The notes under the pieces: generated by a model
Databases searched by the model: none
What the model saw: only the letters and a program-made list of their open reading frames with translations
Told to the model about the DNA's origin: nothing
NCBI GenBank assembly: GCA_902781215.1
Contig: CACZIO010000003.1
Span: forward strand, 24,281-88,280
Reading direction: 5' to 3'
DNA from: an uncultured Lachnospiraceae bacterium
GTDB taxonomy: Bacteria > Bacillota > Clostridia > Lachnospirales > Lachnospiraceae
DNA length: 64,000 nucleotides
In this document: piece after piece, positions 1 through 64,000 of the stretch
How positions within the stretch are numbered: the first letter of the stretch is position 1
Layout of the letters: every line of letters starts with the position of its first letter
Position numbers and translations under genes: made by a program

Positions 1-111
1 TTCGATCGTTTCACAGAGGAAGGCATTGGACTGGGAGACCGGCACCAGGGTGGCGCCGTCCGGATAATGCTCTGCCTCATTACCATGAAGAAGACAAGTG
101 TTGAAATTCAT
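1..111 (-). CDS. PLP-dependent trans-sulfuration-type enzyme, N-terminal 37 residues only
   Basis: Only the first 37 codons lie in the window; the gene continues past the left edge. The start ATG (complement of 109-111) follows an AGGAG ribosome binding site 7 bases upstream. The reading starts MNFNTCLLHGNEAEHYPDGA and continues with a VPVSQSNAF stretch. This resembles the N-terminus of the Cys/Met-metabolism PLP family (O-acetylhomoserine sulfhydrylase, cystathionine gamma-synthase), where an N-terminal L-H-G segment is followed by P-[IV]-x-Q-[TS]. The catalytic lysine is outside the window, so the exact reaction cannot be assigned. It is divergent from glnA. Confidence 0.6.
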   Translation of the reverse strand, partial: MNFNTCLLHGNEAEHYPDGATLVPVSQSNAFLCETIE

Positions 112-192
112 AGAATTGACTCCTGTTATTCCTGCGGCTTTCAGACCAATTCTAACAGGGATATTCCTTTGCGGTTATCTGTTCTTTCAATA

Positions 193-245
193 ACCGGCGC
201 GCCGGTACATGCGGTGTGGTCCCCTGCGTAAAACAGGTACGCAGG
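193..245. other. Palindromes between the divergent PLP-enzyme and glnA genes
   Basis: A perfect 14-base palindrome (ACCGGCGCGCCGGT, 193-206) is followed by a hairpin with perfect 8-base arms CCTGCGTA / TACGCAGG (223-245, 7-base loop). They lie in the untranslated region upstream of the left-facing PLP enzyme. No U-tract follows, so they are not obvious terminators. The role is unknown; operator or leader structure is possible. Confidence 0.4.
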
Positions 246-298
246 CAGCTGTCAGGCCATTCTGCGTGTAGGAAGGCGCCCGGAGGAATTGCTCTGCA

Positions 299-310
299 TT
301 GTGAATACAA
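299..310. promoter_or_regulatory. Operator-like inverted repeat upstream of the glnA promoter
   Basis: TTGTGAATACAA is an imperfect relative of the TTGTATACAA inverted repeat found upstream of gdhA, asnA and ileS in this window. It ends 4 bases before the -35 box of the glnA promoter. Membership in the same operator family is inferred, and this copy has a weaker match than the others. Confidence 0.3.
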
Positions 311-314
311 ATAA

Positions 315-342
315 TTGACTTTATGTTTCCCGCGGGTATAAT
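315..342 (+). promoter_or_regulatory. Sigma-70-type promoter for glnA
   Basis: TTGACT (315-320) and TATAAT (337-342) are separated by 16 bases. Transcription would begin near 349, just before the terminator hairpin at 350-410, so the transcript would carry a leader of about 200 bases before the glnA start codon at 550. Confidence 0.8.
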
Positions 343-349
343 AATGAAG

Positions 350-410
350 TGAGCAAAGGCGCTTGAAGCGGCAGCGGAGGCTGCCCTGTTCAGGTGCCTT
401 TTTTTCTTTT
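350..410 (+). terminator. Leader terminator of glnA with overlapping hexaloop hairpin (putative ANTAR-controlled attenuator)
   Basis: AGGCGCTTGAA (357-367) pairs with TTCAGGTGCCT (389-399) through 11 pairs, two of them G-U. The enclosed arms GGCAGC/GCTGCC form an inner stem, and TTTTTTT follows, making a typical intrinsic terminator placed before the gene. A competing small hairpin, AGC-AAAGGC-GCT (352-363), has a six-base loop with A at position 1 and G at position 4, as described for ANTAR-binding RNA. It uses bases of the terminator's 5' arm. A clean second A1/G4 hexaloop was not found. The downstream ANTAR gene makes antitermination the favoured reading. Confidence 0.65.
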
Positions 411-549
411 TCAGGCATGTCTGACGGCATCGGACGGACCTGAAGGCGCGGAAGGTAAATCTTTAAGATAAAAGCCAAAAAATAGCAAAACACTGCGCAG
501 AGTTTTGAATGGAAAAACAGACCATGATCACAGAGGGAAAGGACTGGAT

Positions 550-1767
550 ATGCAGGGATACGAAGAACTGATGCAGTTTGTCGAGGAGGAAAACGTGGAG
601 TTTATCCGGCTCGCCTTTTTTGATGTATTCGGTAAACAGAAAAATATAGCCATCATGTCCGGCGAGCTGGAGCGGGCTGTCAGGTGGGGCGTCTCGATCG
701 ACGGGTCTGCCGTCGCGGGGTTTGACACCGATGTGCGGAGTGATCTCTTCCTCAAGCCAGACCTGTCGACGATCTCCATTGTGCCCTGGCGGCCCTCCGA
801 CAGCAGGGTCTGCCGGATCTTCTGTGACATCGTTGATCCGGACGGGACGCCCTTCGAGGCGGACAGCAGATACATCCTCCGCCGGGCCGTGCAGGATGCG
901 GCGGAGCGCGGCATCCGGGTGAAATTCGCCTCCGAGATGGAGTTTTATGTGTTCCGCAGGGATGCCCTGGGCCAGGTGACCCAGACACCGATCGACCGGG
1001 CCGGCTACATGGACGTCGAACCCCTCGACGCAGGGGAAAACCTGCGGCGGGACATCTGCTTTGCCCTGCAGGATATGGGCATACAGCCGGAATCCTCCCA
1101 CCATGAGCGAGGGCCGGGCCAGATGGAGATCGATTTCCGTTACAGTGATCCCCTGACGGCCGCGGACAATACCTCCACGGTCAAGTGGGCGGTCCGCAGC
1201 ATCTGCGCGGCGGATGGCTGTGCGGCGGATTTCTCCCCCAAGCCGATCCCGGATGCGCCCGGAAGCGGAATGCACCTGAATATTTCCGTGCACAGCGAGG
1301 ACGGGATCGACTACACAGATGCCTTCATGGCGGGGATCCTGAAGTCTGTCCGCGACATCACCCTCTTTCTCAATCCTGTGGAGCAGTCCTATGCCCGCCT
1401 GGGCAGGATGGAGGCGCCCCGCTATGTCAGCTGGGCTGTGCAGAACCGCAGCCAGCTCATCCGGATCCCCGCGGATCCCTCCGGACGAAGGCGGATCGAG
1501 CTCAGGTCACCCGATCCCAAGGCCAACCCCTATCTGGCCTTTGCTCTCCTGATCCGGGCGGGCATGAACGGGATCGACCAGCATCTGACCCTCCCGTCCC
1601 CCCTGGATATCAATCTCTACACGGCCGACCCCGTCCTCATGCGCGGCCTCGAGCAGCTTCCCGGCAGCCTTCAGGAGGCGGTGCAGATCGTGCAGGAGAG
1701 TGACCTGGTCAGGAAATATGTGCCCGGGACCTGTCTGCGGGCCTACACCCGGAGAACTTCGAGATGA
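550..1767 (+). CDS. glnA: Glutamine synthetase, type I family
   Basis: ATP-dependent condensation of ammonia with glutamate to glutamine, the main entry of nitrogen into metabolism. Family landmarks visible in order are the latch segment DGSAVAGF, PWRPSDSRV, the SEMEFYVF metal-site strand, QMEIDF, the GSGMHLN glutamate/ATP loop, NRSQLIRIP and RIELRSPDPKANPYLA. The start at 550 is chosen over an in-frame ATG at 505 because AAAGGA lies 6 bases before it and the protein then begins like other clostridial enzymes (MQGYEELMQFVEEENVEFIR). At 405 residues it is shorter than the usual ~440; the C-terminal end (TCLRAYTRRTSR) does not resemble the normal tail. It lies 42 bases upstream of an ANTAR regulator and behind an attenuator-like leader. 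Confidence 0.9.
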   Translation: MQGYEELMQFVEEENVEFIRLAFFDVFGKQKNIAIMSGELERAVRWGVSIDGSAVAGFDTDVRSDLFLKPDLSTISIVPWRPSDSRVCRIFCDIVDPDGTPFEADSRYILRRAVQDAAERGIRVKFASEMEFYVFRRDALGQVTQTPIDRAGYMDVEPLDAGENLRRDICFALQDMGIQPESSHHERGPGQMEIDFRYSDPLTAADNTSTVKWAVRSICAADGCAADFSPKPIPDAPGSGMHLNISVHSEDGIDYTDAFMAGILKSVRDITLFLNPVEQSYARLGRMEAPRYVSWAVQNRSQLIRIPADPSGRRRIELRSPDPKANPYLAFALLIRAGMNGIDQHLTLPSPLDINLYTADPVLMRGLEQLPGSLQEAVQIVQESDLVRKYVPGTCLRAYTRRTSR

Positions 1768-1809
1768 GAGAGTTCCCGGGAAATTGATCATATATTCGTT
1801 GAGGTATTT

Positions 1810-2433
1810 ATGAAACAGACAGTTTCGCCGTGCAGTATCATAGCGGCGGCAGGGACAGAAGAGACCATGCGCGCCATTCTGCAGATCCTGGCGGATGTGC
1901 AGACCCTGACCCGGTCCTCGGGACCCCCTCTGCGCATTCTCCAGGCCAGGACGGTGACGGAGATCGCCCAGGCGGCGTCATCGCCAGCAGCGGCCGCCCC
2001 GCCGGAGATCCTCCTCTTTGGCATGTCGCGGAAGGAGTCGGCCGCCATGGACGATCTGCTGATGGTCTCCTCCAGGAATCCGCAGATGCAGATCATCCTC
2101 CTGGTCGGCAAGGAGGTGGAGGCGCAGATCGGCTACCGCTGCAGGAATTACCCGGTCTATGTGATGACCCTTCCCCTCAGGCGCAGGATCCTGACGGAGA
2201 TGGTCCGGCTGATCCTGAACATGCGCGCCCGCCTGATGGAGCGGGAGGAGGAGCTGAAGCGCATGCGCAAAAGGCTCAATGAGATCAGCGTCACGACCAG
2301 GGCCAAGTGCCTGCTGATCCAGATGCGTCAGATGACGGAGGACCAGGCCCATTACTACCTGGAAAAGAGGGCCATGGACGACGGCCTCACCAAGATGGAG
2401 GTCGCGGCCCAGATCATCCGCGAGTATACATGA
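1810..2433 (+). CDS. ANTAR-domain transcription antiterminator
   Basis: The 207-residue protein has an N-terminal half with receiver-like character (LLFGMSRKESA, IILLVG) but no clear phospho-acceptor aspartate pocket. A charged coiled segment (EREEELKRMRKRLNEIS) follows, then an ANTAR domain at about 144-206 with the family pattern R-A-K-C-L-L-I...M-T-E-D-Q-A-H-Y-Y-L-E-K-R-A-M-D. ANTAR domains bind paired hexaloop RNA hairpins and prevent termination. Clostridial glutamine synthetase genes with an adjacent antiterminator of this type are known (glnA-glnR of Clostridium saccharobutylicum). Its likely target here is the leader at 350-410. A GAGG ribosome binding site precedes the ATG; the stop lies 20 bases before dapL. 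Confidence 0.85.
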   Translation: MKQTVSPCSIIAAAGTEETMRAILQILADVQTLTRSSGPPLRILQARTVTEIAQAASSPAAAAPPEILLFGMSRKESAAMDDLLMVSSRNPQMQIILLVGKEVEAQIGYRCRNYPVYVMTLPLRRRILTEMVRLILNMRARLMEREEELKRMRKRLNEISVTTRAKCLLIQMRQMTEDQAHYYLEKRAMDDGLTKMEVAAQIIREYT

Positions 2434-2453
2434 TAATTACGGAGGAACGGATT

Positions 2454-3683
2454 ATGGCAAAAGCGAATCAGAACTACCTGCAGCTCCCGGGAAACTATCT
2501 TTTTTCCACCATTGCGCAGAAGGTCCGGGAATATCAGGAGAGCCATCCCGGGACAGAGGTCATCCGGCTGGGGATCGGTGATGTGACACAGCCGATCGCC
2601 CCGGAGATCATCCGGGCCCTCCACAGCGCGGTCGACGAGATGGGGCAGGCGGACACCTTCCGCGGCTATGCCCCCGACCTCGGCTATGACTTTCTGCGGG
2701 AGACCATCGCGGAATATGATTTCCGGAGCCGGGGCTGTGACATCTCAGCGGACGAGATCTTTATCTCCGACGGGGCCAAGTGCGACTGCAGCAATATCCA
2801 GGAGATCTTCAGCACCGACAACACGATCGCGGTCTGCGACCCGGTCTATCCGGTCTACGTGGACTCCAATGTCATGGCGGGCCGGACCGGCCCCTACGAC
2901 GCGGCGGCCGGCTGCTACCGGGATGTCGTCTACATGCCCTGCACGGCCGATAACGGCTTTGCGCCGGAGCTGCCAAAGCCCTCTGACGGGAAGGCGCCGG
3001 ACCTGATCTATCTTTGCTTTCCCAACAATCCGACGGGGGCGGTCATGACAAAAGACCGGCTTCAGGAGTGGGTGGACTACGCGAACCGCCACGGCTCCAT
3101 CATTCTCTATGATGCCGCCTACGAGGCCTTTATCTCGGAGGACAAGGTCCCCCACAGTATCTATGAGTGCGAGGGGGCCAGGGGCTGCGCCATCGAGTTC
3201 CGGTCCTTCTCCAAGACGGCCGGCTTCACGGGCCTGCGCCTGGGCTTTACCGTCATCCCGAAGGATCTGGAGGCGGACGGGGTCCGTCTCCATCCCCTCT
3301 GGGCCAGACGCCACGGGACCAAGTACAACGGCGCTCCCTATATCATCCAGCGGGCCGGTCAGGCTGCCTATTCGGAGAGGGGAAGACAGCAGATCAGGGA
3401 CCAGATCGCCTACTACATGCGCAACGCGAAGTGCATTCTGGAGGGACTGCGCGGCGCGGGCTATGAGGTCTACGGCGGCGTCAATGCCCCCTATATCTGG
3501 CTCAGGACCCCTGATGACATGACCAGCTGGGCGTTTTTTGACAGCCTGCTGGAAAAAGCCAATGTCGTCGGCACCCCCGGCTCCGGCTTCGGACCCGCGG
3601 GAGAGCATTTCTTCCGCCTGACCGCCTTCGGGACCATTGAAAATACCCTGCGGGCCATCGACAGGATCCGGCAGTCGATGTAA
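2454..3683 (+). CDS. dapL: LL-diaminopimelate aminotransferase
   Basis: Transamination of tetrahydrodipicolinate to LL-diaminopimelate, giving lysine and the peptidoglycan cross-link residue. The 409-residue protein begins MAKANQNYLQLPGNYLFSTI and continues VIRLGIGDVTQPIAPEII, both characteristic of DapL. YLCFPNNPTGAV and the lysine motif FRSFSKTAGFTGLRLG (PLP Schiff-base lysine in SKTAGF) follow. GGAGG lies 8 bases before the ATG at 2454; an upstream in-frame ATG at 2307 overlaps the ANTAR gene and has no ribosome binding site. The 20-base gap suggests co-transcription with glnA and the ANTAR gene. The window also encodes Ddh at 18964, an alternative route to meso-diaminopimelate. Confidence 0.95.
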   Translation: MAKANQNYLQLPGNYLFSTIAQKVREYQESHPGTEVIRLGIGDVTQPIAPEIIRALHSAVDEMGQADTFRGYAPDLGYDFLRETIAEYDFRSRGCDISADEIFISDGAKCDCSNIQEIFSTDNTIAVCDPVYPVYVDSNVMAGRTGPYDAAAGCYRDVVYMPCTADNGFAPELPKPSDGKAPDLIYLCFPNNPTGAVMTKDRLQEWVDYANRHGSIILYDAAYEAFISEDKVPHSIYECEGARGCAIEFRSFSKTAGFTGLRLGFTVIPKDLEADGVRLHPLWARRHGTKYNGAPYIIQRAGQAAYSERGRQQIRDQIAYYMRNAKCILEGLRGAGYEVYGGVNAPYIWLRTPDDMTSWAFFDSLLEKANVVGTPGSGFGPAGEHFFRLTAFGTIENTLRAIDRIRQSM

Positions 3684-3763
3684 GTGCAGACAGGGCCCTG
3701 TATTCAGGAACAGTGGGTAGATGGAAACGTTTGTGGAAAGCTTTTTTTCTTGACATTGCAAAA

Positions 3764-3794
3764 TGGCTATGGCAATATAAGCCATGGCTTTTTT
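3764..3794 (+). terminator. Intrinsic terminator of the glnA-ANTAR-dapL unit
   Basis: Arms GCTATGGC (3766-3773) and GCCATGGC (3781-3788) pair over 8 positions with one G-U pair and a 7-base loop, followed directly by TTTTTT. It lies 80 bases after the dapL stop. Confidence 0.85.
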
Positions 3795-3831
3795 GTCTGC
3801 GGCAGAGTCCTGCGCTTTTTTTGGAATATAC

Positions 3832-3876
3832 ATGTATACAATACGTTAAAGCGTATATGTATCTATGTGATATGAT
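3832..3876 (+). promoter_or_regulatory. Extended -10 promoter with operator-like inverted repeat, upstream of ileS
   Basis: TGATATGAT (3868-3876) fits an extended -10 element; no good -35 is present at the right distance. Just upstream, ATGTATACAAT (3832-3842) matches the TTGTATACAA repeat found near gdhA and asnA. It is part of a hairpin-forming stretch, ATACA-ATACG / CGTAT-a-TGTAT (3836-3864). The spacing between repeat and -10 (about 30 bases) is similar to that at 42304-42344. Regulation by a shared factor is inferred. Confidence 0.45.
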
Positions 3877-3926
3877 ATGGAAAGAAGTGCCAGGCCTCTG
3901 TTTTGCGCGTCCGCAATGAGCCATGC

Positions 3927-4083
3927 GCATACATTCTGCCATTTGGCCGATGAGAGCCTGCTCTCAATCGGACACAGGGCAGAATGTATGCATACGGCGA
4001 ATGCCGCGACAGTGAGCGGACGAAGTCCGCGAACCTGTCGGCAGGGCTCGGCAATAATAAGCCGTGCGCATTTTTTACTGCGC
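3927..4083 (+). promoter_or_regulatory. Structured 5' leader of ileS: tandem hairpins, no T-box signature
   Basis: Five hairpins follow one another before the ileS start. The first has perfect 14-base arms (3927-3940 with 3978-3991) enclosing CCGAT-GAGAG / CTCTC-a-ATCGG. CGGC-GAAT-GCCG (3995-4006) comes next. A nested CGACAG / CTGTCG stem (4007-4012, 4035-4040) holds GCGGAC-GAA-GTCCGC. CGGC/GCCG (near 4049-4064) and GCGCA / TGCGC (4066-4083) follow. The TGGNACCGCG box of a T-box riboswitch, usual for ileS in Firmicutes, is absent. These could be regulatory RNA or inserted palindromic repeats. Confidence 0.55.
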
Positions 4084-4118
4084 TTCGACATAAAGGATAC
4101 GAGGAAGGAAGCGAGAGA

Positions 4119-7100
4119 ATGTACAAAAAGGTAAATCCGGACCTGAACTTCGTGGACCGCGAGCACGCGACCGTGAAGTTCTGGAAAGACAATAACATCT
4201 TTGAGAAGAGCATCGAGGAGCGCGAAGGCCGGCCCCTGTATATGTTCTATGACGGACCGCCGACCGCCAACGGCAAGCCCCACATCGGCCACGTGCTGAC
4301 CCGTGTCATCAAGGACATGGTTCCGCGCTACCGCACCATGAAGGGATACCAGGTCCCCCGCAAGGCCGGCTGGGACACCCACGGACTGCCCGTTGAGCTG
4401 GAGGTCGAGAAGGCCATCGGCATCGAGGGCAAGGACGAGATCGAGGCTTACGGCATCGAGCCCTTCATCAAGAAGTGCAAGGAGAGCGTCTGGCAGTACA
4501 AGGGCATGTGGGAGGATTTCTCCGGCATCGTCGGCTTCTGGGCGGACATGGACAACCCCTATGTCACCTACTATGACGACTACATCGAGTCCGAGTGGTG
4601 GGCTCTGCAGGAGATCTGGAAAAAGGGCCTGCTCTACAAGGGCTTCAAGGTCGTTCCCTACTGCCCTCACTGCGGCACACCCCTGTCCTCCCACGAGGTG
4701 GCGCAGGGCTACAAGACCCTCAAGGAGAGGTCTGCGGTCGTCCGCTTCAAGGTAAAGGGCGAGGACGCTTACTTCCTGGCATGGACGACCACCCCCTGGA
4801 CCCTTCCTTCCAATATCGCCCTCTGCGTCAACCCGGAGGAGACCTACGCCAGGGTCAAGGCCGCCGACGGCAATGTCTACTACATGGCCAAGGCCCTGCT
4901 GGACAAGGTCTTCGCGGCGCCCGCTCCCGAGGCGGACAAGGCCGGCGAGGGCAAAAAGAATAAGAAGAAAAAGGGCAAAAAGCAGGGCGGCGACCAGGCG
5001 GAAGCCGCGGCACCCGTCCAGGCTGCAGAGGCTGTACCCGCTGCACCTGCCTATGAGATCCTGGCTGAGATGACCGGTAAGGACCTCGAGTACAAGGAGT
5101 ACGAGCCCCTCTACCAGTGCGCCGCGGACGTGGCAGCGAAGCAGCACAAGAAAGCCTTCTTTATCTACTGCGACGACTATGTGACCATGACCGACGGTAC
5201 CGGCATCGTCCACATCGCGCCCGCCTTCGGTGAAGACGACGCGCGCGTGGGCCGCAAGTACGACGCGCCCTTCGTCCAGATGGTGGACGACAAGGGTGTC
5301 ATGAAGCCCGAGACTCCCTTCGCGGGCATGCGCTGCAAGCCCACCGAGGCCGAGATAAAGGACGGCGCCGTCAGCGCCGACCCCGAGGTCCTCAAGGAGC
5401 TGGAGGCCAGAGGCCTGCTCTTTGACGCGCCCAGGTTCGAACACGACTACCCGCACTGCTGGCGCTGCAACACGCCCCTGATCTACTACGCGCGTGAGTC
5501 CTGGTTCATCGAGATGACCAAGGTCCGCGACGACCTGGTCCGCAATAACAAGGAGATCAACTGGATCCCCGCCAACATCGGCGAGGGGCGCTTTGGCAAC
5601 TGGCTGGAGAACATCCAGGACTGGGGCATCTCCAGAAACCGCTACTGGGGCACACCCCTCAACATCTGGGAGTGCCCGGACTGCGGAAAGCAGATCAGCG
5701 TCGGCAGCCGTCAGGAGCTGGCGGACCTGACCGGCGATCCGGCCGCGGCGCAGACCGAGCTCCACAGACCCTACGTCGACAATTACTTCATCAAGTGCGC
5801 CGACTGCGGCGGACAGATGAAGCGCGTCCCCGAGGTCATCGACTGCTGGTTCGACTCCGGCGCCATGCCCTTCGCCCAGTACCACTATCCTTTTGAGAAC
5901 AAGGACCTCTTTGAGAAGAACTTCCCCGCCTCCTTCATCAGCGAGGCGGTGGACCAGACCCGCGGCTGGTTCTACTCCCTGCACGCGATCTCCACGCTTC
6001 TTTTCAACAAGCCCGCCTACAAGAACGTCATCGTTCTGGGGCTCGTGCTGGATGAGGACGGAAACAAGATGTCCAAGTCCAAGGGCAATGCCGTCGATCC
6101 TTTTACCGCGCTCAATGAGCACGGGGCGGACGCGATCCGCTGGTATTTCTATACCAACAGCGCGCCCTGGCTGCCCAACAAGTTCTCGGACAAGGCGGTG
6201 AAAGAGGGCCAGCGCAAGTTCATGGGAACCCTCTGGAACACCTATGCCTTCTATACACTCTATGCGGAGATCGACCAGTTTGATCCCACGAAGTACACCC
6301 TGGACTACAGCAGCCTGTCCGTCATGGACAAGTGGCTCCTGTCCCGGATGAACACGATGATCAAAAAGGCGGACCAGAACCTCGACAACTACCGGATCCC
6401 CGAGGCCGCCGCGGCCCTGTCCGACTTTGTCGACGAGATGTCCAACTGGTATGTCCGCCGCTGCCGCGACCGCTTCTGGGCCAAGGGCATGGAGCAGGAC
6501 AAGATCAATGCCTACATGACCCTCTACACAGCCCTGGTCGGTGTCTGCAAGGCCGCTGCCCCCATGATCCCCTTCATGACCGAGGAGATCTACCAGAACA
6601 TCGTCCGCAGTGTGGACGCATCCGCGCCGGAGTCCATCCACCTGTGCGATTATCCGACTGTTGATGAGAGCATGCTCGACCCCGCCCTGGAGAAATCCAT
6701 GGCCAAGGTCCTCAAGGTCATCGTCATGGGCCGCGCCTGCCGGAACCTGTCCGGCATCAAGAACCGCCAGCCCGTCGCGAAGATGCTGGTCAAGGCGCCT
6801 GCTGACGCGGAGGGAGGACTGGATGAGTTCTTCATCGAGATCATCGAGAACGAGCTCAACATCAAGAGCGTGGACTTCACGGACGATGTCCGCGAATTTA
6901 CCAGCTATACCTTCAAGCCCCAGCTCCGCACCGTCGGGCCCAAATACGGCAAGCAGCTGGGCGGCATCCGCACCTTCCTGGCGGACCTGGACGGCAACGC
7001 GGCCATGGACGAGCTCAATGAGAAGGGCGCCCTGACCTTCGATGTGAACGGGACGGAAGTCGCGCTCACCAGGGAGGACCTCCTCATCGAGATGACCCAG

Positions 7101-7427
7101 AAGGAGGGCTACATCTCCCAGGAGGACGGCGGCTATACCGTCGTGATCGACACCAACCTCACGCCGGAGCTGATCGAAGAGGGCTTTGTCTACGAGCTGA
7201 TCAGCAAGATCCAGACCATGCGCAAGGAGGCCGGCTTCGAGGTCACCGACCGCATCCGCGTGGCGCTCTCCGGCAATGACAAGCTCACGGAGGTCCTGCA
7301 CAAGAACGAGAAGGCCATCGCCGACAAGGTCCTGGCGGTCGAGGTGCTCGACGGACAGACCCTGGCCAATGCCAAGGAATGGGATATCAACGGTGAGAAG
7401 GCCGAGATCAGCGTCGAGAAGATCTGA
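4119..7427 (+). CDS. ileS: Isoleucyl-tRNA synthetase
   Basis: Charges tRNA-Ile with isoleucine in the cytosol and edits mis-activated valine. The 1102-residue protein carries PHIGH at 54-58, WDTHGLPVE, the zinc-type CPHCGTPLSSHE, an editing domain with TGIVHIAPAFGEDD, a DQTRGWFYSL segment and KMSKS at 650-654. Its length and C-terminal part resemble the second, eukaryote-like IleRS group. ATG at 4119 follows AGGAAGGAA; an earlier in-frame ATG at 3984 lies inside the hairpin leader. Residues about 271-310 are an unusual Lys-rich then Ala/Pro-rich insertion (KNKKKKGKKQ, then AAAPVQAAEAVPAAP) within the editing domain. Eukaryote-like IleRS forms are often mupirocin-tolerant, but that is not shown here. 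Confidence 0.97.
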   Translation: MYKKVNPDLNFVDREHATVKFWKDNNIFEKSIEEREGRPLYMFYDGPPTANGKPHIGHVLTRVIKDMVPRYRTMKGYQVPRKAGWDTHGLPVELEVEKAIGIEGKDEIEAYGIEPFIKKCKESVWQYKGMWEDFSGIVGFWADMDNPYVTYYDDYIESEWWALQEIWKKGLLYKGFKVVPYCPHCGTPLSSHEVAQGYKTLKERSAVVRFKVKGEDAYFLAWTTTPWTLPSNIALCVNPEETYARVKAADGNVYYMAKALLDKVFAAPAPEADKAGEGKKNKKKKGKKQGGDQAEAAAPVQAAEAVPAAPAYEILAEMTGKDLEYKEYEPLYQCAADVAAKQHKKAFFIYCDDYVTMTDGTGIVHIAPAFGEDDARVGRKYDAPFVQMVDDKGVMKPETPFAGMRCKPTEAEIKDGAVSADPEVLKELEARGLLFDAPRFEHDYPHCWRCNTPLIYYARESWFIEMTKVRDDLVRNNKEINWIPANIGEGRFGNWLENIQDWGISRNRYWGTPLNIWECPDCGKQISVGSRQELADLTGDPAAAQTELHRPYVDNYFIKCADCGGQMKRVPEVIDCWFDSGAMPFAQYHYPFENKDLFEKNFPASFISEAVDQTRGWFYSLHAISTLLFNKPAYKNVIVLGLVLDEDGNKMSKSKGNAVDPFTALNEHGADAIRWYFYTNSAPWLPNKFSDKAVKEGQRKFMGTLWNTYAFYTLYAEIDQFDPTKYTLDYSSLSVMDKWLLSRMNTMIKKADQNLDNYRIPEAAAALSDFVDEMSNWYVRRCRDRFWAKGMEQDKINAYMTLYTALVGVCKAAAPMIPFMTEEIYQNIVRSVDASAPESIHLCDYPTVDESMLDPALEKSMAKVLKVIVMGRACRNLSGIKNRQPVAKMLVKAPADAEGGLDEFFIEIIENELNIKSVDFTDDVREFTSYTFKPQLRTVGPKYGKQLGGIRTFLADLDGNAAMDELNEKGALTFDVNGTEVALTREDLLIEMTQKEGYISQEDGGYTVVIDTNLTPELIEEGFVYELISKIQTMRKEAGFEVTDRIRVALSGNDKLTEVLHKNEKAIADKVLAVEVLDGQTLANAKEWDINGEKAEISVEKI

Positions 7428-7601
7428 TCAGGATATCGTTTTTGACACCGTGGCTCTGTCCCCCCCAGGGGAAACATGGCCTGTGATGCAAATACACTGG
7501 CCGGTCGGTGGTCCGCGTATCCGGATGACCGGAATCATTCCGGAAAACACACCCGGATACGTGTCCTCAAGACTGGCCAAATCATAAGAAATGAGGAATA
7601 T

Positions 7602-10136
7602 ATGGTGAAAAGACCCGCAATTGAATTTGACAAGGATCTGTTTAAGAGAAGCGTGGAGTACAATGTGCGCACCATGTACCGCCGCACCATGAAGGAAGCG
7701 ACGGAGCAGCAGGTGTTCCAGGCCTCCGCCCTGGCCCTCAAGGACCAGATCATCGACTGCTGGATGCGGACGCAGAAGGCCTTTGACGATCAGGACCCCA
7801 AGAGACTGGTCTATCTGTCCATGGAGTTCCTGATGGGCCGCGCCTTCGGCAACGACGCCATCAACCTGATGGCTTATGAGCCCATCGCCGAGGCCCTCAA
7901 GGAGCTGGGCTTCAAGATGAACGCCATCGAGGACCAGGAGCCCGATGCCGCGCTCGGCAACGGTGGTCTCGGCCGTCTGGCCGCATGCTTCCTGGATTCC
8001 CTTGCTACCCTCAACTATGCGGCTTACGGCTGCGGCATCCGTTATCACTACGGCATGTTCAAGCAGAAGATCGAGAACGGCTACCAGAAGGAAGTCCCGG
8101 ACAACTGGCTTGAGAACGGCAATCCCCTGGAGCTTCGCAGACCCGAGTACACCCAGGAGGTGCACTTCGGCGGCTACGTGACCTCTTACTATGACGAGAA
8201 GCTCGGCAGGACCATGTTCAGGCAGGAAGGCTACAGCGCCGTCAAGGCGGTACCCTACGACCTGCCCGTCATCGGCTACGGCAACGGTTTTGTCGACACC
8301 CTCCGCATCTGGGATGCCCAGCCCGTCGAGAGCTTCAAGCTCGATTCCTTCGACAAGGGCGACTACCAGAAGGCCGTGGAGCAGGAGTACCTGGCCAAGA
8401 CCATCTGTGATGTCCTCTATCCCAACGACGAGAATTACCAGGGCAAGGAGCTGCGCCTCAAGCAGCAGTACTTCTTTGTCTCTGCCTCCCTGCAGGCCGC
8501 GATCCAGAAGTATCTGCAGACCCACGACGACATCAAAAAGCTCCCCGAGAAGCTGGTCTTCCAGATGAACGACACTCATCCGACCCTGACTGTGCCGGAG
8601 CTGATGCGTCTGCTCATGGACGAGTACGGGCTGACCTGGGACGAGGCCTGGGAAGTGACGACCCACTGCACCGCCTACACCAACCACACCATCATGGCCG
8701 AGGCGCTCGAGAAGTGGCCCATCGACCTCTTCTCCCAGCTGCTGCCCCGCATCTACGGCATCGTCGAGGAGATCAACCGCCGCTTTGAGAAGCACCTGCA
8801 CGAGGTCTATGACAATTCCGGTGTCAATGTCCACGACAAGATCCGAAGCATGGGCATCATCTACGACGGCCAGGTCCGCATGGCCAACATGGCGATCGTG
8901 GCCGGCTACAGCGTCAACGGCGTTGCCCGCCTGCACACCGAGATCCTCAAGAACCGCGAGCTCAAGGACTTCTACGAGCTCTTCCCGGAGAAGTTCAACA
9001 ACAAGACCAACGGCATTACCCAGAGACGGTTCCTCCTGCACGGCAACCCGCTTCTGGCGGACTGGGTCACCGACCACATCGGCGACGAATGGATCACCGA
9101 CCTCTCCCGCATGAAGGAGCTGCGCGTCTACGCGGATGACAAGAAGTCCAGGAAGGAATTCCTGAACATCAAGTACAAGAATAAGGTCCGTCTGGCCGAC
9201 TATATCCTGGAGCACAACGGCATCGAGGTCGATCCCCGGTCCATCTTTGACGTACAGGTCAAGCGCCTGCACGAGTACAAGAGACAGCTCCTGAATATCC
9301 TGCACGTGATGTATCTGTACAACCAGATCAAAAAGGATCCCACGCTGGATATTCCCAAGCACACCTTCATCTTCGGCGCCAAGGCCGCAGCGGGCTACAA
9401 GACCGCCAAGCTGACCATCAAGCTGATCAATTCCGTCGCGGACGTCATCAACAACGACGAGTCCATCGACGACAAGATCAAGGTCGTCTTCATCGAGGAC
9501 TACAAGGTCTCCAACGCCGAGATCATCATCGCGGCGGCGGATATCTCCGAACAGATCTCCACAGCCAGTAAGGAGGCCTCCGGCACCGGCAACATGAAGT
9601 TCATGCTCAACGGCGCGGTGACCCTGGGTACCATGGACGGCGCCAACGTCGAGATCGTCGAGGAGGTCGGCGAGGAGAACGCATTCATCTTCGGTCTGTC
9701 CTCCGAGGAGGTCATGAACTACGAGAAGAACGGCGGCTACGATCCCATGCAGATCTTCAACGAGGACGAGGAGATCCGCCAGGTCCTGGTCCAGCTGGTC
9801 AACGGAACCTACTCCCCCGAGAATCCGGAGCTCTTCCGCCCGCTCTACAACAGCCTCCTGCAGAGGAACGGCATGGATCCCGCGGACCGCTACTTCATCC
9901 TCAAGGATTTCCGCTCCTACGCGCAGGCCCAGCACGACATCTGCGAGGCCTACAAGGATCAGAAGCGCTGGGCGCAGATGGCCATCCTCAATGTCGCCAA
10001 TGTCGGCAAGTTCTCTTCCGACAGGACCATTCAGGAGTATGTCGACGACATCTGGCACCTCGACAAGGTCAAGCTTCCCGCAAGGCGCAGACGCAAAAAG
10101 ACTGCGGCCGCGGCGGAGTCCAACAGCGCGGAATGA
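7602..10136 (+). CDS. glgP: Glycogen/maltodextrin phosphorylase
   Basis: Releases glucose-1-phosphate from alpha-1,4-glucans by phosphorolysis. The 844-residue protein has the family order SMEFLMGRAFGND, ALGNGGLGRLAACFLDSLATL, NDTHPTL, KRLHEYKRQLLN and the PLP site EASGTGNMKFMLNGA with the Schiff-base lysine at residue 666. The start at 7602 has GAGGAATAT upstream and begins MVKRPAIEFD; an in-frame ATG at 7476 lacks a ribosome binding site. The C-terminus ends in a basic and Ala-rich tail (ARRRRKKTAAAAESNSAE). No other glycogen gene is adjacent, although a GH13 glycosidase occurs at 45717. Confidence 0.96.
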   Translation: MVKRPAIEFDKDLFKRSVEYNVRTMYRRTMKEATEQQVFQASALALKDQIIDCWMRTQKAFDDQDPKRLVYLSMEFLMGRAFGNDAINLMAYEPIAEALKELGFKMNAIEDQEPDAALGNGGLGRLAACFLDSLATLNYAAYGCGIRYHYGMFKQKIENGYQKEVPDNWLENGNPLELRRPEYTQEVHFGGYVTSYYDEKLGRTMFRQEGYSAVKAVPYDLPVIGYGNGFVDTLRIWDAQPVESFKLDSFDKGDYQKAVEQEYLAKTICDVLYPNDENYQGKELRLKQQYFFVSASLQAAIQKYLQTHDDIKKLPEKLVFQMNDTHPTLTVPELMRLLMDEYGLTWDEAWEVTTHCTAYTNHTIMAEALEKWPIDLFSQLLPRIYGIVEEINRRFEKHLHEVYDNSGVNVHDKIRSMGIIYDGQVRMANMAIVAGYSVNGVARLHTEILKNRELKDFYELFPEKFNNKTNGITQRRFLLHGNPLLADWVTDHIGDEWITDLSRMKELRVYADDKKSRKEFLNIKYKNKVRLADYILEHNGIEVDPRSIFDVQVKRLHEYKRQLLNILHVMYLYNQIKKDPTLDIPKHTFIFGAKAAAGYKTAKLTIKLINSVADVINNDESIDDKIKVVFIEDYKVSNAEIIIAAADISEQISTASKEASGTGNMKFMLNGAVTLGTMDGANVEIVEEVGEENAFIFGLSSEEVMNYEKNGGYDPMQIFNEDEEIRQVLVQLVNGTYSPENPELFRPLYNSLLQRNGMDPADRYFILKDFRSYAQAQHDICEAYKDQKRWAQMAILNVANVGKFSSDRTIQEYVDDIWHLDKVKLPARRRRKKTAAAAESNSAE

Positions 10137-10259
10137 TCAGTATGGCCGGAGCCAATGATCTTCGCGGCACGGACAGTTCTGAAAGCCCGTGGTTTTTGAC
10201 GGGTTTCCGGGGCGGAGATCCGGCATGCGGATCAACCGTAATCATTTGAGTGAACTTGG

Positions 10260-10306
10260 GCCGCAGGTCCGGCTGGACACAGCCGGTTCCTGCGGCTCTT
10301 TCCTTT
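10260..10306 (+). terminator. Intrinsic terminator of glgP
   Basis: Outer arms GCCGCAGG (10260-10267) and CCTGCGGC (10289-10296) enclose a second stem CCGGCT / AGCCGG, followed by TCTTTCCTTT. The U-tract is interrupted, but the hairpin is strong and sits about 125 bases after the stop codon. Confidence 0.8.
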
Positions 10307-10351
10307 ATATTCTGATGAAAAGATCATCACAACTGGTCAGCAGCCCATAGC

Positions 10352-10407
10352 CATAGATGCTTGTGCATCTATGATCGTGGATTGCAGGTGCTTTGCACCT
10401 CCGATCC
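10352..10407. repeat. Two short palindromic hairpins of the intergenic repeat type
   Basis: CATAGATGC-TTGT-GCATCTATG (10352-10373) and a nested GGAT...AGGTGC-TTT-GCACCT...ATCC (10379-10407) occupy the gap between the glgP terminator and ddl. On the minus strand the loops read ACAA and AAA after GC, the same construction as hairpins at 19963, 48830 and 17770. The rest of 10137-10483 holds no recognisable gene. Confidence 0.5.
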
Positions 10408-10483
10408 GCGGACGTTCCGGACCGCTGGATAGTTACAGATCATCTTTTACAAAAAACGCCAGCAGATGGCGTGGAGGAGTCCA

Positions 10484-11677
10484 TTGAAACAATTAAAGAT
10501 CGTGGTGCTGTGCGGGGGGCTCAGTACGGAGAGGAATATTTCCTTCCTGACAGGTTCCCGTGTCTGCGCAGCGCTCAGAAGACGCGGCCACCGGGCGGTG
10601 CTCGCGGACCTCTTCCTTGGCTTTGATGAAGACGAAGGGGACATCGACGTGAACGGCGGCGCGGCCGCCTTTGACCCGGAGAAAATGTTTGCGGACCTTC
10701 CGCCTGTTCCGGAGTTTTCTTTTGACGGACAGGCTCCGGACCTGGATGCGGTCCGCAGGTCCAGAAAATGGAAGAGTCCGTCCCTGTTCGGAAAGCATGT
10801 CCTGGAGCTCTGCGGGGCGGCGGATATCGTCTTTATCGCCCTGCACGGCAAAAACGGGGAGGACGGCAGTGTCCAGGCGGCCTTTGACACCCTGGGGATC
10901 CCTTATACCGGATCCGGCCATCTGGGCGCCGCCATGGCCATGGACAAGATGATCACCAAGATGGTGGTCGGCCCCCGCGGCGTGCGGACACCGGCCTTCC
11001 GGCGCTGGGACTATGTGGAGAGCGACTGGATGCCCGCGTCCCGGACCGGGTCCGCCAAGAGCGGAAAACAGGATAGTGGAGTGAGCCTTTCGGACAGGGC
11101 CAGGGACAAATTCGTGACCTCTGTCTGCCGGCAGACCAGCGTTCCCTGTGTGGTGAAGACCCCCGACGGGGGTTCCTCGGTCGGCGTCTACATCGTGCGC
11201 CGCAAGGAGGATCTGGAGCCCGCAGTCCGCGGCTGCCTGGATTACGGCAGGTCTTTCATGATCGAGCAGTTCATCGAGGGACGGGAATTCACCTGCGGCG
11301 TCCTCTGCGGACAGGCCCTGCCCTCCGTCGAGATCGTCCCCAGGACCCGCTTCTACGATTATTCCAACAAATATGTGGCGGGCGCGACCGAAGAGATCTG
11401 CCCCGGCCGCGTCACGCCTGAGATCGAGAAGGAGATCGGCCGCATCGCCCTGCAGGTACACGATATCATGGGGCTGCAGACCTACTCCCGCTGTGATTTC
11501 ATGCTGGACGACCAGGATCAGGTCTGGTTTATCGAGGTCAACACCCTGCCGGGCATGACCCAGACCAGTCTCGTGCCCCAGGAGGCCGCCAAAGTCGGCA
11601 TTTCCTACGAGGACCTGTGCGAAAAGATCGTGGAGGACGGCCTGAAGATCAGAGGTAAAAGCGCATGGAAAAGCTGA
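10484..11677 (+). CDS. ddl: D-alanine--D-alanine ligase
   Basis: ATP-grasp ligase that makes the D-Ala-D-Ala dipeptide for peptidoglycan. Landmarks are KIVVLCGGLSTERNISF (N-terminal substrate loop), FIALHGKNGEDG, IPYTGSGHLGAAMAMDK, VVKTPDGGSSVGV, FIEGREFTCGVL, and the metal-site strand RCDFMLDD...WFIEVNTLPGMT. I favour a TTG start at 10484 because GGAGG lies 6 bases upstream and the first residues then match the family; the ATG at 10466 has no such site. A low-complexity insertion (about residues 184-206, rich in Ser/Gly/Lys) sits between the first lobe and the ATP-binding domain. The last 13 bases overlap murF, indicating an operon. Confidence 0.95.
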   Translation: MKQLKIVVLCGGLSTERNISFLTGSRVCAALRRRGHRAVLADLFLGFDEDEGDIDVNGGAAAFDPEKMFADLPPVPEFSFDGQAPDLDAVRRSRKWKSPSLFGKHVLELCGAADIVFIALHGKNGEDGSVQAAFDTLGIPYTGSGHLGAAMAMDKMITKMVVGPRGVRTPAFRRWDYVESDWMPASRTGSAKSGKQDSGVSLSDRARDKFVTSVCRQTSVPCVVKTPDGGSSVGVYIVRRKEDLEPAVRGCLDYGRSFMIEQFIEGREFTCGVLCGQALPSVEIVPRTRFYDYSNKYVAGATEEICPGRVTPEIEKEIGRIALQVHDIMGLQTYSRCDFMLDDQDQVWFIEVNTLPGMTQTSLVPQEAAKVGISYEDLCEKIVEDGLKIRGKSAWKS

Positions 11678-13104
11678 ATGTGATGGAGATCCTGCAGGCC
11701 GTCAACGGAACCCTGCACGGAGAAAATACGGAAGAACTGCGGGGCGCGGAGGTCCTGTCTGTCGTCACGGACAGCAGGAAGATCACGCCCGGCTGTGTCT
11801 TTTTTGCCTTGTCCGGAGAGCGCTTCGACGGTCACGCCTATGTCGGGGCGGCGCTGGAGCAGGGGGCCGCGGGCTGTGTGGTGAGCCGTCTTCCGGAAGC
11901 CTTCCTGCCCGGAAAATTTTATATCCTGGCGGAGGACACGCGCAGGGCCCTGGGGGACCTGGCCCACTATTACCGGATGAAATATGATGTCCGGGTGGTC
12001 GGCATCACGGGCAGTGTCGGCAAGACCACCTGCCGGGGCATGGTCACCGCAGTCTTAAAGCGCCGTTTCCGCGTACACGCGACGGAGGGAAATTTCAACA
12101 ATGATATCGGCCTGCCCATGACCATTTTTGACCTATCGGCAGAGGATGAGGTCATGGTGCTGGAGATGGGCATGAACCATCCCGGGGAGATCCGCCGTCT
12201 GTCTCAGATCGCGGCGCCGGACATCGCGGTCATCACCAATGTGGGAACTGCCCACATCGGAAACCTGGGCAGCCGGGAAAATATCTACCGGGCCAAGATG
12301 GAGATCTTCGAGGGCATGGAGCCGGGGGCGTCAGCCGTTTTGTGCGGCGACGACGATTTTCTGCCGCAGGCTGCGCAGGATCCGGCAGTGGCAGACCGCT
12401 TCCATATCTATTACGCGGGGACAGGGGAAAACTGTCACTTCCGCGTCCAAGGCGCCGGCATGGAGATCGGCGGCGACGCGCAGGAGGACGGGAAGCTTCA
12501 GATGGTGACCGCCTGCAGGATCCGGACGGGCGACAGTGACCTTGACGTCCGCATTCCTGCCGCCGGCATGCACCTGATCTACCCGGCCTCGATCGCCGCG
12601 GGCGTGGGGAGCCTCCTGGGTATGAGTGCCGAGGAGATCCGCGCGGGTATCGGTGATTTCCGGGGCCAGCGCATGCAGTGTGAGAAGATCGGGGATATCC
12701 TGCTCTTCGACGATACCTACAATGCCAGCCCGGATTCCATGCGGTCCTCCCTGCAGGTCCTGGCCGCCATCCCCGGGGTCAGAAAGGCCGCTGTCCTGGG
12801 CGATATGCTGGAGCAGGGAGCGTATGCCCCCCAGCTGCACCGGGAGGTCGGCGCGGCCGCGGCCGAGGCGGGGATCGATACCCTGATCACGATCGGCCCT
12901 CTCTCCGTCAGCATGGCGGAGGAAGCAGAGAAGAGAGGTCTGGGCGATGTGCGCGCTTTCCCGGACAGGGAGTCCGCGGCTGCCGCCGTGGAGGAGATCA
13001 CCAGGCCCGGAATGGCCATCCTCTTCAAGGCCTCCCACAGCATGGCCCTGGATCAGCTGGCCGGGGTGAGCCGGGCAAGGGCGGAGGCTCTCGCCGCGGA
13101 ATAA
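11665..13104 (+). CDS. murF: UDP-MurNAc-tripeptide--D-alanyl-D-alanine ligase
   Basis: Adds the D-Ala-D-Ala made by Ddl to UDP-MurNAc-tripeptide, the last cytoplasmic step of the muropeptide precursor. The 479-residue protein shows TDSRKITPGCVFFAL, the ATP loop GITGSVGKTT at 113-122, EGNFNNDIGLP, MVLEMGMNHPGEI, ITNVGTAHIG, and YNASPDSMRSSL in the C-terminal domain. It starts inside the end of ddl (13-base overlap), so the two are almost certainly translated together. Confidence 0.97.
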   Translation: MEKLNVMEILQAVNGTLHGENTEELRGAEVLSVVTDSRKITPGCVFFALSGERFDGHAYVGAALEQGAAGCVVSRLPEAFLPGKFYILAEDTRRALGDLAHYYRMKYDVRVVGITGSVGKTTCRGMVTAVLKRRFRVHATEGNFNNDIGLPMTIFDLSAEDEVMVLEMGMNHPGEIRRLSQIAAPDIAVITNVGTAHIGNLGSRENIYRAKMEIFEGMEPGASAVLCGDDDFLPQAAQDPAVADRFHIYYAGTGENCHFRVQGAGMEIGGDAQEDGKLQMVTACRIRTGDSDLDVRIPAAGMHLIYPASIAAGVGSLLGMSAEEIRAGIGDFRGQRMQCEKIGDILLFDDTYNASPDSMRSSLQVLAAIPGVRKAAVLGDMLEQGAYAPQLHREVGAAAAEAGIDTLITIGPLSVSMAEEAEKRGLGDVRAFPDRESAAAAVEEITRPGMAILFKASHSMALDQLAGVSRARAEALAAE

Positions 13105-13271
13105 GACAGCCTGCGCCGTCAGAAGATCAGAAGATCAGAGGATTTCAGAAGAATCAGCTGATGACCTGATGACCCGTGAGAGTCCTTTTTTACAGATTGT
13201 TCCGGGGGCTGGCAGGAATGGCGATTTTCTGATGAAAAATAAGAAATTAGAAATGAGAAATGGAGCGAAGA

Positions 13272-13967
13272 ATGGAACACAAGCTGCACAGAACCGCGCG
13301 TGAGACTGCCTGCGAGGGCGCCGTGCTGGAATTCTGCAGGGACACCATGGTGCTCCCGGACGGGAAGGAAGAGACCTGGGATTATGTCCGCCACAAAAAG
13401 GGCGGCGGCGCTTGCGCCGTGCCTGTCCTTCCGGACGGCCGCATCCTCCTCATCCGTCAGTTCAGACCGGCCATCGACAGGGAGACCCTGGAGCTGCCTG
13501 CCGGCGCCAGGGATCCGGAGGATCCGGATCCCTCCGTGACGGCGGCGCGGGAGCTCGAGGAGGAGACCGGCTTCCGGCCGGGCAGGATGACCAAACTTGC
13601 CCGTATCCTGACAGCCGTCGCCTGGTGCAACGAGGCGACCGATATCTACCTGGCCGAGGACCTCAAGAGGATCAGCGGCCAGCATCTGGACGAGGCGGAG
13701 GAAATCGAACTCTGCGCCTTCACCCTGGAGGAGCTATGCCGGCGGATCTATGCCGGCGAGATCCAGGACGCCAAGACCGTGGCCGGCATCATGGCCTACA
13801 GGAGCCGGCTGGCACAGGCGGACGAAAAAGATGGAACACATGTGTCTGCTTCCGGCTCAGATTCCGGTGATTCCGCCTCCCGGAATGATTCCGACCGGAA
13901 GTATGTCCTGCCGGAGACGATGGCAGACAAACTGCGGCGGATCCTGCGGCGCGCCCGGACGGGCTGA
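13272..13967 (+). CDS. Nudix hydrolase, ADP-ribose pyrophosphatase type
   Basis: Hydrolyses a nucleoside diphosphate linked to another moiety, most likely ADP-ribose or a related sugar nucleotide. The Nudix box is visible as G-ARDPEDPDPSVTAA-RELEEETG, preceded by ILLIRQFRPAIDRETLELPAG, which is typical of NudF/YqkG-like enzymes. The ATG at 13272 is preferred over 13260 because GGAG lies 6 bases upstream. The last ~55 residues are a Ser/Asp-rich tail (SGSDSGDSASRNDS) not expected in the family. It stands alone between murF and a transporter. The 155-base gap before it contains short direct repeats of AGAAGATC. Confidence 0.85.
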   Translation: MEHKLHRTARETACEGAVLEFCRDTMVLPDGKEETWDYVRHKKGGGACAVPVLPDGRILLIRQFRPAIDRETLELPAGARDPEDPDPSVTAARELEEETGFRPGRMTKLARILTAVAWCNEATDIYLAEDLKRISGQHLDEAEEIELCAFTLEELCRRIYAGEIQDAKTVAGIMAYRSRLAQADEKDGTHVSASGSDSGDSASRNDSDRKYVLPETMADKLRRILRRARTG

Positions 13968-13998
13968 GGGAGCTGCGGGAGCGCGCCGGAGCTACGCC

Positions 13999-14031
13999 GG
14001 AGCTATGTGCCGCGAGGCGGCCCAAAGCTCC
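13999..14031. repeat. Nested palindromic repeat, family A copy 1
   Basis: GGAGCT-atgt-GCCGC-gag-GCGGC-ccaa-AGCTCC forms a two-part hairpin. It is closely related to copies at 17770, 57682 (decayed) and 63857 (truncated). It lies downstream of the Nudix gene. Confidence 0.7.
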
Positions 14032-14114
14032 TGTGATCGCATGGGAAGGTGTGCCTTTCACGCGTCTATAATATTTTTTTCAAAAAAGGTTAATATTCAA
14101 AGGTTAATAATCAG

Positions 14115-15017
14115 ATGAATCATGAAAACAGGGACCGGCTTGCGCCGGTCCTGATCCTGACGGCAGGCACGCTCTGGGGCAGCATGGGCCTGTTTGTGCG
14201 CCGGCTGGGCAGCGAGGGAGCCGGACTTTCTTCTGTGGAGATCGTCCAGATGCGGTGCATCGTGGCAGCCGTCCTGCTCTTTTTTTATATGCTGGCGCGT
14301 GACAGGGACGCGCTCAGGATCCGGCTGTGTGACCTGTGGTGTTTTCTGGGAACGGGCCTGTGCAGCATCATTTTTTTCAACCTGTGTTATTTCAGGACCA
14401 TCCAGATGACCTCCCTGTCGATCGCCGCAGTGCTCCTCTACACGGCCCCCGCCTTTGTCATTGCGCTTTCCGCCCCTCTGTTCGGTGAGCGGATCACCGG
14501 ACCGAAGGTCATGGCCCTCCTGCTGACGATCATCGGGTGCGTATGTGTGAGCGGACTTCTGCGCGGATCCGGCGCCCTGACACTCCCCGGCTTTATGATC
14601 GGCCTTGGGGCGGGGCTGGGTTATGCCCTGTATTCCATCTTCAGCCGTTTTGCGCTGGAGCGGGGATATTCGAGTATGACGATCTCCTTTTACACCTTTC
14701 TGATTGCGGCGCTCGGGACCGTTCCCTTTGTATCTGCGGCCAACCTGGGGCGGGCTGTCGCGGGATCCCCTTCGACAGTCGGTTTCATCGCCCTGTTCGG
14801 CTTTGTGACCACGGTGATCCCCTACCTGACCTATACCAGAGGCCTGCAGGGGGTGGAGAACGGCCAGGCTTCGATCCTGGCCTCCGTGGAGCCGGTGGTC
14901 GCCACCCTGCTGGGGATCCTTGTCTTCCATGAGGTCCTCCACGCGGATGAAGCGGCCGGGATGGCCCTGATCCTGGGAGCCATCCTGATCAGCAGCCGCG
15001 CTGAGAAAGGAGCGTGA
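14115..15017 (+). CDS. EamA (DMT superfamily) membrane transporter
   Basis: The 300-residue, highly hydrophobic protein has about ten membrane segments and two EamA halves. The first starts with ILTAGTLWGSMGLFVRRLG and the second with LTLPGFMIGLGAGLGYALYS. It ends in the family pattern EPVVATLLGILVFHEVL. EamA proteins export amino acids, metabolites or drugs; the substrate cannot be read from sequence. The ribosome binding site is weak (AAAGGTTAATAATCAG before the ATG). Its last bases overlap the start of the palindromic repeat region that precedes the MaoC-like gene. Confidence 0.88.
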   Translation: MNHENRDRLAPVLILTAGTLWGSMGLFVRRLGSEGAGLSSVEIVQMRCIVAAVLLFFYMLARDRDALRIRLCDLWCFLGTGLCSIIFFNLCYFRTIQMTSLSIAAVLLYTAPAFVIALSAPLFGERITGPKVMALLLTIIGCVCVSGLLRGSGALTLPGFMIGLGAGLGYALYSIFSRFALERGYSSMTISFYTFLIAALGTVPFVSAANLGRAVAGSPSTVGFIALFGFVTTVIPYLTYTRGLQGVENGQASILASVEPVVATLLGILVFHEVLHADEAAGMALILGAILISSRAEKGA

Positions 15018-15029
15018 CCCGGCGGCGGG

Positions 15030-15163
15030 AAACCACCTGGGACCTCCTGGGGGACCTCCTGGGACGGTTCTCTCCGGTACAAAAAGGAAAAACCATCCGG
15101 GACGATTCTCCCCTGGAAACCACCTGGGTCGGTTTTTCCTGGTACAAAAAGGAAAGAAGGGAA
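15030..15163. repeat. Repeat family B, three degenerate copies upstream of the MaoC-like gene
   Basis: Related segments at about 15030-15088, 15090-15110 and 15114-15163 share ACCACCTGGG, GACGGTTCTC and CCGGTACAAAAAGGAA blocks. The same unit recurs at 16466-16543 after the MaoC-like gene, there as a perfect inverted repeat. The gene is thus bracketed by copies. Confidence 0.7.
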
Positions 15164-15172
15164 GAAGTATCA

Positions 15173-16465
15173 ATGGATCTACAGAAATGGAATGAGCGGA
15201 TCGATGCCTTTCTGGAGGAGGAGAACCGGCGGATCGGGACAGTCATGCCAGTGCACAGGATCTACTGTCAGGACGACAGCGACCGGTCGGGCGGGGGACT
15301 CTACAATGAGACCGTGACGGACGATACGATCGGGCGCTTTGCCCGGGCCCTGGGGGATTCCAATCCCCTCTGGTCTGATCCGGCCTATGCAGCGGCGAGT
15401 CCGTACGGGGGCCTGATCGCGCCGCCCCTGCTGGAGTGCTGCATCTGCTCGGTCTTTATCGGCGGCCGTTTTCCCCGTCTGCGGGGAATCTCGGTCTTCG
15501 ATGCAGGGACCAGATGGGAGCGGTTCCGGCCCATCCGACCCGGTGACACATTTTCTGCCCGGACCACGTTTGCGGGGGTGGAGGAAGTGACGAAGCCGGG
15601 TGCATCCGCCAGGATCCTGGTCCGGTCCCACCTGATCGACCTGTATAATCAGAGAGACGAACATGTTTCGCGCCTGACAGCCCGGACGGTGATCCGCTGT
15701 GCGGCACCGGAGGAGGACCGATCAGGTGGTCCGTCCTGCCTGCTGACAGACGGAAAAGGGCCCGCCGGTACAAGCCCTGCGCAAAAAGGCGCCGGAAGTG
15801 AGAAAGCGGAAAGCAGCAGGCCCGGGCAGGCGCAGAAAGCAGAGCAGACGGATCCGGACATGGAACGGCCGCACTACACAGAGGATGACCTGGCCCGGAT
15901 TGATGAAAACCTGGAAAAGCAGTTTAAGGGCATCTTCCGGCGAGGATCTGCTGTGCGCTGGTGGGAGGATGTGAAGACAGGAGAGGAGCTGCCGGACCAG
16001 ATCGTCGGTCCCTACGATGAATCAGACGGCAATTCGCTCATGGCGGCCATCGGCGTCGCCAATGCCTTTGCCACAAAATGGGGAACGCTGCATGCAGGCC
16101 GGGGCGGAGGAATCATCGATCCGCAGACCGGCGCGCGCCGACTGCCCATCGACCGGCACAGCAGCGACGCTGCGGCAAGGGCCCAAGGCCACCCGCGCGC
16201 CCTTGTGTACGGGATCCACAGCCAGGCCCTGCTGGCCAAATCGGTGAGCGACTGGATGGGGGACGCGGGACAGCTCCGTTCACTGGATTGCCGCTGCCGG
16301 CGGCCTGTCTACTACGGGGACCTGTCGATCCAGCGCGGCCGTGTGACCGGAACCGGAATCGAGGATGGAAAAGGCCTGGTGATCCTGCACATGGAAGGCC
16401 TGCGCCAGGACGGGGTGGTTCACACGGAGGCGGAGGCGGTCGTCGAACTGCCGTCCCGGAAATGA
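15173..16465 (+). CDS. Double-hotdog MaoC-like dehydratase
   Basis: Two hotdog-fold halves are recognisable. The N-terminal half has RFARALGDSNPLWSDPAYA...YGGLIAPP, like FAS1-type dehydratase domains. The C-terminal half has DRHSSDAAARAQGHPRALVYGIH...DWMGDAG...CRRPVYYGDLSI, like MaoC enoyl-CoA hydratases. The substrate is probably an acyl-CoA or acyl thioester. Residues about 181-236 between the halves are a low-complexity linker rich in Gly, Ser, Pro, Glu and Lys. ATG at 15173 follows GGAAAGAAGGGAAG and excludes the repeat-derived codons upstream. The flanking repeat copies suggest that this gene, or its surroundings, has been rearranged. Confidence 0.75.
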   Translation: MDLQKWNERIDAFLEEENRRIGTVMPVHRIYCQDDSDRSGGGLYNETVTDDTIGRFARALGDSNPLWSDPAYAAASPYGGLIAPPLLECCICSVFIGGRFPRLRGISVFDAGTRWERFRPIRPGDTFSARTTFAGVEEVTKPGASARILVRSHLIDLYNQRDEHVSRLTARTVIRCAAPEEDRSGGPSCLLTDGKGPAGTSPAQKGAGSEKAESSRPGQAQKAEQTDPDMERPHYTEDDLARIDENLEKQFKGIFRRGSAVRWWEDVKTGEELPDQIVGPYDESDGNSLMAAIGVANAFATKWGTLHAGRGGGIIDPQTGARRLPIDRHSSDAAARAQGHPRALVYGIHSQALLAKSVSDWMGDAGQLRSLDCRCRRPVYYGDLSIQRGRVTGTGIEDGKGLVILHMEGLRQDGVVHTEAEAVVELPSRK

Positions 16466-16544
16466 AAAAACCACCTGGAAAACCACCTGGGACGGTTCTC
16501 GCCGGTACAAAAAGAACCGATGAGAACCGTCCCAGGTGGTTTTT
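16466..16544. terminator. Bidirectional terminator made of repeat family B inverted copies
   Basis: Perfect 22-base arms at 16479-16500 and 16522-16543 surround a 21-base loop. The arms begin with AAAA and end with TTTT, so the hairpin can terminate both the MaoC-like gene and the convergent VWA gene. A partial extra copy of the arm (ACCACCTGGAA) lies at 16470-16480. Confidence 0.8.
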
Positions 16545-16549
16545 GTTAT

Positions 16550-17662
16550 TCACTTTTTCCCCGACAGGAGGAAGCGGAAGCCGCGCTCCAGACCGTCCAG
16601 GGTCAGGTCGTACATGTCGACCATGCCGGCGATGGCCAGGTGGGACTCGGCCGTGACATCGTCCGGATCGGGCATGGGAATGGGATTGAGCCAGATCAGG
16701 TGAGGAAAATGCTGCCGGAGGAGGCGGAGGGTCTCGATGCCGGTCCGTCCGGGCTTGTGGTCGACGAAATTGTATTCGGTCCCCTCCATCTCATAGGGGT
16801 GCATCTCCGCGTCCCCGACGATGATGACCCGGTAGCGCTCGTCGCAGTCGTCCATGAGCCGGTCCACCGAGACGCAGTTGTCGTCGGTGATTTCCAGGGT
16901 CGGATCTTTGTAGAGCAGGGAGTAGACCAGGTTGTGGAAATAGTAGGTCCGCAGCTCCTTGAGATGGCGGGAAGCGGTCGCCGCCTGAAAGAGCTCCGAG
17001 CAGAGCCGGGCAAAGCTGCTCATGGAGCCGCCGCTGTCCATCAGGAGGATGACCCGGAGGGTGTTCCTGCGGGGCTTTCTGTATTCAATCTGCAGGAGCC
17101 CTCCCTTGCGGCCGGTCTCGCTGATGGTGCGGTCCAGGTCAAATTCCTGCTCGCTGGTCTCCAGCTGCGTGGACAGGCTGCGCAGGATCCGGAAGGCCAT
17201 CTGGAACTGTCTCGTGTCCAGGGTGTTGTCCTTGCGGAAATCCCGGAATTTCCGGCTGCCCGGGGCAAAGATGGAGGTACGCCCGCTGCTGGATCCGGAC
17301 CCGTGCCCCGGCGCGTTTTTGCCGGGGCCCGCAGTGCCGGGCATGCTGTCCGCGGCGGCAAAGGCGCCCTCGCGCCGCTCCAGGTCCCGCATTTCCTCGG
17401 GGTCGATCCGCTCCAGTGCCTCCCGGAGCTCTGCCGGCAGGGGCGCGGACATGGAGCGACCGTTAAAGTATTCCGCGAAGGCGGTCTCCAGCAGGTCATA
17501 TTCCGATTCGTCCCGCATTAGGACCGCCTTGCACAGCTGGTAGAAGCCGCCCAGAGTGGAGCCGTGCAGGCCTTTCTGCAGGCCCTCCAGAAGGACGATC
17601 CACTCGCCGATGGAGATCTTCAGTCCGCGGCTGCGAAGAAAATAAAAAAAGTCAATAAACAT
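16550..17662 (-). CDS. VWA-domain protein (CoxE-like), partner of MoxR ATPase
   Basis: The 370-residue protein has an N-terminal helical part (FIDFFYFLRSRGLKISIGEW) and a Gly/Ser-rich hinge (GPGKNAPGHGSGSSSGRTS). A von Willebrand A domain follows, with metal-site segment VILLMDSGGSMS, in which the usual DxSxS reads DxGxS. VIIVGDAEMHPYE comes later. MoxR/VWA pairs are thought to act as chaperone-like machines that remodel or insert metals into target enzymes. The gene follows the MoxR ATPase, but a repeat and a terminator-like hairpin lie between them. The start at 17662 has a poor ribosome binding site. Confidence 0.85.
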   Translation of the reverse strand: MFIDFFYFLRSRGLKISIGEWIVLLEGLQKGLHGSTLGGFYQLCKAVLMRDESEYDLLETAFAEYFNGRSMSAPLPAELREALERIDPEEMRDLERREGAFAAADSMPGTAGPGKNAPGHGSGSSSGRTSIFAPGSRKFRDFRKDNTLDTRQFQMAFRILRSLSTQLETSEQEFDLDRTISETGRKGGLLQIEYRKPRRNTLRVILLMDSGGSMSSFARLCSELFQAATASRHLKELRTYYFHNLVYSLLYKDPTLEITDDNCVSVDRLMDDCDERYRVIIVGDAEMHPYEMEGTEYNFVDHKPGRTGIETLRLLRQHFPHLIWLNPIPMPDPDDVTAESHLAIAGMVDMYDLTLDGLERGFRFLLSGKK

Positions 17663-17736
17663 AATACGAAATAAAATATGAAAGAACTGTCAGGCAGACA
17701 GACTGGCAGGACAGCGTTCCTCTTGAGGCAAGAGCA

Positions 17737-17762
17737 AAAAATACTGTTGATACAGTATTTTT
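17737..17762 (-). terminator. Terminator-like hairpin between MoxR and VWA genes
   Basis: AAAAATACTGT-tgat-ACAGTATTTTT is a perfect 11-base inverted repeat ending in a T-run on both strands. It lies after the left-facing MoxR gene and before the VWA gene, so it may terminate or attenuate read-through. Its right half is shared with the copy of repeat family A at 63841. Confidence 0.6.
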
Positions 17763-17769
17763 CGCTCTC

Positions 17770-17802
17770 GGAGCTTTGTGCCGCGAGGCGGCCCAGAGCT
17801 CC
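17770..17802. repeat. Nested palindromic repeat, family A copy 2
   Basis: GGAGCT-ttgt-GCCGC-gag-GCGGC-ccag-AGCTCC is the cleanest copy of the family, with all stem pairs intact. The preceding bases 17748-17769 also match the copy at 63837-63856 with one mismatch in the shared GATACAGTATTTTTC block region. Confidence 0.75.
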
Positions 17803-17889
17803 TGTAATCCTTCACTGTTATCAACTCCGCGAAAACGCTTCAGGCTGCCGGTCTGACGAGCGGCATGGCCGGCAGGATGCTCTGCGGCT

Positions 17890-18708
17890 TCAGATCCGCA
17901 GGGCACTGCGCATGACGGCGATATCCTTGTCCTTTTTCAGAAGGACGCCGGCGTAGGGGACCTGCTTTGCGATGACCTCGGGATCCACTCCGTCCGCGGT
18001 CAGGGCGCGGAGCCAGTCGATCAGCTCGGAGGTGGTGGGCTTTTTGGCCAGGTTGGGCACGCGCCGGATGTTGTAGAAGGTCAGGATCGCCTGCTGGAGC
18101 AGCTCTTCCTCCAGGTGGTCGAAGTGGGTCCGGAGGATCTCCCGCATCTGCATCAGGTCCGGGAATTCAATGTAGTGGAAGATGCAGCGGCGCAGGAAGG
18201 CGTCAGGCAGCTCCTTCTCGGCGTTGGATGTGATGATCACGATCGGGCGGTGCTTTGCCTTGATGGTCTGGCGGGTCTCCTGCACATAGAACTCCATCTG
18301 GTCCATCTCCCACAGGAGGTCGTTGGGGAATTCCAGGTCGGCCTTGTCGATCTCGTCGATGAGCAGGATCACCTGCTCGTCCGACAGGAAGGCCTCCCCG
18401 AGCGGGCCGAACTGGATATAGCGGCCGACATCGCCGACGTTCTCGCCGAACTGCGAATCATAGAGGCGCTGGACGACGTCATAGGTATAGAGGCCGTCCT
18501 GGGCCTTTGTGGTGGACTTGATATTCCAGATCAGGAGCTTTTTACCCAGCGCGTCCGCGACGGCCTGGGCCAGCATGGTCTTGCCGGTGCCGGGCTCTCC
18601 CTTGACCAGGAGAGGCTTCTCCAGGGTCATGGCGATATTGACGGTCTTCATCAGTTCCTCGGACGCGACATAGGAACTGCTGTTTTCGAGATTGGCTGAC
18701 TGAAGCAT
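17890..18708 (-). CDS. MoxR-family AAA+ ATPase
   Basis: The 272-residue protein carries Walker A GEPGTGKT at 37-44, Walker B VILLIDEIDKAD and a sensor region PIVIITSNAEKELPDAFLRRC, the usual MoxR order. AAGGAGG lies upstream of the start at 18708, in the divergent region shared with ddh. MoxR ATPases work with VWA proteins on maturation of partner complexes. The VWA partner is the next gene, but no obvious client such as a dehydrogenase subunit set is adjacent. The nearest unrelated AAA ATPase is the DUF815 protein at 20291. Confidence 0.92.
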   Translation of the reverse strand: MLQSANLENSSSYVASEELMKTVNIAMTLEKPLLVKGEPGTGKTMLAQAVADALGKKLLIWNIKSTTKAQDGLYTYDVVQRLYDSQFGENVGDVGRYIQFGPLGEAFLSDEQVILLIDEIDKADLEFPNDLLWEMDQMEFYVQETRQTIKAKHRPIVIITSNAEKELPDAFLRRCIFHYIEFPDLMQMREILRTHFDHLEEELLQQAILTFYNIRRVPNLAKKPTTSELIDWLRALTADGVDPEVIAKQVPYAGVLLKKDKDIAVMRSALRI

Positions 18709-18840
18709 ATGTGGTTTCCTCCTTCTTTTTTGCACGGCGTTCTCCATTGTACCATACCGGCTCCCCGGCATGCCAGCACAAAAAAGCGGCTCATCCCGCG
18801 GCGGATCCGCGAATAAATTGCAGACAATCAAATTTGCACA

Positions 18841-18869
18841 TTGCTTCAGGGCGGCATGCGTGCTATACT
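18841..18869 (+). promoter_or_regulatory. Promoter for ddh
   Basis: TTGCTT (18841-18846) and TATACT (18864-18869) are separated by 17 bases, and TGC precedes the -10 to give an extended element. A leader of about 90 bases follows with no clear structure. Confidence 0.7.
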
Positions 18870-18963
18870 GTCTTTTTGTTAAATACTTTAGCGCGTCTAT
18901 GCGATGCAGTGATAAACACAAAAGGATGCAGCAACATTCGCAAACATCAGCAAGGAGAAGAAA

Positions 18964-19950
18964 ATGAGCATTAAGATCGGAATCCTCGGATACGGAAACC
19001 TGGCCAAGGGCGTTGAAAGCGCCATCATGCAGAACGATGATCTGGAGCTGGCGGCCGTCTTTACGCGCCGCGATCCCGCTTCTGTCAAGATCCGCACGGC
19101 AGGTGTACCTGTTCTTTCCCAGGACGCGGCGGCGGACATGAAGGACAAGATCGATGTCCTGGTGATCTGCGGCGGCAGCGCGACTGACCTTCCCGTCCAG
19201 ACCCCCAAATACGCGGAACTGTTCAATGTTGTGGACAGCTTCGACACACACGCAAATATCCCGACTCATTTCGCCAACGTGGATGCGGCTGCGAAGAAGA
19301 GCGGTCATATCGGCCTGATCTCCTGCGGCTGGGATCCCGGCATGTTCTCCCTGAACCGCCTGTACATGAACTGCATCCTGCCCGAGGGCAAGGACTACAC
19401 CTTCTGGGGCAAGGGTGTAAGCCAGGGCCATTCCGACGCGGTCCGCAGGATCGAGGGCGTCCTGGATGCCCGCCAGTACACCATTCCCGTGGAGGCGGCG
19501 GTCAACAGCGTCCGTAAGGGTGAGAACCCCGAACTCACGACCCGTCAGAAGCACACCCGCGAGTGCTTTGTTGTCGCGGAAGAAGGCGCGGATCTCGCCC
19601 GCATCGAAAACGAGATCAAGACCATGCCCAATTACTTTGACGAGTACGACACCACTGTGCACTTCATCAGCGCCGAGGAAATGGCGCGTGACCACGCGGG
19701 CCTGCCCCACGGCGGCAGTGTCATCCGCAGCGGCGTGACCGGCATCAACAAGGAGCACGGCCACGTCATCGAGTACAGCCTCAAGCTGGATTCCAACCCG
19801 GAGTTCACAGGGTCCGTCCTCGCGGCCTACGCCCGCGCCGTCGCCCGCATGAGCAAAGAGGGACGCACCGGCGCCGTCACCGTCTTCGACGTAGCACCCG
19901 CCTATCTCTCCGCCGCAGCGCCCGAGGACCTGCGCGCCCACCTTCTGTAA
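18964..19950 (+). CDS. ddh: meso-Diaminopimelate D-dehydrogenase
   Basis: NADPH-dependent one-step conversion of tetrahydrodipicolinate to meso-diaminopimelate. The 328-residue protein begins with the Rossmann loop KIGILGYGNLAKG. It carries FTRRDP, DVLVICGGSATDLP, NVVDSFDTHANIPTHF and ISCGWDPGMFSLNR, all close to known Ddh enzymes. AAGGAG lies 7 bases before the ATG. The cell also encodes DapL (2454), so two lysine/diaminopimelate routes appear to coexist. A strong terminator follows. Confidence 0.96.
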   Translation: MSIKIGILGYGNLAKGVESAIMQNDDLELAAVFTRRDPASVKIRTAGVPVLSQDAAADMKDKIDVLVICGGSATDLPVQTPKYAELFNVVDSFDTHANIPTHFANVDAAAKKSGHIGLISCGWDPGMFSLNRLYMNCILPEGKDYTFWGKGVSQGHSDAVRRIEGVLDARQYTIPVEAAVNSVRKGENPELTTRQKHTRECFVVAEEGADLARIENEIKTMPNYFDEYDTTVHFISAEEMARDHAGLPHGGSVIRSGVTGINKEHGHVIEYSLKLDSNPEFTGSVLAAYARAVARMSKEGRTGAVTVFDVAPAYLSAAAPEDLRAHLL

Positions 19951-19962
19951 GTTCCGCAAAAC

Positions 19963-19995
19963 GCCGGATGCACATGCGAGGCATGTGATGCCGGC
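19963..19995. repeat. Nested palindromic hairpin after ddh
   Basis: GCCGG-at-GCACATGC-gag-GCATGTG-at-GCCGGC: two stems with a GAG loop, the same construction as repeat family A (GCCGC-gag-GCGGC) but different stem bases. It lies between the ddh stop and its terminator. Confidence 0.5.
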
Positions 19996-20053
19996 ATGTT
20001 GGGAAAAGCGGCATCTGGGCATGCAGACTCCGCTGAATAATAAGGAAAATGAC

Positions 20054-20088
20054 GCCCCCGGATCACCCCTGTGGTCCGGGGGCCTTTT
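20054..20088 (+). terminator. Intrinsic terminator of ddh
   Basis: CCCCCGGATCAC pairs with GTGGTCCGGGGG, with a small loop, followed by CCTTTTCT. It lies about 105 bases after the stop codon. Confidence 0.85.
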
Positions 20089-20290
20089 CTGAGCAGGGCG
20101 GCTTTTCAGAGCAGCTGTGTTTTTTTTCGAACAGATCCGGCTGGCTTTTTTACAAAGCAGATTCCTGTGCAAAAAAAGACGGTTTCATGATACTATAGGC
20201 TATGCGCGGGACAAGCTGCGCGTGCAGACAAAAAGCCGGTGCCCACCGGGGCGCTTCATATATTTTATATGTCGGAAAGAGAGGAATCGC

Positions 20291-21727
20291 ATGTACAGAC
20301 TGACATCTAAACTGATCGTTTACAGGGAGATCGGAGAGGACAGCATCCTGATGCGGCTGGCGGATGTATGCCGTCAGTTCGACCGCGGAGACTATGACAG
20401 AGAGGCGCTGACCGCGCAGGTTCTGGACCAGATCCATCGTCTGCTGGACCTGGCGACCCGGTACGGGTTCGACCGGAACCTCTGGCACAATTACCTGGCC
20501 TTTTTGCTGGCCATGACCGAGACGCCCTTTACCCTGGTCTCCGAGAAGGTCGGCGCCAACGAGGGCTCCGTCAATCACTTTGTCAAAAGCGACCTCAGAC
20601 TTTTCCGTCAGCTCTTTGACTATGATTTTTCCCCGCTCGAGGAAGCGCTGGGGACCGATGTCTTCTCGGTGATCGAGAATTACCACGCAGTGGGCAAAAA
20701 AGAACGCGTATACAACCGGAATGTCAGCGAAAAGGTCCAGGCCCTGAGCCGCAGTCTGGAGGAAGCGGCGGACGAGGAGGACATGTACCGCATCGTCACG
20801 GACTTCTATCGCACCTATGGCGTCGGCATGTTCGGCCTCAACAAGGCCTTCCGGATCAGTGAGCGCTGGAGCAGCGGGACAGACCTGTCTGCAGGCAGCG
20901 GCGCGGCCGGCATTCCCGGCGCGGGGGCATCTGCAGGAGCAGGTCCTCTGTCCCCGGCTTCCGCCGGGTCCCGGGGCTATGGAAGCGGAAAGAAAGCAGT
21001 GGAAGAGGAGGACTTCCTCATCCCGATCACGGCGACCAGCGATGTGGTGCTCGACGATCTGATCGGCTACGAGATCCAGAAGGAGAGACTCATCGCCAAC
21101 ACCGAGGCCTTTGTCAGCGGGCGCGCCGCCAACAACGTCCTGCTCTACGGCGACGCCGGCACCGGGAAATCCACCAGCATCAAGGCCATCCTCAACCAGT
21201 ATTATGACCGCGGTCTGAGGATGATCGAGGTCTACAAGCATGAATTCCGCTACCTGCAGAGGATCCTGGCGGAGGTCAAAAACCGCAACTACCGCTTCAT
21301 TATTTATATGGACGACCTCTCCTTTGAGGATTTTGAGATCGAGTACAAGTATCTGAAGGCGGTCATTGAGGGCGGCCTCGAGACCAAGCCCGAGAACGTC
21401 CTGATCTACGCGACCTCCAACCGCAGACATCTGATCAAGGAGACCTGGAAGGACCGCGCCGACCGGGATGATGAACTGCACAGGTCCGACACCATGCAGG
21501 AGAAGCTGTCCCTGGTGGCCCGCTTCGGCATCTCCATCGGCTACATGAAGCCCTCCCACAAGGAATACCTGAACATCGTCAGCGAGCTCGCCCGGCGCTA
21601 TCCCCAGATCACGCTCACGGAGGAGGAACTCCTGCAGAAGGCCAACCAGTGGGAGCTGCGCAGCGGCGGCGCCTCGGGACGTACCGCACAGCAGTTCATC
21701 AACTACCTCGCAGGTGCCTCGGAATGA
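20291..21727 (+). CDS. DUF815-family AAA ATPase
   Basis: The 478-residue protein has a helical N-terminal region. A Gly/Ala/Ser-rich linker (about residues 194-240) follows, then a DUF815 ATPase domain with [16 protein letters not shown] (Walker A), [14 protein letters not shown] (Walker B region) and [14 protein letters not shown]815 proteins are widespread in Clostridia but their role is not established. The ATG at 20291 follows GAGAGGAATCGC; an in-frame ATG at 20117 lies close to the ddh terminator and has no ribosome binding site. The low-complexity linker is one of several such insertions in this window. Confidence 0.85.
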
Positions 21728-21760
21728 ACCGGATTCACTCTGGTGTGCCCCGGAATGACT

Positions 21761-21788
21761 TTGCTTTTTGACATGCGCATGATACAAT
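21761..21788 (+). promoter_or_regulatory. Probable promoter for the GT2 glycosyltransferase gene
   Basis: TTGCTT (21761-21766) and TACAAT (21783-21788) are separated by 16 bases. A TTGACA at 21769 lies too close to the same -10 to be its -35. Confidence 0.5.
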
Positions 21789-21896
21789 TATCGGTACGGA
21801 TGTTTTCAACCGGAATAGACAAAACGATGTTCAACCCCCTGCGGCATGGCTGTCGGGGGACATTATGATGAAATGATACAGCAAGATGGTGAATAC

Positions 21897-22883
21897 ATGG
21901 AAAAGAAACAGCCGGTCCTGTGGATTGTGATCCCATGTTACAACGAAGAAGCGGTCCTGCCGATCACGGCGCCCATGTTTCTGGAAAAGATCCGGGACCT
22001 GGAGGAACAGGCGCTGATCTCGGACGAAAGCAGGGTGCTGTTTGTAAACGATGGCTCCAGGGACAGGACCTGGGAGATCATCCAGTCGCTTTCGCGGGAA
22101 GACCCGCACTTTCTGGGCATTGCCCAGAGCCGCAACCGGGGGCATCAGAACGCTGTGCTCGCCGGCCTGATGGAGGCCAAGGAGCACTGCGACATCACGA
22201 TCTCTATCGACTGTGACGGCCAGGACGATATCAACGCCATGGACGAGATGGTGCGCCAGTACCTGGACGGATGCGAGCTCGTCTACGGCGTACGTTCCCG
22301 CCGGGACACGGACACCTGGTTCAAGCGGGTGACGGCGGAGAGCTTCTATAAACTGATGAATGATATGGGGACAGAGGTCGTCTACAATCACGCCGATTAC
22401 CGGCTCGTCTCGGCAAAGGTCCTTCGCGCATTTGATAACTATCGGGAAGTGAACCTCTTTCTGAGAGGAATGTTCCCGCTGGTCGGTTTCAAGAGTACTT
22501 CTGTCTTCTATGAGCGCCACGAGCGGATCGCCGGCGAGAGCCACTACCCGCTCTCTAAAATGCTCGGACTCGCTCTTGACGGCATCACCAGCATGAGCAC
22601 CAGGCCGATCCGGCTGATCACGGGCTTCGGCTGTCTGGTAGCCCTCATCAGCTTTGTGGGCGTGATCTGGTCGATCGCCGCCCACTTCATGGGTGTCGCT
22701 GTGACAGGCTGGTCCAGTATGGTCTGTATTCTGTGTTTTCTGGGAGGTATCCAGCTCCTGGGCATCGGCGTGATCGGTGAATATGTCGGCAAGACCTACA
22801 TGGAGACCAAGCACCGGCCCAGATTTATCATCAGTGAAAAGACCTGGCAGGATGAGAACGATCCGGAAATGCGGATCGGTTAG
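21897..22883 (+). CDS. GT2 glycosyltransferase, polyprenyl-phosphate sugar transferase (GtrB/DPM-like)
   Basis: Transfers a sugar from a nucleotide sugar to a lipid carrier at the inner membrane face. The 328-residue protein has an N-terminal GT-A domain (WIVIPCYNEEAVLP, LFVNDGSRDRTW, ISIDCDGQDDI with the DxD-type metal site) and two C-terminal membrane segments (LITGFGCLVALISFVGVIW, MVCILCFLGGIQLLGIGVIG). It ends with the family signature GEYVGKTYMETKHRPRFII. The ATG at 21897 gives a start matching relatives (MEKKQPVLWIVIP). It is followed 15 bases later by an alcohol dehydrogenase. The sugar is unknown; GtrB-like enzymes usually use UDP-glucose. Confidence 0.9.
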   Translation: MEKKQPVLWIVIPCYNEEAVLPITAPMFLEKIRDLEEQALISDESRVLFVNDGSRDRTWEIIQSLSREDPHFLGIAQSRNRGHQNAVLAGLMEAKEHCDITISIDCDGQDDINAMDEMVRQYLDGCELVYGVRSRRDTDTWFKRVTAESFYKLMNDMGTEVVYNHADYRLVSAKVLRAFDNYREVNLFLRGMFPLVGFKSTSVFYERHERIAGESHYPLSKMLGLALDGITSMSTRPIRLITGFGCLVALISFVGVIWSIAAHFMGVAVTGWSSMVCILCFLGGIQLLGIGVIGEYVGKTYMETKHRPRFIISEKTWQDENDPEMRIG

Positions 22884-22898
22884 GAAAGGAGAAATGCC

Positions 22899-24101
22899 AT
22901 GATACGTACAGCGGATTTTGATTTCTATGCACCGACCAGAGTGGTCTTTGGAAAGGGCGCTGAGCAGAGGCTGGGCGGACTGATCCGGGAGCAGGGATGC
23001 AAAAAGGTCCTGATCCATTACGGCGGAAAGAGTGCAGTCCGTTCGGGGCTGATCGACCGCGTCAGTAAAGTCCTCGATGAAGAGGGCATCGGCCATGTTG
23101 AGCTGGGCGGCGTCGTGCCCAATCCCCATCTCGGACTTGTTTACGAGGGAATCGAGCTCGGCAAACGCGAAGGCGTTGACTTTATCCTGGCGGTCGGGGG
23201 CGGCAGTGTCATCGACTCCGCCAAGGCCATCGGCTACGGGATCGCGGATCCGGAGCAGGGGGATGTCTGGGACTTTTATGTCAAGAAGAGAAAATCTACA
23301 GCCTGCCTGCCGGTTGGCGTTGTTCTGACCATTGCGGCCGCCGGCTCGGAGATGAGCAATGACTCGGTCATCACCAATGAGAAGACCGGCATCAAGCGCG
23401 GCCACGGCAATGACATCTCCCGCGCGAAATTCGCCATCATGAATCCGGAGCTGACCATGACCCTTCCGGATTACCAGTCCATGAGCGGTTGCACCGATAT
23501 CATGATGCACACCATGGAGCGGTATTTTACCAACAACGGCAATATGGAACTGACCGACAGCATCGCCGAGGGCCTGCTGCGCACAGTCAAAAAATATACA
23601 CAGATCATCCACGCGGAGCCGGACAACTATGAGGCGCGCGCAGAGGTCATGTGGGCGGGCAGCCTGTCCCACAACGGCCTGACGGGATGCGGCGCGAAGG
23701 AGCGCGATTTCGCCAGCCATATCCTCGAGCATGAGCTCGGCGGCATGTTCGACGTCACCCACGGCGCCGGCCTGGCCGCGATCTGGGGCACCTGGGCCCG
23801 CTATGTCTACCGCGACTGCCTGGACCGCTTTGTCCAGTTCGCGGTCCGCGTCATGGAGGTCACACCGGGTGCGACGGACGAAGAGACCGCACTCAAAGGC
23901 ATCGAGGCCATGGAAGACTTCTACCGCAGCATCGGAATGCCGACCAGCCTCCATGAGCTGGGCGTCGACCCCACGGACGAACAGATCGATGTGATGGCTC
24001 ACAACGCTATCATCGCCTCCGGCGGCAAGCGCGGCAGCGCCCGCGTTCTCTACGAGGAGGATTTTGTGAAGATTTACAGGGCGGCGAGAGACGATCGCTG
24101 A
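22899..24101 (+). CDS. Iron-containing alcohol dehydrogenase (butanol dehydrogenase type)
   Basis: Reduces an aldehyde to alcohol with NAD(P)H. The 400-residue protein shows DFDFYAPTRVVFGKGAE, VLIHYGGKSAVRSG, the nucleotide-binding AVGGGSVIDSAKAIG and AAAGSEMSNDSVITNE. Metal ligands are in SGCTDIMMHTMERYF and FDVTHGAGLAAIWGTW. This matches the BdhA/YqhD-like branch. GGAAAGGAG precedes the ATG. It is likely co-transcribed with the upstream glycosyltransferase; a functional link between them is not evident. Confidence 0.93.
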   Translation: MIRTADFDFYAPTRVVFGKGAEQRLGGLIREQGCKKVLIHYGGKSAVRSGLIDRVSKVLDEEGIGHVELGGVVPNPHLGLVYEGIELGKREGVDFILAVGGGSVIDSAKAIGYGIADPEQGDVWDFYVKKRKSTACLPVGVVLTIAAAGSEMSNDSVITNEKTGIKRGHGNDISRAKFAIMNPELTMTLPDYQSMSGCTDIMMHTMERYFTNNGNMELTDSIAEGLLRTVKKYTQIIHAEPDNYEARAEVMWAGSLSHNGLTGCGAKERDFASHILEHELGGMFDVTHGAGLAAIWGTWARYVYRDCLDRFVQFAVRVMEVTPGATDEETALKGIEAMEDFYRSIGMPTSLHELGVDPTDEQIDVMAHNAIIASGGKRGSARVLYEEDFVKIYRAARDDR

Positions 24102-24141
24102 CAGCTGATCGGATCCGCCATGAGAGGATACGAGGTGCCGG

Positions 24142-26433
24142 ATGGCTCTGCAGGGCAGAAATAACCGTTCAAATTCATATCAGAGAACCGGATCCGGACA
24201 GAAAAAAAACGGGCAGGACCGGAGAACGGCCATGTTTGACCTCTATGAGATGGAGCAGACAGGGAAGAATCATTCCGAAGAGGCCTCTGCGGAAGAACGC
24301 CCCTACCGGGAGCGTCACCGTGTCGAGCTGCGTTCACAGGAGACGAGATATACCGGAGAAAATGATCCGGGCTATCCGGACAGATACGGCCGCGGCGTGG
24401 AGGCGGATCTTCTGACCGGCACAGGCAGTTCCCGCAGGAGAGTCGTTCGCGGCAACACACCGGGAGGACGCCGGACATCACTGCCCGCGCCCTCTTATTT
24501 CAGAAGACCGGAAGAACTGACCCGGAATACATCCCAGACTGCCGCCGGACCCGCCAGGACGCCCGCTTCCTCCGGGAACAGTGGAAATCGTGAGCTGGCG
24601 GCGGATCTCTTTGCACCGAGAGGAGCTGTATCCGGAAATGCTTCCGCACAGAGCCGGTACCGGGCAGGGAGGACTGCGGACACCGGATATTCACCTGTGC
24701 AGGACCGGTACCGGGCGGGAAGGGCAGCGGAGACCGGATATTCACCTGCGCAGGACCGGTACCGGGCAGGGAGGACAGCGGACGCCGGATATTTGCCTGT
24801 GCAGGACCGGTACCGGGCGGGAAGGGCAGCGGAGACCGGGAATACTGCTGCACAGAGCCGGTACCGCACCGGACGAGTTGCGGATCCCGCACAGAACCGG
24901 AGTCAGGCGCCGCAGTGGAGCGCACAGGTGCGAAATGACAACCGGCCCCGCTCCGGCCAGGGATCTGCGCCCGCTCTGCAGGAGTGGGAGAGCATCGGCA
25001 GCCGCCGGACAGGTGCCGCCTCGCGGGGGGAAACGCAGAACCCGCGCAGTCAGAGGTATGAGCGGACACCGGGAGCATTCCGATTCCCGACAGATCTAGA
25101 AAACCAGCCTCCTTCGGGAGGAGGAGTCCCTGCCTGGAGGCGTCCGCAGGCGCGGCCGCCCTACAGAGATGAGAGAGACGAATTCGCGCCCGACGAGGAC
25201 TTCTATACAGATTATTCCGGAATGGAAGAGCATGCTCCGGAGGATGACGAAGACCGGCAGGGAGGCCGGCGCCGCCGTCAGCGCCTGGTACAGCGCAGAG
25301 ACCGTGAACGCGAGCTCCGCAGGACCTGGCTGATCTTGGGTGGGAGCGCCCTGGCTGCACTCCTGGTGCTCTTCCTGATCATCCATACTGTGATCGGCCT
25401 CCTTCACAAGAGCAAACCGGGTCCTGCGGACGCCGGTACACAGACCGCTTCCGCGCAGGAGGAGAGTGCGGAGGGGCAGGCGCAGGACAGTGCCGGCACT
25501 GAGCAGAATCCGGATGCGGTATCAGCACCTGCTGCAGAGGGTGCAGATGAACAGGCGGAGGGAGCGGAAGCTCCTGCGGGACCTGATGAAGCTCAGCCGA
25601 CAGACGGACAGACGGGGACAGAGACGGAAGCCGGAACGGAGACGGGAGCTGCTGCCGGCGCAGAGCCGCAGACTGCAGAACAGCAGCCCGGCACGGAAAC
25701 GCAGACGGCTTCCGGAGAGACTCCGGCGGAAACACCCGGGACACCGGCGGAAACACATGAGGAGGGGACGGAGTCTGTGCAGACGAGCCCGGATGCTGCT
25801 GCGCAGGCGGAGGCCGGCGCCGGCACGCAGGTGACGGCATCGGACGTCTCCGGTGTCTCTTATTCCGGCCAGGATGACTGGCGCCTGATCCTGGTCAATC
25901 CCTGGCACCATCTCCCGGAAAACTACACGGTGGAGACCACTACGCTGACCAATGGAGAATCCGTCGACAGCCGCTGCTATCAGGCCCTGATGGACATGCT
26001 GGAGGACTGCCGCGCGGCCGGGGGTACGCCCATTGTGTGTTCCTCCTACAGACCGCATGAAAAACAGGTTACACTCTTCGAAAACCAGGTCAAACCTCTT
26101 ATGGCCGCCGGGATGACCCGGGAGGAGGCCGAAAAAGAGGCGGGGACCGTCGTCGCCGTACCGGGGACCAGTGAGCATGAGCTGGGACTGGCGGTCGACA
26201 TCTGTGACACAAACAATCAGCTTCTGGATACGTCCCAGGCCGATACGCCGACCCAGAAGTGGCTGATGGCCCACTGCTACGACTATGGATTTATCCTCCG
26301 CTATCCGGAGGACAAGGTAGATGTCACAGGCATTATCTATGAACCCTGGCACTATCGCTATGTCGGAGCAGAGGCTGCTGCCCGGATCCGCGACAGAGGA
26401 ATCTGCCTGGAGGAATATCTGACGCAGAACTGA
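24142..26433 (+). CDS. Membrane-anchored VanY-type D,D-carboxypeptidase with long repetitive N-terminal region
   Basis: The 763-residue protein has a cytoplasmic low-complexity part (1-395), a membrane segment (WLILGGSALAALLVLFLIIHTVIGLL), a Glu/Thr/Ala-rich spacer and a C-terminal M15B peptidase domain. Catalytic features are SSYRPHEKQ, GTSEHELGLAVDI (zinc His and Asp) and EPWHYRYVG (zinc His). It would trim terminal D-Ala from muropeptides outside the cell. Residues about 171-255 are five 17-residue tandem repeats of the type DRYRAGRAAETGYSPAQ, encoded by a 51-base minisatellite. The start at 24142 follows CGAGGTGCCGG. A paralogue lies directly downstream. Confidence 0.9.
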   Translation: MALQGRNNRSNSYQRTGSGQKKNGQDRRTAMFDLYEMEQTGKNHSEEASAEERPYRERHRVELRSQETRYTGENDPGYPDRYGRGVEADLLTGTGSSRRRVVRGNTPGGRRTSLPAPSYFRRPEELTRNTSQTAAGPARTPASSGNSGNRELAADLFAPRGAVSGNASAQSRYRAGRTADTGYSPVQDRYRAGRAAETGYSPAQDRYRAGRTADAGYLPVQDRYRAGRAAETGNTAAQSRYRTGRVADPAQNRSQAPQWSAQVRNDNRPRSGQGSAPALQEWESIGSRRTGAASRGETQNPRSQRYERTPGAFRFPTDLENQPPSGGGVPAWRRPQARPPYRDERDEFAPDEDFYTDYSGMEEHAPEDDEDRQGGRRRRQRLVQRRDRERELRRTWLILGGSALAALLVLFLIIHTVIGLLHKSKPGPADAGTQTASAQEESAEGQAQDSAGTEQNPDAVSAPAAEGADEQAEGAEAPAGPDEAQPTDGQTGTETEAGTETGAAAGAEPQTAEQQPGTETQTASGETPAETPGTPAETHEEGTESVQTSPDAAAQAEAGAGTQVTASDVSGVSYSGQDDWRLILVNPWHHLPENYTVETTTLTNGESVDSRCYQALMDMLEDCRAAGGTPIVCSSYRPHEKQVTLFENQVKPLMAAGMTREEAEKEAGTVVAVPGTSEHELGLAVDICDTNNQLLDTSQADTPTQKWLMAHCYDYGFILRYPEDKVDVTGIIYEPWHYRYVGAEAAARIRDRGICLEEYLTQN
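24652..24906 (+). repeat. 51-base tandem repeat, five copies, inside the first VanY-type gene
   Basis: Units start at 24652, 24703, 24754, 24805 and 24856, exactly 51 bases apart. Copies 1 and 3 (GRTAD...) resemble each other, as do copies 2 and 4 (GRAAET...), so the array appears to have grown as 102-base dimers. Copy 5 is the most diverged. Confidence 0.85.
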
Positions 26434-26590
26434 ACAGAATATGGAATCAATGTGAGCAACGAGTAAATATCATGCGGCCCGGAGGACCTGCCGGGTCTGA
26501 AGAACACAGGGCTATGTCCTGGCATCTCCGGGCAGCCGGCAGGTGCGGACGCAAACCACTACAGCTGCAGGAAGGCGGAACAACAACAGG

Positions 26591-28180
26591 ATGCAATTTA
26601 ATTCAGACAAAATCAGGACGGCCGCCGGGAAACTCCTGCAGTCACTGCGCAAATGCGCGGCAGCACTTTTATCGATCATCAGAGCAGCGGGAAGGCTGAT
26701 GAAAACACTTGCCGGAGGGCTCTCCGCCATCAGCCGTAAAGCCTGCGCGTCAAAGGGCAGGCTCGCTGAATACGGACAGAAAGCCGCAGCCGCGGCCGGG
26801 AAGATTCCCGGTGCAGCCCGGCGACTGTCCGGCAGGGCGGCAAGTTTTTTTTCGACCCTTGGAAAAAAAGCTGCATCCGCAGCCGGCGGACTGCCTTCTC
26901 TCGGGGAAAAGATATCCTCCGGCGCAAAAAGGTGCCTGACCTCCGTCAGGGCCGGTGCGCGCAGCCTTTCCGGGAAAGCCGCCGGCAGCCGCAAAGCAAA
27001 AACCGCGGTGGAGAGAAAACCCCTGGAAGCTTCCTCCTCTGACGGAAACCGGGCGGAAGCACCCGCTTCCGGAGCAAACAGGCCGGAAGCCCTTCCACCT
27101 GCTGTTAAGACAGAACGGAAACCTGTTGTTCCTGTATCGTCAGCGGGCGCTGCCCGAAAAAAGAAGAATAAAAAACCGGTCCGCCGCGCCGAAGGCAAAT
27201 ACACAAAGAGGCGGCGCAGGAACCTGCGCGAACGCAGACTTTCCGCGATCGCGGCGGGCTCTGCTGTCCTGCTGCTGATCATGGCAGCGGTCTTTGCAGC
27301 TGTCTCGCTCTTCGGACCTCAGATGCGCGAACCGGCGGAGGTATCCACGTCCGTCTCGACGGAGGGGAACGAAGCTTTCCGCGGAGAGCGGGAGGGCGCG
27401 GAGAAGATTCCCTTCGGGACCTCCTTCCGGGGCCTGACGGAGAGCTCCAGGGAAAATCTCAGTGGGATCCGGCGTCAGATGGAAGAGTCCCTGCGGGAGG
27501 AATACATGCAGATCCTGGACCGGGGGGAGGGAGATTCCTTCCACACAGCTTCCGCAGCCGGGAACAAACTGTGGAAGAAGGTCCGCAGGGAGAGGAGAGA
27601 AGAGCTCCGGAAGGACCCGCTCCTGATCCTGGTCAACAAGTGGCACTATCTGCCGGAGGACTACGAGGTGGAACCGGTGGACCTGCCCAATGGTCAGAGA
27701 ATCGGCAGTACCTGCTATGAACAGCTGGAACAGATGCTGGCGGACTGCGCGGAAGCCGGCGGAACCCCGATCGTCTGCTCCGGCTACAGACCCCACTGGT
27801 ACCAGGTCAACCTCTTCGATGCCCAGATCGACCGCTGGCTCTATGCCGGCTATGGACAGGAGGAGGCGGAGGCCTACGCGGCGACCGCCGTCGCCATTCC
27901 CGGCACCAGCGAGCACGAACTTGGGCTGGCGGCAGATATCTATTCCAGCGAAAACATGGACCTGGACGAGAGCCAGGTGAATACCTTCACCCAGCAGTGG
28001 CTCATGGAGAACTCCTGGCGCTATGGATTTGTCCTGCGTTACCCCCAGGACAAATCCGACATTACCGGAATCATTTTTGAACCCTGGCATTACCGCTATG
28101 TCGGCAAAAAGCATGCAAAAAAAATCTTTGACGCCGGGATCTGTCTGGAGGAATACCTGGACGAGACAGAGCATCCCTGA
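26591..28180 (+). CDS. Second membrane-anchored VanY-type D,D-carboxypeptidase
   Basis: The 529-residue protein has a very basic Ala/Lys/Arg-rich N-terminal region and one membrane segment (AGSAVLLLIMAAVFAAVSLF). An extracellular linker and an M15B domain follow: LILVNKWHYLPEDYEVE, CSGYRPHWYQ, GTSEHELGLAADI and EPWHYRYVG, with both zinc His and the Asp present. The start is uncertain: ATG 26591 has GGAAGG 15 bases upstream, and a GTG at 26543 is possible. The M15 domain is clearly homologous to that of the upstream gene, so the pair is a tandem duplication. The N-terminal regions are unrelated to each other. Confidence 0.88.
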   Translation: MQFNSDKIRTAAGKLLQSLRKCAAALLSIIRAAGRLMKTLAGGLSAISRKACASKGRLAEYGQKAAAAAGKIPGAARRLSGRAASFFSTLGKKAASAAGGLPSLGEKISSGAKRCLTSVRAGARSLSGKAAGSRKAKTAVERKPLEASSSDGNRAEAPASGANRPEALPPAVKTERKPVVPVSSAGAARKKKNKKPVRRAEGKYTKRRRRNLRERRLSAIAAGSAVLLLIMAAVFAAVSLFGPQMREPAEVSTSVSTEGNEAFRGEREGAEKIPFGTSFRGLTESSRENLSGIRRQMEESLREEYMQILDRGEGDSFHTASAAGNKLWKKVRRERREELRKDPLLILVNKWHYLPEDYEVEPVDLPNGQRIGSTCYEQLEQMLADCAEAGGTPIVCSGYRPHWYQVNLFDAQIDRWLYAGYGQEEAEAYAATAVAIPGTSEHELGLAADIYSSENMDLDESQVNTFTQQWLMENSWRYGFVLRYPQDKSDITGIIFEPWHYRYVGKKHAKKIFDAGICLEEYLDETEHP

Positions 28181-28276
28181 CGGGCGTATGCGCCGTCACA
28201 CATCAACCTGTTTTCAATATTCATAAGATCCCGGAGCCTTTGCAGGTCTCCGGAGACCGAAAGAGAGGTTTCATAT

Positions 28277-29914
28277 ATGAACCAGGATGTGATCTATATT
28301 ACAGGACATCAGCACCCGGATACCGACTCCATTGCGGCGGCGATCGGCTACGCCTTTTTCAAGCGCGCGAATGGTATCAAAGCGGTACCCTGCAGACTTG
28401 GAAAACTCGGCACGGAGACCAAGTATCTCCTCAAGCGCTTCGGCTTTGAGGAACCCATGCTGCTCGAGGACGCACGTGTCAAGATGTCCGAGATCGAGAT
28501 CGACGAGCCTACGACGATCATGCCGGACAAGACCATCTACGAAGCGATCCAGCTCATGCACGGCGCGGGCAAGCAGACCTGCGGCGTCGTGGACGAGGAG
28601 GACCGTGTGGTCGGCATGCTCACCATGAATGACATCGGCCTGGTCGCCATGGGCGACACCGCCAGCACCGAAAAGCTGCTGGAGGATATCGCCCCCGAAA
28701 ACATCAACACGGCCATCAGCGGCAGGATCATTTACCGGGCTCCTGACCGCCATATCCGCGGCAAGGTCTCCGTCATCGCCATCACCAAGGAGGACCTGGC
28801 CATCCACGATGTCCAGGACAAGATCGTGGTCGCGGGCGACGATCCCGAGGCTCAGAAGCACCTGATCGAGATGGGGGCCGGCATGCTGATCCTGGTCCGC
28901 GCGGATGAGGTCAGTGAGGAGGTCCTGGAGGCGGCCAGGGAACACGGCTGTTCCGTCATCATTTCCGGCCACAGCACCATGAACACCTCCCGCTACACCT
29001 ATTTCGCGCCGCCCATCAGCAAGATCATGGCGACCAAGGTCGTCAAGTTCTATGCCAATGAGCTCGCGGAGGATGTCGGGGCCAAGATGATGCGCACGCG
29101 TTACCACGCCTATCCAATCGTGGATGAAAACGACAGGATCGTGGGCTGCGCGTCCCGCTACCACATCATGAACAGCCGCAACAAGAAGATCATCCTGGTG
29201 GACCACAACGAGTTCTCCCAGTCGGTCCGCGCGATCGACAAGGCGGAAGTCCTGGAGGTCATTGATCACCACAGGATCAACGACTTCTCCACCAAGCGGC
29301 CTGTCGCCTTCCGCAATGAGATCATCGGCAGCACGGCGACCATCGTCGCGACCATGTTCCGCGAGAACCAGATCCCGATTCCCCAGAACCTGGCCGGACT
29401 CCTCCTGGGCGCCATCCTCTCCGACACGCTCAAATTCCAGTCCCCGACGACCACAGAGAAGGACAAACGCACCGCCAACATCCTGGCCGCCATCGCGGAC
29501 CTCGACATCGATGAATTTGCGGCGGACATGTTCTCCGTCGGCGCCGACATCAAGGGCAAGAGCATCACGGAGCTCCTCAACCAGGACATCAAGTACTTCG
29601 AGATCGAGAGCTGCAGGACCATGGTCTCTCAGGTCATCGTCTCCACCTTCAAGGCGCTTGAGGGCATGCAGGACGAGATCCAGTCTGTCCTCGATGAGTT
29701 CACGAAGAAAAAGAACCTCGACCTCTGCCTGATGGTCTTCACCAGCATCCTGGACAACGGTTCCATCGTATACCGCTCCGGCGAAAAGGCGGACTGGGCC
29801 CTGGAGGCCTTCCCCGACAAGGAGGAAGAGACCCACTCCCTCCAGCAGGGGATCCTCTCCAGAAAGTCCCAGATCATCCCCATCCTCACTGGAACAATAC
29901 AAAAGTACGCATAA
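28277..29914 (+). CDS. ppaC: Manganese-dependent inorganic pyrophosphatase with regulatory CBS and DRTGG domains
   Basis: Hydrolyses pyrophosphate to drive biosynthetic reactions. The 545-residue protein has the DHH-type N-terminal motif GHQHPDTDSIAAAIGYA. A regulatory insert follows with paired CBS segments (TIMPDKTIYEAIQLM; YHAYPIVDENDRIVGCAS) and a DRTGG-type domain between them. The catalytic part resumes with VDHNEFSQSV, EVIDHHRINDF and GAILSDTLKFQSPT. Insert-containing forms are known to be controlled by adenine nucleotides. AGAGAGG precedes the ATG. hslO starts 7 bases after its stop, so the two are co-transcribed. Confidence 0.96.
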   Translation: MNQDVIYITGHQHPDTDSIAAAIGYAFFKRANGIKAVPCRLGKLGTETKYLLKRFGFEEPMLLEDARVKMSEIEIDEPTTIMPDKTIYEAIQLMHGAGKQTCGVVDEEDRVVGMLTMNDIGLVAMGDTASTEKLLEDIAPENINTAISGRIIYRAPDRHIRGKVSVIAITKEDLAIHDVQDKIVVAGDDPEAQKHLIEMGAGMLILVRADEVSEEVLEAAREHGCSVIISGHSTMNTSRYTYFAPPISKIMATKVVKFYANELAEDVGAKMMRTRYHAYPIVDENDRIVGCASRYHIMNSRNKKIILVDHNEFSQSVRAIDKAEVLEVIDHHRINDFSTKRPVAFRNEIIGSTATIVATMFRENQIPIPQNLAGLLLGAILSDTLKFQSPTTTEKDKRTANILAAIADLDIDEFAADMFSVGADIKGKSITELLNQDIKYFEIESCRTMVSQVIVSTFKALEGMQDEIQSVLDEFTKKKNLDLCLMVFTSILDNGSIVYRSGEKADWALEAFPDKEEETHSLQQGILSRKSQIIPILTGTIQKYA

Positions 29915-29921
29915 AGCAGAT

Positions 29922-30842
29922 ATGACACATATGGAAAATTATAAAGACACTATGATCCGCGCGGTCGCGGCGGATGCCCAGATCAACGCATTTGCCATCA
30001 CCTCGCGCGACCTGACAGAGACAGCCAGACAGGCCCACAATACCAGCCCCATCGCGACGGCAGCCCTCGGACGCGCCATGTCCGGGGCCCTGATGATGGC
30101 CGACATGCTCAAGGGCCCCAGGGACCTGCTCACACTCCAGATCGACGGCGACGGTCCCATGCAGGGCCTCGTGGTCACGGCAGATAACAAAGGAAATGTC
30201 AAGGGCTATGTCAAGAACCCTTCCGTCATCCTGCCCCCCAATGCGCAGGGCCACCTCAATGTCGGCGGCGCGATCGGGGCCGGCACCCTGACCGTCATCC
30301 GGGACATGAACCTCAAGGATCCCTATATCGGACAGATTCCCCTCGTGACCGGCGAGATCGCCGAGGACCTGACGGCCTACTATGCCCAGTCGGAGCAGAT
30401 TCCCTCCTCGGTCGGGCTGGGCGTTCTGATGAACAGGGACAATACTGTCCGCAGAGCCGGCGGCTTTGTCGTCCAGCTCATGCCCTTCGCCGACGAGGAA
30501 GTGATCAGCCGCCTGGAGGAAAACATCCGGGGAATCAGCTCCGTGACCGCCATGCTGGAGGAGGAGAATACACCCGACCACCTTCTGGAGACGGTTCTGC
30601 GGGGCTTTGACCTCCAGATCAATACCAGGGAGGATGTCCGCTTCCACTGCAACTGCAGCCGCGAGCGCTTCGAGAGGGGCCTGATCCTCCTCGGGGAAAA
30701 AGAACTGGAGAGTATCGCGGCAGAGGGAAAGGAAATCGAACTGCACTGTCAGTTCTGCAGCCGTTCCTATAAATATACACCGGACGAGATCCAGCGGCTC
30801 AGGATGATTGCAAAACAGCCTGCAGCTGACTATAATAAATAA
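29922..30842 (+). CDS. hslO: Hsp33 redox-regulated chaperone
   Basis: Cytosolic holdase chaperone that becomes active on oxidation. The 306-residue protein shows the Hsp33 order: TARQAHNTSPIATAALGRAM, LLTLQIDGDGPMQGL, GAGTLTVIRDMNLKDPY and EQIPSSVGLGVLM. The C-terminal zinc-binding redox switch is CNC...CQFC. An alternative start is the ATG at 29931; neither has a strong ribosome binding site, in line with translational coupling to ppaC 7 bases upstream. Confidence 0.95.
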   Translation: MTHMENYKDTMIRAVAADAQINAFAITSRDLTETARQAHNTSPIATAALGRAMSGALMMADMLKGPRDLLTLQIDGDGPMQGLVVTADNKGNVKGYVKNPSVILPPNAQGHLNVGGAIGAGTLTVIRDMNLKDPYIGQIPLVTGEIAEDLTAYYAQSEQIPSSVGLGVLMNRDNTVRRAGGFVVQLMPFADEEVISRLEENIRGISSVTAMLEEENTPDHLLETVLRGFDLQINTREDVRFHCNCSRERFERGLILLGEKELESIAAEGKEIELHCQFCSRSYKYTPDEIQRLRMIAKQPAADYNK

Positions 30843-31011
30843 GCCTGAATTTTATGACTTAAAACGACTGACATAGCAGACACCGGGACAGGGATCTCAG
30901 TGTTGCCGGCCGGCATTTCCGCCCGGGGTATGCGCACCTGCGGTCCGGCCGGTCCGGTTGTTATCATCACGTTGCGTTTGAGGGCAGAGGCCCTGAATGT
31001 GAGGATCGAAT

Positions 31012-32682
31012 ATGTTTTGTGGAAAGTGCGGCGCCAGGCTTCCTGAGGATGCGGTTGCATGTGACAAGTGCGGAGCACCGGTGAGGATTCGCCCTGAAGC
31101 TGCGGAATATATGGAAAATAAGGAAAAAACATCTGGAAAAACATCTGAAAAAACGTCAGGAAAAACGTCTGAAAAAACGACAGAGGGCGGGCAGTCCGCG
31201 ACCAGCCGGAAGGTGAAAAACAACGGCAGAAAGAACGGGAACTCTTCAGGATCCCACCGCAAAAAAAACAGGCATCCGGAGGGGAATAAAACATCCCGCG
31301 GACAGGAAAACCGGAATGCGGAAAATCATACCCGCCGTAAGAAACAGGCACCTGCAGAAGAACATGAGCAGCCCCGCCGGAGGACTGTGCCGGCGGCGGA
31401 AGAGCCTGCACGCAGACAACCGGCCCCGAAACCGGTGAAAACCGCCCTTGTGGAACGCCCGGTATACGAAGATATGGATGCCTATCTGGCCTCACTGCCG
31501 ATGCAGGAACAGCTGCGCAGGAGGATCGCGCAGATCCGCCACCGCAGAGAAGAGGCTGCGGAGGCGCGCCGGATGCAGACCCATCTGGACCGGGCGGCCC
31601 GATACTATGAGACGGAACCGGATTCAGCAGCCGGAGCACCGGCTGTCTTGCCGTTTTCCGCCCTTTCCAGGGCCCTGTCACGGATCCCTACGGAAGCCCA
31701 GTCCACGGAACCGGAAGAAGTTCCGGATACAGATCCTTCTCTGATCGAGGAAGAGATCTCCCGTGAGCGGGAGGCGAAAACCCGTGCCAGGATCGAGAAA
31801 TCAGAGAACGGGAAAGCCTCTTTCGCGGAGCAGCGGAAGACGGAGGAAGCTTCCGTGCATCCGGCTCCGGAGGATGTATGTCTGCAGGAGCCTGCCGGGA
31901 AACAGGACCGGCCCCTGACGGAAGCCGGGCCGGCTCCGAAGGATGCCCGGCCTGCACAGGCCCCGCAGGCAGTCATGGCCGAAGAGCCGGAGACGGCAGA
32001 GGAAGAGACAGCGGCGGAGGCTGCCGGGTCTGCAGAGTCCCAGCCGGAAGCTGCACAGGCCCCGCAGACAGTCATGGCCGAGGAGCCGGAGACGGCAGAG
32101 GAAGAGACAGCGGCGGAGCCTGCCGGGCCGGCAGAGTCCCAACCGGAAGCTGAACAGGTCACGCAGACAGCTGCGGCCAGGGAGCCCGAGACCGTTGAAG
32201 AGCCCCTTGACCGCTCACCTGATACTGTTGCAGCTGCGGCCTCCGCAGCCGAATCCGCGGAGCAGGCGGAATGGATCGAACAGGAGACCCGCAAACGTGT
32301 TCAGCAGGCGCTCGCGGAGCAGGCCGAACGTGCCCGCAGGCAGAGCAGGGAACAGCGGATCGAAGATGCCCGGCTCCTTAAGCGGTACCGGGAGGATATG
32401 CCGGATCAGATCGATGAGACGCTGGGCAGATACGGTCTGTCCAAGGATGCGGCCGTCCGTCTGGGCACCCTTCTGCTGATCGTGATCCTGAGTGTGATCT
32501 ACGTGGCGGGGAGAGGCAGGCAGCCTGCAGTGGATACCACTGTCCCGCGCGCGGGTGAAGGAGCGACCGGGACCCCCGCCTTCCACCAGACAGAGGAAGA
32601 GGGAACAGAGGATGCCGGTGAGATTCCTGCCGCCGGCGGTGATCTCGACAATGCCGGGTCCGGAGAGGAAGCAGAGCAGTAA
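31012..32682 (+). CDS. Zinc-ribbon membrane protein with long repetitive acidic region
   Basis: The N-terminus is a zinc ribbon (MFCGKCGARLP...ACDKCGAPV). A Lys/Thr/Ser repeat (EKTSGKTSEKTSGKT), a long charged low-complexity region and one membrane segment near the C-terminus (LGTLLLIVILSVIYVAG) follow. Residues about 316-385 contain two 33-residue repeats plus a partial third (VMAEEPETAEEETAAE...), encoded by 99-base units starting at 31957 and 32056. Zinc-ribbon plus membrane anchor proteins are common in Clostridia, with no defined role. The topology suggests a cytoplasmic ribbon and a short external tail. GAGG precedes the ATG by 7 bases. Confidence 0.7.
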   Translation: MFCGKCGARLPEDAVACDKCGAPVRIRPEAAEYMENKEKTSGKTSEKTSGKTSEKTTEGGQSATSRKVKNNGRKNGNSSGSHRKKNRHPEGNKTSRGQENRNAENHTRRKKQAPAEEHEQPRRRTVPAAEEPARRQPAPKPVKTALVERPVYEDMDAYLASLPMQEQLRRRIAQIRHRREEAAEARRMQTHLDRAARYYETEPDSAAGAPAVLPFSALSRALSRIPTEAQSTEPEEVPDTDPSLIEEEISREREAKTRARIEKSENGKASFAEQRKTEEASVHPAPEDVCLQEPAGKQDRPLTEAGPAPKDARPAQAPQAVMAEEPETAEEETAAEAAGSAESQPEAAQAPQTVMAEEPETAEEETAAEPAGPAESQPEAEQVTQTAAAREPETVEEPLDRSPDTVAAAASAAESAEQAEWIEQETRKRVQQALAEQAERARRQSREQRIEDARLLKRYREDMPDQIDETLGRYGLSKDAAVRLGTLLLIVILSVIYVAGRGRQPAVDTTVPRAGEGATGTPAFHQTEEEGTEDAGEIPAAGGDLDNAGSGEEAEQ

Positions 32683-32784
32683 AGCCTGCCGGACATGGCG
32701 CTATGTAACATAATTGCTGCGGTGCAGCAGGGAAAATGTAATAAAGAAATTGCAATAAAGTAAATGCAGTAAAGGAGTTACCAT

Positions 32785-34152
32785 ATGTCAACAGAGACGC
32801 AACGGGAAACATTGGGGAGCCGCCTCGGCTTTATTCTGATCAGCGCGGGATGCGCGATCGGAATCGGTAACGTCTGGAGATTTCCATATCTGTGCGGACA
32901 GTACGGCGGCGGCGCTTTTGTCATGATCTATCTTTTCTTCCTGGCGGTTCTCGGACTTCCCGCCATGTGCATGGAGTTTGCCATTGGCCGCGCCGCGAAG
33001 AAAAGCCCGGTGCGTATGTACAGAGAGCTGGAGCCGAAGGGCTCCCGCTGGCACATCCACAGCTTTTTCTGCCTGATCGGCAATTACATTCTGATGATGT
33101 TCTATACCACAGTCGCCGGCTGGATGCTGCGCTACTTTTTCCTCGAGTGCATGGGTACTTTTGAGGGACTGGATCCGGACGGTGTCGCGGGCGTTTTTGC
33201 GGACGGTCTGGCCAATCCTGCAGCCCAGGTGGGCTTTATGGGCATCATCGTTGTCGCCGGCTGCCTGGTCAATATGCAGGGCCTGCAGAGCGGACTGGAG
33301 AAGGTGACCAAGGTGATGATGGTCCTGCTGATCGTCATTATGGCAGTTCTGGCTGTCAACAGCGTGTTCCTGCCCGGTGCAAGTGAAGGTATCGGTTATC
33401 TTCTGATTCCGGATTTTGACCGCCTTATGAATGCAGGACTCTGGAACGTCGTGTCCGCAGCCATGAACCAGGCCTTCTTTACCCTGAGTATCGGAATCGG
33501 CTCCATGGCCATCTTCGGAAGCTATATCGGCAAAGAACAGTCCCTGCTGGGAGAATCTGTCAATGTCGTGATTCTGGACACCCTGGTCGCCATCAGCTCC
33601 GGCCTGATCATCATTCCCGCCTGCTTTGCCTACGGTGTGGAATCGACGGCCGGGCCCAGCCTGATCTTTATCACGCTCCCCAACATCTTCAACCACATGC
33701 CGATCGGCAGACTCTGGGGCAGCCTCTTCTTTGTCTTCATGACATTTGCTGCTTTCTCAACAGTCCTCGCCGTGTTTGAGAACATCATGGCCATGTGCAT
33801 GGATCAGTTTGGATGGAGCCGCAAGAAGGCGGGCGCTGTCAATATCTTTGCCCTGTTCATTCTCTCCCTGCCCTGCGCGCTGGGATTCAACGTCCTCTCC
33901 TTCATCCAGCCCCTGGGCGAAGGCAGCTCCTTCCTGGATCTGGAGGACTATATCGTGAGCAATTTCCTGCTCCCTCTGGGCGCCCTGATCATGGTCCTGT
34001 TCTGCACACGCAAGAGCGGATGGGGATGGGAGAATTTCAAAAAAGAGGCAAACGAGGGCGAAGGTCTCAAGGTGGGCGACTGGATGCGCGGTTATACGAC
34101 CTGGGTGCTTCCCGCGCTGGTCATCCTCGTCTTTGTCATGGGCCTGCTCTGA
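32785..34152 (+). CDS. Sodium-dependent transporter, NSS family (LeuT fold)
   Basis: Imports an amino acid or related amine with sodium. The 455-residue protein has 11-12 membrane segments and the family hallmark GFILISAGCAIGIGNVWRFPYLCGQYGGGAF in membrane helix 1. FTLSIGIGSMAIFGSYIGKEQSL in helix 6 and FAAFSTVLAVFENIMA in helix 8 follow. AAAGGAG lies 6 bases before the ATG. The substrate is undetermined; bacterial members include tyrosine, tryptophan and branched-chain amino acid carriers. Confidence 0.93.
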   Translation: MSTETQRETLGSRLGFILISAGCAIGIGNVWRFPYLCGQYGGGAFVMIYLFFLAVLGLPAMCMEFAIGRAAKKSPVRMYRELEPKGSRWHIHSFFCLIGNYILMMFYTTVAGWMLRYFFLECMGTFEGLDPDGVAGVFADGLANPAAQVGFMGIIVVAGCLVNMQGLQSGLEKVTKVMMVLLIVIMAVLAVNSVFLPGASEGIGYLLIPDFDRLMNAGLWNVVSAAMNQAFFTLSIGIGSMAIFGSYIGKEQSLLGESVNVVILDTLVAISSGLIIIPACFAYGVESTAGPSLIFITLPNIFNHMPIGRLWGSLFFVFMTFAAFSTVLAVFENIMAMCMDQFGWSRKKAGAVNIFALFILSLPCALGFNVLSFIQPLGEGSSFLDLEDYIVSNFLLPLGALIMVLFCTRKSGWGWENFKKEANEGEGLKVGDWMRGYTTWVLPALVILVFVMGLL

Positions 34153-34234
34153 TTGACTGATCCTGATTGATCTCTCCGGCCATGCCGGAGCATGTAAACA
34201 GGCGATTCCCGCTGAAAGGAAACCGAAACAGAAG

Positions 34235-35848
34235 ATGATGTTTCAATCCGGACAGACAGCACAGATCATTTCCGCGAAGAAAAAAGCGCGGCAGGAAAAA
34301 TGGTGGATTTTTCCGGTCGTGCTTCTTCTTTGTGTGCTCTCCTGTCTGGCGGGAATTGTCTGGATCTGGTTTTCCTATGCGCCGCACGCCTACCTGGAGC
34401 GGGACGTGGACGCCTATGTCCGCAGTATCTACGGGGATGGCTGGACCCTTCAGAAAAAGAGCCGGTCTGCTGACGGGGCGGGAGATGAATACCTCTATGA
34501 AAAGGAGGGCGACAGTTTTTCCGTTTTTTCCGTGTCCGTTCCCGTTTACAGGGCAGACGGAGCTGCGTCCGGCCACTACAGGAGGGGGTTGTACGACAAT
34601 TATTTCAGCACTGTGATCGAAAAAAAGTCGGAGGACCTGGAGAAGCTGGCCGCAAAATACAGCAAAAACGGCGGGCCGAAACTGGAAATCAGTGAGACAG
34701 GGGAGACGGCAGGTGCCTATGGCGCGCAATACACTTTCTGCCTCTACCTGAATGAGGGGGACCAGATCGAGGCCGCTGCGGACCTCCTGGCCCGTCTGGA
34801 TGCCCTGCTGGCTTTCACCGGTCGCGCCGGTGAGGCACCCTATGCCGATATGCGCGCAAAGACGCCCTGCGTGGAGATCTACCTGAAGCCGGACGGATGG
34901 CTAGCGGACGGCGCGGACGCAGTGACGGGCGCTGCCAAAAAGGCCTCGCCCGATCACGTCCTCAGAAACCTGTTCGTGGACTGGAGGAGTCCGGAGGAGC
35001 GCGATGCCTTCCGGATCAGCAGGATCCCCCTGACGGATGCGGCAGCCTCCTCGCGGCTCGCAAAAAGCGATGTGCTGACACGTCTGGAAAATGACTATGT
35101 CGACGCCGCCAAGACTTTCGGGAGAACCTATTATAAAATTCCGCAGGAACTCTGGAACAAGTACCCGGCGCCGGTCCTCACCCTGATCAATGCGGGCGGC
35201 CACGACCTGCACAAGGGCGCGGACTGGGAGGACGAGGAAAGCCTCGGGGACGACCGGAAGGCGGCCGCTGCGGGCCTGCCGGAGGCATCTGCCGATATGA
35301 ATGTCGATTCGGTTGATGCTGTCAGCTCCACAGCGCCCGGGAGTGATGAGAAGGATATGAAGCAGGGCGCGGAAGAGAAGAGTAAAGAAGAGAGTGTGAC
35401 CTGCCCCTTCACGTATCAGCTTGTCTACCACCGTGCCACAGGCACCTACTGGATGATCGGCCTGGATCCCTGTGAGGACTTCGACGGCAACCCCTTTGGG
35501 GACTATCCGCGCAGAGGTGCTTTTGCATGGCTCGTCAAATGTCTGGGAGGAAGCTGTACGGCCGACCGCTGGACAGGAAAATGGAGGATCGGCACAAAGC
35601 ACTGGGAGGCCTCTCTGCAGACGCAGAAGACGCCGGAGTGTGACTGGGTATACCGGACGATGACAATGTCATGCGACGGCAACAGGACGCCGCTGGACGC
35701 CGTTCCTGAGGTCTTTGAGGGGACGGGCGCCGTGCCCTCCGGAAGACCCTACAGCATCCGGGACCTCATCAGGATGTTCGATGTGCGGGTCACGATCAAT
35801 CAGAAAGACATGACGGCGGTCATGTTCCGCGATTTCGGCACGAAGTGA
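34235..35848 (+). CDS. Membrane-anchored protein of unknown function
   Basis: I do not recognise the family. The 537-residue protein has a short basic N-terminus, one membrane segment (WWIFPVVLLLCVLSCLAGIVWIW) and a large predicted extracellular part. That part contains an acidic low-complexity stretch (about 330-385, SSTAPGSDEKDMKQGAEEKS). Its tail (AVPSGRPYSIRDLIRMFDVRV) and aromatic-rich segments (TYWMIGLDPCEDFDGNPFG) suggest folded domains. Four cysteines in the last 170 residues could form disulfides. It follows the NSS transporter by 82 bases and precedes a bidirectional terminator. The start could be either of two adjacent ATGs (34235 or 34238). Confidence 0.7.
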   Translation: MMFQSGQTAQIISAKKKARQEKWWIFPVVLLLCVLSCLAGIVWIWFSYAPHAYLERDVDAYVRSIYGDGWTLQKKSRSADGAGDEYLYEKEGDSFSVFSVSVPVYRADGAASGHYRRGLYDNYFSTVIEKKSEDLEKLAAKYSKNGGPKLEISETGETAGAYGAQYTFCLYLNEGDQIEAAADLLARLDALLAFTGRAGEAPYADMRAKTPCVEIYLKPDGWLADGADAVTGAAKKASPDHVLRNLFVDWRSPEERDAFRISRIPLTDAAASSRLAKSDVLTRLENDYVDAAKTFGRTYYKIPQELWNKYPAPVLTLINAGGHDLHKGADWEDEESLGDDRKAAAAGLPEASADMNVDSVDAVSSTAPGSDEKDMKQGAEEKSKEESVTCPFTYQLVYHRATGTYWMIGLDPCEDFDGNPFGDYPRRGAFAWLVKCLGGSCTADRWTGKWRIGTKHWEASLQTQKTPECDWVYRTMTMSCDGNRTPLDAVPEVFEGTGAVPSGRPYSIRDLIRMFDVRVTINQKDMTAVMFRDFGTK

Positions 35849-35868
35849 ATATCATAACAGACATGCTT

Positions 35869-35906
35869 AAAAGGCCGTTCGGGGATAAACCTCGGACGGC
35901 CTTTTT
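35869..35906. terminator. Bidirectional terminator between the unknown protein and the tRNA operon
   Basis: AAAAGGCCGT (35869-35878) pairs with ACGGCCTTTTT (35896-35906) around a short loop. T-runs occur on both strands, so it can end the rightward gene and the leftward tRNA transcript. Confidence 0.85.
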
Positions 35907-35919
35907 ATGAAAAAAATAA

Positions 35920-36000
35920 TGCAGCTAACAGGATTTGAACCTGCACGGGAATCCCAACAGAACCTAAATCTGCCGCGTCTGCCAATTCCGCCATAGCTGC
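35920..36000 (-). tRNA. tRNA-Leu (anticodon TAG)
   Basis: Acceptor arms GCAGCTA/TAGCTGC, a long variable arm as expected for leucine, T-loop GGTTCAAATCC and anticodon loop TTTAGGT. It is the last gene of the seven-gene operon; CCA is not encoded. Confidence 0.96.
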
Positions 36001-36092
36001 AAAAAACGGATGTGCATTGCCTGCACGCAAAGCGCGACGGCGCAATAGAATTGTGCCGCCGCAGAAAAAAGGAAAAAGAAAATAAGAAAAAG

Positions 36093-36165
36093 TGAGACAT
36101 GGGGGACTCGAACCCCCGACAACTTGATTAAAAGTCAAGTGCTCTACCATCTGAGCTAATGTCCC
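36093..36165 (-). tRNA. tRNA-Lys (anticodon TTT)
   Basis: Acceptor arms GGGACAT/ATGTCTC, anticodon loop CTTTTAA between ACTTGA and TCAAGT, and T-loop GGTTCGAGTCC. CCA is not encoded. Confidence 0.97.
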
Positions 36166-36170
36166 GTAAA

Positions 36171-36242
36171 CTGGGCTAGTTGGAATCGAACCAACGATAC
36201 AGCAGTCAAAGTGCTGTGCCTTAACCGCTTGGCGATAGCCCA
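36171..36242 (-). tRNA. tRNA-Gln (anticodon TTG)
   Basis: Acceptor arms TGGGCTA/TAGCCCA, anticodon loop CTTTGAC between CAGCA and TGCTG, and T-loop GGTTCGATTCC. CCA is not encoded. Confidence 0.97.
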
Positions 36243-36284
36243 TCAGATTGACCGCCCGAAGGCTGTATGTTTGCATAAAAAAAG

Positions 36285-36359
36285 GGTGGGTAATGGGACT
36301 CGAACCCACGATCTCCAGAACCACAATCTGGCGCGCTAACCAACTACGCCATACCCACC
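36285..36359 (-). tRNA. tRNA-His (anticodon GTG)
   Basis: Acceptor arms GTGGGTA/TACCCAC with the extra 5' G (position -1) facing discriminator C, as expected for histidine. Anticodon loop TTGTGGT lies between CCAGA and TCTGG. Confidence 0.97.
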
Positions 36360-36402
36360 ATATATCCCCCGGAAGGGAAGAGGACCATATCATTGATCCC
36401 GA

Positions 36403-36476
36403 TATGCCCGGGGGGACTCGAACCCCCGACACCCGGCTTAGAAGGCCGGTGCTCTATCCAACTGAGCTACGGACAC
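36403..36476 (-). tRNA. tRNA-Arg (anticodon TCT)
   Basis: Acceptor arms GTGTCCG/CGGGCAT with two G-U pairs, anticodon loop CTTCTAA between CCGGC and GCCGG, and T-loop GGTTCGAGTCC. CCA is not encoded. Confidence 0.96.
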
Positions 36477-36512
36477 TTAAGCCGCTCGCTATTGAACATC
36501 GTCAAATGCGAA

Positions 36513-36583
36513 AGCGGGTGATGGGAATCGAACCCACATATCTAGCTTGGAAGGCTAGTGTTCTACCACTGAACTACACCCGC
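36513..36583 (-). tRNA. tRNA-Gly (anticodon TCC)
   Basis: Acceptor arms GCGGGTG/CACCCGC, anticodon loop CTTCCAA between CTAGC and GCTAG, and T-loop GGTTCGATTCC. CCA is not encoded. Confidence 0.97.
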
Positions 36584-36622
36584 AAACAATCTCATATGAA
36601 ATTCGTGATATGAGAGATCAAA

Positions 36623-36697
36623 TCGGGGTGACAGGATTCGAACCTGCGACCTCCTGGTCCCAAACCAGGCGCTCTAGCCAAGCTGAGCCACACCCCG
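36623..36697 (-). tRNA. tRNA-Pro (anticodon TGG)
   Basis: Acceptor arms CGGGGTG/CACCCCG, anticodon loop TTTGGGA between CCTGG and CCAGG, and T-loop GGTTCGAATCC. It is the first gene of the operon, directly behind the promoter at 36728-36756. Confidence 0.97.
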
Positions 36698-36727
36698 TCA
36701 GAGACCCTTGCCTCACATGCAAGTGAT

Positions 36728-36756
36728 ATTATATCTAACATGAAAGACAATGTCAA
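36728..36756 (-). promoter_or_regulatory. Consensus promoter of the seven-tRNA operon
   Basis: Read on the minus strand: TTGACA, 17 bases, TATAAT, both perfect consensus. Transcription would start near 36720, about 20 bases before tRNA-Pro. It is the best sigma-70 promoter in the window, as expected for stable RNA. Confidence 0.92.
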
Positions 36757-36823
36757 CGACTAAATTACAATAAAATATGAATGCAAATCCGATAAAATAC
36801 TGCCTGATACGATACCTGAAAAG

Positions 36824-36882
36824 CTGTCTGAATGCTGCCTGAATACTGCCTGAATGCTGTCTGAATGCTGCCTGAATACTGC
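36824..36882. repeat. 11-base tandem repeat upstream of the tRNA promoter
   Basis: Five full units of CTG[C/T]CTGAAT[A/G] and a partial sixth follow one another without gaps (36824, 36835, 36846, 36857, 36868, 36879). The unit is one helical turn long. The surrounding region 36757-36948 has no gene. Confidence 0.85.
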
Positions 36883-36948
36883 AGGGGTGGCTGTATGAGG
36901 AATGACAGCGGGGACTTTATCGGCGGGTGATCATGCTTTGTAACAACG

Positions 36949-36979
36949 AAGGACTGCCCCGGATCCCAGGGCAGTCCTT
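36949..36979 (-). terminator. Hairpin downstream of rdgB
   Basis: Perfect 11-base arms AAGGACTGCCC and GGGCAGTCCTT around a 9-base loop, 40 bases beyond the rdgB stop. The U-tract is poor, so it is either a weak terminator or an mRNA end-stabilising hairpin. Confidence 0.6.
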
Positions 36980-37020
36980 ACAGAAATAAAGTCGCCGGTC
37001 ACTGTGAAAAATCCTGCGGA

Positions 37021-37662
37021 TCAGTCCTGTGCCAGCAGGCCCAGTTCCCCGAGCATGCTTCGAAGGGCCTTCCCCCTGTGGCTGATCCTGTTTTTCTCCT
37101 CCGGGGAGATCTCCGCGCTGGTCATGCCGTATTCGGGCAGGTAGAAGAAGGGATCATAACCGAAACCGTTCTGCCCGGCGATCTCGTGCCCGATCCGGCC
37201 TTCCATGGCGCCCCTGACAACGTGGCTGGAACCGTCGGGGAGGATGGCTGCCACGGCGGCGACAAAGCGGGCGGTCCGCTGTTCATCCGGGACGCCCTCC
37301 AGCTCGGAGAGAAGATGCTCCATGCGGAGCCGGTAATCGGTATCATATCCCATGTAACGGGCTGAGTGAACGCCCGGAGCGCCGCCAAGGGCATCAATCT
37401 CCAGGCCAGAGTCGTCGCTCATGACGATCCGGTATGTATCTGATGAGGCGGGACGGGCCTGCAGCAGGTCGTAGACGGCCTGTGCCTTGATCAGCGCATT
37501 GTCCTCGAAATCCGCACCGTTTTCCTCGGGCGAGGCTTCCACGCCGGCCTCCCGCATCGAGAGGACCTCGATCCCGGGCCTCCTGGCGAGGATCTCTTTG
37601 ATCTCGCGGATCTTCCCCTTGTTACCTGTTGCAAAAATGATCTGAATCTTCCGGTGGTCCAT
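37021..37662 (-). CDS. rdgB: RdgB/HAM1 non-canonical purine NTP pyrophosphatase
   Basis: Hydrolyses dITP and XTP to keep damaged purines out of DNA and RNA. The 213-residue protein has the family order IIFATGNKGKIREIKEIL, EENGADFEDNALIKAQAVYD, VMSDDSGLEIDALGGAPGVHSARY, GQNGFGYDPFFYLPEYG and SHRGKALR. The ATG at 37662 is preferred because GGGAG lies 10 bases upstream and the protein then starts just before the nucleotide-binding loop. A GTG at 37695 overlapping the previous stop is possible. It is encoded directly after the methyltransferase gene, suggesting one transcript. Confidence 0.95.
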   Translation of the reverse strand: MDHRKIQIIFATGNKGKIREIKEILARRPGIEVLSMREAGVEASPEENGADFEDNALIKAQAVYDLLQARPASSDTYRIVMSDDSGLEIDALGGAPGVHSARYMGYDTDYRLRMEHLLSELEGVPDEQRTARFVAAVAAILPDGSSHVVRGAMEGRIGHEIAGQNGFGYDPFFYLPEYGMTSAEISPEEKNRISHRGKALRSMLGELGLLAQD

Positions 37663-37691
37663 ATCGATGAAACTCCCTGTCTTCTGTAAGG

Positions 37692-38909
37692 TCACTCAGC
37701 CTGCGCCTTCCTGCGTCTGGGCGGGCGGGGGCCCGGGAACTGATAGAAGTAGGTCTTGAGCATGCCGTTGTAGATTTTGCGGTTTCTGGCCGCCTTTTTC
37801 CCGATCGCGTTTTCACATCCGGCATAGGATGTGATCACGTACAGGGACCAGGTGTCCATGGTGCGGAAGCGGTCTCCCAGGGTCTCGTACAGCTCGGCCA
37901 GCGCGCCGGTGTTGACCCTGGCTCTCGCCTCATCGGTCAGATCGACCTCGCTCAGAGCCTCGGAGCCGGGAGAGAGGCGCTCTCCGTAGGGCGGGTTGGT
38001 GATGATAAAGCCGTACTTCTTGGGGTGGGAGAGGGCGGAAATAGGCCGTGTCTGGAAGTGGATGAGCTTCTCGACGCCGGCAAGCCGGGCGTTCTCCCGC
38101 GCCGCAGCGATGGCGGCAGGGTCGATGTCATAGCCCTGCAGATCGGTCTCCACAGACAGGTCGATCATGTCGCGCGCCTCTTCGCGGGCCTCCGACCAGA
38201 AGGTGGAGGGGATGATCTCGGTCCAGTCCTCGGCGGTATAATGCCGGTAGAGGCCGGGCGCGATATTGGCGGACATCAGAGCCGCCTCGATCAGGAAGGT
38301 GCCGCTCCCGCAGAAGGGGTCCACGAGGACCCGGCCGGGCTGCCAGGGGGTCAGCATGATCAGACCCGCCGCCAGGTTCTCGGCGATCGGCGCCTTGACC
38401 TTCATGCGGCGGTATCCCCGCTTGTGGAGGGAGTCACCGCTCGTGTCGATGGCGACAGTCACTTCATCCTTGAATATAAAGACACGGACCGGGTAGTCGG
38501 AGCCGGTCTCCGGGAAGTAGTCGATCGGGTATTTGCGTTTCATCCGCTCGACCATGGCTTTTTTCATGACTGACTGGATATCGGAGGGAGAGAAGACCTT
38601 GCTCTTGACGCTCGCAGCCTTTTTGATCCAGAACCGCGATTCGCGCGGCAGGTAATCCTCCCAGGGAAGGGAAAGGGTTCCCTGAAACAGCTCCTCAAAA
38701 TTCTCCGCGTGAAAGGATCCGACTTTCAGCAGGATGCGTTCCGCGGTCCGCAGGCAGATATTGGCGCGTGCGATCGCCTCTTCATCCCCGATAAAGGTCA
38801 CTCTGCCGTCGGTCACCTCCGTCACATCGTACCCGATCTCGTAGATCTCATTTTTAACAACGCTCTCCATGCCGAAATGGCAGGGCGCGATCAGTTCAAA
38901 CTGACGCAT
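37692..38909 (-). CDS. THUMP-domain rRNA (guanine-N2) methyltransferase, RlmL/YpsC-like
   Basis: Predicted to methylate 23S rRNA using S-adenosylmethionine. The 405-residue protein has an N-terminal THUMP region (MRQFELIAPCHFGMESVVKNEI, RANICLRTAERI) and a Rossmann methyltransferase domain. Motif I is VLVDPFCGSGTFLIEAAL and the catalytic motif IV is IITNPPYGERL. The ATG at 38909 has AAGGA 7 bases upstream; a GTG at 38915 is the alternative. It ends in a basic tail (RPPRRRKAQAE). Confidence 0.92.
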   Translation of the reverse strand: MRQFELIAPCHFGMESVVKNEIYEIGYDVTEVTDGRVTFIGDEEAIARANICLRTAERILLKVGSFHAENFEELFQGTLSLPWEDYLPRESRFWIKKAASVKSKVFSPSDIQSVMKKAMVERMKRKYPIDYFPETGSDYPVRVFIFKDEVTVAIDTSGDSLHKRGYRRMKVKAPIAENLAAGLIMLTPWQPGRVLVDPFCGSGTFLIEAALMSANIAPGLYRHYTAEDWTEIIPSTFWSEAREEARDMIDLSVETDLQGYDIDPAAIAAARENARLAGVEKLIHFQTRPISALSHPKKYGFIITNPPYGERLSPGSEALSEVDLTDEARARVNTGALAELYETLGDRFRTMDTWSLYVITSYAGCENAIGKKAARNRKIYNGMLKTYFYQFPGPRPPRRRKAQAE

Positions 38910-39067
38910 GGCCACATCCTTCCCGGGTCTTTTGCAGGCACAGATTCCAGATCAGCGGTTCATGGAACTTCAAATAGATTGTAAACAATGAATCTGCTGC
39001 GCAAAAAATCTCTAATGAAGATTTTAACCGATTCAATGCAAGTTGTAAACGATATCGTCACGAAAAA

Positions 39068-39100
39068 CACCTGCCGGCTGGAACCGACAGGTGTCTTTTT
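39068..39100. terminator. Bidirectional terminator downstream of gdhA
   Basis: ACACCTGCCGG and CCGACAGGTGT pair around CTGGAA with one mismatch. T-runs follow on the plus strand (CTTTTTT) and on the minus strand (TTTTT). For the left-facing gdhA it lies about 150 bases after the stop. The rest of 38910-39252 has no gene or other clear signal. Confidence 0.8.
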
Positions 39101-39252
39101 TATCGTGATATCTGGTATGTCAGGGATACCGTATGCGGCAGAGTGCATCGGGGTCATCCGTGGCCATGCGCATGCGTACAGACAGGCTGCACGATTTCAT
39201 GATCCATGTATAAACCTTTTATGATCTGCCTGCGACCCGGTCAGAAGCCCGG

Positions 39253-40741
<1,489 letters not shown>

Positions 40742-40833
40742 CAACAGCCTGATGAAGTGCGAAATCCGAAAGCATTCGTATTTATAAACTGCGAAAAACA
40801 AGCGGATTTCGTGATAAAAATGATTCTTCATGC

Positions 40834-40862
40834 ATTATATAGCCTGTTTATGCATACGACAA
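40834..40862 (-). promoter_or_regulatory. Promoter of gdhA
   Basis: On the minus strand: TTGTCG, 17 bases, TATAAT. It gives a leader of about 240 bases before the gdhA start codon, long for a housekeeping gene. Confidence 0.65.
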
Positions 40863-40928
40863 GAGGAAAATGGTCAAAAAGAAGAAAAAATGAATATCGG
40901 AATGTGATAATTACAGCATTATCGTATA

Positions 40929-40940
40929 ATTGTATACAAT
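40929..40940. promoter_or_regulatory. Perfect palindromic operator candidate upstream of gdhA
   Basis: ATTGTATACAAT is a perfect 12-base palindrome centred about 80 bases upstream of the gdhA promoter -35. It fits the general FadR-type GntR operator form t-n-GT-n-n-AC-n-a. The regulator itself is not in the window. Confidence 0.5.
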
Positions 40941-40996
40941 AAAATATACGCAAAGAACTTGATGACTGTACATGAGAGGCCGATTTGTCTTTCCAC

Positions 40997-41066
40997 GTGC
41001 CTGTGGCCCGGTGCGGGGGCATCTTTTCGTGAGCCGTGGCGTGCAGTGCCTGTGGCCCAGTGCGGG
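40997..41066. repeat. Direct repeat of 21 bases downstream of asnA
   Basis: 40997-41017 and 41046-41066 are identical except for one base (GTGCCTGTGGCCC[G/A]GTGCGGG). They lie just beyond the asnA terminator. Confidence 0.6.
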
Positions 41067-41083
41067 TGGAGGGGCTGATGTGT

Positions 41084-41115
41084 AAAAAAAAACCGCCGCG
41101 GAAAACCGCGGCGGT
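41084..41115 (-). terminator. Intrinsic terminator of asnA
   Basis: On the minus strand: ACCGCCGCGG-TTTT-CCGCGGCGGT followed by a run of Ts. A 10-base perfect stem with a long U-tract, 35 bases after the stop. Confidence 0.93.
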
Positions 41116-41150
41116 GGGAGAGATCATCATCGTATCAGGTATCAGTTGTC

Positions 41151-42173
41151 TTACAGCAGCTGGACTCCGGCGTCCTTCAGCTCCTGTTCGGTTTCTTCCG
41201 GCCAGAGTGAGGACTGGACCTCACCGATGTGGGCTTTGCGGAGGAAGAACATGCAGATGCGGGACTGGCCGATGCCGCCGCCGATCGTGAAGGGGAGCTC
41301 GTTGTTGAGGATGGCCTTCTGGAAGGGAAGGGAAGCCCGGTCCTCACAGCCGGCCTTTTTCAGCTGGGAGGCGAGAGAGGCCGCGTCGACGCGGATGCCC
41401 ATGGAAGAGAGCTCGAGGGCGATATCCAGGACGGGATAGTAGACCAGGATATCCGCGTTCAGCTGCCAGTCGTCGTAGTCCGGCGCGCGCCCGTCGTGCG
41501 GCACACCGCTCCGGAGCTTGTCCCCGATCTGCATGATGCAAACAGCTCCCTTGGCGCGGGTGATGATGTATTCACGCTCCTTGGGCGTCTTGTCGGGAAA
41601 TCTGGACTCCAGCTCGGAGGTCGTGATGAAGTAGATGTCGCGGGGAAGTGTTTCTTCTATATAATCGTAGCGGATGGACATATATCGCTCGGTCATGCGC
41701 AGGGCGCGGTAGACATCCCGGACGGTGTCCTTGAGGGTCTCGAGATTGCGGTCCTCCCTGCGGATGATCTTTTCCCAGTCCCACTGGTCGACGTAAATGG
41801 AGTGGATGTTGTCGGTCACTTCGTCCCGGCGGATGGCGCTCATGTCGGTGTAGAGGCCTTCTCCGACCTGGAAACCGTATTTTTTGAGGGCATAGCGCTT
41901 CCATTTTGCCAGGGACTGGACGACTTCGCCGATCCTTCCGTTCTGCTCGAGGATATCGAAATCAACGGGGCGCTCAACGCCGTTGAGATTGTCGTTGAGA
42001 CCGGATGCGGGATCGACGAAAAGGGGAGCCGAGACGCGCAGCAGGTTCAGGCGTTCCGCCAGCATTCCCTGAAAGAAATCCTTGACGGTCTTGATGCCGA
42101 CCTGTGTGTCATGCAGGTTCAGTGCGGAATGGTAACCTTCCGGAATCATTGGTTTTCTCATAGTATCGTTCAT
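41151..42173 (-). CDS. asnA: Aspartate--ammonia ligase (asparagine synthetase A)
   Basis: Makes asparagine from aspartate, ATP and ammonia. The 340-residue protein has the AsnA features LLRVSAPLFVDPASGLNDNLNGVERPVDF, VVQSLAKWKRYAL, LYTDMSAIRRDE, SIYVDQWDWEK and the C-terminal GGGIGQSRICMFFL. ATG at 42173 has AGGAGG only 2 bases away, unusually close; the next in-frame ATG at 42161 is 14 bases away. The true start is therefore not settled. It is divergent from the helicase gene, with an operator-like repeat between them. Confidence 0.95.
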   Translation of the reverse strand: MNDTMRKPMIPEGYHSALNLHDTQVGIKTVKDFFQGMLAERLNLLRVSAPLFVDPASGLNDNLNGVERPVDFDILEQNGRIGEVVQSLAKWKRYALKKYGFQVGEGLYTDMSAIRRDEVTDNIHSIYVDQWDWEKIIRREDRNLETLKDTVRDVYRALRMTERYMSIRYDYIEETLPRDIYFITTSELESRFPDKTPKEREYIITRAKGAVCIMQIGDKLRSGVPHDGRAPDYDDWQLNADILVYYPVLDIALELSSMGIRVDAASLASQLKKAGCEDRASLPFQKAILNNELPFTIGGGIGQSRICMFFLRKAHIGEVQSSLWPEETEQELKDAGVQLL

Positions 42174-42303
42174 GACCTCCTGTTCAACTGGGATCAGACA
42201 GGGAATCCCGTCCGGTATTTCCGTCATGTCCGGCAAAAGAGGTGACCGGGCTGTAAAAAATAACGTATATAGTTAACAACATTCCGAACAAAAATGCAAT
42301 ACT

Positions 42304-42344
42304 TTGTATACAGTGATACAAGACTTTTTGGGATATGCTATAAT
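42304..42344 (+). promoter_or_regulatory. Extended -10 promoter of the helicase gene with operator-like repeat
   Basis: TGCTATAAT (42336-42344) is an extended -10 element without a clear -35. TTGTATACA (42304-42312) followed by a second half-site TGATACAA (42314-42321) lies where the -35 would be. The repeat is shared with the divergent asnA. The remaining bases of 42174-42517 hold no gene. Confidence 0.5.
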
Positions 42345-42517
42345 GAACATCCGGGGCCCGTATTTCCGGAATGTGTGAAACCTCACGCGACAGGTCACGA
42401 GAATGCAAGCGGGTATTTATTTCAAATCACAGATTCCGGTACCATGGCAGGCCTCTGCGCAGAGGCACTTCGATGCGTCGGAAAGAGGAAATGGAAGAAA
42501 AGGAAGGCGGCTGTCAC

Positions 42518-45457
42518 ATGAAGCAGGAGGCGGGGAAGATTCGAATATCGGTGCGAAACCTCGTGGAGTTCCTGCTCCGCCGGGGCTCATTGGAGACCGG
42601 GACAGGTCCGTCCTCAAGTGCGGCCATGCTGGAGGGCGCGAGGATCCACCGCATGCTCCAGAAAAAGGAAGGGCCGGACTACCGCGCGGAGGTCACCCTG
42701 CGCATGGAAGTCCCGCTGGAGAGCGGGGGCTCCTTTGTCCTGGAGGGGCGCGCGGACGGCATTTATTGCAGCCGTGAAGCCGTCTCTGTGAACATGCCTC
42801 ATCTATTGACGGAAGAGACAGACCCGGAGGCCGGCAGCAGCTCTGCGGAAGTGGAGGCAGGGACCTGGATGATCGATGAGATCAAGACGGTGTTCGGGAC
42901 AGTCCGCGGTCTGGAGGAGCCGGAGGAGGTCCACCTTGCCCAGGCCCGCTGCTACGCCTATATGTACGCAGTGGAGCAGGACCTCGATGTGATCGGGATC
43001 CGCATGACCTATTGCAGCCAGGTGACGGGCGAGGTCAGGTATTTCTATGAAGTGAAACTGTTGGAGGAACTGAAAAGCTGGTTCCGCGACCTGATCCGCA
43101 TGTATGAGCCATGGGCTGAGGTCAGGAGATCCTTTGCGGAGGAGGCCCTTTCAACGATACGGGAAATGGACTTTCCCTTCACCTACAGGGAGGGACAGCG
43201 CTCCCTGGCGGCGGGTGTCTACCACACGATCGCGCAGGGCAGAAAGCTCTTCCTGCAGGCACCGACAGGGACCGGCAAGACCATGGCAGTCCTCTTTCCC
43301 GCCCTGAAAGCGATCGGCGAGGGCAAGGCGGAACACATCTGGTACCTGACGGCCAGGGCAGTCGCATCGCAGGCGCCCCTGGAGGCGCTGGCCCTGCTGC
43401 AGGCGCGGGGGCTGCGGATACGCAGTGTCGTGATATCGGCGAAGGAACGTGCCTGCTCGCAGGAGACGGTCGACTGCCGGGCGGAGGCCTGTCCGCGGGC
43501 GGAGGGCCACTACGACCGCATCAACGGGGCCCTGTGGGACCTGCTGCAGGGGGCGGCGGACGGCATGCCCCTCACACCAGGCCGGATCGCGGACTGTGCT
43601 GAACGGCACCGGGTCTGTCCGTATGCGCTCTCCATGGACGCGGCGGAATTCGCCGATGTCGTGATCGGAGACTACAATTATGCCTTTCATCCGCAGGCCA
43701 GGCTCCCTGGTTTCCTGGACAGAGGCGGGAATATCTTCCTGATCGATGAGGCCCACAATCTGCTGGAACGGGGCCGCGACCTCTACAGCGCGGATCTGTC
43801 CGCTGCGGAGCTGCGGCTTTTCCGGAGCTCGGTCAAAAACACCCATCCGGGTCTGTGGCGCAGGATGAAGAGTCTGGCTGCCGCCATGAAAACCCTGGGC
43901 GCAGGAAAAGAAGCGGAGGGGGCGCCGGTACAGGCGCACAGGGCGGAGGTCATCCGGGACCGGGAAGAGCTGAAAAACCTCCTTGCAGGCCCGGTGGAGG
44001 AGACGCTGCGGGAGATGCACAGGATCCTGGAGGAGGAGGACCGGAGAGCCGTGCTGGCCGGCGGCCCTCTTACGACTAAAGAGAATCGAAACGGATTGCC
44101 GGTCGCTGATACGCTTACGGAGGTCGGCGGGCCTGTTCCGGACGACGAAACCCGACAGGCGGCTGCAGCGACAGCTTTTCTGCCGGAGATGGAAACCCGG
44201 CAGGCGGCTGCAAGGTCAGCGACAGCTTTTCCGCCGGAGATGGAAACCCGGCAGGCGGCTGCAAGGTCAGCAACAGCTTTTCCGCCGGAGGAAGGATCCG
44301 CCGGCAGGACCGACCCCTTCCTCGAATTTCTGTTTAGCTTGACCGGCTTTCAGCAGGTCCTTGAGGGACTGGATGAAAACTACATCTGTTTTACAACGGG
44401 GCGCGGGAGCGGGACCTCCCGCCGCAGGCTGGACAGAGCAGATCGGGGGGAAAATGTTGATGGCGTAAAGAACAGACACGGCCGGGAGAGAAGGGGACTG
44501 GTCCTGCACCTGTTCTGTGCCGACCCCTCCGGCGCTTTGCGCGCAAATATGCAAAAGACAGTCTCTGTCATCTGTTTTTCCGCGACCTTCCTCCCGATCC
44601 AGTACTACAAGCGGCTCCTGGGGGGCACGGAGGACGATTATGAAATGTATGCAAGGTCAGCCTTCTCGCCCTCGCAGCTCAGCGTTGTCATCGCCAACGA
44701 TGTGACCAGCCGCTACAGAGACCGGAACGAGGCCTCCTATCTGCGGATCGCGGACAGGATCGGCAGGATCATCGCCTGCAGGCCGGGCAATTACATGGTG
44801 TTTTTTCCCTCCTATCAGTTTCTGGAGAAGGTCCTGGAGGCCTTTGAGACCTGTTGCGGCGGAGGATCACAGGAAGAGGACGGGATGGAATATATCTTCC
44901 CGCTGTCTCCCTTCAGTCCGCTGCCGGTCCGGCTCCTGGTGCAGCGCCCCTCCATGAAGGACGCGCAGAGGGCCTGTTATCTGGAAGCTTTTGAGGAGAC
45001 CTCGGCCGACCGCCACATGGCGGGCTTCTGCGTACTGGGCGGCATGTTCGCCGAGGGGATCGATCTAAGGGATGACCGCCTGATCGGCAGCATCATTGTG
45101 GGGACCGGCATCCCTCCTGTGGAGGAGAGACGGGAGCTGCTGCGGGATTATTTCAACAGCCGGGGCGAAAACGGCTATGATTATGCCTACAGGTTCCCCG
45201 GCATGAACAAGGTCCTGCAGGCGGCCGGCCGCGTGATCCGCACAGAGAAGGACACGGGGATCGTGGCCCTGATGGATGACCGTTTTCCGGAGGCCGGGAA
45301 CCGGGCCCTCTTTCCCGTGGAGTGGGAGAGCCCTCCGGCGGCCGGCGGGGAGGAGTTCATCCGCCTGATCCGCGCCTTCTGGGAAAGGCATGTGCATATG
45401 CAGGATGGGGAGAGCGAGGACCGGGTGCCGGATATGCAGATAGAGGAGAGGAAATGA
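42518..45457 (+). CDS. PD-(D/E)XK nuclease - XPD/DinG-like helicase fusion
   Basis: The 979-residue protein begins with a nuclease-like domain. Asp80 lies in EGRADGIY, and Glu121 and Lys123 lie in MIDEIKTVFG. A superfamily 2 helicase follows, with Walker A APTGTGKT (248-255), cysteines at 313, 320, 325, 360 and 367 that could bind an iron-sulfur cluster, and DEAH box 410-413. The last motif is QAAGRVIRTEKD. It probably unwinds and cuts DNA in repair, 5'-3' by analogy with XPD/DinG. Residues about 542-590 hold a 17-residue tandem repeat (ETRQAAARSATAFPPEM). ATG 42518 is chosen for its position after AAGGAAGG; an in-frame ATG at 42491 is possible. Confidence 0.85.
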   Translation: MKQEAGKIRISVRNLVEFLLRRGSLETGTGPSSSAAMLEGARIHRMLQKKEGPDYRAEVTLRMEVPLESGGSFVLEGRADGIYCSREAVSVNMPHLLTEETDPEAGSSSAEVEAGTWMIDEIKTVFGTVRGLEEPEEVHLAQARCYAYMYAVEQDLDVIGIRMTYCSQVTGEVRYFYEVKLLEELKSWFRDLIRMYEPWAEVRRSFAEEALSTIREMDFPFTYREGQRSLAAGVYHTIAQGRKLFLQAPTGTGKTMAVLFPALKAIGEGKAEHIWYLTARAVASQAPLEALALLQARGLRIRSVVISAKERACSQETVDCRAEACPRAEGHYDRINGALWDLLQGAADGMPLTPGRIADCAERHRVCPYALSMDAAEFADVVIGDYNYAFHPQARLPGFLDRGGNIFLIDEAHNLLERGRDLYSADLSAAELRLFRSSVKNTHPGLWRRMKSLAAAMKTLGAGKEAEGAPVQAHRAEVIRDREELKNLLAGPVEETLREMHRILEEEDRRAVLAGGPLTTKENRNGLPVADTLTEVGGPVPDDETRQAAAATAFLPEMETRQAAARSATAFPPEMETRQAAARSATAFPPEEGSAGRTDPFLEFLFSLTGFQQVLEGLDENYICFTTGRGSGTSRRRLDRADRGENVDGVKNRHGRERRGLVLHLFCADPSGALRANMQKTVSVICFSATFLPIQYYKRLLGGTEDDYEMYARSAFSPSQLSVVIANDVTSRYRDRNEASYLRIADRIGRIIACRPGNYMVFFPSYQFLEKVLEAFETCCGGGSQEEDGMEYIFPLSPFSPLPVRLLVQRPSMKDAQRACYLEAFEETSADRHMAGFCVLGGMFAEGIDLRDDRLIGSIIVGTGIPPVEERRELLRDYFNSRGENGYDYAYRFPGMNKVLQAAGRVIRTEKDTGIVALMDDRFPEAGNRALFPVEWESPPAAGGEEFIRLIRAFWERHVHMQDGESEDRVPDMQIEERK
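44141..44287 (+). repeat. 51-base tandem repeat inside the helicase gene
   Basis: Two nearly identical 51-base units (44186-44236, 44237-44287) follow a diverged 45-base unit (44141-44185). The unit length equals that of the unrelated repeat in the VanY-type gene. Confidence 0.8.
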
Positions 45458-45535
45458 ATAAACTGAAAACATGGTAAATAATATGTAAATTACCAAAAAA
45501 ACCATCAGATCCGTTTGTTCACCTTTTTGTCAAAT

Positions 45536-45596
45536 TGTGGATAACTCTGTGGAATGTGGGGATATCTTTTTGGATGAGTGGAAAAAATGTGGATTC
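45536..45596. other. Cluster of DnaA-box-like sequences
   Basis: TGTGGATAA (45536-45544) is a perfect DnaA box on the minus strand (TTATCCACA). TGTGGAATG (45548), TGTGGGGAT (45555) and TGTGGATTC (45588) are related 9-mers in the same orientation. They lie in an AT-rich gap of about 260 bases between the helicase and glycosidase genes. No dnaA or dnaN is nearby, so this is unlikely to be the main origin. Confidence 0.4.
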
Positions 45597-45716
45597 GGAA
45601 GTGATAATTGTGCACGTTATAATAATTAAAAATGTACGTGCCGACGATAATTAACTATTTTAGTCAATGAATAAATCGTGTATATACAGCCCCTGCGGGG
45701 GAGAAAAGAGGTATTT

Positions 45717-47054
45717 ATGTGGGCAGAGGAAAGCGTATTTTATCAGATCTATCCGCTGGGACTGTGCGGGGCACCCTACCGGAACGAGTGCAGCACAGAG
45801 GAGGAGAAAGAGCGGGAAGCGGGACAGCACAGGATCCGCAGGATCGAGGACTGGATCCCTCACCTGACAAAGCTGGGGATCAGCGCCGTCTATTTCTGCC
45901 CTCTGTTTGAGTCCGATACCCACGGCTATAATACGAGGGATTACAAGCGGATCGATGTCCGGCTGGGGACCAATGAGGATTTCCGTGACCTGTGTAAAAA
46001 ACTACACCGGAACGGGATCAGAGTTGTCCTGGACGGTGTCTTCAATCATGTCGGACGCGGCTTCCCGCAGTTTCAGGATGTCCTGCAGAACCGTGAGAAC
46101 TCCCCCTACAGGGACTGGTTCCATATTGATTTCGGCGGCAATTCCCCCTATCAGGACGGTCTGTGGTATGAGGGCTGGGAAGGGAATTACGATCTGGTGA
46201 AGCTCAATCTTCGAAATGAGGCAGTCATCGGCCATCTCTTCGACGCGATCAGGTACTGGGTCGAGTATTTCGGGATCGACGGACTGCGTCTGGACGTCGC
46301 TTACTGCCTGGACCGCGACTTCATCTACCGGCTCCGGTCCTTCACAGACAGCCTGAAGGAGGACTTTTTCCTGGTGGGAGAGATCATCGGCGGTGATTAC
46401 AAGACCATCATGGGAGACGGCAAGCTCCATTCGGCCACCAATTATGAGTGCTGCAAGGGACTGCATTCTTCCTTTAACAGCATGAACATGTTTGAGATCG
46501 TCCACTCACTCATTCGGCAGTTCGGGTCCGACCCCTGGACGCTCTACCGCGGATATCACCTGTTGTCCTTTGTGGACAACCACGATGTCAGCAGGATCGC
46601 GACCGTGCTCCGGAACCCGGCCCACCTGCCCCTGATCTATGCGCTCTGCTTCGGCATGCCGGGCATCCCCTGCATCTATTACGGCAGTGAGTGGGGCCTG
46701 GAGGGCGACAAGAAAAACGGCGACCCCTCCCTGCGCCCGGAAATCGAAAAACCGGCCTGGAATGAGCTGACTGACTGGATCAGTCATCTTGCGGCGGCAA
46801 AGCGGAATTCACAGGCTCTCTGCCACGGGGAATTCAGATCGGTCGTCCTGACCAACCGCCAGTGTATCTTTGAGCGAAAGAGCGCGGATGAGAGGGTCCT
46901 GGTCGCCATCAATGCAGATTCGGAGGAATACGTCGCCCACTTTGATGCCGGCTGCGGCATGGCTGTGGACCTCATCACCGGAAAACCGCACGACTTCGGC
47001 GGCGGCAGCCACCTGCCTCCCTATAGTGCCGCCTTCTGGAAGATGGAAAGATAA
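45717..47054 (+). CDS. GH13 alpha-amylase-family glycosidase
   Basis: Cleaves alpha-glucans or short maltodextrins. The 445-residue protein shows the GH13 regions VVLDGVFNHVGRG, GIDGLRLDVA (nucleophile Asp193), LVGEIIGG (acid/base Glu222) and FVDNHDVSR (Asp290). No signal peptide is present, so it acts in the cytoplasm, consistent with a role alongside the glycogen phosphorylase at 7602. The compact size and the early start of the barrel (ESVFYQIYPLGLCG) fit cyclomaltodextrinase/neopullulanase-like enzymes lacking an N-terminal domain. ATG 45717 follows AAAAGAGG; the upstream in-frame ATG at 45678 is less likely. Confidence 0.92.
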   Translation: MWAEESVFYQIYPLGLCGAPYRNECSTEEEKEREAGQHRIRRIEDWIPHLTKLGISAVYFCPLFESDTHGYNTRDYKRIDVRLGTNEDFRDLCKKLHRNGIRVVLDGVFNHVGRGFPQFQDVLQNRENSPYRDWFHIDFGGNSPYQDGLWYEGWEGNYDLVKLNLRNEAVIGHLFDAIRYWVEYFGIDGLRLDVAYCLDRDFIYRLRSFTDSLKEDFFLVGEIIGGDYKTIMGDGKLHSATNYECCKGLHSSFNSMNMFEIVHSLIRQFGSDPWTLYRGYHLLSFVDNHDVSRIATVLRNPAHLPLIYALCFGMPGIPCIYYGSEWGLEGDKKNGDPSLRPEIEKPAWNELTDWISHLAAAKRNSQALCHGEFRSVVLTNRQCIFERKSADERVLVAINADSEEYVAHFDAGCGMAVDLITGKPHDFGGGSHLPPYSAAFWKMER

Positions 47055-47104
47055 TGGGCCTGTCGGAAAGCCCTAAGCCTGCAGCGCTGTAAGACCGCGG
47101 AGCC

Positions 47105-47132
47105 CGGGGCAGCGGTTCCTTCCGCTGCCCGG
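47105..47132 (+). other. GC-rich hairpin after the glycosidase gene
   Basis: GGGCAGCGG and CCGCTGCCC pair perfectly around TTCCTT, about 50 bases after the stop codon. No U-tract follows, so it may be an mRNA 3'-end hairpin rather than a true intrinsic terminator. Confidence 0.5.
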
Positions 47133-47209
47133 TCCACGGGCATCCCTGCATGCTCCCGGAGTCGGACAGGGCTTCATGCCTGCAGCGGCCCGGCCCGCGG
47201 TGCGGACGG

Positions 47210-47260
47210 TTGACAAGCCCGGTGCCTGTGTCTAATATGAATTAAGCCTATGGGCTTAAT
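47210..47260 (+). promoter_or_regulatory. gshA promoter with palindrome at the transcription start
   Basis: TTGACA (47210-47215), 17 bases, TAATAT (47233-47238). Directly downstream ATTAAGCC-tatg-GGCTTAAT (47241-47260) is a perfect inverted repeat covering the expected start of transcription. A repressor bound there would block initiation. Confidence 0.75.
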
Positions 47261-47317
47261 AGGAATTTATTTTTCAAACATATTCAGGATATTCAGGAAG
47301 GATGTAGAGGGGATTTT

Positions 47318-48640
47318 ATGCTGCATCTCGAATCAACAGACATCCGCAGATGTCTCCTGTGTGGAAAGTTCGGCCTGGAAAAAGAGGGCCTGCGCGTGCT
47401 GGCGGACGGAACTATGTCCCACACGCCGCATCCCTTCGGAACCAGCTCTCATATTACCCGGGACTTCTCGGAGAATCAGACCGAGATCAATACCTCGGCA
47501 GAGCCTTCCGCAGAGGGGGCTGTGCTGGCACTGGCCGCCTACAGCAGACAGATGCAGCGGGCGCTCAGAGAATTTCCGCAGAGGGAATATATCTGGCCTT
47601 TTTCCAATCCGCCCTTCCTCAGGGGGGAGGACGATATCCCCATTGCGCAGTTCACGGGGGATCTCAGGAGCAAGACCGACTACCGGGAATACCTGTCCGG
47701 CCGTTACGGCCGCTACAAGATGACCTTCTCCGGCATCCATGTCAATTATTCGTTTTCGGATGAACTGCTCAAGCACGAATTCTGTCAGCGCGGCAGCGGG
47801 CGGTCACGCTCCTTCCGCGACAGCTTTTACCTGGAGCTGGCGGAGAAGGCGGCCGCCTACGGCTGGCTCCTGGTCATCCTGACGGCAGCCAGCCCGGTCC
47901 TGGACGCGAGCTATTTTGAAAGGGACCGGACCGGAGGATCCGGGGCGCCGGAGGGCCGGGATGTGTTTTCCGGGATGGCCAGCGTCCGCTGCAGCGAGCT
48001 GGGCTACTGGAACGCCTTTACCCCCGTCTTCGACTACACCAATGTGCAGCGGTATGTAGACGGGATCCAGCGCTATGTCGATGACGGCATTCTGTATTCC
48101 GCGTCAGAGCTCTACTATCCGGTCCGCCTCAAGCCCAAGGGGGAGAACAGTCTGGAGGCATTGAGGGACGGCGGCATAGACCATATCGAACTCCGCATGT
48201 TTGACCTGAATCCGCTGGAGGAGGCGGGACTGGACATACGGGATGTAAGGTTTGCCCAGCTCTTCCTGGTCTGGCTGGCTTCTATGCCGCGCCGCGTCAT
48301 GACCCCGCTCGACCAGATCACAGCAGTGCAGAATTTCAAGAACGCGGCCCACTACGACCTGGACACCGTCCGCATAGAGATGCGGGGCCTGTCCGGGAAG
48401 GAAAGTTCTCTGCCGGCAGCGGAGGCCGCCCTCCATGTGATGCGGCAGATCATGGACTTCTACCGCCCCCTCGCGGAGGAACTGCCCGGTGATGTCTGGT
48501 CTGTCCTTGAATTTGAAAACAGGAAACTCACCTGCCCGGAAACCCGCTATGCCCACCGCGTCAGAGACCGGTTTTCCGGAACATTCCTGCAAAAAGGCAT
48601 GGAGCATGCCTGCCGAATACAGGACAAAATCTGCGGTTAA
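47318..48640 (+). CDS. gshA: Glutamate--cysteine ligase
   Basis: First step of glutathione synthesis, joining glutamate and cysteine. The 440-residue protein has the family signature GLEKEGLRVLADGTMSHTPHP...ITRDFSENQTEINT, then WPFSNPP, YKMTFSGIHVNYSFSD and a C-terminal part with VIFLTAASPVLD-type segments. It corresponds to the N-terminal half of bifunctional GshF; the ATP-grasp half (glutathione synthetase) is absent, and no gshB lies nearby. The product may therefore be gamma-glutamylcysteine itself unless the second enzyme is elsewhere. GAGGGG lies 7 bases before the ATG. Confidence 0.93.
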   Translation: MLHLESTDIRRCLLCGKFGLEKEGLRVLADGTMSHTPHPFGTSSHITRDFSENQTEINTSAEPSAEGAVLALAAYSRQMQRALREFPQREYIWPFSNPPFLRGEDDIPIAQFTGDLRSKTDYREYLSGRYGRYKMTFSGIHVNYSFSDELLKHEFCQRGSGRSRSFRDSFYLELAEKAAAYGWLLVILTAASPVLDASYFERDRTGGSGAPEGRDVFSGMASVRCSELGYWNAFTPVFDYTNVQRYVDGIQRYVDDGILYSASELYYPVRLKPKGENSLEALRDGGIDHIELRMFDLNPLEEAGLDIRDVRFAQLFLVWLASMPRRVMTPLDQITAVQNFKNAAHYDLDTVRIEMRGLSGKESSLPAAEAALHVMRQIMDFYRPLAEELPGDVWSVLEFENRKLTCPETRYAHRVRDRFSGTFLQKGMEHACRIQDKICG

Positions 48641-48656
48641 TCATGTATTTTTATGC

Positions 48657-48699
48657 GTTAAATCAGAAAAGTTTCCATGAAAAACCGGCCTGATTTAAC
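48657..48699. promoter_or_regulatory. Inverted repeat just upstream of the sensor-kinase promoter
   Basis: GTTAAATCAG (48657-48666) and CTGATTTAAC (48690-48699) are perfect 10-base arms separated by 23 bases. They end 10 bases before the -35 box. They may be an operator for the kinase gene or the 3' hairpin of gshA; no U-tract supports termination. Confidence 0.5.
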
Positions 48700-48709
48700 A
48701 TGGGGATAA

Positions 48710-48738
48710 TTGAAACTGTGAAATTATAGGGATATAAT
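48710..48738 (+). promoter_or_regulatory. Promoter reading into the palindromic array and the sensor kinase gene
   Basis: TTGAAA (48710-48715), 17 bases, TATAAT (48733-48738). Transcription from about 48745 would give a leader of roughly 400 bases containing all the hairpins at 48756-49030 before the ATG at 49148. Confidence 0.75.
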
Positions 48739-48755
48739 GAATATATAAAATTGCA

Positions 48756-48822
48756 CCCCGGAAACAAGCCATCCGCAAGACAGGAAGCTTGTTTCCTGTC
48801 AGCGGATGGCTTGTTTCCGGGG
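48756..48822. repeat. Very stable nested hairpin (29 base pairs)
   Basis: Perfect 21-base arms (48756-48776 and 48802-48822) enclose a second stem GACAGGAA / TTCCTGTC (48779-48786, 48793-48800) with loop GCTTGT. Only three bases are left unpaired between the stems. Part of the inner stem plus AGCGGATG recurs at 49001-49029. Confidence 0.9.
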
Positions 48823-48829
48823 CGGACAA

Positions 48830-48988
48830 GGCGCGAAGCGCCTCAGTCCGCAAAGGATTCCGGATGCCATGCATCCGGAATACGGGTGTAGTTTAAAAGC
48901 ACACAAAGCGGCCGGCTGGCGCGAAGCGCCTCAGTCCGCAAAGGATTCCGGATGCCATGCATCCGGAATACGGGTGCAGTTTTAAAGC
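48830..48988. repeat. Two 71-base direct repeats with internal hairpins
   Basis: 48830-48900 and 48918-48988 match at about 69 of 71 positions. Each contains GGCGC-GAA-GCGCC and ATTCCGGATGC-CAT-GCATCCGGAAT. The period is 88 bases. With the hairpin at 48756 and the fragment at 49001 they fill the gene-free stretch 48641-49147. Confidence 0.9.
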
Positions 48989-49147
48989 CGCTCCCGCCGG
49001 TCAGGAAGCTTGTTTCCTGTCAGCGGATGCAGAAATAAACAGAAAGGTATATAGATTCGACAAATACCCCTTTACAAACAGGGGCAGTAGTATAGGTTCA
49101 TTGGAAAAACAGTGCAGTTTTCTTTATAGTTACAGGAGGGATTTATC

Positions 49148-51187
49148 ATGGTAGACATGGAAAAGACCACCGGTACGGAACTTTCTGATGAGCAGATTGA
49201 GAAGATGACAGCACAGCAGATCCGCACACTGATGAAGGAGAACGATCGACTGAGGCAGGAGCTGCGGGTCCGCGACAACGACATACTAAGCCATGATCAG
49301 GTGTTTGATTCCATCGTCAGCGGGACTCTTCATGTGATCCTGGTGATGTCCGTCACCCGCTTTACTGCTGAATTCGTAACTTCTAATGTCGAGACAGCAT
49401 TCGGAATCAACCGCGCCGCAGTGATGGAGGATGTCCGCAGGATCGGGCATTCCTTTGATGACATCGAAAAGTACAACGGAAAGGAAGAAACCTTTATACA
49501 CCAGACCAATGGCGCCCGCCGCCAGTACCTGGTGTATGTGATCCACCTTCCCTACGGCAGGAGCGACCGTGTCGCCGTGGTGCTTCTGTGCAGGACGAAT
49601 GCCGCAAAGGGCGATCTCGAGGAGATGATGCTCAGGCAGACCGAGGATGTCAACCGCGCCGCGGGATATTTCCTTGCCAGCCTGTCGCAGGAGTTCCACA
49701 TGCCGATCAATGTGATCTCCGGCTTTGTCATGCTGCTCATGAAAAACGCCGATAATCCGGCGAAAGTCATGGAGTATGCCCACCGGATCAGCCAGGCCTG
49801 CCAGGAGATCCTGACGACCTTTGATCAGATCGTCGACATGAGCTGGAGCGAGTCGATGCGGGCTTCTCTCGAGGAGGAGGAATTCGGACTGAACCTGATG
49901 GTGCAGGAGGTCGCCACGATCATTTCCAGCCTTGCCCGTGCCCGGAATCTGGAATTTTACTGCCTGCCGTCGGGAATTGAATATGATATCGTCGCGGGAG
50001 ACCGGACGCGGATCATGGAGATGCTGCGCCTGCTGCTCTCCAATGCGGTCAAATATACACCGCCCGGAGGCAGGGTGGAGCTGAAGGTGACCTCGAAGCC
50101 GGACGAGGAGGAAGAGACAACCGACCTCCTGTTTGAAGTGCGTGACAATGGTATCGGGATGGAACCAGACCAGCTCCGGAAATTTTTTGTGGAGGAGGTC
50201 CCGGCGGATTCCATCAACGGACCTGCGCGCGGCGCAGGGATCTGGATGATCAGAAAAGTGGTCTCCATGATGAACGGGACCATCTCCGTGGACAGCAGTC
50301 CCGGCGAGGGCACGGCAATCAGGATCCGCCTGAAGCTGAAACTGATCAGCAGCGGCATATCCTGTTTCTGGTCCAGACACGGGATCCGCAGGATGCTGAT
50401 CGTGGACAAAGGCATTCAGGAAGCTGCCAGGGTCAAAAATCTGATGGGCAATGCGGGCGTCAAATCAGCCGCTGTTTCGAGCAGTTACGGCATGATCAAG
50501 ACCATCGAACAGTCCAGCGCCGCCGACCAGGAATTTGACCTGATCCTGCTCGATGAGGACATGCAGGATATCAGCTGGCGCGAGGCCGTCAGCACTGTGC
50601 GCAGGATGTCCTGGATCCACAGACCCTATATCTTCCTGATGACAGAACGGCCCATACCGGAAGAGGAATACCGCGGTCAGGGAATCGACCAGGTCCTGCA
50701 GAAGCCCTTCACCTGCTCGGCGTTGCGCAGGGTGGTCAGCGAGGTCTGTGTGCAGGAGGCAGGTGAGAGCCAGAATCCGGAGGAAGAGGAAGACCAGTCC
50801 ATGGCGGGACTTCGCTTTTTGGCGGCGGAAGACAATATGATCAACGCGGAGATGCTCAGGGACCTGTTGGAGATGAACGGCGCCCGCTGTGAGATCGCCG
50901 GCAACGGCCGGGCGGCCCTGGCCAAATTCAGCAATTCCAAACCGGGGACCTACGATGTGATCCTCATGGATACACAGATGCCCGTCATGGACGGTTATGC
51001 GGCAGCCACAGCAATCCGCGGGCTCCACCGCGAGGACGCGGAATCCGTCCCGATCATCGCCATGACCGCCAATACGATGGAGGAGGACGTGAGCCGGATC
51101 TATGAGGCCGGCATCAACTCCCACATCAGGAAGCCCATGAGCATCCGCACGCTGCAGAAGCATCTGCGCAGGGTCTACAGAAAATAA
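49148..51187 (+). CDS. Hybrid sensor kinase with two receiver domains and a degenerate H-box
   Basis: The 679-residue protein has a coiled N-terminus, a PAS-like sensor part without membrane segments, a HisKA-like helix pair and an ATPase domain (SNAVKYTPPGG, EVRDNGIGM, GAGIWMIRKVV). A degraded receiver (candidate Asp469 in LLDEDM) and a canonical receiver (AAEDNMINAE, Asp608 in LMDTQMPVMDG, AMTANT, RKPM) follow. The H-box reads FLASLSQEFHMPINVI: Gln181 stands where the phospho-accepting His of S-H-E is expected. Autophosphorylation by the usual route is therefore doubtful. No response regulator is adjacent. AGGAGGG precedes the ATG. The leader is the palindromic array. Confidence 0.88.
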   Translation: MVDMEKTTGTELSDEQIEKMTAQQIRTLMKENDRLRQELRVRDNDILSHDQVFDSIVSGTLHVILVMSVTRFTAEFVTSNVETAFGINRAAVMEDVRRIGHSFDDIEKYNGKEETFIHQTNGARRQYLVYVIHLPYGRSDRVAVVLLCRTNAAKGDLEEMMLRQTEDVNRAAGYFLASLSQEFHMPINVISGFVMLLMKNADNPAKVMEYAHRISQACQEILTTFDQIVDMSWSESMRASLEEEEFGLNLMVQEVATIISSLARARNLEFYCLPSGIEYDIVAGDRTRIMEMLRLLLSNAVKYTPPGGRVELKVTSKPDEEEETTDLLFEVRDNGIGMEPDQLRKFFVEEVPADSINGPARGAGIWMIRKVVSMMNGTISVDSSPGEGTAIRIRLKLKLISSGISCFWSRHGIRRMLIVDKGIQEAARVKNLMGNAGVKSAAVSSSYGMIKTIEQSSAADQEFDLILLDEDMQDISWREAVSTVRRMSWIHRPYIFLMTERPIPEEEYRGQGIDQVLQKPFTCSALRRVVSEVCVQEAGESQNPEEEEDQSMAGLRFLAAEDNMINAEMLRDLLEMNGARCEIAGNGRAALAKFSNSKPGTYDVILMDTQMPVMDGYAAATAIRGLHREDAESVPIIAMTANTMEEDVSRIYEAGINSHIRKPMSIRTLQKHLRRVYRK

Positions 51188-51244
51188 ATCTTTGGCCATA
51201 AGTGCTGCCGTTTTTGACAGGATCTGCATCCGGAGGTAAGAAGC

Positions 51245-51715
51245 GTGTTTGACAGGATCAAAGCGTGGTTCCTGCAGCTGCTGCGGGCACTTTTCCCGGA
51301 GGATATGCTGGACCAGATCCGTCAGGCGGCGGGTGCCGGGGACGACGGGGCAGCTGAGAGTGGAACGCGCGGGGAGGTACTGACAGATCCGGGCAGTTCT
51401 GCGGGCCAGCCCACACAGGAGGAGCTCGATCGCATGAAGGAAACACCCGTGGAAAGAAGGCACATTGTGTTCTTCGGCCGTGTGCAGGGGGTGGGCTTTC
51501 GCTATCACGCCATGTACGATGCCAGGAACCAGGGCCTGACCGGCTGGGTCGAAAACCGCTATGACGGCAGTGTCGAGATGGAGATCCAGGGGCCCGGCGG
51601 GGCAATTGACTATGTCCTGGAAAACCTTGGAAACGGCCGCTGGATTCGGATCGATGCCATGGAGAGCAGGAAGATCCCGGTGGTCAGAGAGGAACGGGGC
51701 TTTCAGGTCCGATGA
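51245..51715 (+). CDS. Acylphosphatase with N-terminal extension
   Basis: Hydrolyses acyl phosphates such as carbamoyl or acetyl phosphate. The C-terminal ~85 residues are a complete acylphosphatase: HIVFFGRVQGVGFRYHA (catalytic Arg in GFR) and GLTGWVENRYDGSVEMEIQG (catalytic Asn in WVxN). The first ~70 residues are an amphipathic helix (FDRIKAWFLQLLRALF) and a low-complexity stretch, not part of the family's usual ~90-residue length. The start is a GTG with GGAGG 10 bases upstream. Confidence 0.9.
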   Translation: MFDRIKAWFLQLLRALFPEDMLDQIRQAAGAGDDGAAESGTRGEVLTDPGSSAGQPTQEELDRMKETPVERRHIVFFGRVQGVGFRYHAMYDARNQGLTGWVENRYDGSVEMEIQGPGGAIDYVLENLGNGRWIRIDAMESRKIPVVREERGFQVR

Positions 51716-51977
51716 GCACAATCCCCAGTATTTCGCGTCCAAAACCCCGGGCTTAAGGCCGGGAGCCGCTGCAGGACAGGTCCCGGCGATTCCGGATGGC
51801 AATGTTGGATGTTTTGAGATACAATATAGATATGTCAGATAATATATCAGGAGTGGAGTCAGGAGCCGCCAGGGACGGGAATCCCCGGCGGCTTTTATGT
51901 GACGACGGAATGCTTTCGGCGGCTGATCAAAGGCTGATGAAAGTATCGACAGTATTTACAGGATTCGAGGAGTGGTT

Positions 51978-53141
51978 ATGAAGGAACCGGCAGCGCTGAG
52001 CACGTTGTGCTACATGGAAAAAGACGGAAAGTATCTGATGCTGCACCGGACTGTCAAAAAGAACGATGTCAACAAGGACAAGTGGATCGGCGTCGGCGGG
52101 CATTTTGAAGATGAGGAGAGCCCGGAGGAGTGCCTGCTGCGCGAGGTGCGCGAGGAGACCGGTTATACCCTGACCTCCTGGCGTTTCCGCGGGATCGTGA
52201 CCTTTGTCTCGGGCGACGGCGTCACGGAATATATGCACCTGTTCACGGCGGACGGTTTCGAGGGAGAACCTGTCGAGTGCGATGAGGGTCAGCTGGAATG
52301 GGTGGACATCGCGCAGGTGTGGAAGCTCAACATCTGGGAGGGGGACAAGATCTTTTTTCGTCTGATCGATGAGGACGAACCGTTTTTTTCTCTGAAACTG
52401 GTCTATGACGGGAAGGGCTGCCTGGTGTCGGCGGTCCTGAACGGAGAGCCCATGGAGCTCTTTGATATCATTCGTGAGGACGGGACCAGGACCGGGGTCG
52501 TGCGGGAGCGCGGCGTCGCCCACAGGGACGGAAGTCTCCATGAGACGGTCCACACCTGGATCGTGCGCAGAAAGGCGGACATCCTGCCCGGGCAGACACA
52601 AAACACACAAAACAGCCCTCAGGCCTCTCATGTGCGGGAGGCCTGCCCGGACAACACAGCCGGCAGGCAGCCGGGCTGGGAGGTCCTGCTCCAGAAGCGC
52701 AGTGCCTGCAAGGATTCCAATCCCGGGTGCTACGATATTTCCTCCGCCGGCCATCTGTCGAGCGGGGACGAGCCGCTCGAGGGCGCGGTCCGGGAGCTGC
52801 GCGAGGAGCTGGGACTTGTCATGGAACCGGGGGACCTGCACTATGTCGGCAGGCACCGGGGGACCTTTCAGGCGCCCTTTCACGGCAGGATGTTCCACGA
52901 CAATGAACTGAGCAGCGTCTATGTCATCACAAAAGAGATCGAAGACGGCCAGCTGGTCCTGCAGGAGGACGAGGTCGAATCCGTGCGCTGGATGGACTAC
53001 GAGACCTGCCGCCGGGCGATCCGGGAGGGGACCCTGCCCAACTGTATCTATGCGGATGAATTTGACATGGTCGGCGAATATCTGCGGAAGCTGGAAGACA
53101 CGGAAGCACCTTCGGGTGGCTTATCACGGACTTCGCAATAA
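51978..53141 (+). CDS. Double Nudix hydrolase
   Basis: Two Nudix domains lie in one 387-residue chain. Box 1 is G-GHFEDEESPEECLL-REVREETG, in a MutT/8-oxo-dGTPase-like context starting LCYMEKDGKYLMLHR and KWIGVGGHFE. Box 2 is G-HLSSGDEPLEGAV-RELREELG, in a context like isopentenyl-diphosphate isomerase/YfcD (HTWIVRRK, LLQKRSACKDSNPGCYDISSAGHL). A Gln/Asn-rich insertion (TQNTQNSPQASHVREA) splits a strand of the second domain. ATG 51978 has GAGGAG 5 bases upstream; a GTG at 51972 is the alternative. It is followed 23 bases later by the transposase/beta-galactosidase fusion. Confidence 0.87.
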   Translation: MKEPAALSTLCYMEKDGKYLMLHRTVKKNDVNKDKWIGVGGHFEDEESPEECLLREVREETGYTLTSWRFRGIVTFVSGDGVTEYMHLFTADGFEGEPVECDEGQLEWVDIAQVWKLNIWEGDKIFFRLIDEDEPFFSLKLVYDGKGCLVSAVLNGEPMELFDIIREDGTRTGVVRERGVAHRDGSLHETVHTWIVRRKADILPGQTQNTQNSPQASHVREACPDNTAGRQPGWEVLLQKRSACKDSNPGCYDISSAGHLSSGDEPLEGAVRELREELGLVMEPGDLHYVGRHRGTFQAPFHGRMFHDNELSSVYVITKEIEDGQLVLQEDEVESVRWMDYETCRRAIREGTLPNCIYADEFDMVGEYLRKLEDTEAPSGGLSRTSQ

Positions 53142-53164
53142 CAGAAGCTTTTATCGGAGGAGAG

Positions 53165-56100
53165 ATGGCTTTAACAACATATACCTATGAGCAGCTGGGC
53201 CTGGATACCGGGATGGAGTATCTGACGGACAAGGAAAAAAAGGCCCTGGAGAAGTCCTGGGCCGCGGCTTTTGCGGCGGAGATCTTCCCCTGTATCGATG
53301 AGCGCATCTTCAGGCCGCTTTTCAGCGAGAACAGGGGCGGCAGGAATGTGCCCGTCAATGTTCTGGCCGGCGCCCTGCTCCTGCAGGCGCTGCGGGGCAT
53401 GTCGGACGAGGAACTGATCGGAGCCGCCATGTTCGACCTGAGACTCCGGACTGCCCTGCACATCACCAATGCGGTCGGACAGCCCCTGAGCCTGCGCACC
53501 CTGCAGCGCTTCCGCACGCGGCTGAGGCGCCACAGAGAGACTGCGGGAGAGGATCTGCTGCGGACCTGTCTGGAGAAGATCGGAGACAGGCTGGCCGCCT
53601 ACGTGCGGGATTATGAGAAAAACAGTCCCTGGTACGCCTATGTATCCGGAGACGCCGCAAGGGGCACAAGACGCGTCGGGAAGGGTGCCGGAGAGCCGGG
53701 TGAGACAGCTTCCATGCCGGGGACTGCAGGCAGCGGTGCCGGCATGCAGGAGGCGCTGGCAGCCGCGCTCCTGGCAGGCATGCTCGGTACTTCTTTCTTT
53801 GACCCGGAGATCGTGCGGGATCCGGAGGTCTTCTGCCAGAACCGGCTCCCCGCCCATTCGGACCATGTCTGGTTTGCGGACGAGGAGGAACTGGAGGCCG
53901 GAAAGGAAGAGCCCGCCGGCACGGCAGGGACCTCCTCCCTGCGGATGTCGCTGAACGGCCTGTGGAAGTTTTCCTACGCCGGGCGGCCCCAGGATGCTCC
54001 GGCGGGCTTTGAGGATCCCGGCTATGACTGCAGCGCCTGGGCGGACATTCCCGTTCCCGCCCATATCCAGCTGGAGGGCTATGATACACCTGCCTACATC
54101 AATTACCAGTACCCCTGGGACGGGCGGGAGGATATCGTGCCCGGCGAGATCCCGCAGGAATTCAATCCGACCGCGTCCTATGTGAAGTTTTTCCGGCTCC
54201 CCGCCTGTATGCAGGGGCGCCCGGTCTTTATTTCCTTCCAGGGAGTGGAGAGCGGTTTTGCCCTCTGGTGCAACGGCTCCTATGTCGGCTACAGCGAGGA
54301 CAGCTTTACCCCCGCCGAATTTGACCTGACGCCCTTCGTGCAGGAGGGTGAGAACAGGCTCGCTGTCCGCGTTTTCAAATGGACCGCCTCCAGCTGGCTG
54401 GAGAGCCAGGACTTCTTCCGCTTTTCCGGTATCTTCCGGGATGTATATCTCTACACGGTCCCCGACGTTCATCTGTATGACCTGCGGATCTGTCCGCAGC
54501 TGGATGCATCCCTCGGGGAAGGGACCCTGCAGGTGGAGGCGCAGATCCTGCTGACGGGCTCTGCCGCGCGGGAAGCGCTGAAAAGGGAAGAGCTCTATCT
54601 GGAATATACCCTGACAAAAAAGGGGGATTCCCCGGCAAAAGCGGTCTGCAGCGGCAGAACTGTTCTGCTTGCATTGTCTGAGGCAGATTCCTCAGAAAAC
54701 GATTCCCCTGAGAAAAAAGATGTTTCCGGCAGCGCAGAACCCTGCAGTAAAGGATTCGGCGGCACAGAGTCCTGCAAGGTTGGGCCGGACGGGAAAGATC
54801 GCGATGATGATGGTGCCGGAAACGGTTTCCGGTCCCTGGGCCTCCTGCCTCTTTCTTTTTCTGAAAAAATCGAGCGACCTGCTCTGTGGAGCGCGGAGGA
54901 TCCGCAGCTCTATGAGCTGACCCTGCGGCTGGTGCAGGAGCCGGACCAGGGACAGGATCAGCATAAGGTGGTACAGAGCGCCGGACCGGATGCGCCGGAG
55001 GACCTGGGCAGCGGGACGGCAGGCGCGGAGAGCGGACAGCAGTCTGACGGGACCGGAGCGCAGCAGGGCGGAGCAGGTGCTGAGCATGGCGAAACCGATC
55101 ATATCCTGTTCGAGATCGTCCGCGAGCGCGCGGGCTTCCGCCGCTTTGAGCTGGTGGACGGTCTGATGCGGATCAACGGGGAGCGCATTGTCTTCCGCGG
55201 CGTGAACCGCCACGAATTCACCTGTGACAGCGGCCGCGTGGTGCCGGCGGAGATCACCCGGCAGGACCTGATCCTGATGAAGCAGAACAACATCAATGCC
55301 GTGCGTACCTGCCACTACCCCAATTCCTCCGCCCTCTACCGCGACTGCGACGAGCTGGGCCTCTACCTGATCGCGGAGAACAACATGGAATCCCACGGCA
55401 GCTGGGCGCCCGTGGAGGCAGGCCTGCCGACACCGGGCATTGTCCCGGGGGATGACCCCGCCTGGCGGCCCATGCTCCTGGACCGCGTCAACAGCTGTTA
55501 CCAGCGGGACAAGAACCACCCCTCGGTCCTGATCTGGTCGGTGGGCAATGAATCCTTCGGCGGGAGCGTGATCCGGGACATGGCGGACTGTTTCCGTCAG
55601 CTGGATCCGGGCCGCCCGGTCCACTACGAGGGCATTTTCCACGACCGCACATGGCCGCAGACCAGCGATATGGAGAGCCAGATGTACCCCTCTGCGGAGG
55701 CCATCGAGGCCTTCCTGCAGGAGCATCCAGACAAGCCCTTTATCTGCTGTGAATATACCCACGCCATGGGCAACTCCTGCGGCGGCATGCACCGCTACAC
55801 AGACCTGACCCTGCGAGAGCCCCGTTACCAGGGCGGATTTATCTGGGACTTTGTCGACCAGTCCCTGCGCATGAAAAACCGCCGCGGCGAGGAGTTCCAG
55901 GCCTACGGCGGAGACTGCGGCGAGCGGCCCACGGACTACGATTTTTCCGGCAACGGGATCGTGGACGGGACCAGGAAGCCCTATGCGGGCAAGATGCAGG
56001 AGGTGAAGTTCAACTATCAGCCCATCCGCCTGGAGGTCGGCCGCGACAGTGTGCGCGTGATGAACGACAACCTTTTTACGGGCACAGACTTCTATGACTG

Positions 56101-57673
56101 TGTCGTCATCCTGGAGCGGGAAGGCGTCCGGACCGCGGAGGCAGTGCTGGAGACAGCCGTTCCGCCCCTCTCGGAAAAAACATACCGTCTGCCGGAGGCG
56201 ATCCTGGACGGGATTGCGCGGATCGAGGCGGAAGCAGCCGGTCCGAACGGCCCGGCGGAATATGCGGTCACCGTCTCCATGAGACTGGCCGGGGACTGCG
56301 CATGGGCGAAGCGAGGACATGAGACTGCCTTCGGCCAGGGCTTGTTTGCGGCAGGATCTGCCGCAGGCACAGGCACAGAGAATACTTCCGTGATTTACTC
56401 TGCAGCTGCGGATACCCCGGCATCTGCAGACACAGAGAAGACAGCTGTGACAGGCACTGTGCAGGCGAATGAACGCGCAGCTGGCAGGGCCGCCGGGCAG
56501 GAAGGCATGTCGCAGCGGACCCGGATTGACGGAACAGACTGGCAGCGGACGATCCGGCTGGACACAAGGGACGGCGTGCTTGCCCTGACCCGGGGGAGCT
56601 TTAATATCGGCGTCCGGGGCGGAAACTTTGATGCCCTGTTTTCCCTCCTGCGGGGCGGGCTGGTCTCCTTCCGCAGGGGAGGACACCGCGGCACCGGGAC
56701 CGGCTTTTCGGCGGCGGACAGGGAGCTGTTCGCAAAGCTGCCGCGCCCCTGCTTCTGGCGGGCACCCACCAGCAACGATGACGGCAACCGGATGGCGGCC
56801 CGCCACGGGATCTGGAAACTGGCCGACCAGTACCAGATTCCCAGACCCGAGACGCTGGAGATCTTTACAGAACAGGATTCGGTCCTGCTGCAGATGCAAT
56901 ACGCGTTGCCGGTATCATGGCCGACGGAGAATGCATCGGGACCTGTGCCTGTATCCGGCCCGGACGGTGCGGACACGGTGGGTGACAGTGCCGGCGCTGC
57001 GGCGGACGGCATTGCCGCGCAGGCCGCACAGGCCGGGAACCCCCTGGATCAGCTGCCCTTTGTCACGGCCGGATACCGCTTCCGGGCAGACGGCAGCCTG
57101 ACGCTCACGCTTGACTGGGATCCGATGAAATCAGGCGACTGGCGGAATCTTCCGTCCATGCCTGTCTTCGGCTTCCTCTTCCAGATGGATGCGGACTGCG
57201 ACCGCTTCAGCTGGTACGGCAGGGGCCCGGCGGAAAACTACGTGGACCGCTGCAGGGGCGCCCGGCTGGGCATCTACCGCAGCAGGGTCCGGGACAATAT
57301 GTCGCCCTACCTGGTACCCCAGGAATGCGGAAACCGCACCGGTGTCCGCTGGGCTGAGGTGACCGACGCGCGCGGCCGCGGCGTGAGATTTGCCGCGGGG
57401 GACGGTCCGGGCGGCCGGAAGGAGGAAATCCAGGGACCGGCTTCCCGTGTGAAGCCCTCCATGGAGTTTTCCGCCCTGCCCTGGACGCCGCAGGAGCTGG
57501 AGAGTGCCGCCCACCCCTATGAGCTGCCGCCCGTGCACTTCACGACGGTCCGCTGCGCCCTCATGCAGATGGGTGTCGGCGGAGACGACAGCTGGGGTGC
57601 CAGGACCCTGCCGCAGTACTGCCTGCCGGCGGGAGAGAAGCTGCATTTCGAGGTGACCGTCGAAGGAATATGA
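53165..57673 (+). CDS. lacZ: Beta-galactosidase (GH2) fused behind an IS1182-type transposase N-terminal domain
   Basis: The 1502-residue open frame starts after GGAGGAG. Residues 1 to ~150 match the N-terminal DUF772 domain of IS1182-family transposases: YLTDKEKKALEKSWAAAFA, IFPCIDE, PVNVLAGALLLQAL, MFDLRLRTALH and PLSLRTLQRFRTRL. After a Gly/Ala/Pro linker, a complete beta-galactosidase begins near residue 211 (FFDPEIVRDPEVFCQNRLPAH). Its acid/base Glu796 lies in WSVGNES and its nucleophile Glu863 in CEYTHAMGNS. The transposase catalytic DDE part is missing. No good internal start precedes the LacZ part (Met206 lacks a ribosome binding site). Four low-complexity inserts (about 502-559, 590-647, 1062-1120, 1256-1294) lengthen the enzyme. 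Hydrolysis of lactose or related galactosides is expected. Confidence 0.9.
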   Translation: MALTTYTYEQLGLDTGMEYLTDKEKKALEKSWAAAFAAEIFPCIDERIFRPLFSENRGGRNVPVNVLAGALLLQALRGMSDEELIGAAMFDLRLRTALHITNAVGQPLSLRTLQRFRTRLRRHRETAGEDLLRTCLEKIGDRLAAYVRDYEKNSPWYAYVSGDAARGTRRVGKGAGEPGETASMPGTAGSGAGMQEALAAALLAGMLGTSFFDPEIVRDPEVFCQNRLPAHSDHVWFADEEELEAGKEEPAGTAGTSSLRMSLNGLWKFSYAGRPQDAPAGFEDPGYDCSAWADIPVPAHIQLEGYDTPAYINYQYPWDGREDIVPGEIPQEFNPTASYVKFFRLPACMQGRPVFISFQGVESGFALWCNGSYVGYSEDSFTPAEFDLTPFVQEGENRLAVRVFKWTASSWLESQDFFRFSGIFRDVYLYTVPDVHLYDLRICPQLDASLGEGTLQVEAQILLTGSAAREALKREELYLEYTLTKKGDSPAKAVCSGRTVLLALSEADSSENDSPEKKDVSGSAEPCSKGFGGTESCKVGPDGKDRDDDGAGNGFRSLGLLPLSFSEKIERPALWSAEDPQLYELTLRLVQEPDQGQDQHKVVQSAGPDAPEDLGSGTAGAESGQQSDGTGAQQGGAGAEHGETDHILFEIVRERAGFRRFELVDGLMRINGERIVFRGVNRHEFTCDSGRVVPAEITRQDLILMKQNNINAVRTCHYPNSSALYRDCDELGLYLIAENNMESHGSWAPVEAGLPTPGIVPGDDPAWRPMLLDRVNSCYQRDKNHPSVLIWSVGNESFGGSVIRDMADCFRQLDPGRPVHYEGIFHDRTWPQTSDMESQMYPSAEAIEAFLQEHPDKPFICCEYTHAMGNSCGGMHRYTDLTLREPRYQGGFIWDFVDQSLRMKNRRGEEFQAYGGDCGERPTDYDFSGNGIVDGTRKPYAGKMQEVKFNYQPIRLEVGRDSVRVMNDNLFTGTDFYDCVVILEREGVRTAEAVLETAVPPLSEKTYRLPEAILDGIARIEAEAAGPNGPAEYAVTVSMRLAGDCAWAKRGHETAFGQGLFAAGSAAGTGTENTSVIYSAAADTPASADTEKTAVTGTVQANERAAGRAAGQEGMSQRTRIDGTDWQRTIRLDTRDGVLALTRGSFNIGVRGGNFDALFSLLRGGLVSFRRGGHRGTGTGFSAADRELFAKLPRPCFWRAPTSNDDGNRMAARHGIWKLADQYQIPRPETLEIFTEQDSVLLQMQYALPVSWPTENASGPVPVSGPDGADTVGDSAGAAADGIAAQAAQAGNPLDQLPFVTAGYRFRADGSLTLTLDWDPMKSGDWRNLPSMPVFGFLFQMDADCDRFSWYGRGPAENYVDRCRGARLGIYRSRVRDNMSPYLVPQECGNRTGVRWAEVTDARGRGVRFAAGDGPGGRKEEIQGPASRVKPSMEFSALPWTPQELESAAHPYELPPVHFTTVRCALMQMGVGGDDSWGARTLPQYCLPAGEKLHFEVTVEGI

Positions 57674-57681
57674 GAGACACT

Positions 57682-57710
57682 CTCGGAGCTTTGTGCTGCG
57701 AGACGGCCAA
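57682..57710. repeat. Decayed copy of palindromic repeat family A
   Basis: CTCTCGGAGCTTTGTGCTGCGAGACGGCC resembles the copy at 17764-17792, but both stems carry mismatches and the right half is replaced by other bases. It lies in the short gap between lacZ and deoD. Confidence 0.55.
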
Positions 57711-57737
57711 GCCAATTACAGAAAAGGAGGAAAAAAC

Positions 57738-58442
57738 ATGAGTGTACACATTGGAGCATCGAAGGGCGATATTGCGGAATCTGTCCTCCTTCCCGGAGAT
57801 CCCCTCAGGGCTAAGTTCATTGCGGAGACATTTCTGGATGCACCCAGACAGTACAATGAGATCAGGAACATGTTCGGCTATACCGGGACCTACCGCGGTG
57901 TGCCGGTCTCCGTACAGGGAACAGGCATGGGCATGCCGTCCATCGGCATCTATTCCTGGGAGCTGATGACCCAGTATGACGTGCAGAACCTTGTCCGCGT
58001 CGGGACGGCCGGCTCGATCCGCGCCGATATTCCCCTCCGGGAGGTGGTCCTGGCATCCGGCGCCTGCACGGATTCCGCCTATGTCAATAATTTCCTGCCG
58101 GATGGGCACTACGCGCCGATCGCCAGCTGGGAGCTGCTGCGCAAATCGGCGGAAGCCGCGGACAGGATGGGGCTGAAGGTCCATGTCGGCAATGTCTTCA
58201 GCACGGATGTCTTTTATCATACGGACAGCTATTATTATGAAAAGTGGGCAGCGATGGGCTGCATGGTGACCGAGATGGAAGCGGCCGCTCTGTACATGAA
58301 TGCCGCCTGCAATCACCGCAACGCGCTCGCGATGCTGACCGTGAGCGACAGTCTGGTCACCGGCGAGGCGACGACGGCCGAGGAGCGCCAGAATACCTTC
58401 CTCGACATGATGAAGCTGGCGCTGGAGACCGTGACCGCGTAA
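57738..58442 (+). CDS. deoD: Purine nucleoside phosphorylase (DeoD type)
   Basis: Phosphorolysis of purine (deoxy)nucleosides to free base and sugar phosphate. The 234-residue protein shows VLLPGDPLRAKFIAETF, RNMFGYTGTYRG, VQGTGMGMPSIGIYSWEL, VRVGTAGSI, VTEMEAAALYMNA and TVSDSLVTGE, all DeoD hallmarks. AAGGAGG lies 7 bases upstream of the ATG at 57738. A strong terminator follows at 58545. Confidence 0.97.
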   Translation: MSVHIGASKGDIAESVLLPGDPLRAKFIAETFLDAPRQYNEIRNMFGYTGTYRGVPVSVQGTGMGMPSIGIYSWELMTQYDVQNLVRVGTAGSIRADIPLREVVLASGACTDSAYVNNFLPDGHYAPIASWELLRKSAEAADRMGLKVHVGNVFSTDVFYHTDSYYYEKWAAMGCMVTEMEAAALYMNAACNHRNALAMLTVSDSLVTGEATTAEERQNTFLDMMKLALETVTA

Positions 58443-58544
58443 GGGCCGGCACCGGCTCTGCCGGGAAAGACTGCGCTGGATACATCGGGAATGCATGCAT
58501 TAGAAATGGATTCATGTGAAATGGATTCATTTCTGATGGCATAG

Positions 58545-58590
58545 AAAAACTGCCGGATCCACCTGATGAATGTGGATCCGGCAGTTTTTT
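58545..58590. terminator. Terminator of deoD
   Basis: AAAAACTGCCGGATCCAC pairs perfectly with GTGGATCCGGCAGTTTTTT around a 9-base loop. The A-run on one side and T-run on the other allow it to serve the convergent mechanosensitive channel gene as well. Confidence 0.93.
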
Positions 58591-58732
58591 GTCCTGGTGC
58601 GGATGCTCTGTATTTTCGGTATGATCCCGGAATGCTGCTGCAGAAGTGATCTTCCGGCTTTTTTCTGAATATACATTTTTGGATATTCATATCAGAGCTC
58701 ACGGATCTTCCTTTTACCGGGAGCTGACAGGC

Positions 58733-60214
58733 TCAGAACTGCTTGATGATCGTGATCTGGACGGTTGTTCCGTCGATGCTGATGCTGACGTCATCCGCGA
58801 TGCTGGAGACGATGGATTTCTCCAGCTCATCCCACTCGCTCTCTTCGCCGGCATCGGAATCCTGACGGATTTCCTGTTTGTGTTTCTGCATGGACCAGAC
58901 AAAGGAACCGGCATTGCCGCCGGACCCCGAACCGGGCAGGAGCGCAGCCGGTTCGTTTTTGCCTCCCTCTCTGGGCAGTATCATGACGGAGATCATATCG
59001 CGGATCTTTCCGATCAGACCTGTTGCGGCCGCGTTCTGGCCGCTGGAGGAGACGGACAGGAGCTGTCTGCGCATCTCGCGATCCATCGATGCCACATCGG
59101 TCTCCAGGTGGATGGCAAAGAGCTGGTCCTCCTGATCGACCCAGTAGTGGCCGCTGACATTCCCGACGACACTCTTCATCAGGCCGAACAGCTCTTCTGA
59201 CAGAAGACGGAGCCGCAGGGTGTCTTTTTTCTCCAGGCCGCATTCAGTGCCGAGCGCGGCGGTCTCATCGATGGCCTCCTGCATGCCGTGACCGTGGGAG
59301 TCCACCACGATATCCGCGATCTGCCGGCCTCTGTGCGGTGTTTTTTTCCAGAGGGATCCATGATCCAGGGTCTGTTCCCCCGGCGTGGGCTGCAGGATGT
59401 TGATGTACTGATAGGGAATTTCGATCCCGTGCATGGTGAAGGCCTGTGTCACCCGGAGATTGATGTCGGAGATCAGGACCTCAGATGCAACGGAGACCGG
59501 GAAATAGACAGTCGTCGTAAGTCGCAGGCTGCTGTCCTCAAAGGACATAAAATATACCGGACTGTATTCCATGCCGACCGAGGTCTTCCGGCCGGGAATG
59601 CTGAAGCCCGACTGCATGACCGCCTCGCGGACCACCTCCATGGCCTCTTCGATATTGGTGTCGAAGCTGACATAGAAGTTGAATTCGCGCGAACGGATAT
59701 TGGACTGGTAGCTGAAGTTTTTCAGACTCATGGCATTCAGCTTACTGTTGGGAATGATCAGCCTCTGCGTGTCAATGATGCGGATCACGGCGTGGCGCAT
59801 GGTGAGGTCTTCCACGATGCCCGCCGTGCCGTCCTCCAGTTCGATCCGGTTGCCGACCTCGAAGGGTTTGTAGATACTGATCATCATGCCAGCGAGGATG
59901 TCCTTGATGGCATCCTGGGCGGCGAAGGCGACCACGGCACTGATGACGGCAGTGCTGCCCAGCAGGCCCTTCCAGATGCTGGCTGCCCCGCCAAAGACGG
60001 AGAAGGCCAGGATACCGCCGATGATCAGGATCAGGGCGCCGTTGACCCGTTCCAGAAAAAGAAGGTGGATGCCGGACTGTTTCTTTTTTACTCTTTTGAA
60101 AGCGAGATGATTGAGCCTGGTAAAGACCCAGATCAGGATCAGGACGACCAGAAAGAGAATCATCTCAACCGGGAGGCTGTCGTTCCGGTTGAAAAAATCG
60201 AGTAATGTCTTCAT
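58733..60214 (-). CDS. MscS-type mechanosensitive channel fused to an ATPase-like C-terminal domain
   Basis: The 493-residue protein has about three N-terminal membrane segments and a MscS pore helix (GSTAVISAVVAFAAQDAIKD). The beta domain (FEVGNRIELEDGTAGIVEDLTMRHAVIR, IIPNSKLNAMSLKNFSY) and vestibule region follow, to about residue 280. The remaining ~200 residues are not part of the usual channel. A segment around 310-410 (LRLRLLSEELFGLMKSVVGN, SSSGQNAAATGLIGKIRDM) resembles degenerate histidine-kinase-type or anti-sigma ATPase domains. A Gly/Ser-rich and charged tail follows. It probably releases solutes on osmotic downshock; the extra domain may sense or signal. AAGGAAC precedes the ATG. 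Confidence 0.85.
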   Translation of the reverse strand: MKTLLDFFNRNDSLPVEMILFLVVLILIWVFTRLNHLAFKRVKKKQSGIHLLFLERVNGALILIIGGILAFSVFGGAASIWKGLLGSTAVISAVVAFAAQDAIKDILAGMMISIYKPFEVGNRIELEDGTAGIVEDLTMRHAVIRIIDTQRLIIPNSKLNAMSLKNFSYQSNIRSREFNFYVSFDTNIEEAMEVVREAVMQSGFSIPGRKTSVGMEYSPVYFMSFEDSSLRLTTTVYFPVSVASEVLISDINLRVTQAFTMHGIEIPYQYINILQPTPGEQTLDHGSLWKKTPHRGRQIADIVVDSHGHGMQEAIDETAALGTECGLEKKDTLRLRLLSEELFGLMKSVVGNVSGHYWVDQEDQLFAIHLETDVASMDREMRRQLLSVSSSGQNAAATGLIGKIRDMISVMILPREGGKNEPAALLPGSGSGGNAGSFVWSMQKHKQEIRQDSDAGEESEWDELEKSIVSSIADDVSISIDGTTVQITIIKQF

Positions 60215-60419
60215 GAGAGGTTCCTTGCTGAGAGTTCCTGTGATGATATTTCGAACTGAATGCCGGCTGTCACGAAAAGAAAACCTGATAAGTATTATAC
60301 TGTATTTTCCGGCCTTCCCGCAAGAAGCGGCAGGCGGACGGTCGTTACATATCCTCGCTATGAGAGAGAACTGTCCGGGCTATCCGGATCAGGAGATAGA
60401 CGATAACCGTTATTCTGTA

Positions 60420-60425
60420 TATAAT
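60420..60425 (+). promoter_or_regulatory. Possible -10 element upstream of maf
   Basis: TATAAT with only a weak -35 (TAGACG, 17 bases upstream). It lies 78 bases before the maf start. The remaining bases of 60215-60502 show no gene. Confidence 0.35.
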
Positions 60426-60502
60426 GGGTCGGTGCAGAACAGTGCCCGGCGCAGATTTCTGCAGATTTACTCAGCAAAAACAGAATCCGATATGAGGTGA
60501 AT

Positions 60503-61192
60503 ATGGAAAGATATATACTGGCATCCCAGTCCCCGCGCAGGCGCGAGCTCCTGCACCTGGTGCTGAATGAATATGAAGTGATCCCCGCGAAGGGAGAGGA
60601 GGTCGTGCGCAGTACGGACCCCGCAGAGGTCGTACAGGAGCTGTCGTTCCAGAAGGCCATGGAAGTGGCAAAAAAGCTCAGGCCCTGCCAGGGCGACCGG
60701 ATGATCGTCATCGGGGCGGACACCGTCGTCGCGGTGGACGGTGAGATCCTGGGCAAGCCGCATGACCGGGCGGACGCCGCCCGCATGATCGGCATGCTGC
60801 AGGGAAGAGAGCACCATGTCTTTACCGGCGTGACCGTCTGCTGGACCGGCGGCGAAGAGGACGAAGAAGGGATTGATGTAAGTCTGCCCGGGGATCAGGA
60901 AGCCGGGACGGCTTCAGGATCCGGTGCGGAAGCGGTTGGAACAGAGGGCATGGAATCCGTAATACACTGGTTCTCCTTCAGTGAGGAGACGGCGGTCGAC
61001 GTCTTTCCCATGAACCGCGGCGAGATCGAGGGCTATATCTCCCTCAAAGAGCCCTACGACAAGGCCGGTGCCTACGGCATCCAGGGCGCCTTCAGCATCT
61101 TTATCCGCGGGATCCGCGGCGATTACAACAATGTCGTGGGCCTGCCCGCAGCCAGACTCTACCACGAGATGGCGAAGCGGGGCCTGCTGTAA
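60503..61192 (+). CDS. maf: Maf-family nucleotide pyrophosphatase
   Basis: House-cleaning nucleoside triphosphate pyrophosphatase. The 229-residue protein begins RYILASQSPRRRELLHLV and shows IVIGADTVVAVDGEILGKPHD and the family ending EPYDKAGAYGIQG...GDYNNVVGLP. A low-complexity insertion (about 117-152, rich in Gly, Glu, Ala, Ser) sits in the loop after VFTGVTVCW, where most relatives have only a short turn. ATG 60503 has GAGG 5 bases upstream; a GTG at 60497 is possible. Confidence 0.94.
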   Translation: MERYILASQSPRRRELLHLVLNEYEVIPAKGEEVVRSTDPAEVVQELSFQKAMEVAKKLRPCQGDRMIVIGADTVVAVDGEILGKPHDRADAARMIGMLQGREHHVFTGVTVCWTGGEEDEEGIDVSLPGDQEAGTASGSGAEAVGTEGMESVIHWFSFSEETAVDVFPMNRGEIEGYISLKEPYDKAGAYGIQGAFSIFIRGIRGDYNNVVGLPAARLYHEMAKRGLL

Positions 61193-61293
61193 GGAACGAC
61201 GGGACCATCGGGAGGATGCCTTTTTTTGCTGCATGATCATGTCGTTTGACACATAGGTTGTTTTCACAACAGGATGAGGTGAAAAAAACAAAA

Positions 61294-61323
61294 TGAGTCA
61301 AAGAGAAACGTCCCTTTGACTCA
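61294..61323. terminator. Inverted repeat between maf and ttcA
   Basis: TGAGTCAAAG and CTTTGACTCA are perfect 10-base arms around AGAAACGTCC. A further direct copy of CTTTGACTCA follows (61325-61334) and reaches the ttcA stop codon. It lies between two convergent genes and may end transcription from both; T-runs are weak. Confidence 0.55.
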
Positions 61324-61331
61324 CCTTTGAC

Positions 61332-62243
61332 TCAGTAGTCCTCGAGAAAGCTGTGCTTCTCACCGTGGATCTTGTAGCCCAGGACCTTGTTGAGGACGAC
61401 GTTCTCGGTCGCGCGGAAGAGGTTGTTCTCCACCTGGGGAATAGTCTTGGCCAGGCTGGCGATGAGGCGCTTGGTCTCGAGCCGCTTGGAGACGGAGGGC
61501 TCAGAGGAATCGGCCGCCTGGTGGGCAGCCTCGGTGAAGCGGCAGGCGCACTGCAGGAAGCGGAGTTCGTTGTCGTCGCGCCAGCGGATGATGTCCTTCT
61601 CCCGGATGAGGTACATGGGGCGGATCAGCTCCATGCCCTCGAAGTTGGTGCTGCGCAGCTTGGGCAGCATGGCCTGGTACTGACCGGAATAGAGCATGCC
61701 CATGAGGATGGTCTCGATGGCGTCGTCGTAGTGGTGGCCCAGGGCGATCTTGTTGCAGCCGCGTTCTTTGGCGAAGCGGTAGAGATAGCCGCGCCGCATG
61801 CGGGCGCATAGATAGCAGGGCGATTTTTCGATGGTATAGACGGCATCGAAAATACTGGTCTCGCAGAACTCGACGGGGACGCCCAGAAGATTCGCGTTCT
61901 CCTCGATCATGCGCCGGTTCTCCGGCAGATAGCCGGGATCCATGCACAAAAAAACCAGAGAAAAAGGAAATTTATTGTGGCGCTTGAGCTCCTGGAAGAG
62001 CTTGGCCATGAGCATGGAGTCCTTGCCGCCGGAGATGCAGACGGCGATCCGGTCCCCCTCCTCGACCAGCTGGTACTGGACGACGGCCTTCTCAAACCGT
62101 CCGACCAGATCGTGCTTGAACTTTTTGCGAAGGGCCTTCTCGATATCATTTCTGCGGGACTCCATATCGTTCTCAGGGGACCCGACGTCATTTTTGCCAG
62201 CCTCAGTATTTTCTGCGGGGACGCCAACTTCTGTATTTACCAT
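61332..62243 (-). CDS. ttcA: tRNA 2-thiocytidine biosynthesis protein TtcA-like
   Basis: ATP-dependent thiolation of cytidine 32 in tRNA, or a related PP-loop sulfur transfer. The 303-residue protein has the PP-loop SGGKDS at 71-76, FCETSIFDAVYTIEKSPCYLCARMRRG (CxxC for the iron-sulfur cluster), LGHHYDDAIETILMGMLY and RPMYLIREKDI, in TtcA order; a further CAC motif follows (LQCACRF). The first ~35 residues are charged and poorly conserved. Its start overlaps the end of pyrI by 7 bases, so it is translated with the pyrimidine genes. Confidence 0.9.
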   Translation of the reverse strand: MVNTEVGVPAENTEAGKNDVGSPENDMESRRNDIEKALRKKFKHDLVGRFEKAVVQYQLVEEGDRIAVCISGGKDSMLMAKLFQELKRHNKFPFSLVFLCMDPGYLPENRRMIEENANLLGVPVEFCETSIFDAVYTIEKSPCYLCARMRRGYLYRFAKERGCNKIALGHHYDDAIETILMGMLYSGQYQAMLPKLRSTNFEGMELIRPMYLIREKDIIRWRDDNELRFLQCACRFTEAAHQAADSSEPSVSKRLETKRLIASLAKTIPQVENNLFRATENVVLNKVLGYKIHGEKHSFLEDY

Positions 62244-62674
62244 TCATTCTCCTGTTCCGTATATTTCTCGTCGCAGTAGCTGCAGCGGTAGATCTTGCGG
62301 CGGGTGTCCGCCAGATAGAACATGTGCTGGACGCCCTGCTCGATGGTCGTGATGCAGCGGGGATTGTTGCACTTGATCACGTTGCGGACCTCCCTGGGCA
62401 GGGAGATGCCGCGTTTCTCGACCAGCTCGCCGCCCTTGATGATGTTGACCGTGATGTCCGGGTCGATAAAGGCAATGACATCCAGGTTGATGTCCAGTTC
62501 GGTCTCGATCTTGAGGATATCCTTCTTGCCCATGGCATTGCTGCGCGCGTTCTTGATGATCGCGACCGGGCACTCCAGTTTGTTCAGCTCCAGATGATGG
62601 TAGATCGACATGCTGCGTCCCGCGTGGATGTGGTCGAGCACGATGCCGTTTTCAATTTTTCCTACGTTCAGCAT
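62237..62674 (-). CDS. pyrI: Aspartate carbamoyltransferase regulatory chain
   Basis: Binds nucleotides and zinc and controls the catalytic chain PyrB. The 145-residue protein has the allosteric domain (GIVLDHIHAGRS, ECPVAIIKNARSNAMGKKDI) and the zinc domain with CNNPRC and CSYC cysteine pairs. It lies 37 bases downstream of pyrB and overlaps ttcA. Confidence 0.96.
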   Translation of the reverse strand: MLNVGKIENGIVLDHIHAGRSMSIYHHLELNKLECPVAIIKNARSNAMGKKDILKIETELDINLDVIAFIDPDITVNIIKGGELVEKRGISLPREVRNVIKCNNPRCITTIEQGVQHMFYLADTRRKIYRCSYCDEKYTEQENEW

Positions 62675-62711
62675 ATATTATCCGATTCCTTTCTCTGAAA
62701 AATACTGTCAA

Positions 62712-63656
62712 TCATGCTTCCTCGGTCACGCTTCCATCATCATTGACATGGATGTCCAGCAGGGTGAGGATGAGGGCCATGCGGACGTAGACGCCGTACT
62801 GGACCTGGCGGAAATAGGCCGCGCGGGGGTCCTTGTCGACCTCGACGGAGATCTCGTTGACGCGCGGCAGGGGGTGCAGGACGTACATGTCGTTCTTAGC
62901 CCTGCGCATGATCCGGGGTGTCAGGATATAGAAATCCTTCAGGCGGATGTAGTCCTCTTCATTGAAGAAGCGCTCGCGCTGGACGCGGGTCATATAGAGA
63001 ATGTCGAGGCGGCCGATCACATCGTCGAGCCGGACAAACTCCTCATAGGGGATGTCGTTTTCCTCCAGCTTCTCGACGACATAGTCGGGGATTTTCAGTT
63101 CATCGGGGGAAATAAAGGCAAAGCGGATTCCGTCGTAGCGGGACATGGCGGAGATCAGGGAGTGGACGGTACGGCCGAACTTGAGGTCGCCGCACAGGCC
63201 GATGGTCATGTTGTTGAGGCGGCCAGTCAGGGACCGGATGGTCAACATGTCAGTCAGAGTCTGGGTCGGATGCTGGTGGCCGCCGTCGCCGCAGTTGATC
63301 ACGGGAATGCCGGAGGCCTGTTTGGCCACCATGGCGGCACCCTCCTTGGGGTGGCGGATTGCGGCGATGTCCGCGAAGCAGGAGATGGTCCGAATGGTAT
63401 CCGCGACGCTCTCGCCCTTGGAGACGGAGGAACTGGTCGCATCCGAAAAGCCCATCGTGCTGCCGCCCAGGTTCAGCATGGCGGTCTCCGTGGACAGACG
63501 CGTGCGCGTCGAGGGCTCATAGAAGAGCGTTGCCAGCTTTTTGCCCCGGCAGGCATTGGCATATTTTTTCGGATTCGCTTCGATGTCAGCTGCGAGATCG
63601 AAGATCTTGTCGAGCTCGCTTACAGAAAAGTCCAGCGGTGTCAGAATATGGCGCAT
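62712..63656 (-). CDS. pyrB: Aspartate carbamoyltransferase catalytic chain
   Basis: Condenses carbamoyl phosphate and aspartate in the first committed step of pyrimidine synthesis. The 314-residue protein shows the carbamoyl-phosphate loop [66 protein letters not shown] and [18 protein letters not shown] precedes the ATG. It heads the pyrB-pyrI-ttcA unit, behind a leader of about 130 bases. Confidence 0.97.
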
Positions 63657-63791
63657 ACACGATCCTTTCTTATAAGATTTTCAGCCCGTCTGCGGAAAAC
63701 GGCCGGGAGGCCTGAAACTGCCCGGACCCGGCAGCGTGATCAGAACCGGGATTCGAGAGTCCTTCACGGAACGGGAGTTTACTTGTTCCAA

Positions 63792-63820
63792 AATATAACA
63801 GCATTTCCCTCTGTAGTAAA
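63792..63820 (-). promoter_or_regulatory. Probable promoter of the pyrB operon
   Basis: On the minus strand: TTTACT, 17 bases, TATATT. The leader between it and pyrB is GC-rich (CCCGG and GGGAGGCC blocks) and could hold an attenuator, but I see no clean terminator. Confidence 0.5.
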
Positions 63821-63836
63821 GAGAGAAAAAAACGCT

Positions 63837-63878
63837 CGATACAGTATTTTTCACTCTCGGAGCTTTGTGCCGCGAGGA
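63837..63878. repeat. Truncated copy of palindromic repeat family A
   Basis: GATACAGTATTTTTC followed by CTCTCGGAGCTTTGTGCCGCGAGG matches 17748-17789 almost base for base, then diverges abruptly before the GCGGC arm. The final bases 63879-64000 show no gene that I can support. Confidence 0.65.
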
Positions 63879-64000
63879 AAGAGCGGAATCCCGGACTACT
63901 TTCTTTATCCTATCTCCGCAGAAGACTCCCGCCTCTGCAGGCGGTGAGATGAATGCGGTTTTTGTCAGTAAACAGTCAGTAAATCCTGCCTTGCGGGTGG

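Follow-up and report, generated by a model that had tools for sequence, protein, structure and literature searches.

A transposase-derived N-terminal domain joined in frame to a LacZ-type beta-galactosidase in a genus of Lachnospiraceae

The stretch of DNA analysed here (the window, 64,000 nucleotides from an uncultured Lachnospiraceae bacterium) contains a gene in which the N-terminal domain of an IS1182-like transposase is joined in frame to a beta-galactosidase. Comparison of the homologous loci shows that the start, the domain of about 150 residues and the enzyme have been inherited together as one frame, which has been selected as protein. According to the explanation that we prefer, an IS1182-like transposase gene would have been truncated behind its N-terminal helical domain and fused in frame to lacZ, most likely once, in the ancestor of the fusion-bearing species of the genus. 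The probability of this explanation as a whole, that is, of a single capture, selection, and a DNA-binding head on LacZ, can be put at about 0.5; its capture-and-selection part is very probable.

Structure of the Fusion Gene

The fusion ORF is located at positions 53165–57673 of the forward strand. The ORF list and the translation bear out the continuous frame of the first-pass annotation: it comprises 1502 codons, starts with ATG and is open to its end, with no internal stop. The analysis confirmed that this frame consists of an IS1182-like DUF772 transposase N-terminus and a complete LacZ-type GH2 beta-galactosidase. DUF772 (PF05598) is found by Pfam at residues 61–130 of the window protein with 29.6 bits (cut-off 23.1), and its score rises to 33.3 bits when residues 1–205 alone are used as the query. 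Three parts can be distinguished in the gene, all on the forward strand. The domesticated transposase N-terminal domain, with DUF772 as its core (residues 1–150, positions 53165–53614), is referred to below as the head. It is followed by a variable linker, delimited by dN/dS, identity and a scan for starts (residues ~151–210, positions 53615–53794), and by the GH2 enzyme (residues 211–1502, positions 53795–57670).

A strong ribosome binding site, GGAGGAGAG (53156–53164, forward strand), lies directly 5' of the ATG at 53165, in line with the earlier description of a strong ribosome site and a captured transposase start. Met1 is invariant across the 28 fusions described below, and a purine-rich 4-mer precedes the aligned start in all 28 of them, the set of such 4-mers being a loose one that includes GGGG, GGGA and AAGG.

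The GH2 part starts at about residue 211 (FDxxIVxDPxxF), the same point at which unfused LacZ proteins start. Pfam detected Glyco_hydro_2_N (residues 262–433), Glyco_hydro_2 (566–600), Glyco_hydro_2_C (662–955), LacZ_4 (963–1058) and Bgal_small_N (1152–1498), and the whole window protein scores 1214.8 bits with the NCBIfam model NF052611 (beta_gal_Bga2A), above the cut-off of 999. The catalytic glutamates, identified by alignment columns, are E796 (WSVGNES) and E863 (CCEYTHAMGNS); by analogy with E. coli LacZ, we take them to be the acid/base and the nucleophile, respectively. Both are kept in 26 of the 28 fusions, the exceptions being L159, which is cut by a contig end, and L144, in which the segment is lost. 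By its domain set and curated score, the GH2 part is a LacZ-type beta-galactosidase with predicted activity on beta-galactosides, and Pfam, the two glutamates and the alignment to the starts of unfused LacZ all agree with the GH2 enzyme with both catalytic residues that had been placed from about residue 211. Long low-complexity inserts rich in Gly, Ser, Asp and Glu are located between the LacZ domains of the window protein (approximately 54630–55100, 56400–56620 and 56980–57090).

Complete fusions are 1359–1542 aa long in the close group and 1209–1332 aa in the further group, and the unfused LacZ frames are about 1014–1121 long. Long open frames count for little by themselves here, because a 735-codon frame is also open on the strand opposite to the window fusion. 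The proof of the fusion is therefore its junction, kept in 28 of the 62 genomes of the genus, rather than the length of the frame.

Occurrence in the Genus

Residues 1–210 were used for a first search of 195 genomes, and a 5-row alignment for a second search of all 62 genomes of the genus. The former query has matches in 38 of the 195 genomes and the latter in 32 of the 62, where G038 contains a transposase piece only and G037 a weak match. The fusion-type domain is present in 30 of the 62 genomes, with one copy in each (30/30). The domain is in frame with LacZ in 28 of these 30 loci, the window counted, and two loci are broken. Twenty-five of the 28 fusions are complete and three are cut by a contig end; their open frames comprise 676–1562 codons. 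The same fusion occurs in the records of Sarcina sp. DSM 11001 and Lachnospiraceae bacterium NK3A20, which are taken to be isolates. The presence of the junction in 28 genomes, two of them presumed isolates, argues against both a frameshift and a chimera of contigs.

No fusion was seen outside the genus, either in 133 genomes of the first search or in 395 genomes of another, overlapping set, and frames with the domain in those non-genus genomes have at most 559 codons. The position of the locus is common within clades and differs between them. Thirty or so species share the fusion, which is an old event. The first-pass annotation had described the capture of a transposase start by an enzyme gene and pointed to related genomes for the same junction. 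The junction is indeed there, and it is real and in frame; the capture, however, is not local to the window. Lachnospiraceae-like lacZ genes were also noted in L010 (a Muribaculaceae record) and L064 (a Gastranaerophilales record), possibly misbinned contigs.

Phylogeny and Transposase Relatives

The head aligns with transposases from Met1 and is about 40–46% identical to full-length relatives from the same genus and family. In L178, a full-length IS1182-like transposase from the genus, Pfam finds DUF772 followed by DDE domains. L178 scores 126.8 with the NCBIfam IS1182 model, whose cut-off is 270, and the window protein has 25.9 bits with NF033551 (cut-off 270). The label "IS1182-type" given earlier is thus apt for an IS1182-like DUF772 N-terminus, but not in the sense of strict membership. 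Pfam matched no DDE domain in the window protein, as expected from the earlier claim that it cannot act as a transposase. Two IS1182-like element copies of ~1.9 kb, 90% identical, are present in one genome (L178:378–2279 and L180:332–2241); the element has two inverted repeats, an outer and an inner one, of which the inner, perfect over 22–28 bases, is a candidate transposase binding site.

The short-linker head L168 (175 residues) was aligned by BLAST with transposases. It proved the better query in 20 rows, and in 13 of these the alignment reaches residue 164–172. The alignments take in the motif RMDSxM, presumably the first catalytic Asp region of the transposase, and D157 is kept in 57% of the fusions. 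The captured piece is about 170 residues long in fusions of the further group, where it seems to enter the beginning of the DDE fold and to reach as far as the first-Asp motif. In the window clade, a longer linker that evolves fast obscures the stretch around the first Asp.

On the domain tree of 43 rows (13 of the 16 transposase rows, without L187, L190 and L192), a branch with 100/99 support separates the 30 fusion-type domains from the 13 transposases. On the LacZ tree, the 28 fusions belong to a clade with 99% SH-aLRT support that also includes a few unfused proteins. The fusion label requires five changes in this clade and three in the pruned tree; one of the five changes is due to L028, which is the same fusion as L157 and is labelled unfused. 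A topology in which the fusions form one clade is not rejected (p-AU 0.21). The LacZ trees took in 22 and then 16 of 80 loci. L174 was left out of both, and the second was also built without L173, L176, L018, L027, L028, L044, L050 and L077 and without the fast or cut rows L144, L156 and L159. Judging by these trees, the capture was probably single and would have been followed by some losses or transfers.

Purifying Selection and LacZ Decay

No column of residues 1–150 of the window protein is missing in the 28 fusions, and only L149, L163 and L164 have one extra residue each; 27 of the 150 columns are conserved in 93% or more of the fusions. The mean identity in the fusion alignment is 0.50 for residues 1–150, 0.62 for residues 211–470 and 0.67 for the barrel, and that of the linker is 0.23 (36 pairs with enough overlap). 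Finite values were obtained for 314 of 378 pairs; in every one of them the dN/dS of the head is below 1, with a median of 0.288 and a range of 0.016–0.808, and it exceeds that of the barrel (median 0.194) in 265 pairs. Head values are 0.016–0.146 in all 16 pairs with a domain identity of 0.85 or more, and barrel values are 0.017–0.087 in the five pairs with a domain identity of 0.95 or more. Among the 30 listed of the 229 pairs with a barrel dS under 1.5, the linker aligns in four, with a dN/dS of 0.43–0.49. The head is under clear purifying selection, which is weaker overall than that on the barrel. The higher head values stem from diverged pairs, some with a GC3 of 0.8–0.9, in which dS is, we think, underestimated. 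The distances of the head and the barrel are correlated (Mantel r 0.79, reached in 0 of 5000 permutations; 23 of the 28 rows, without L140, L144, L156, L159 and L169).

In L144 (genome G010, 895–4971, reverse strand), the fusion frame is open over 1359 codons, the barrel has lost 118 of its 311 columns, those of the acid/base and nucleophile segments among them, and the Pfam barrel model is matched at 4–77 of 302 only. Its product can be regarded as a catalytically dead pseudo-beta-galactosidase that is still fused to the transposase head. The barrel dN/dS of L144 to three relatives, derived from the 193 remaining columns with a less sure alignment, is 0.286–0.347 versus 0.057–0.069 in two intact pairs, whereas the head dN/dS is 0.072–0.095 versus 0.067–0.072. 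The nearest row to L144 on the domain tree (support 97/66) is L147 (G055), which contains the head and a LacZ stub, 326 aa in all. L148 (G014, 1540–2082, forward strand) is a 181-residue head alone; LacZ is absent, and the gene lies behind the same NUDIX gene as that of the window. In all 11 pairs involving L147 or L148, the head dN/dS is 0.055–0.090. The end branch of L148 on the domain tree is 0.25 long, versus 0.11–0.12 for its intact relatives L143 and L145. These values come from draft genomes of two lineages with a dS of about 0.9–1.5, and the pairwise values include the time before the decay. As the head is constrained in L144, L147 and L148, it is constrained independently of beta-galactosidase activity; the comparison of these loci shows that it outlives the beta-galactosidase in two lineages. 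A different kind of locus, L174 (G028), has an unfused GH2 gene split over two frames, which is either a decaying or a mis-sequenced lacZ.

On this comparative evidence, the captured piece can be described as a domesticated transposase domain that has been selected as protein after the loss of mobility. It had been left open whether the enzyme gene acquired a new domain or a new expression signal. The dN/dS below 1 in every pair, the invariant residues and the retention of the head where LacZ is dead or lost favour a new domain and not merely a start signal.

Functional Interpretation

The AlphaFold model contains a helical domain at about residues 20–166 and a low-confidence hinge at 168–171, after which GH2 begins. 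The product would be one cytoplasmic polypeptide, in which a helical head folds separately from the LacZ body that carries it. Of 45 columns highly conserved in 18 transposases (18 of 27 rows, L179 and L185–L192 being left out), 32 are kept in the fusions, including R115, F116, R117 and R119, and 13, R23 among them, are not. The head is also less acidic, with a mean net charge of −2.5 as against −6.8 in the transposases. The kept columns and the charge favour a retained nucleic-acid-facing role of the head, because a surface of this kind should be among the first things lost by drift. It may keep the DNA-binding job of the transposase, a step that we propose tentatively and would rate at somewhat under even odds. 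The protein would then be a beta-galactosidase that is tethered to DNA or regulates it, the sugar enzyme would serve as a partner, sensor or carrier, and the head might be useful alone once LacZ decays. A bolder and rather doubtful variant is that the genus has built a sugar-sensing regulator of its own: the enzyme (a dead copy in G010) would be the sensor and the end-binding domain of the transposase the DNA reader, G014 having the reader alone.

No conserved upstream site or operator motif was found. The ends of a single genus element were compared with the 600 bases preceding each of 30 genes; the matches are like those of shuffles and include one 14-of-18 IS-end-like match located 561 bases before the L144 fusion. 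A gene with two NUDIX stretches detected by Pfam (51972–53141, forward strand) lies 23 bases before the window fusion. A same-strand NUDIX gene is located just upstream in 8 of the 11 close-group loci (the window, L141, L142, L143, L145, L146, L148 and L149), and none was seen in the available flanks of L140, L144 and L147. In other clades, the upstream neighbours are DeoC/LacD aldolase, short-chain dehydrogenase, PLD-like and ABC genes, and in several loci a PTS_EIIC_2 gene is located downstream, facing the fusion. The flanking genes were taken from 13 loci, with one gene per kind assigned by Pfam and the others by eye. The neighbours differ by clade; thus, the fusion has no evident lac operon context. 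The results do not support a simple conserved autoregulator; any binding site of the head may lie elsewhere.

The most serious alternative is that the head no longer binds DNA and is an assembly, stability or localisation module, for example for the association of LacZ subunits. This may be so, although we consider it unlikely. The head is N-terminal to LacZ in 28 of the 30 loci and co-evolves with it, and is predicted to be a compact helical unit beside the enzyme, and no operator motif was found upstream. However, it is equally constrained with the dead barrel of L144, is kept with the stub or absent LacZ of L147 and L148, and retains the transposase-type basic residues R115, R117 and R119.

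Truncated transposases can act as inhibitors, and the head could similarly protect against IS1182-type elements by competing, in truncated form, for the ends of the transposon. The transposase-conserved residues kept in it and the presence of IS1182-like transposases in the genus are compatible with such a role, which is nevertheless improbable: the window genome has no second match at E 0.001, no exclusion is visible, and a fixed LacZ partner is left without a reason. Clear IS1182-like transposase genes or pieces occur in 5 of the 30 domain-bearing genomes (G018, G020, G027, G029 and G061) and in 1–2 of the 32 genus genomes without the domain (G038, and a weak match in G037).

It is still less probable that LacZ is made from an internal start, with the head as a separate or minor product. 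ATG, GTG or TTG codons occur in the linker of 21 of the 28 fusions (ATG in 16; one of these codons with some SD-like 4-mer in 9), whereas 7 of the 28 have none, and the position of the linker starts is not conserved. The window has three in-frame ATGs between residues 140 and 220 (M184, M194 and M206, all in the linker), and the SD-like 4-mers AGGA, GGAG and GAGG are absent from the 16 bases tested before each of them, so the earlier statement that GH2 has no good internal start holds.

That the start and the ribosome site alone were captured, the domain being a passenger, is highly improbable too, and slightly more so. The ribosome site at the fusion start, the alignment with transposases from the Met and the faster overall evolution of the head relative to the barrel would fit this reading, but a passenger would not be expected to show dN/dS below 1 throughout, invariant residues and 150 residues with every column kept, to be followed immediately by a fast-evolving linker, or to stay conserved after LacZ decay. 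Finally, an assembly artefact, frameshift or pseudogene, suggested by the draft state of the genomes, the two of 30 loci without a working LacZ and a third with a dead barrel, is refuted for practical purposes by the same junction in 28 genomes, including DSM 11001 and NK3A20, and by purifying selection throughout.

Discussion

The preferred reading, a captured transposase head on LacZ, can be compared with several known systems. The fusion resembles LacZ-type beta-galactosidases of the NF052611 (beta_gal_Bga2A) kind in its LacZ domains, both glutamates and a score above the cut-off; it differs from them in ~210 extra N-terminal residues, which make up the transposase-derived head and the linker, and, in the window clade, in the long low-complexity inserts between LacZ domains. 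With IS1182-family transposases (DUF772 and DDE), it shares the N-terminal ~150–170 residues from Met1 and the 32 of 45 conserved columns. Unlike them, it retains at most the first-Asp stretch of the DDE domain and is present as one copy per genome with a fixed partner, and no IS-end motif was found upstream of it.

PutA and BirA are trigger enzymes, in which an enzyme is combined with a DNA-binding part. They may be compared with the fusion only in the way of working, as enzymes with a DNA-binding part that could sense the substrate; the proposed DNA-binding part of the fusion is derived from a transposase, and regulation is a proposal here. In eukaryotes, host genes that have captured transposase domains are a well-discussed phenomenon; examples are SETMAR and F-box genes with a Tc1/Mariner HTH (PMC6326780, PMC12062965). 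The likeness, as described there, is a DNA-binding part of a transposase in frame with a host protein, whereas the present case is bacterial, with an IS1182-like domain, a metabolic enzyme as the partner and DNA binding as a proposal.

Within the open-licence literature, no publication was found that names both "DUF772" and "beta-galactosidase" or that combines "beta-galactosidase", "Lachnospiraceae" and "transposase domain". Among the open-licence papers listed, the titles and the beginnings of abstracts contained neither a bacterial capture of a transposase domain by a metabolic enzyme nor a description of the head–LacZ architecture.

Annotation as "beta-galactosidase" or as "transposase" would describe only half of this gene. 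If the head binds DNA, the fusion would be a testable case of bacteria making a new regulator from a jumping gene, for which natural variants (a dead enzyme, a stub and a head only) and two strains, DSM 11001 and NK3A20, are at hand.
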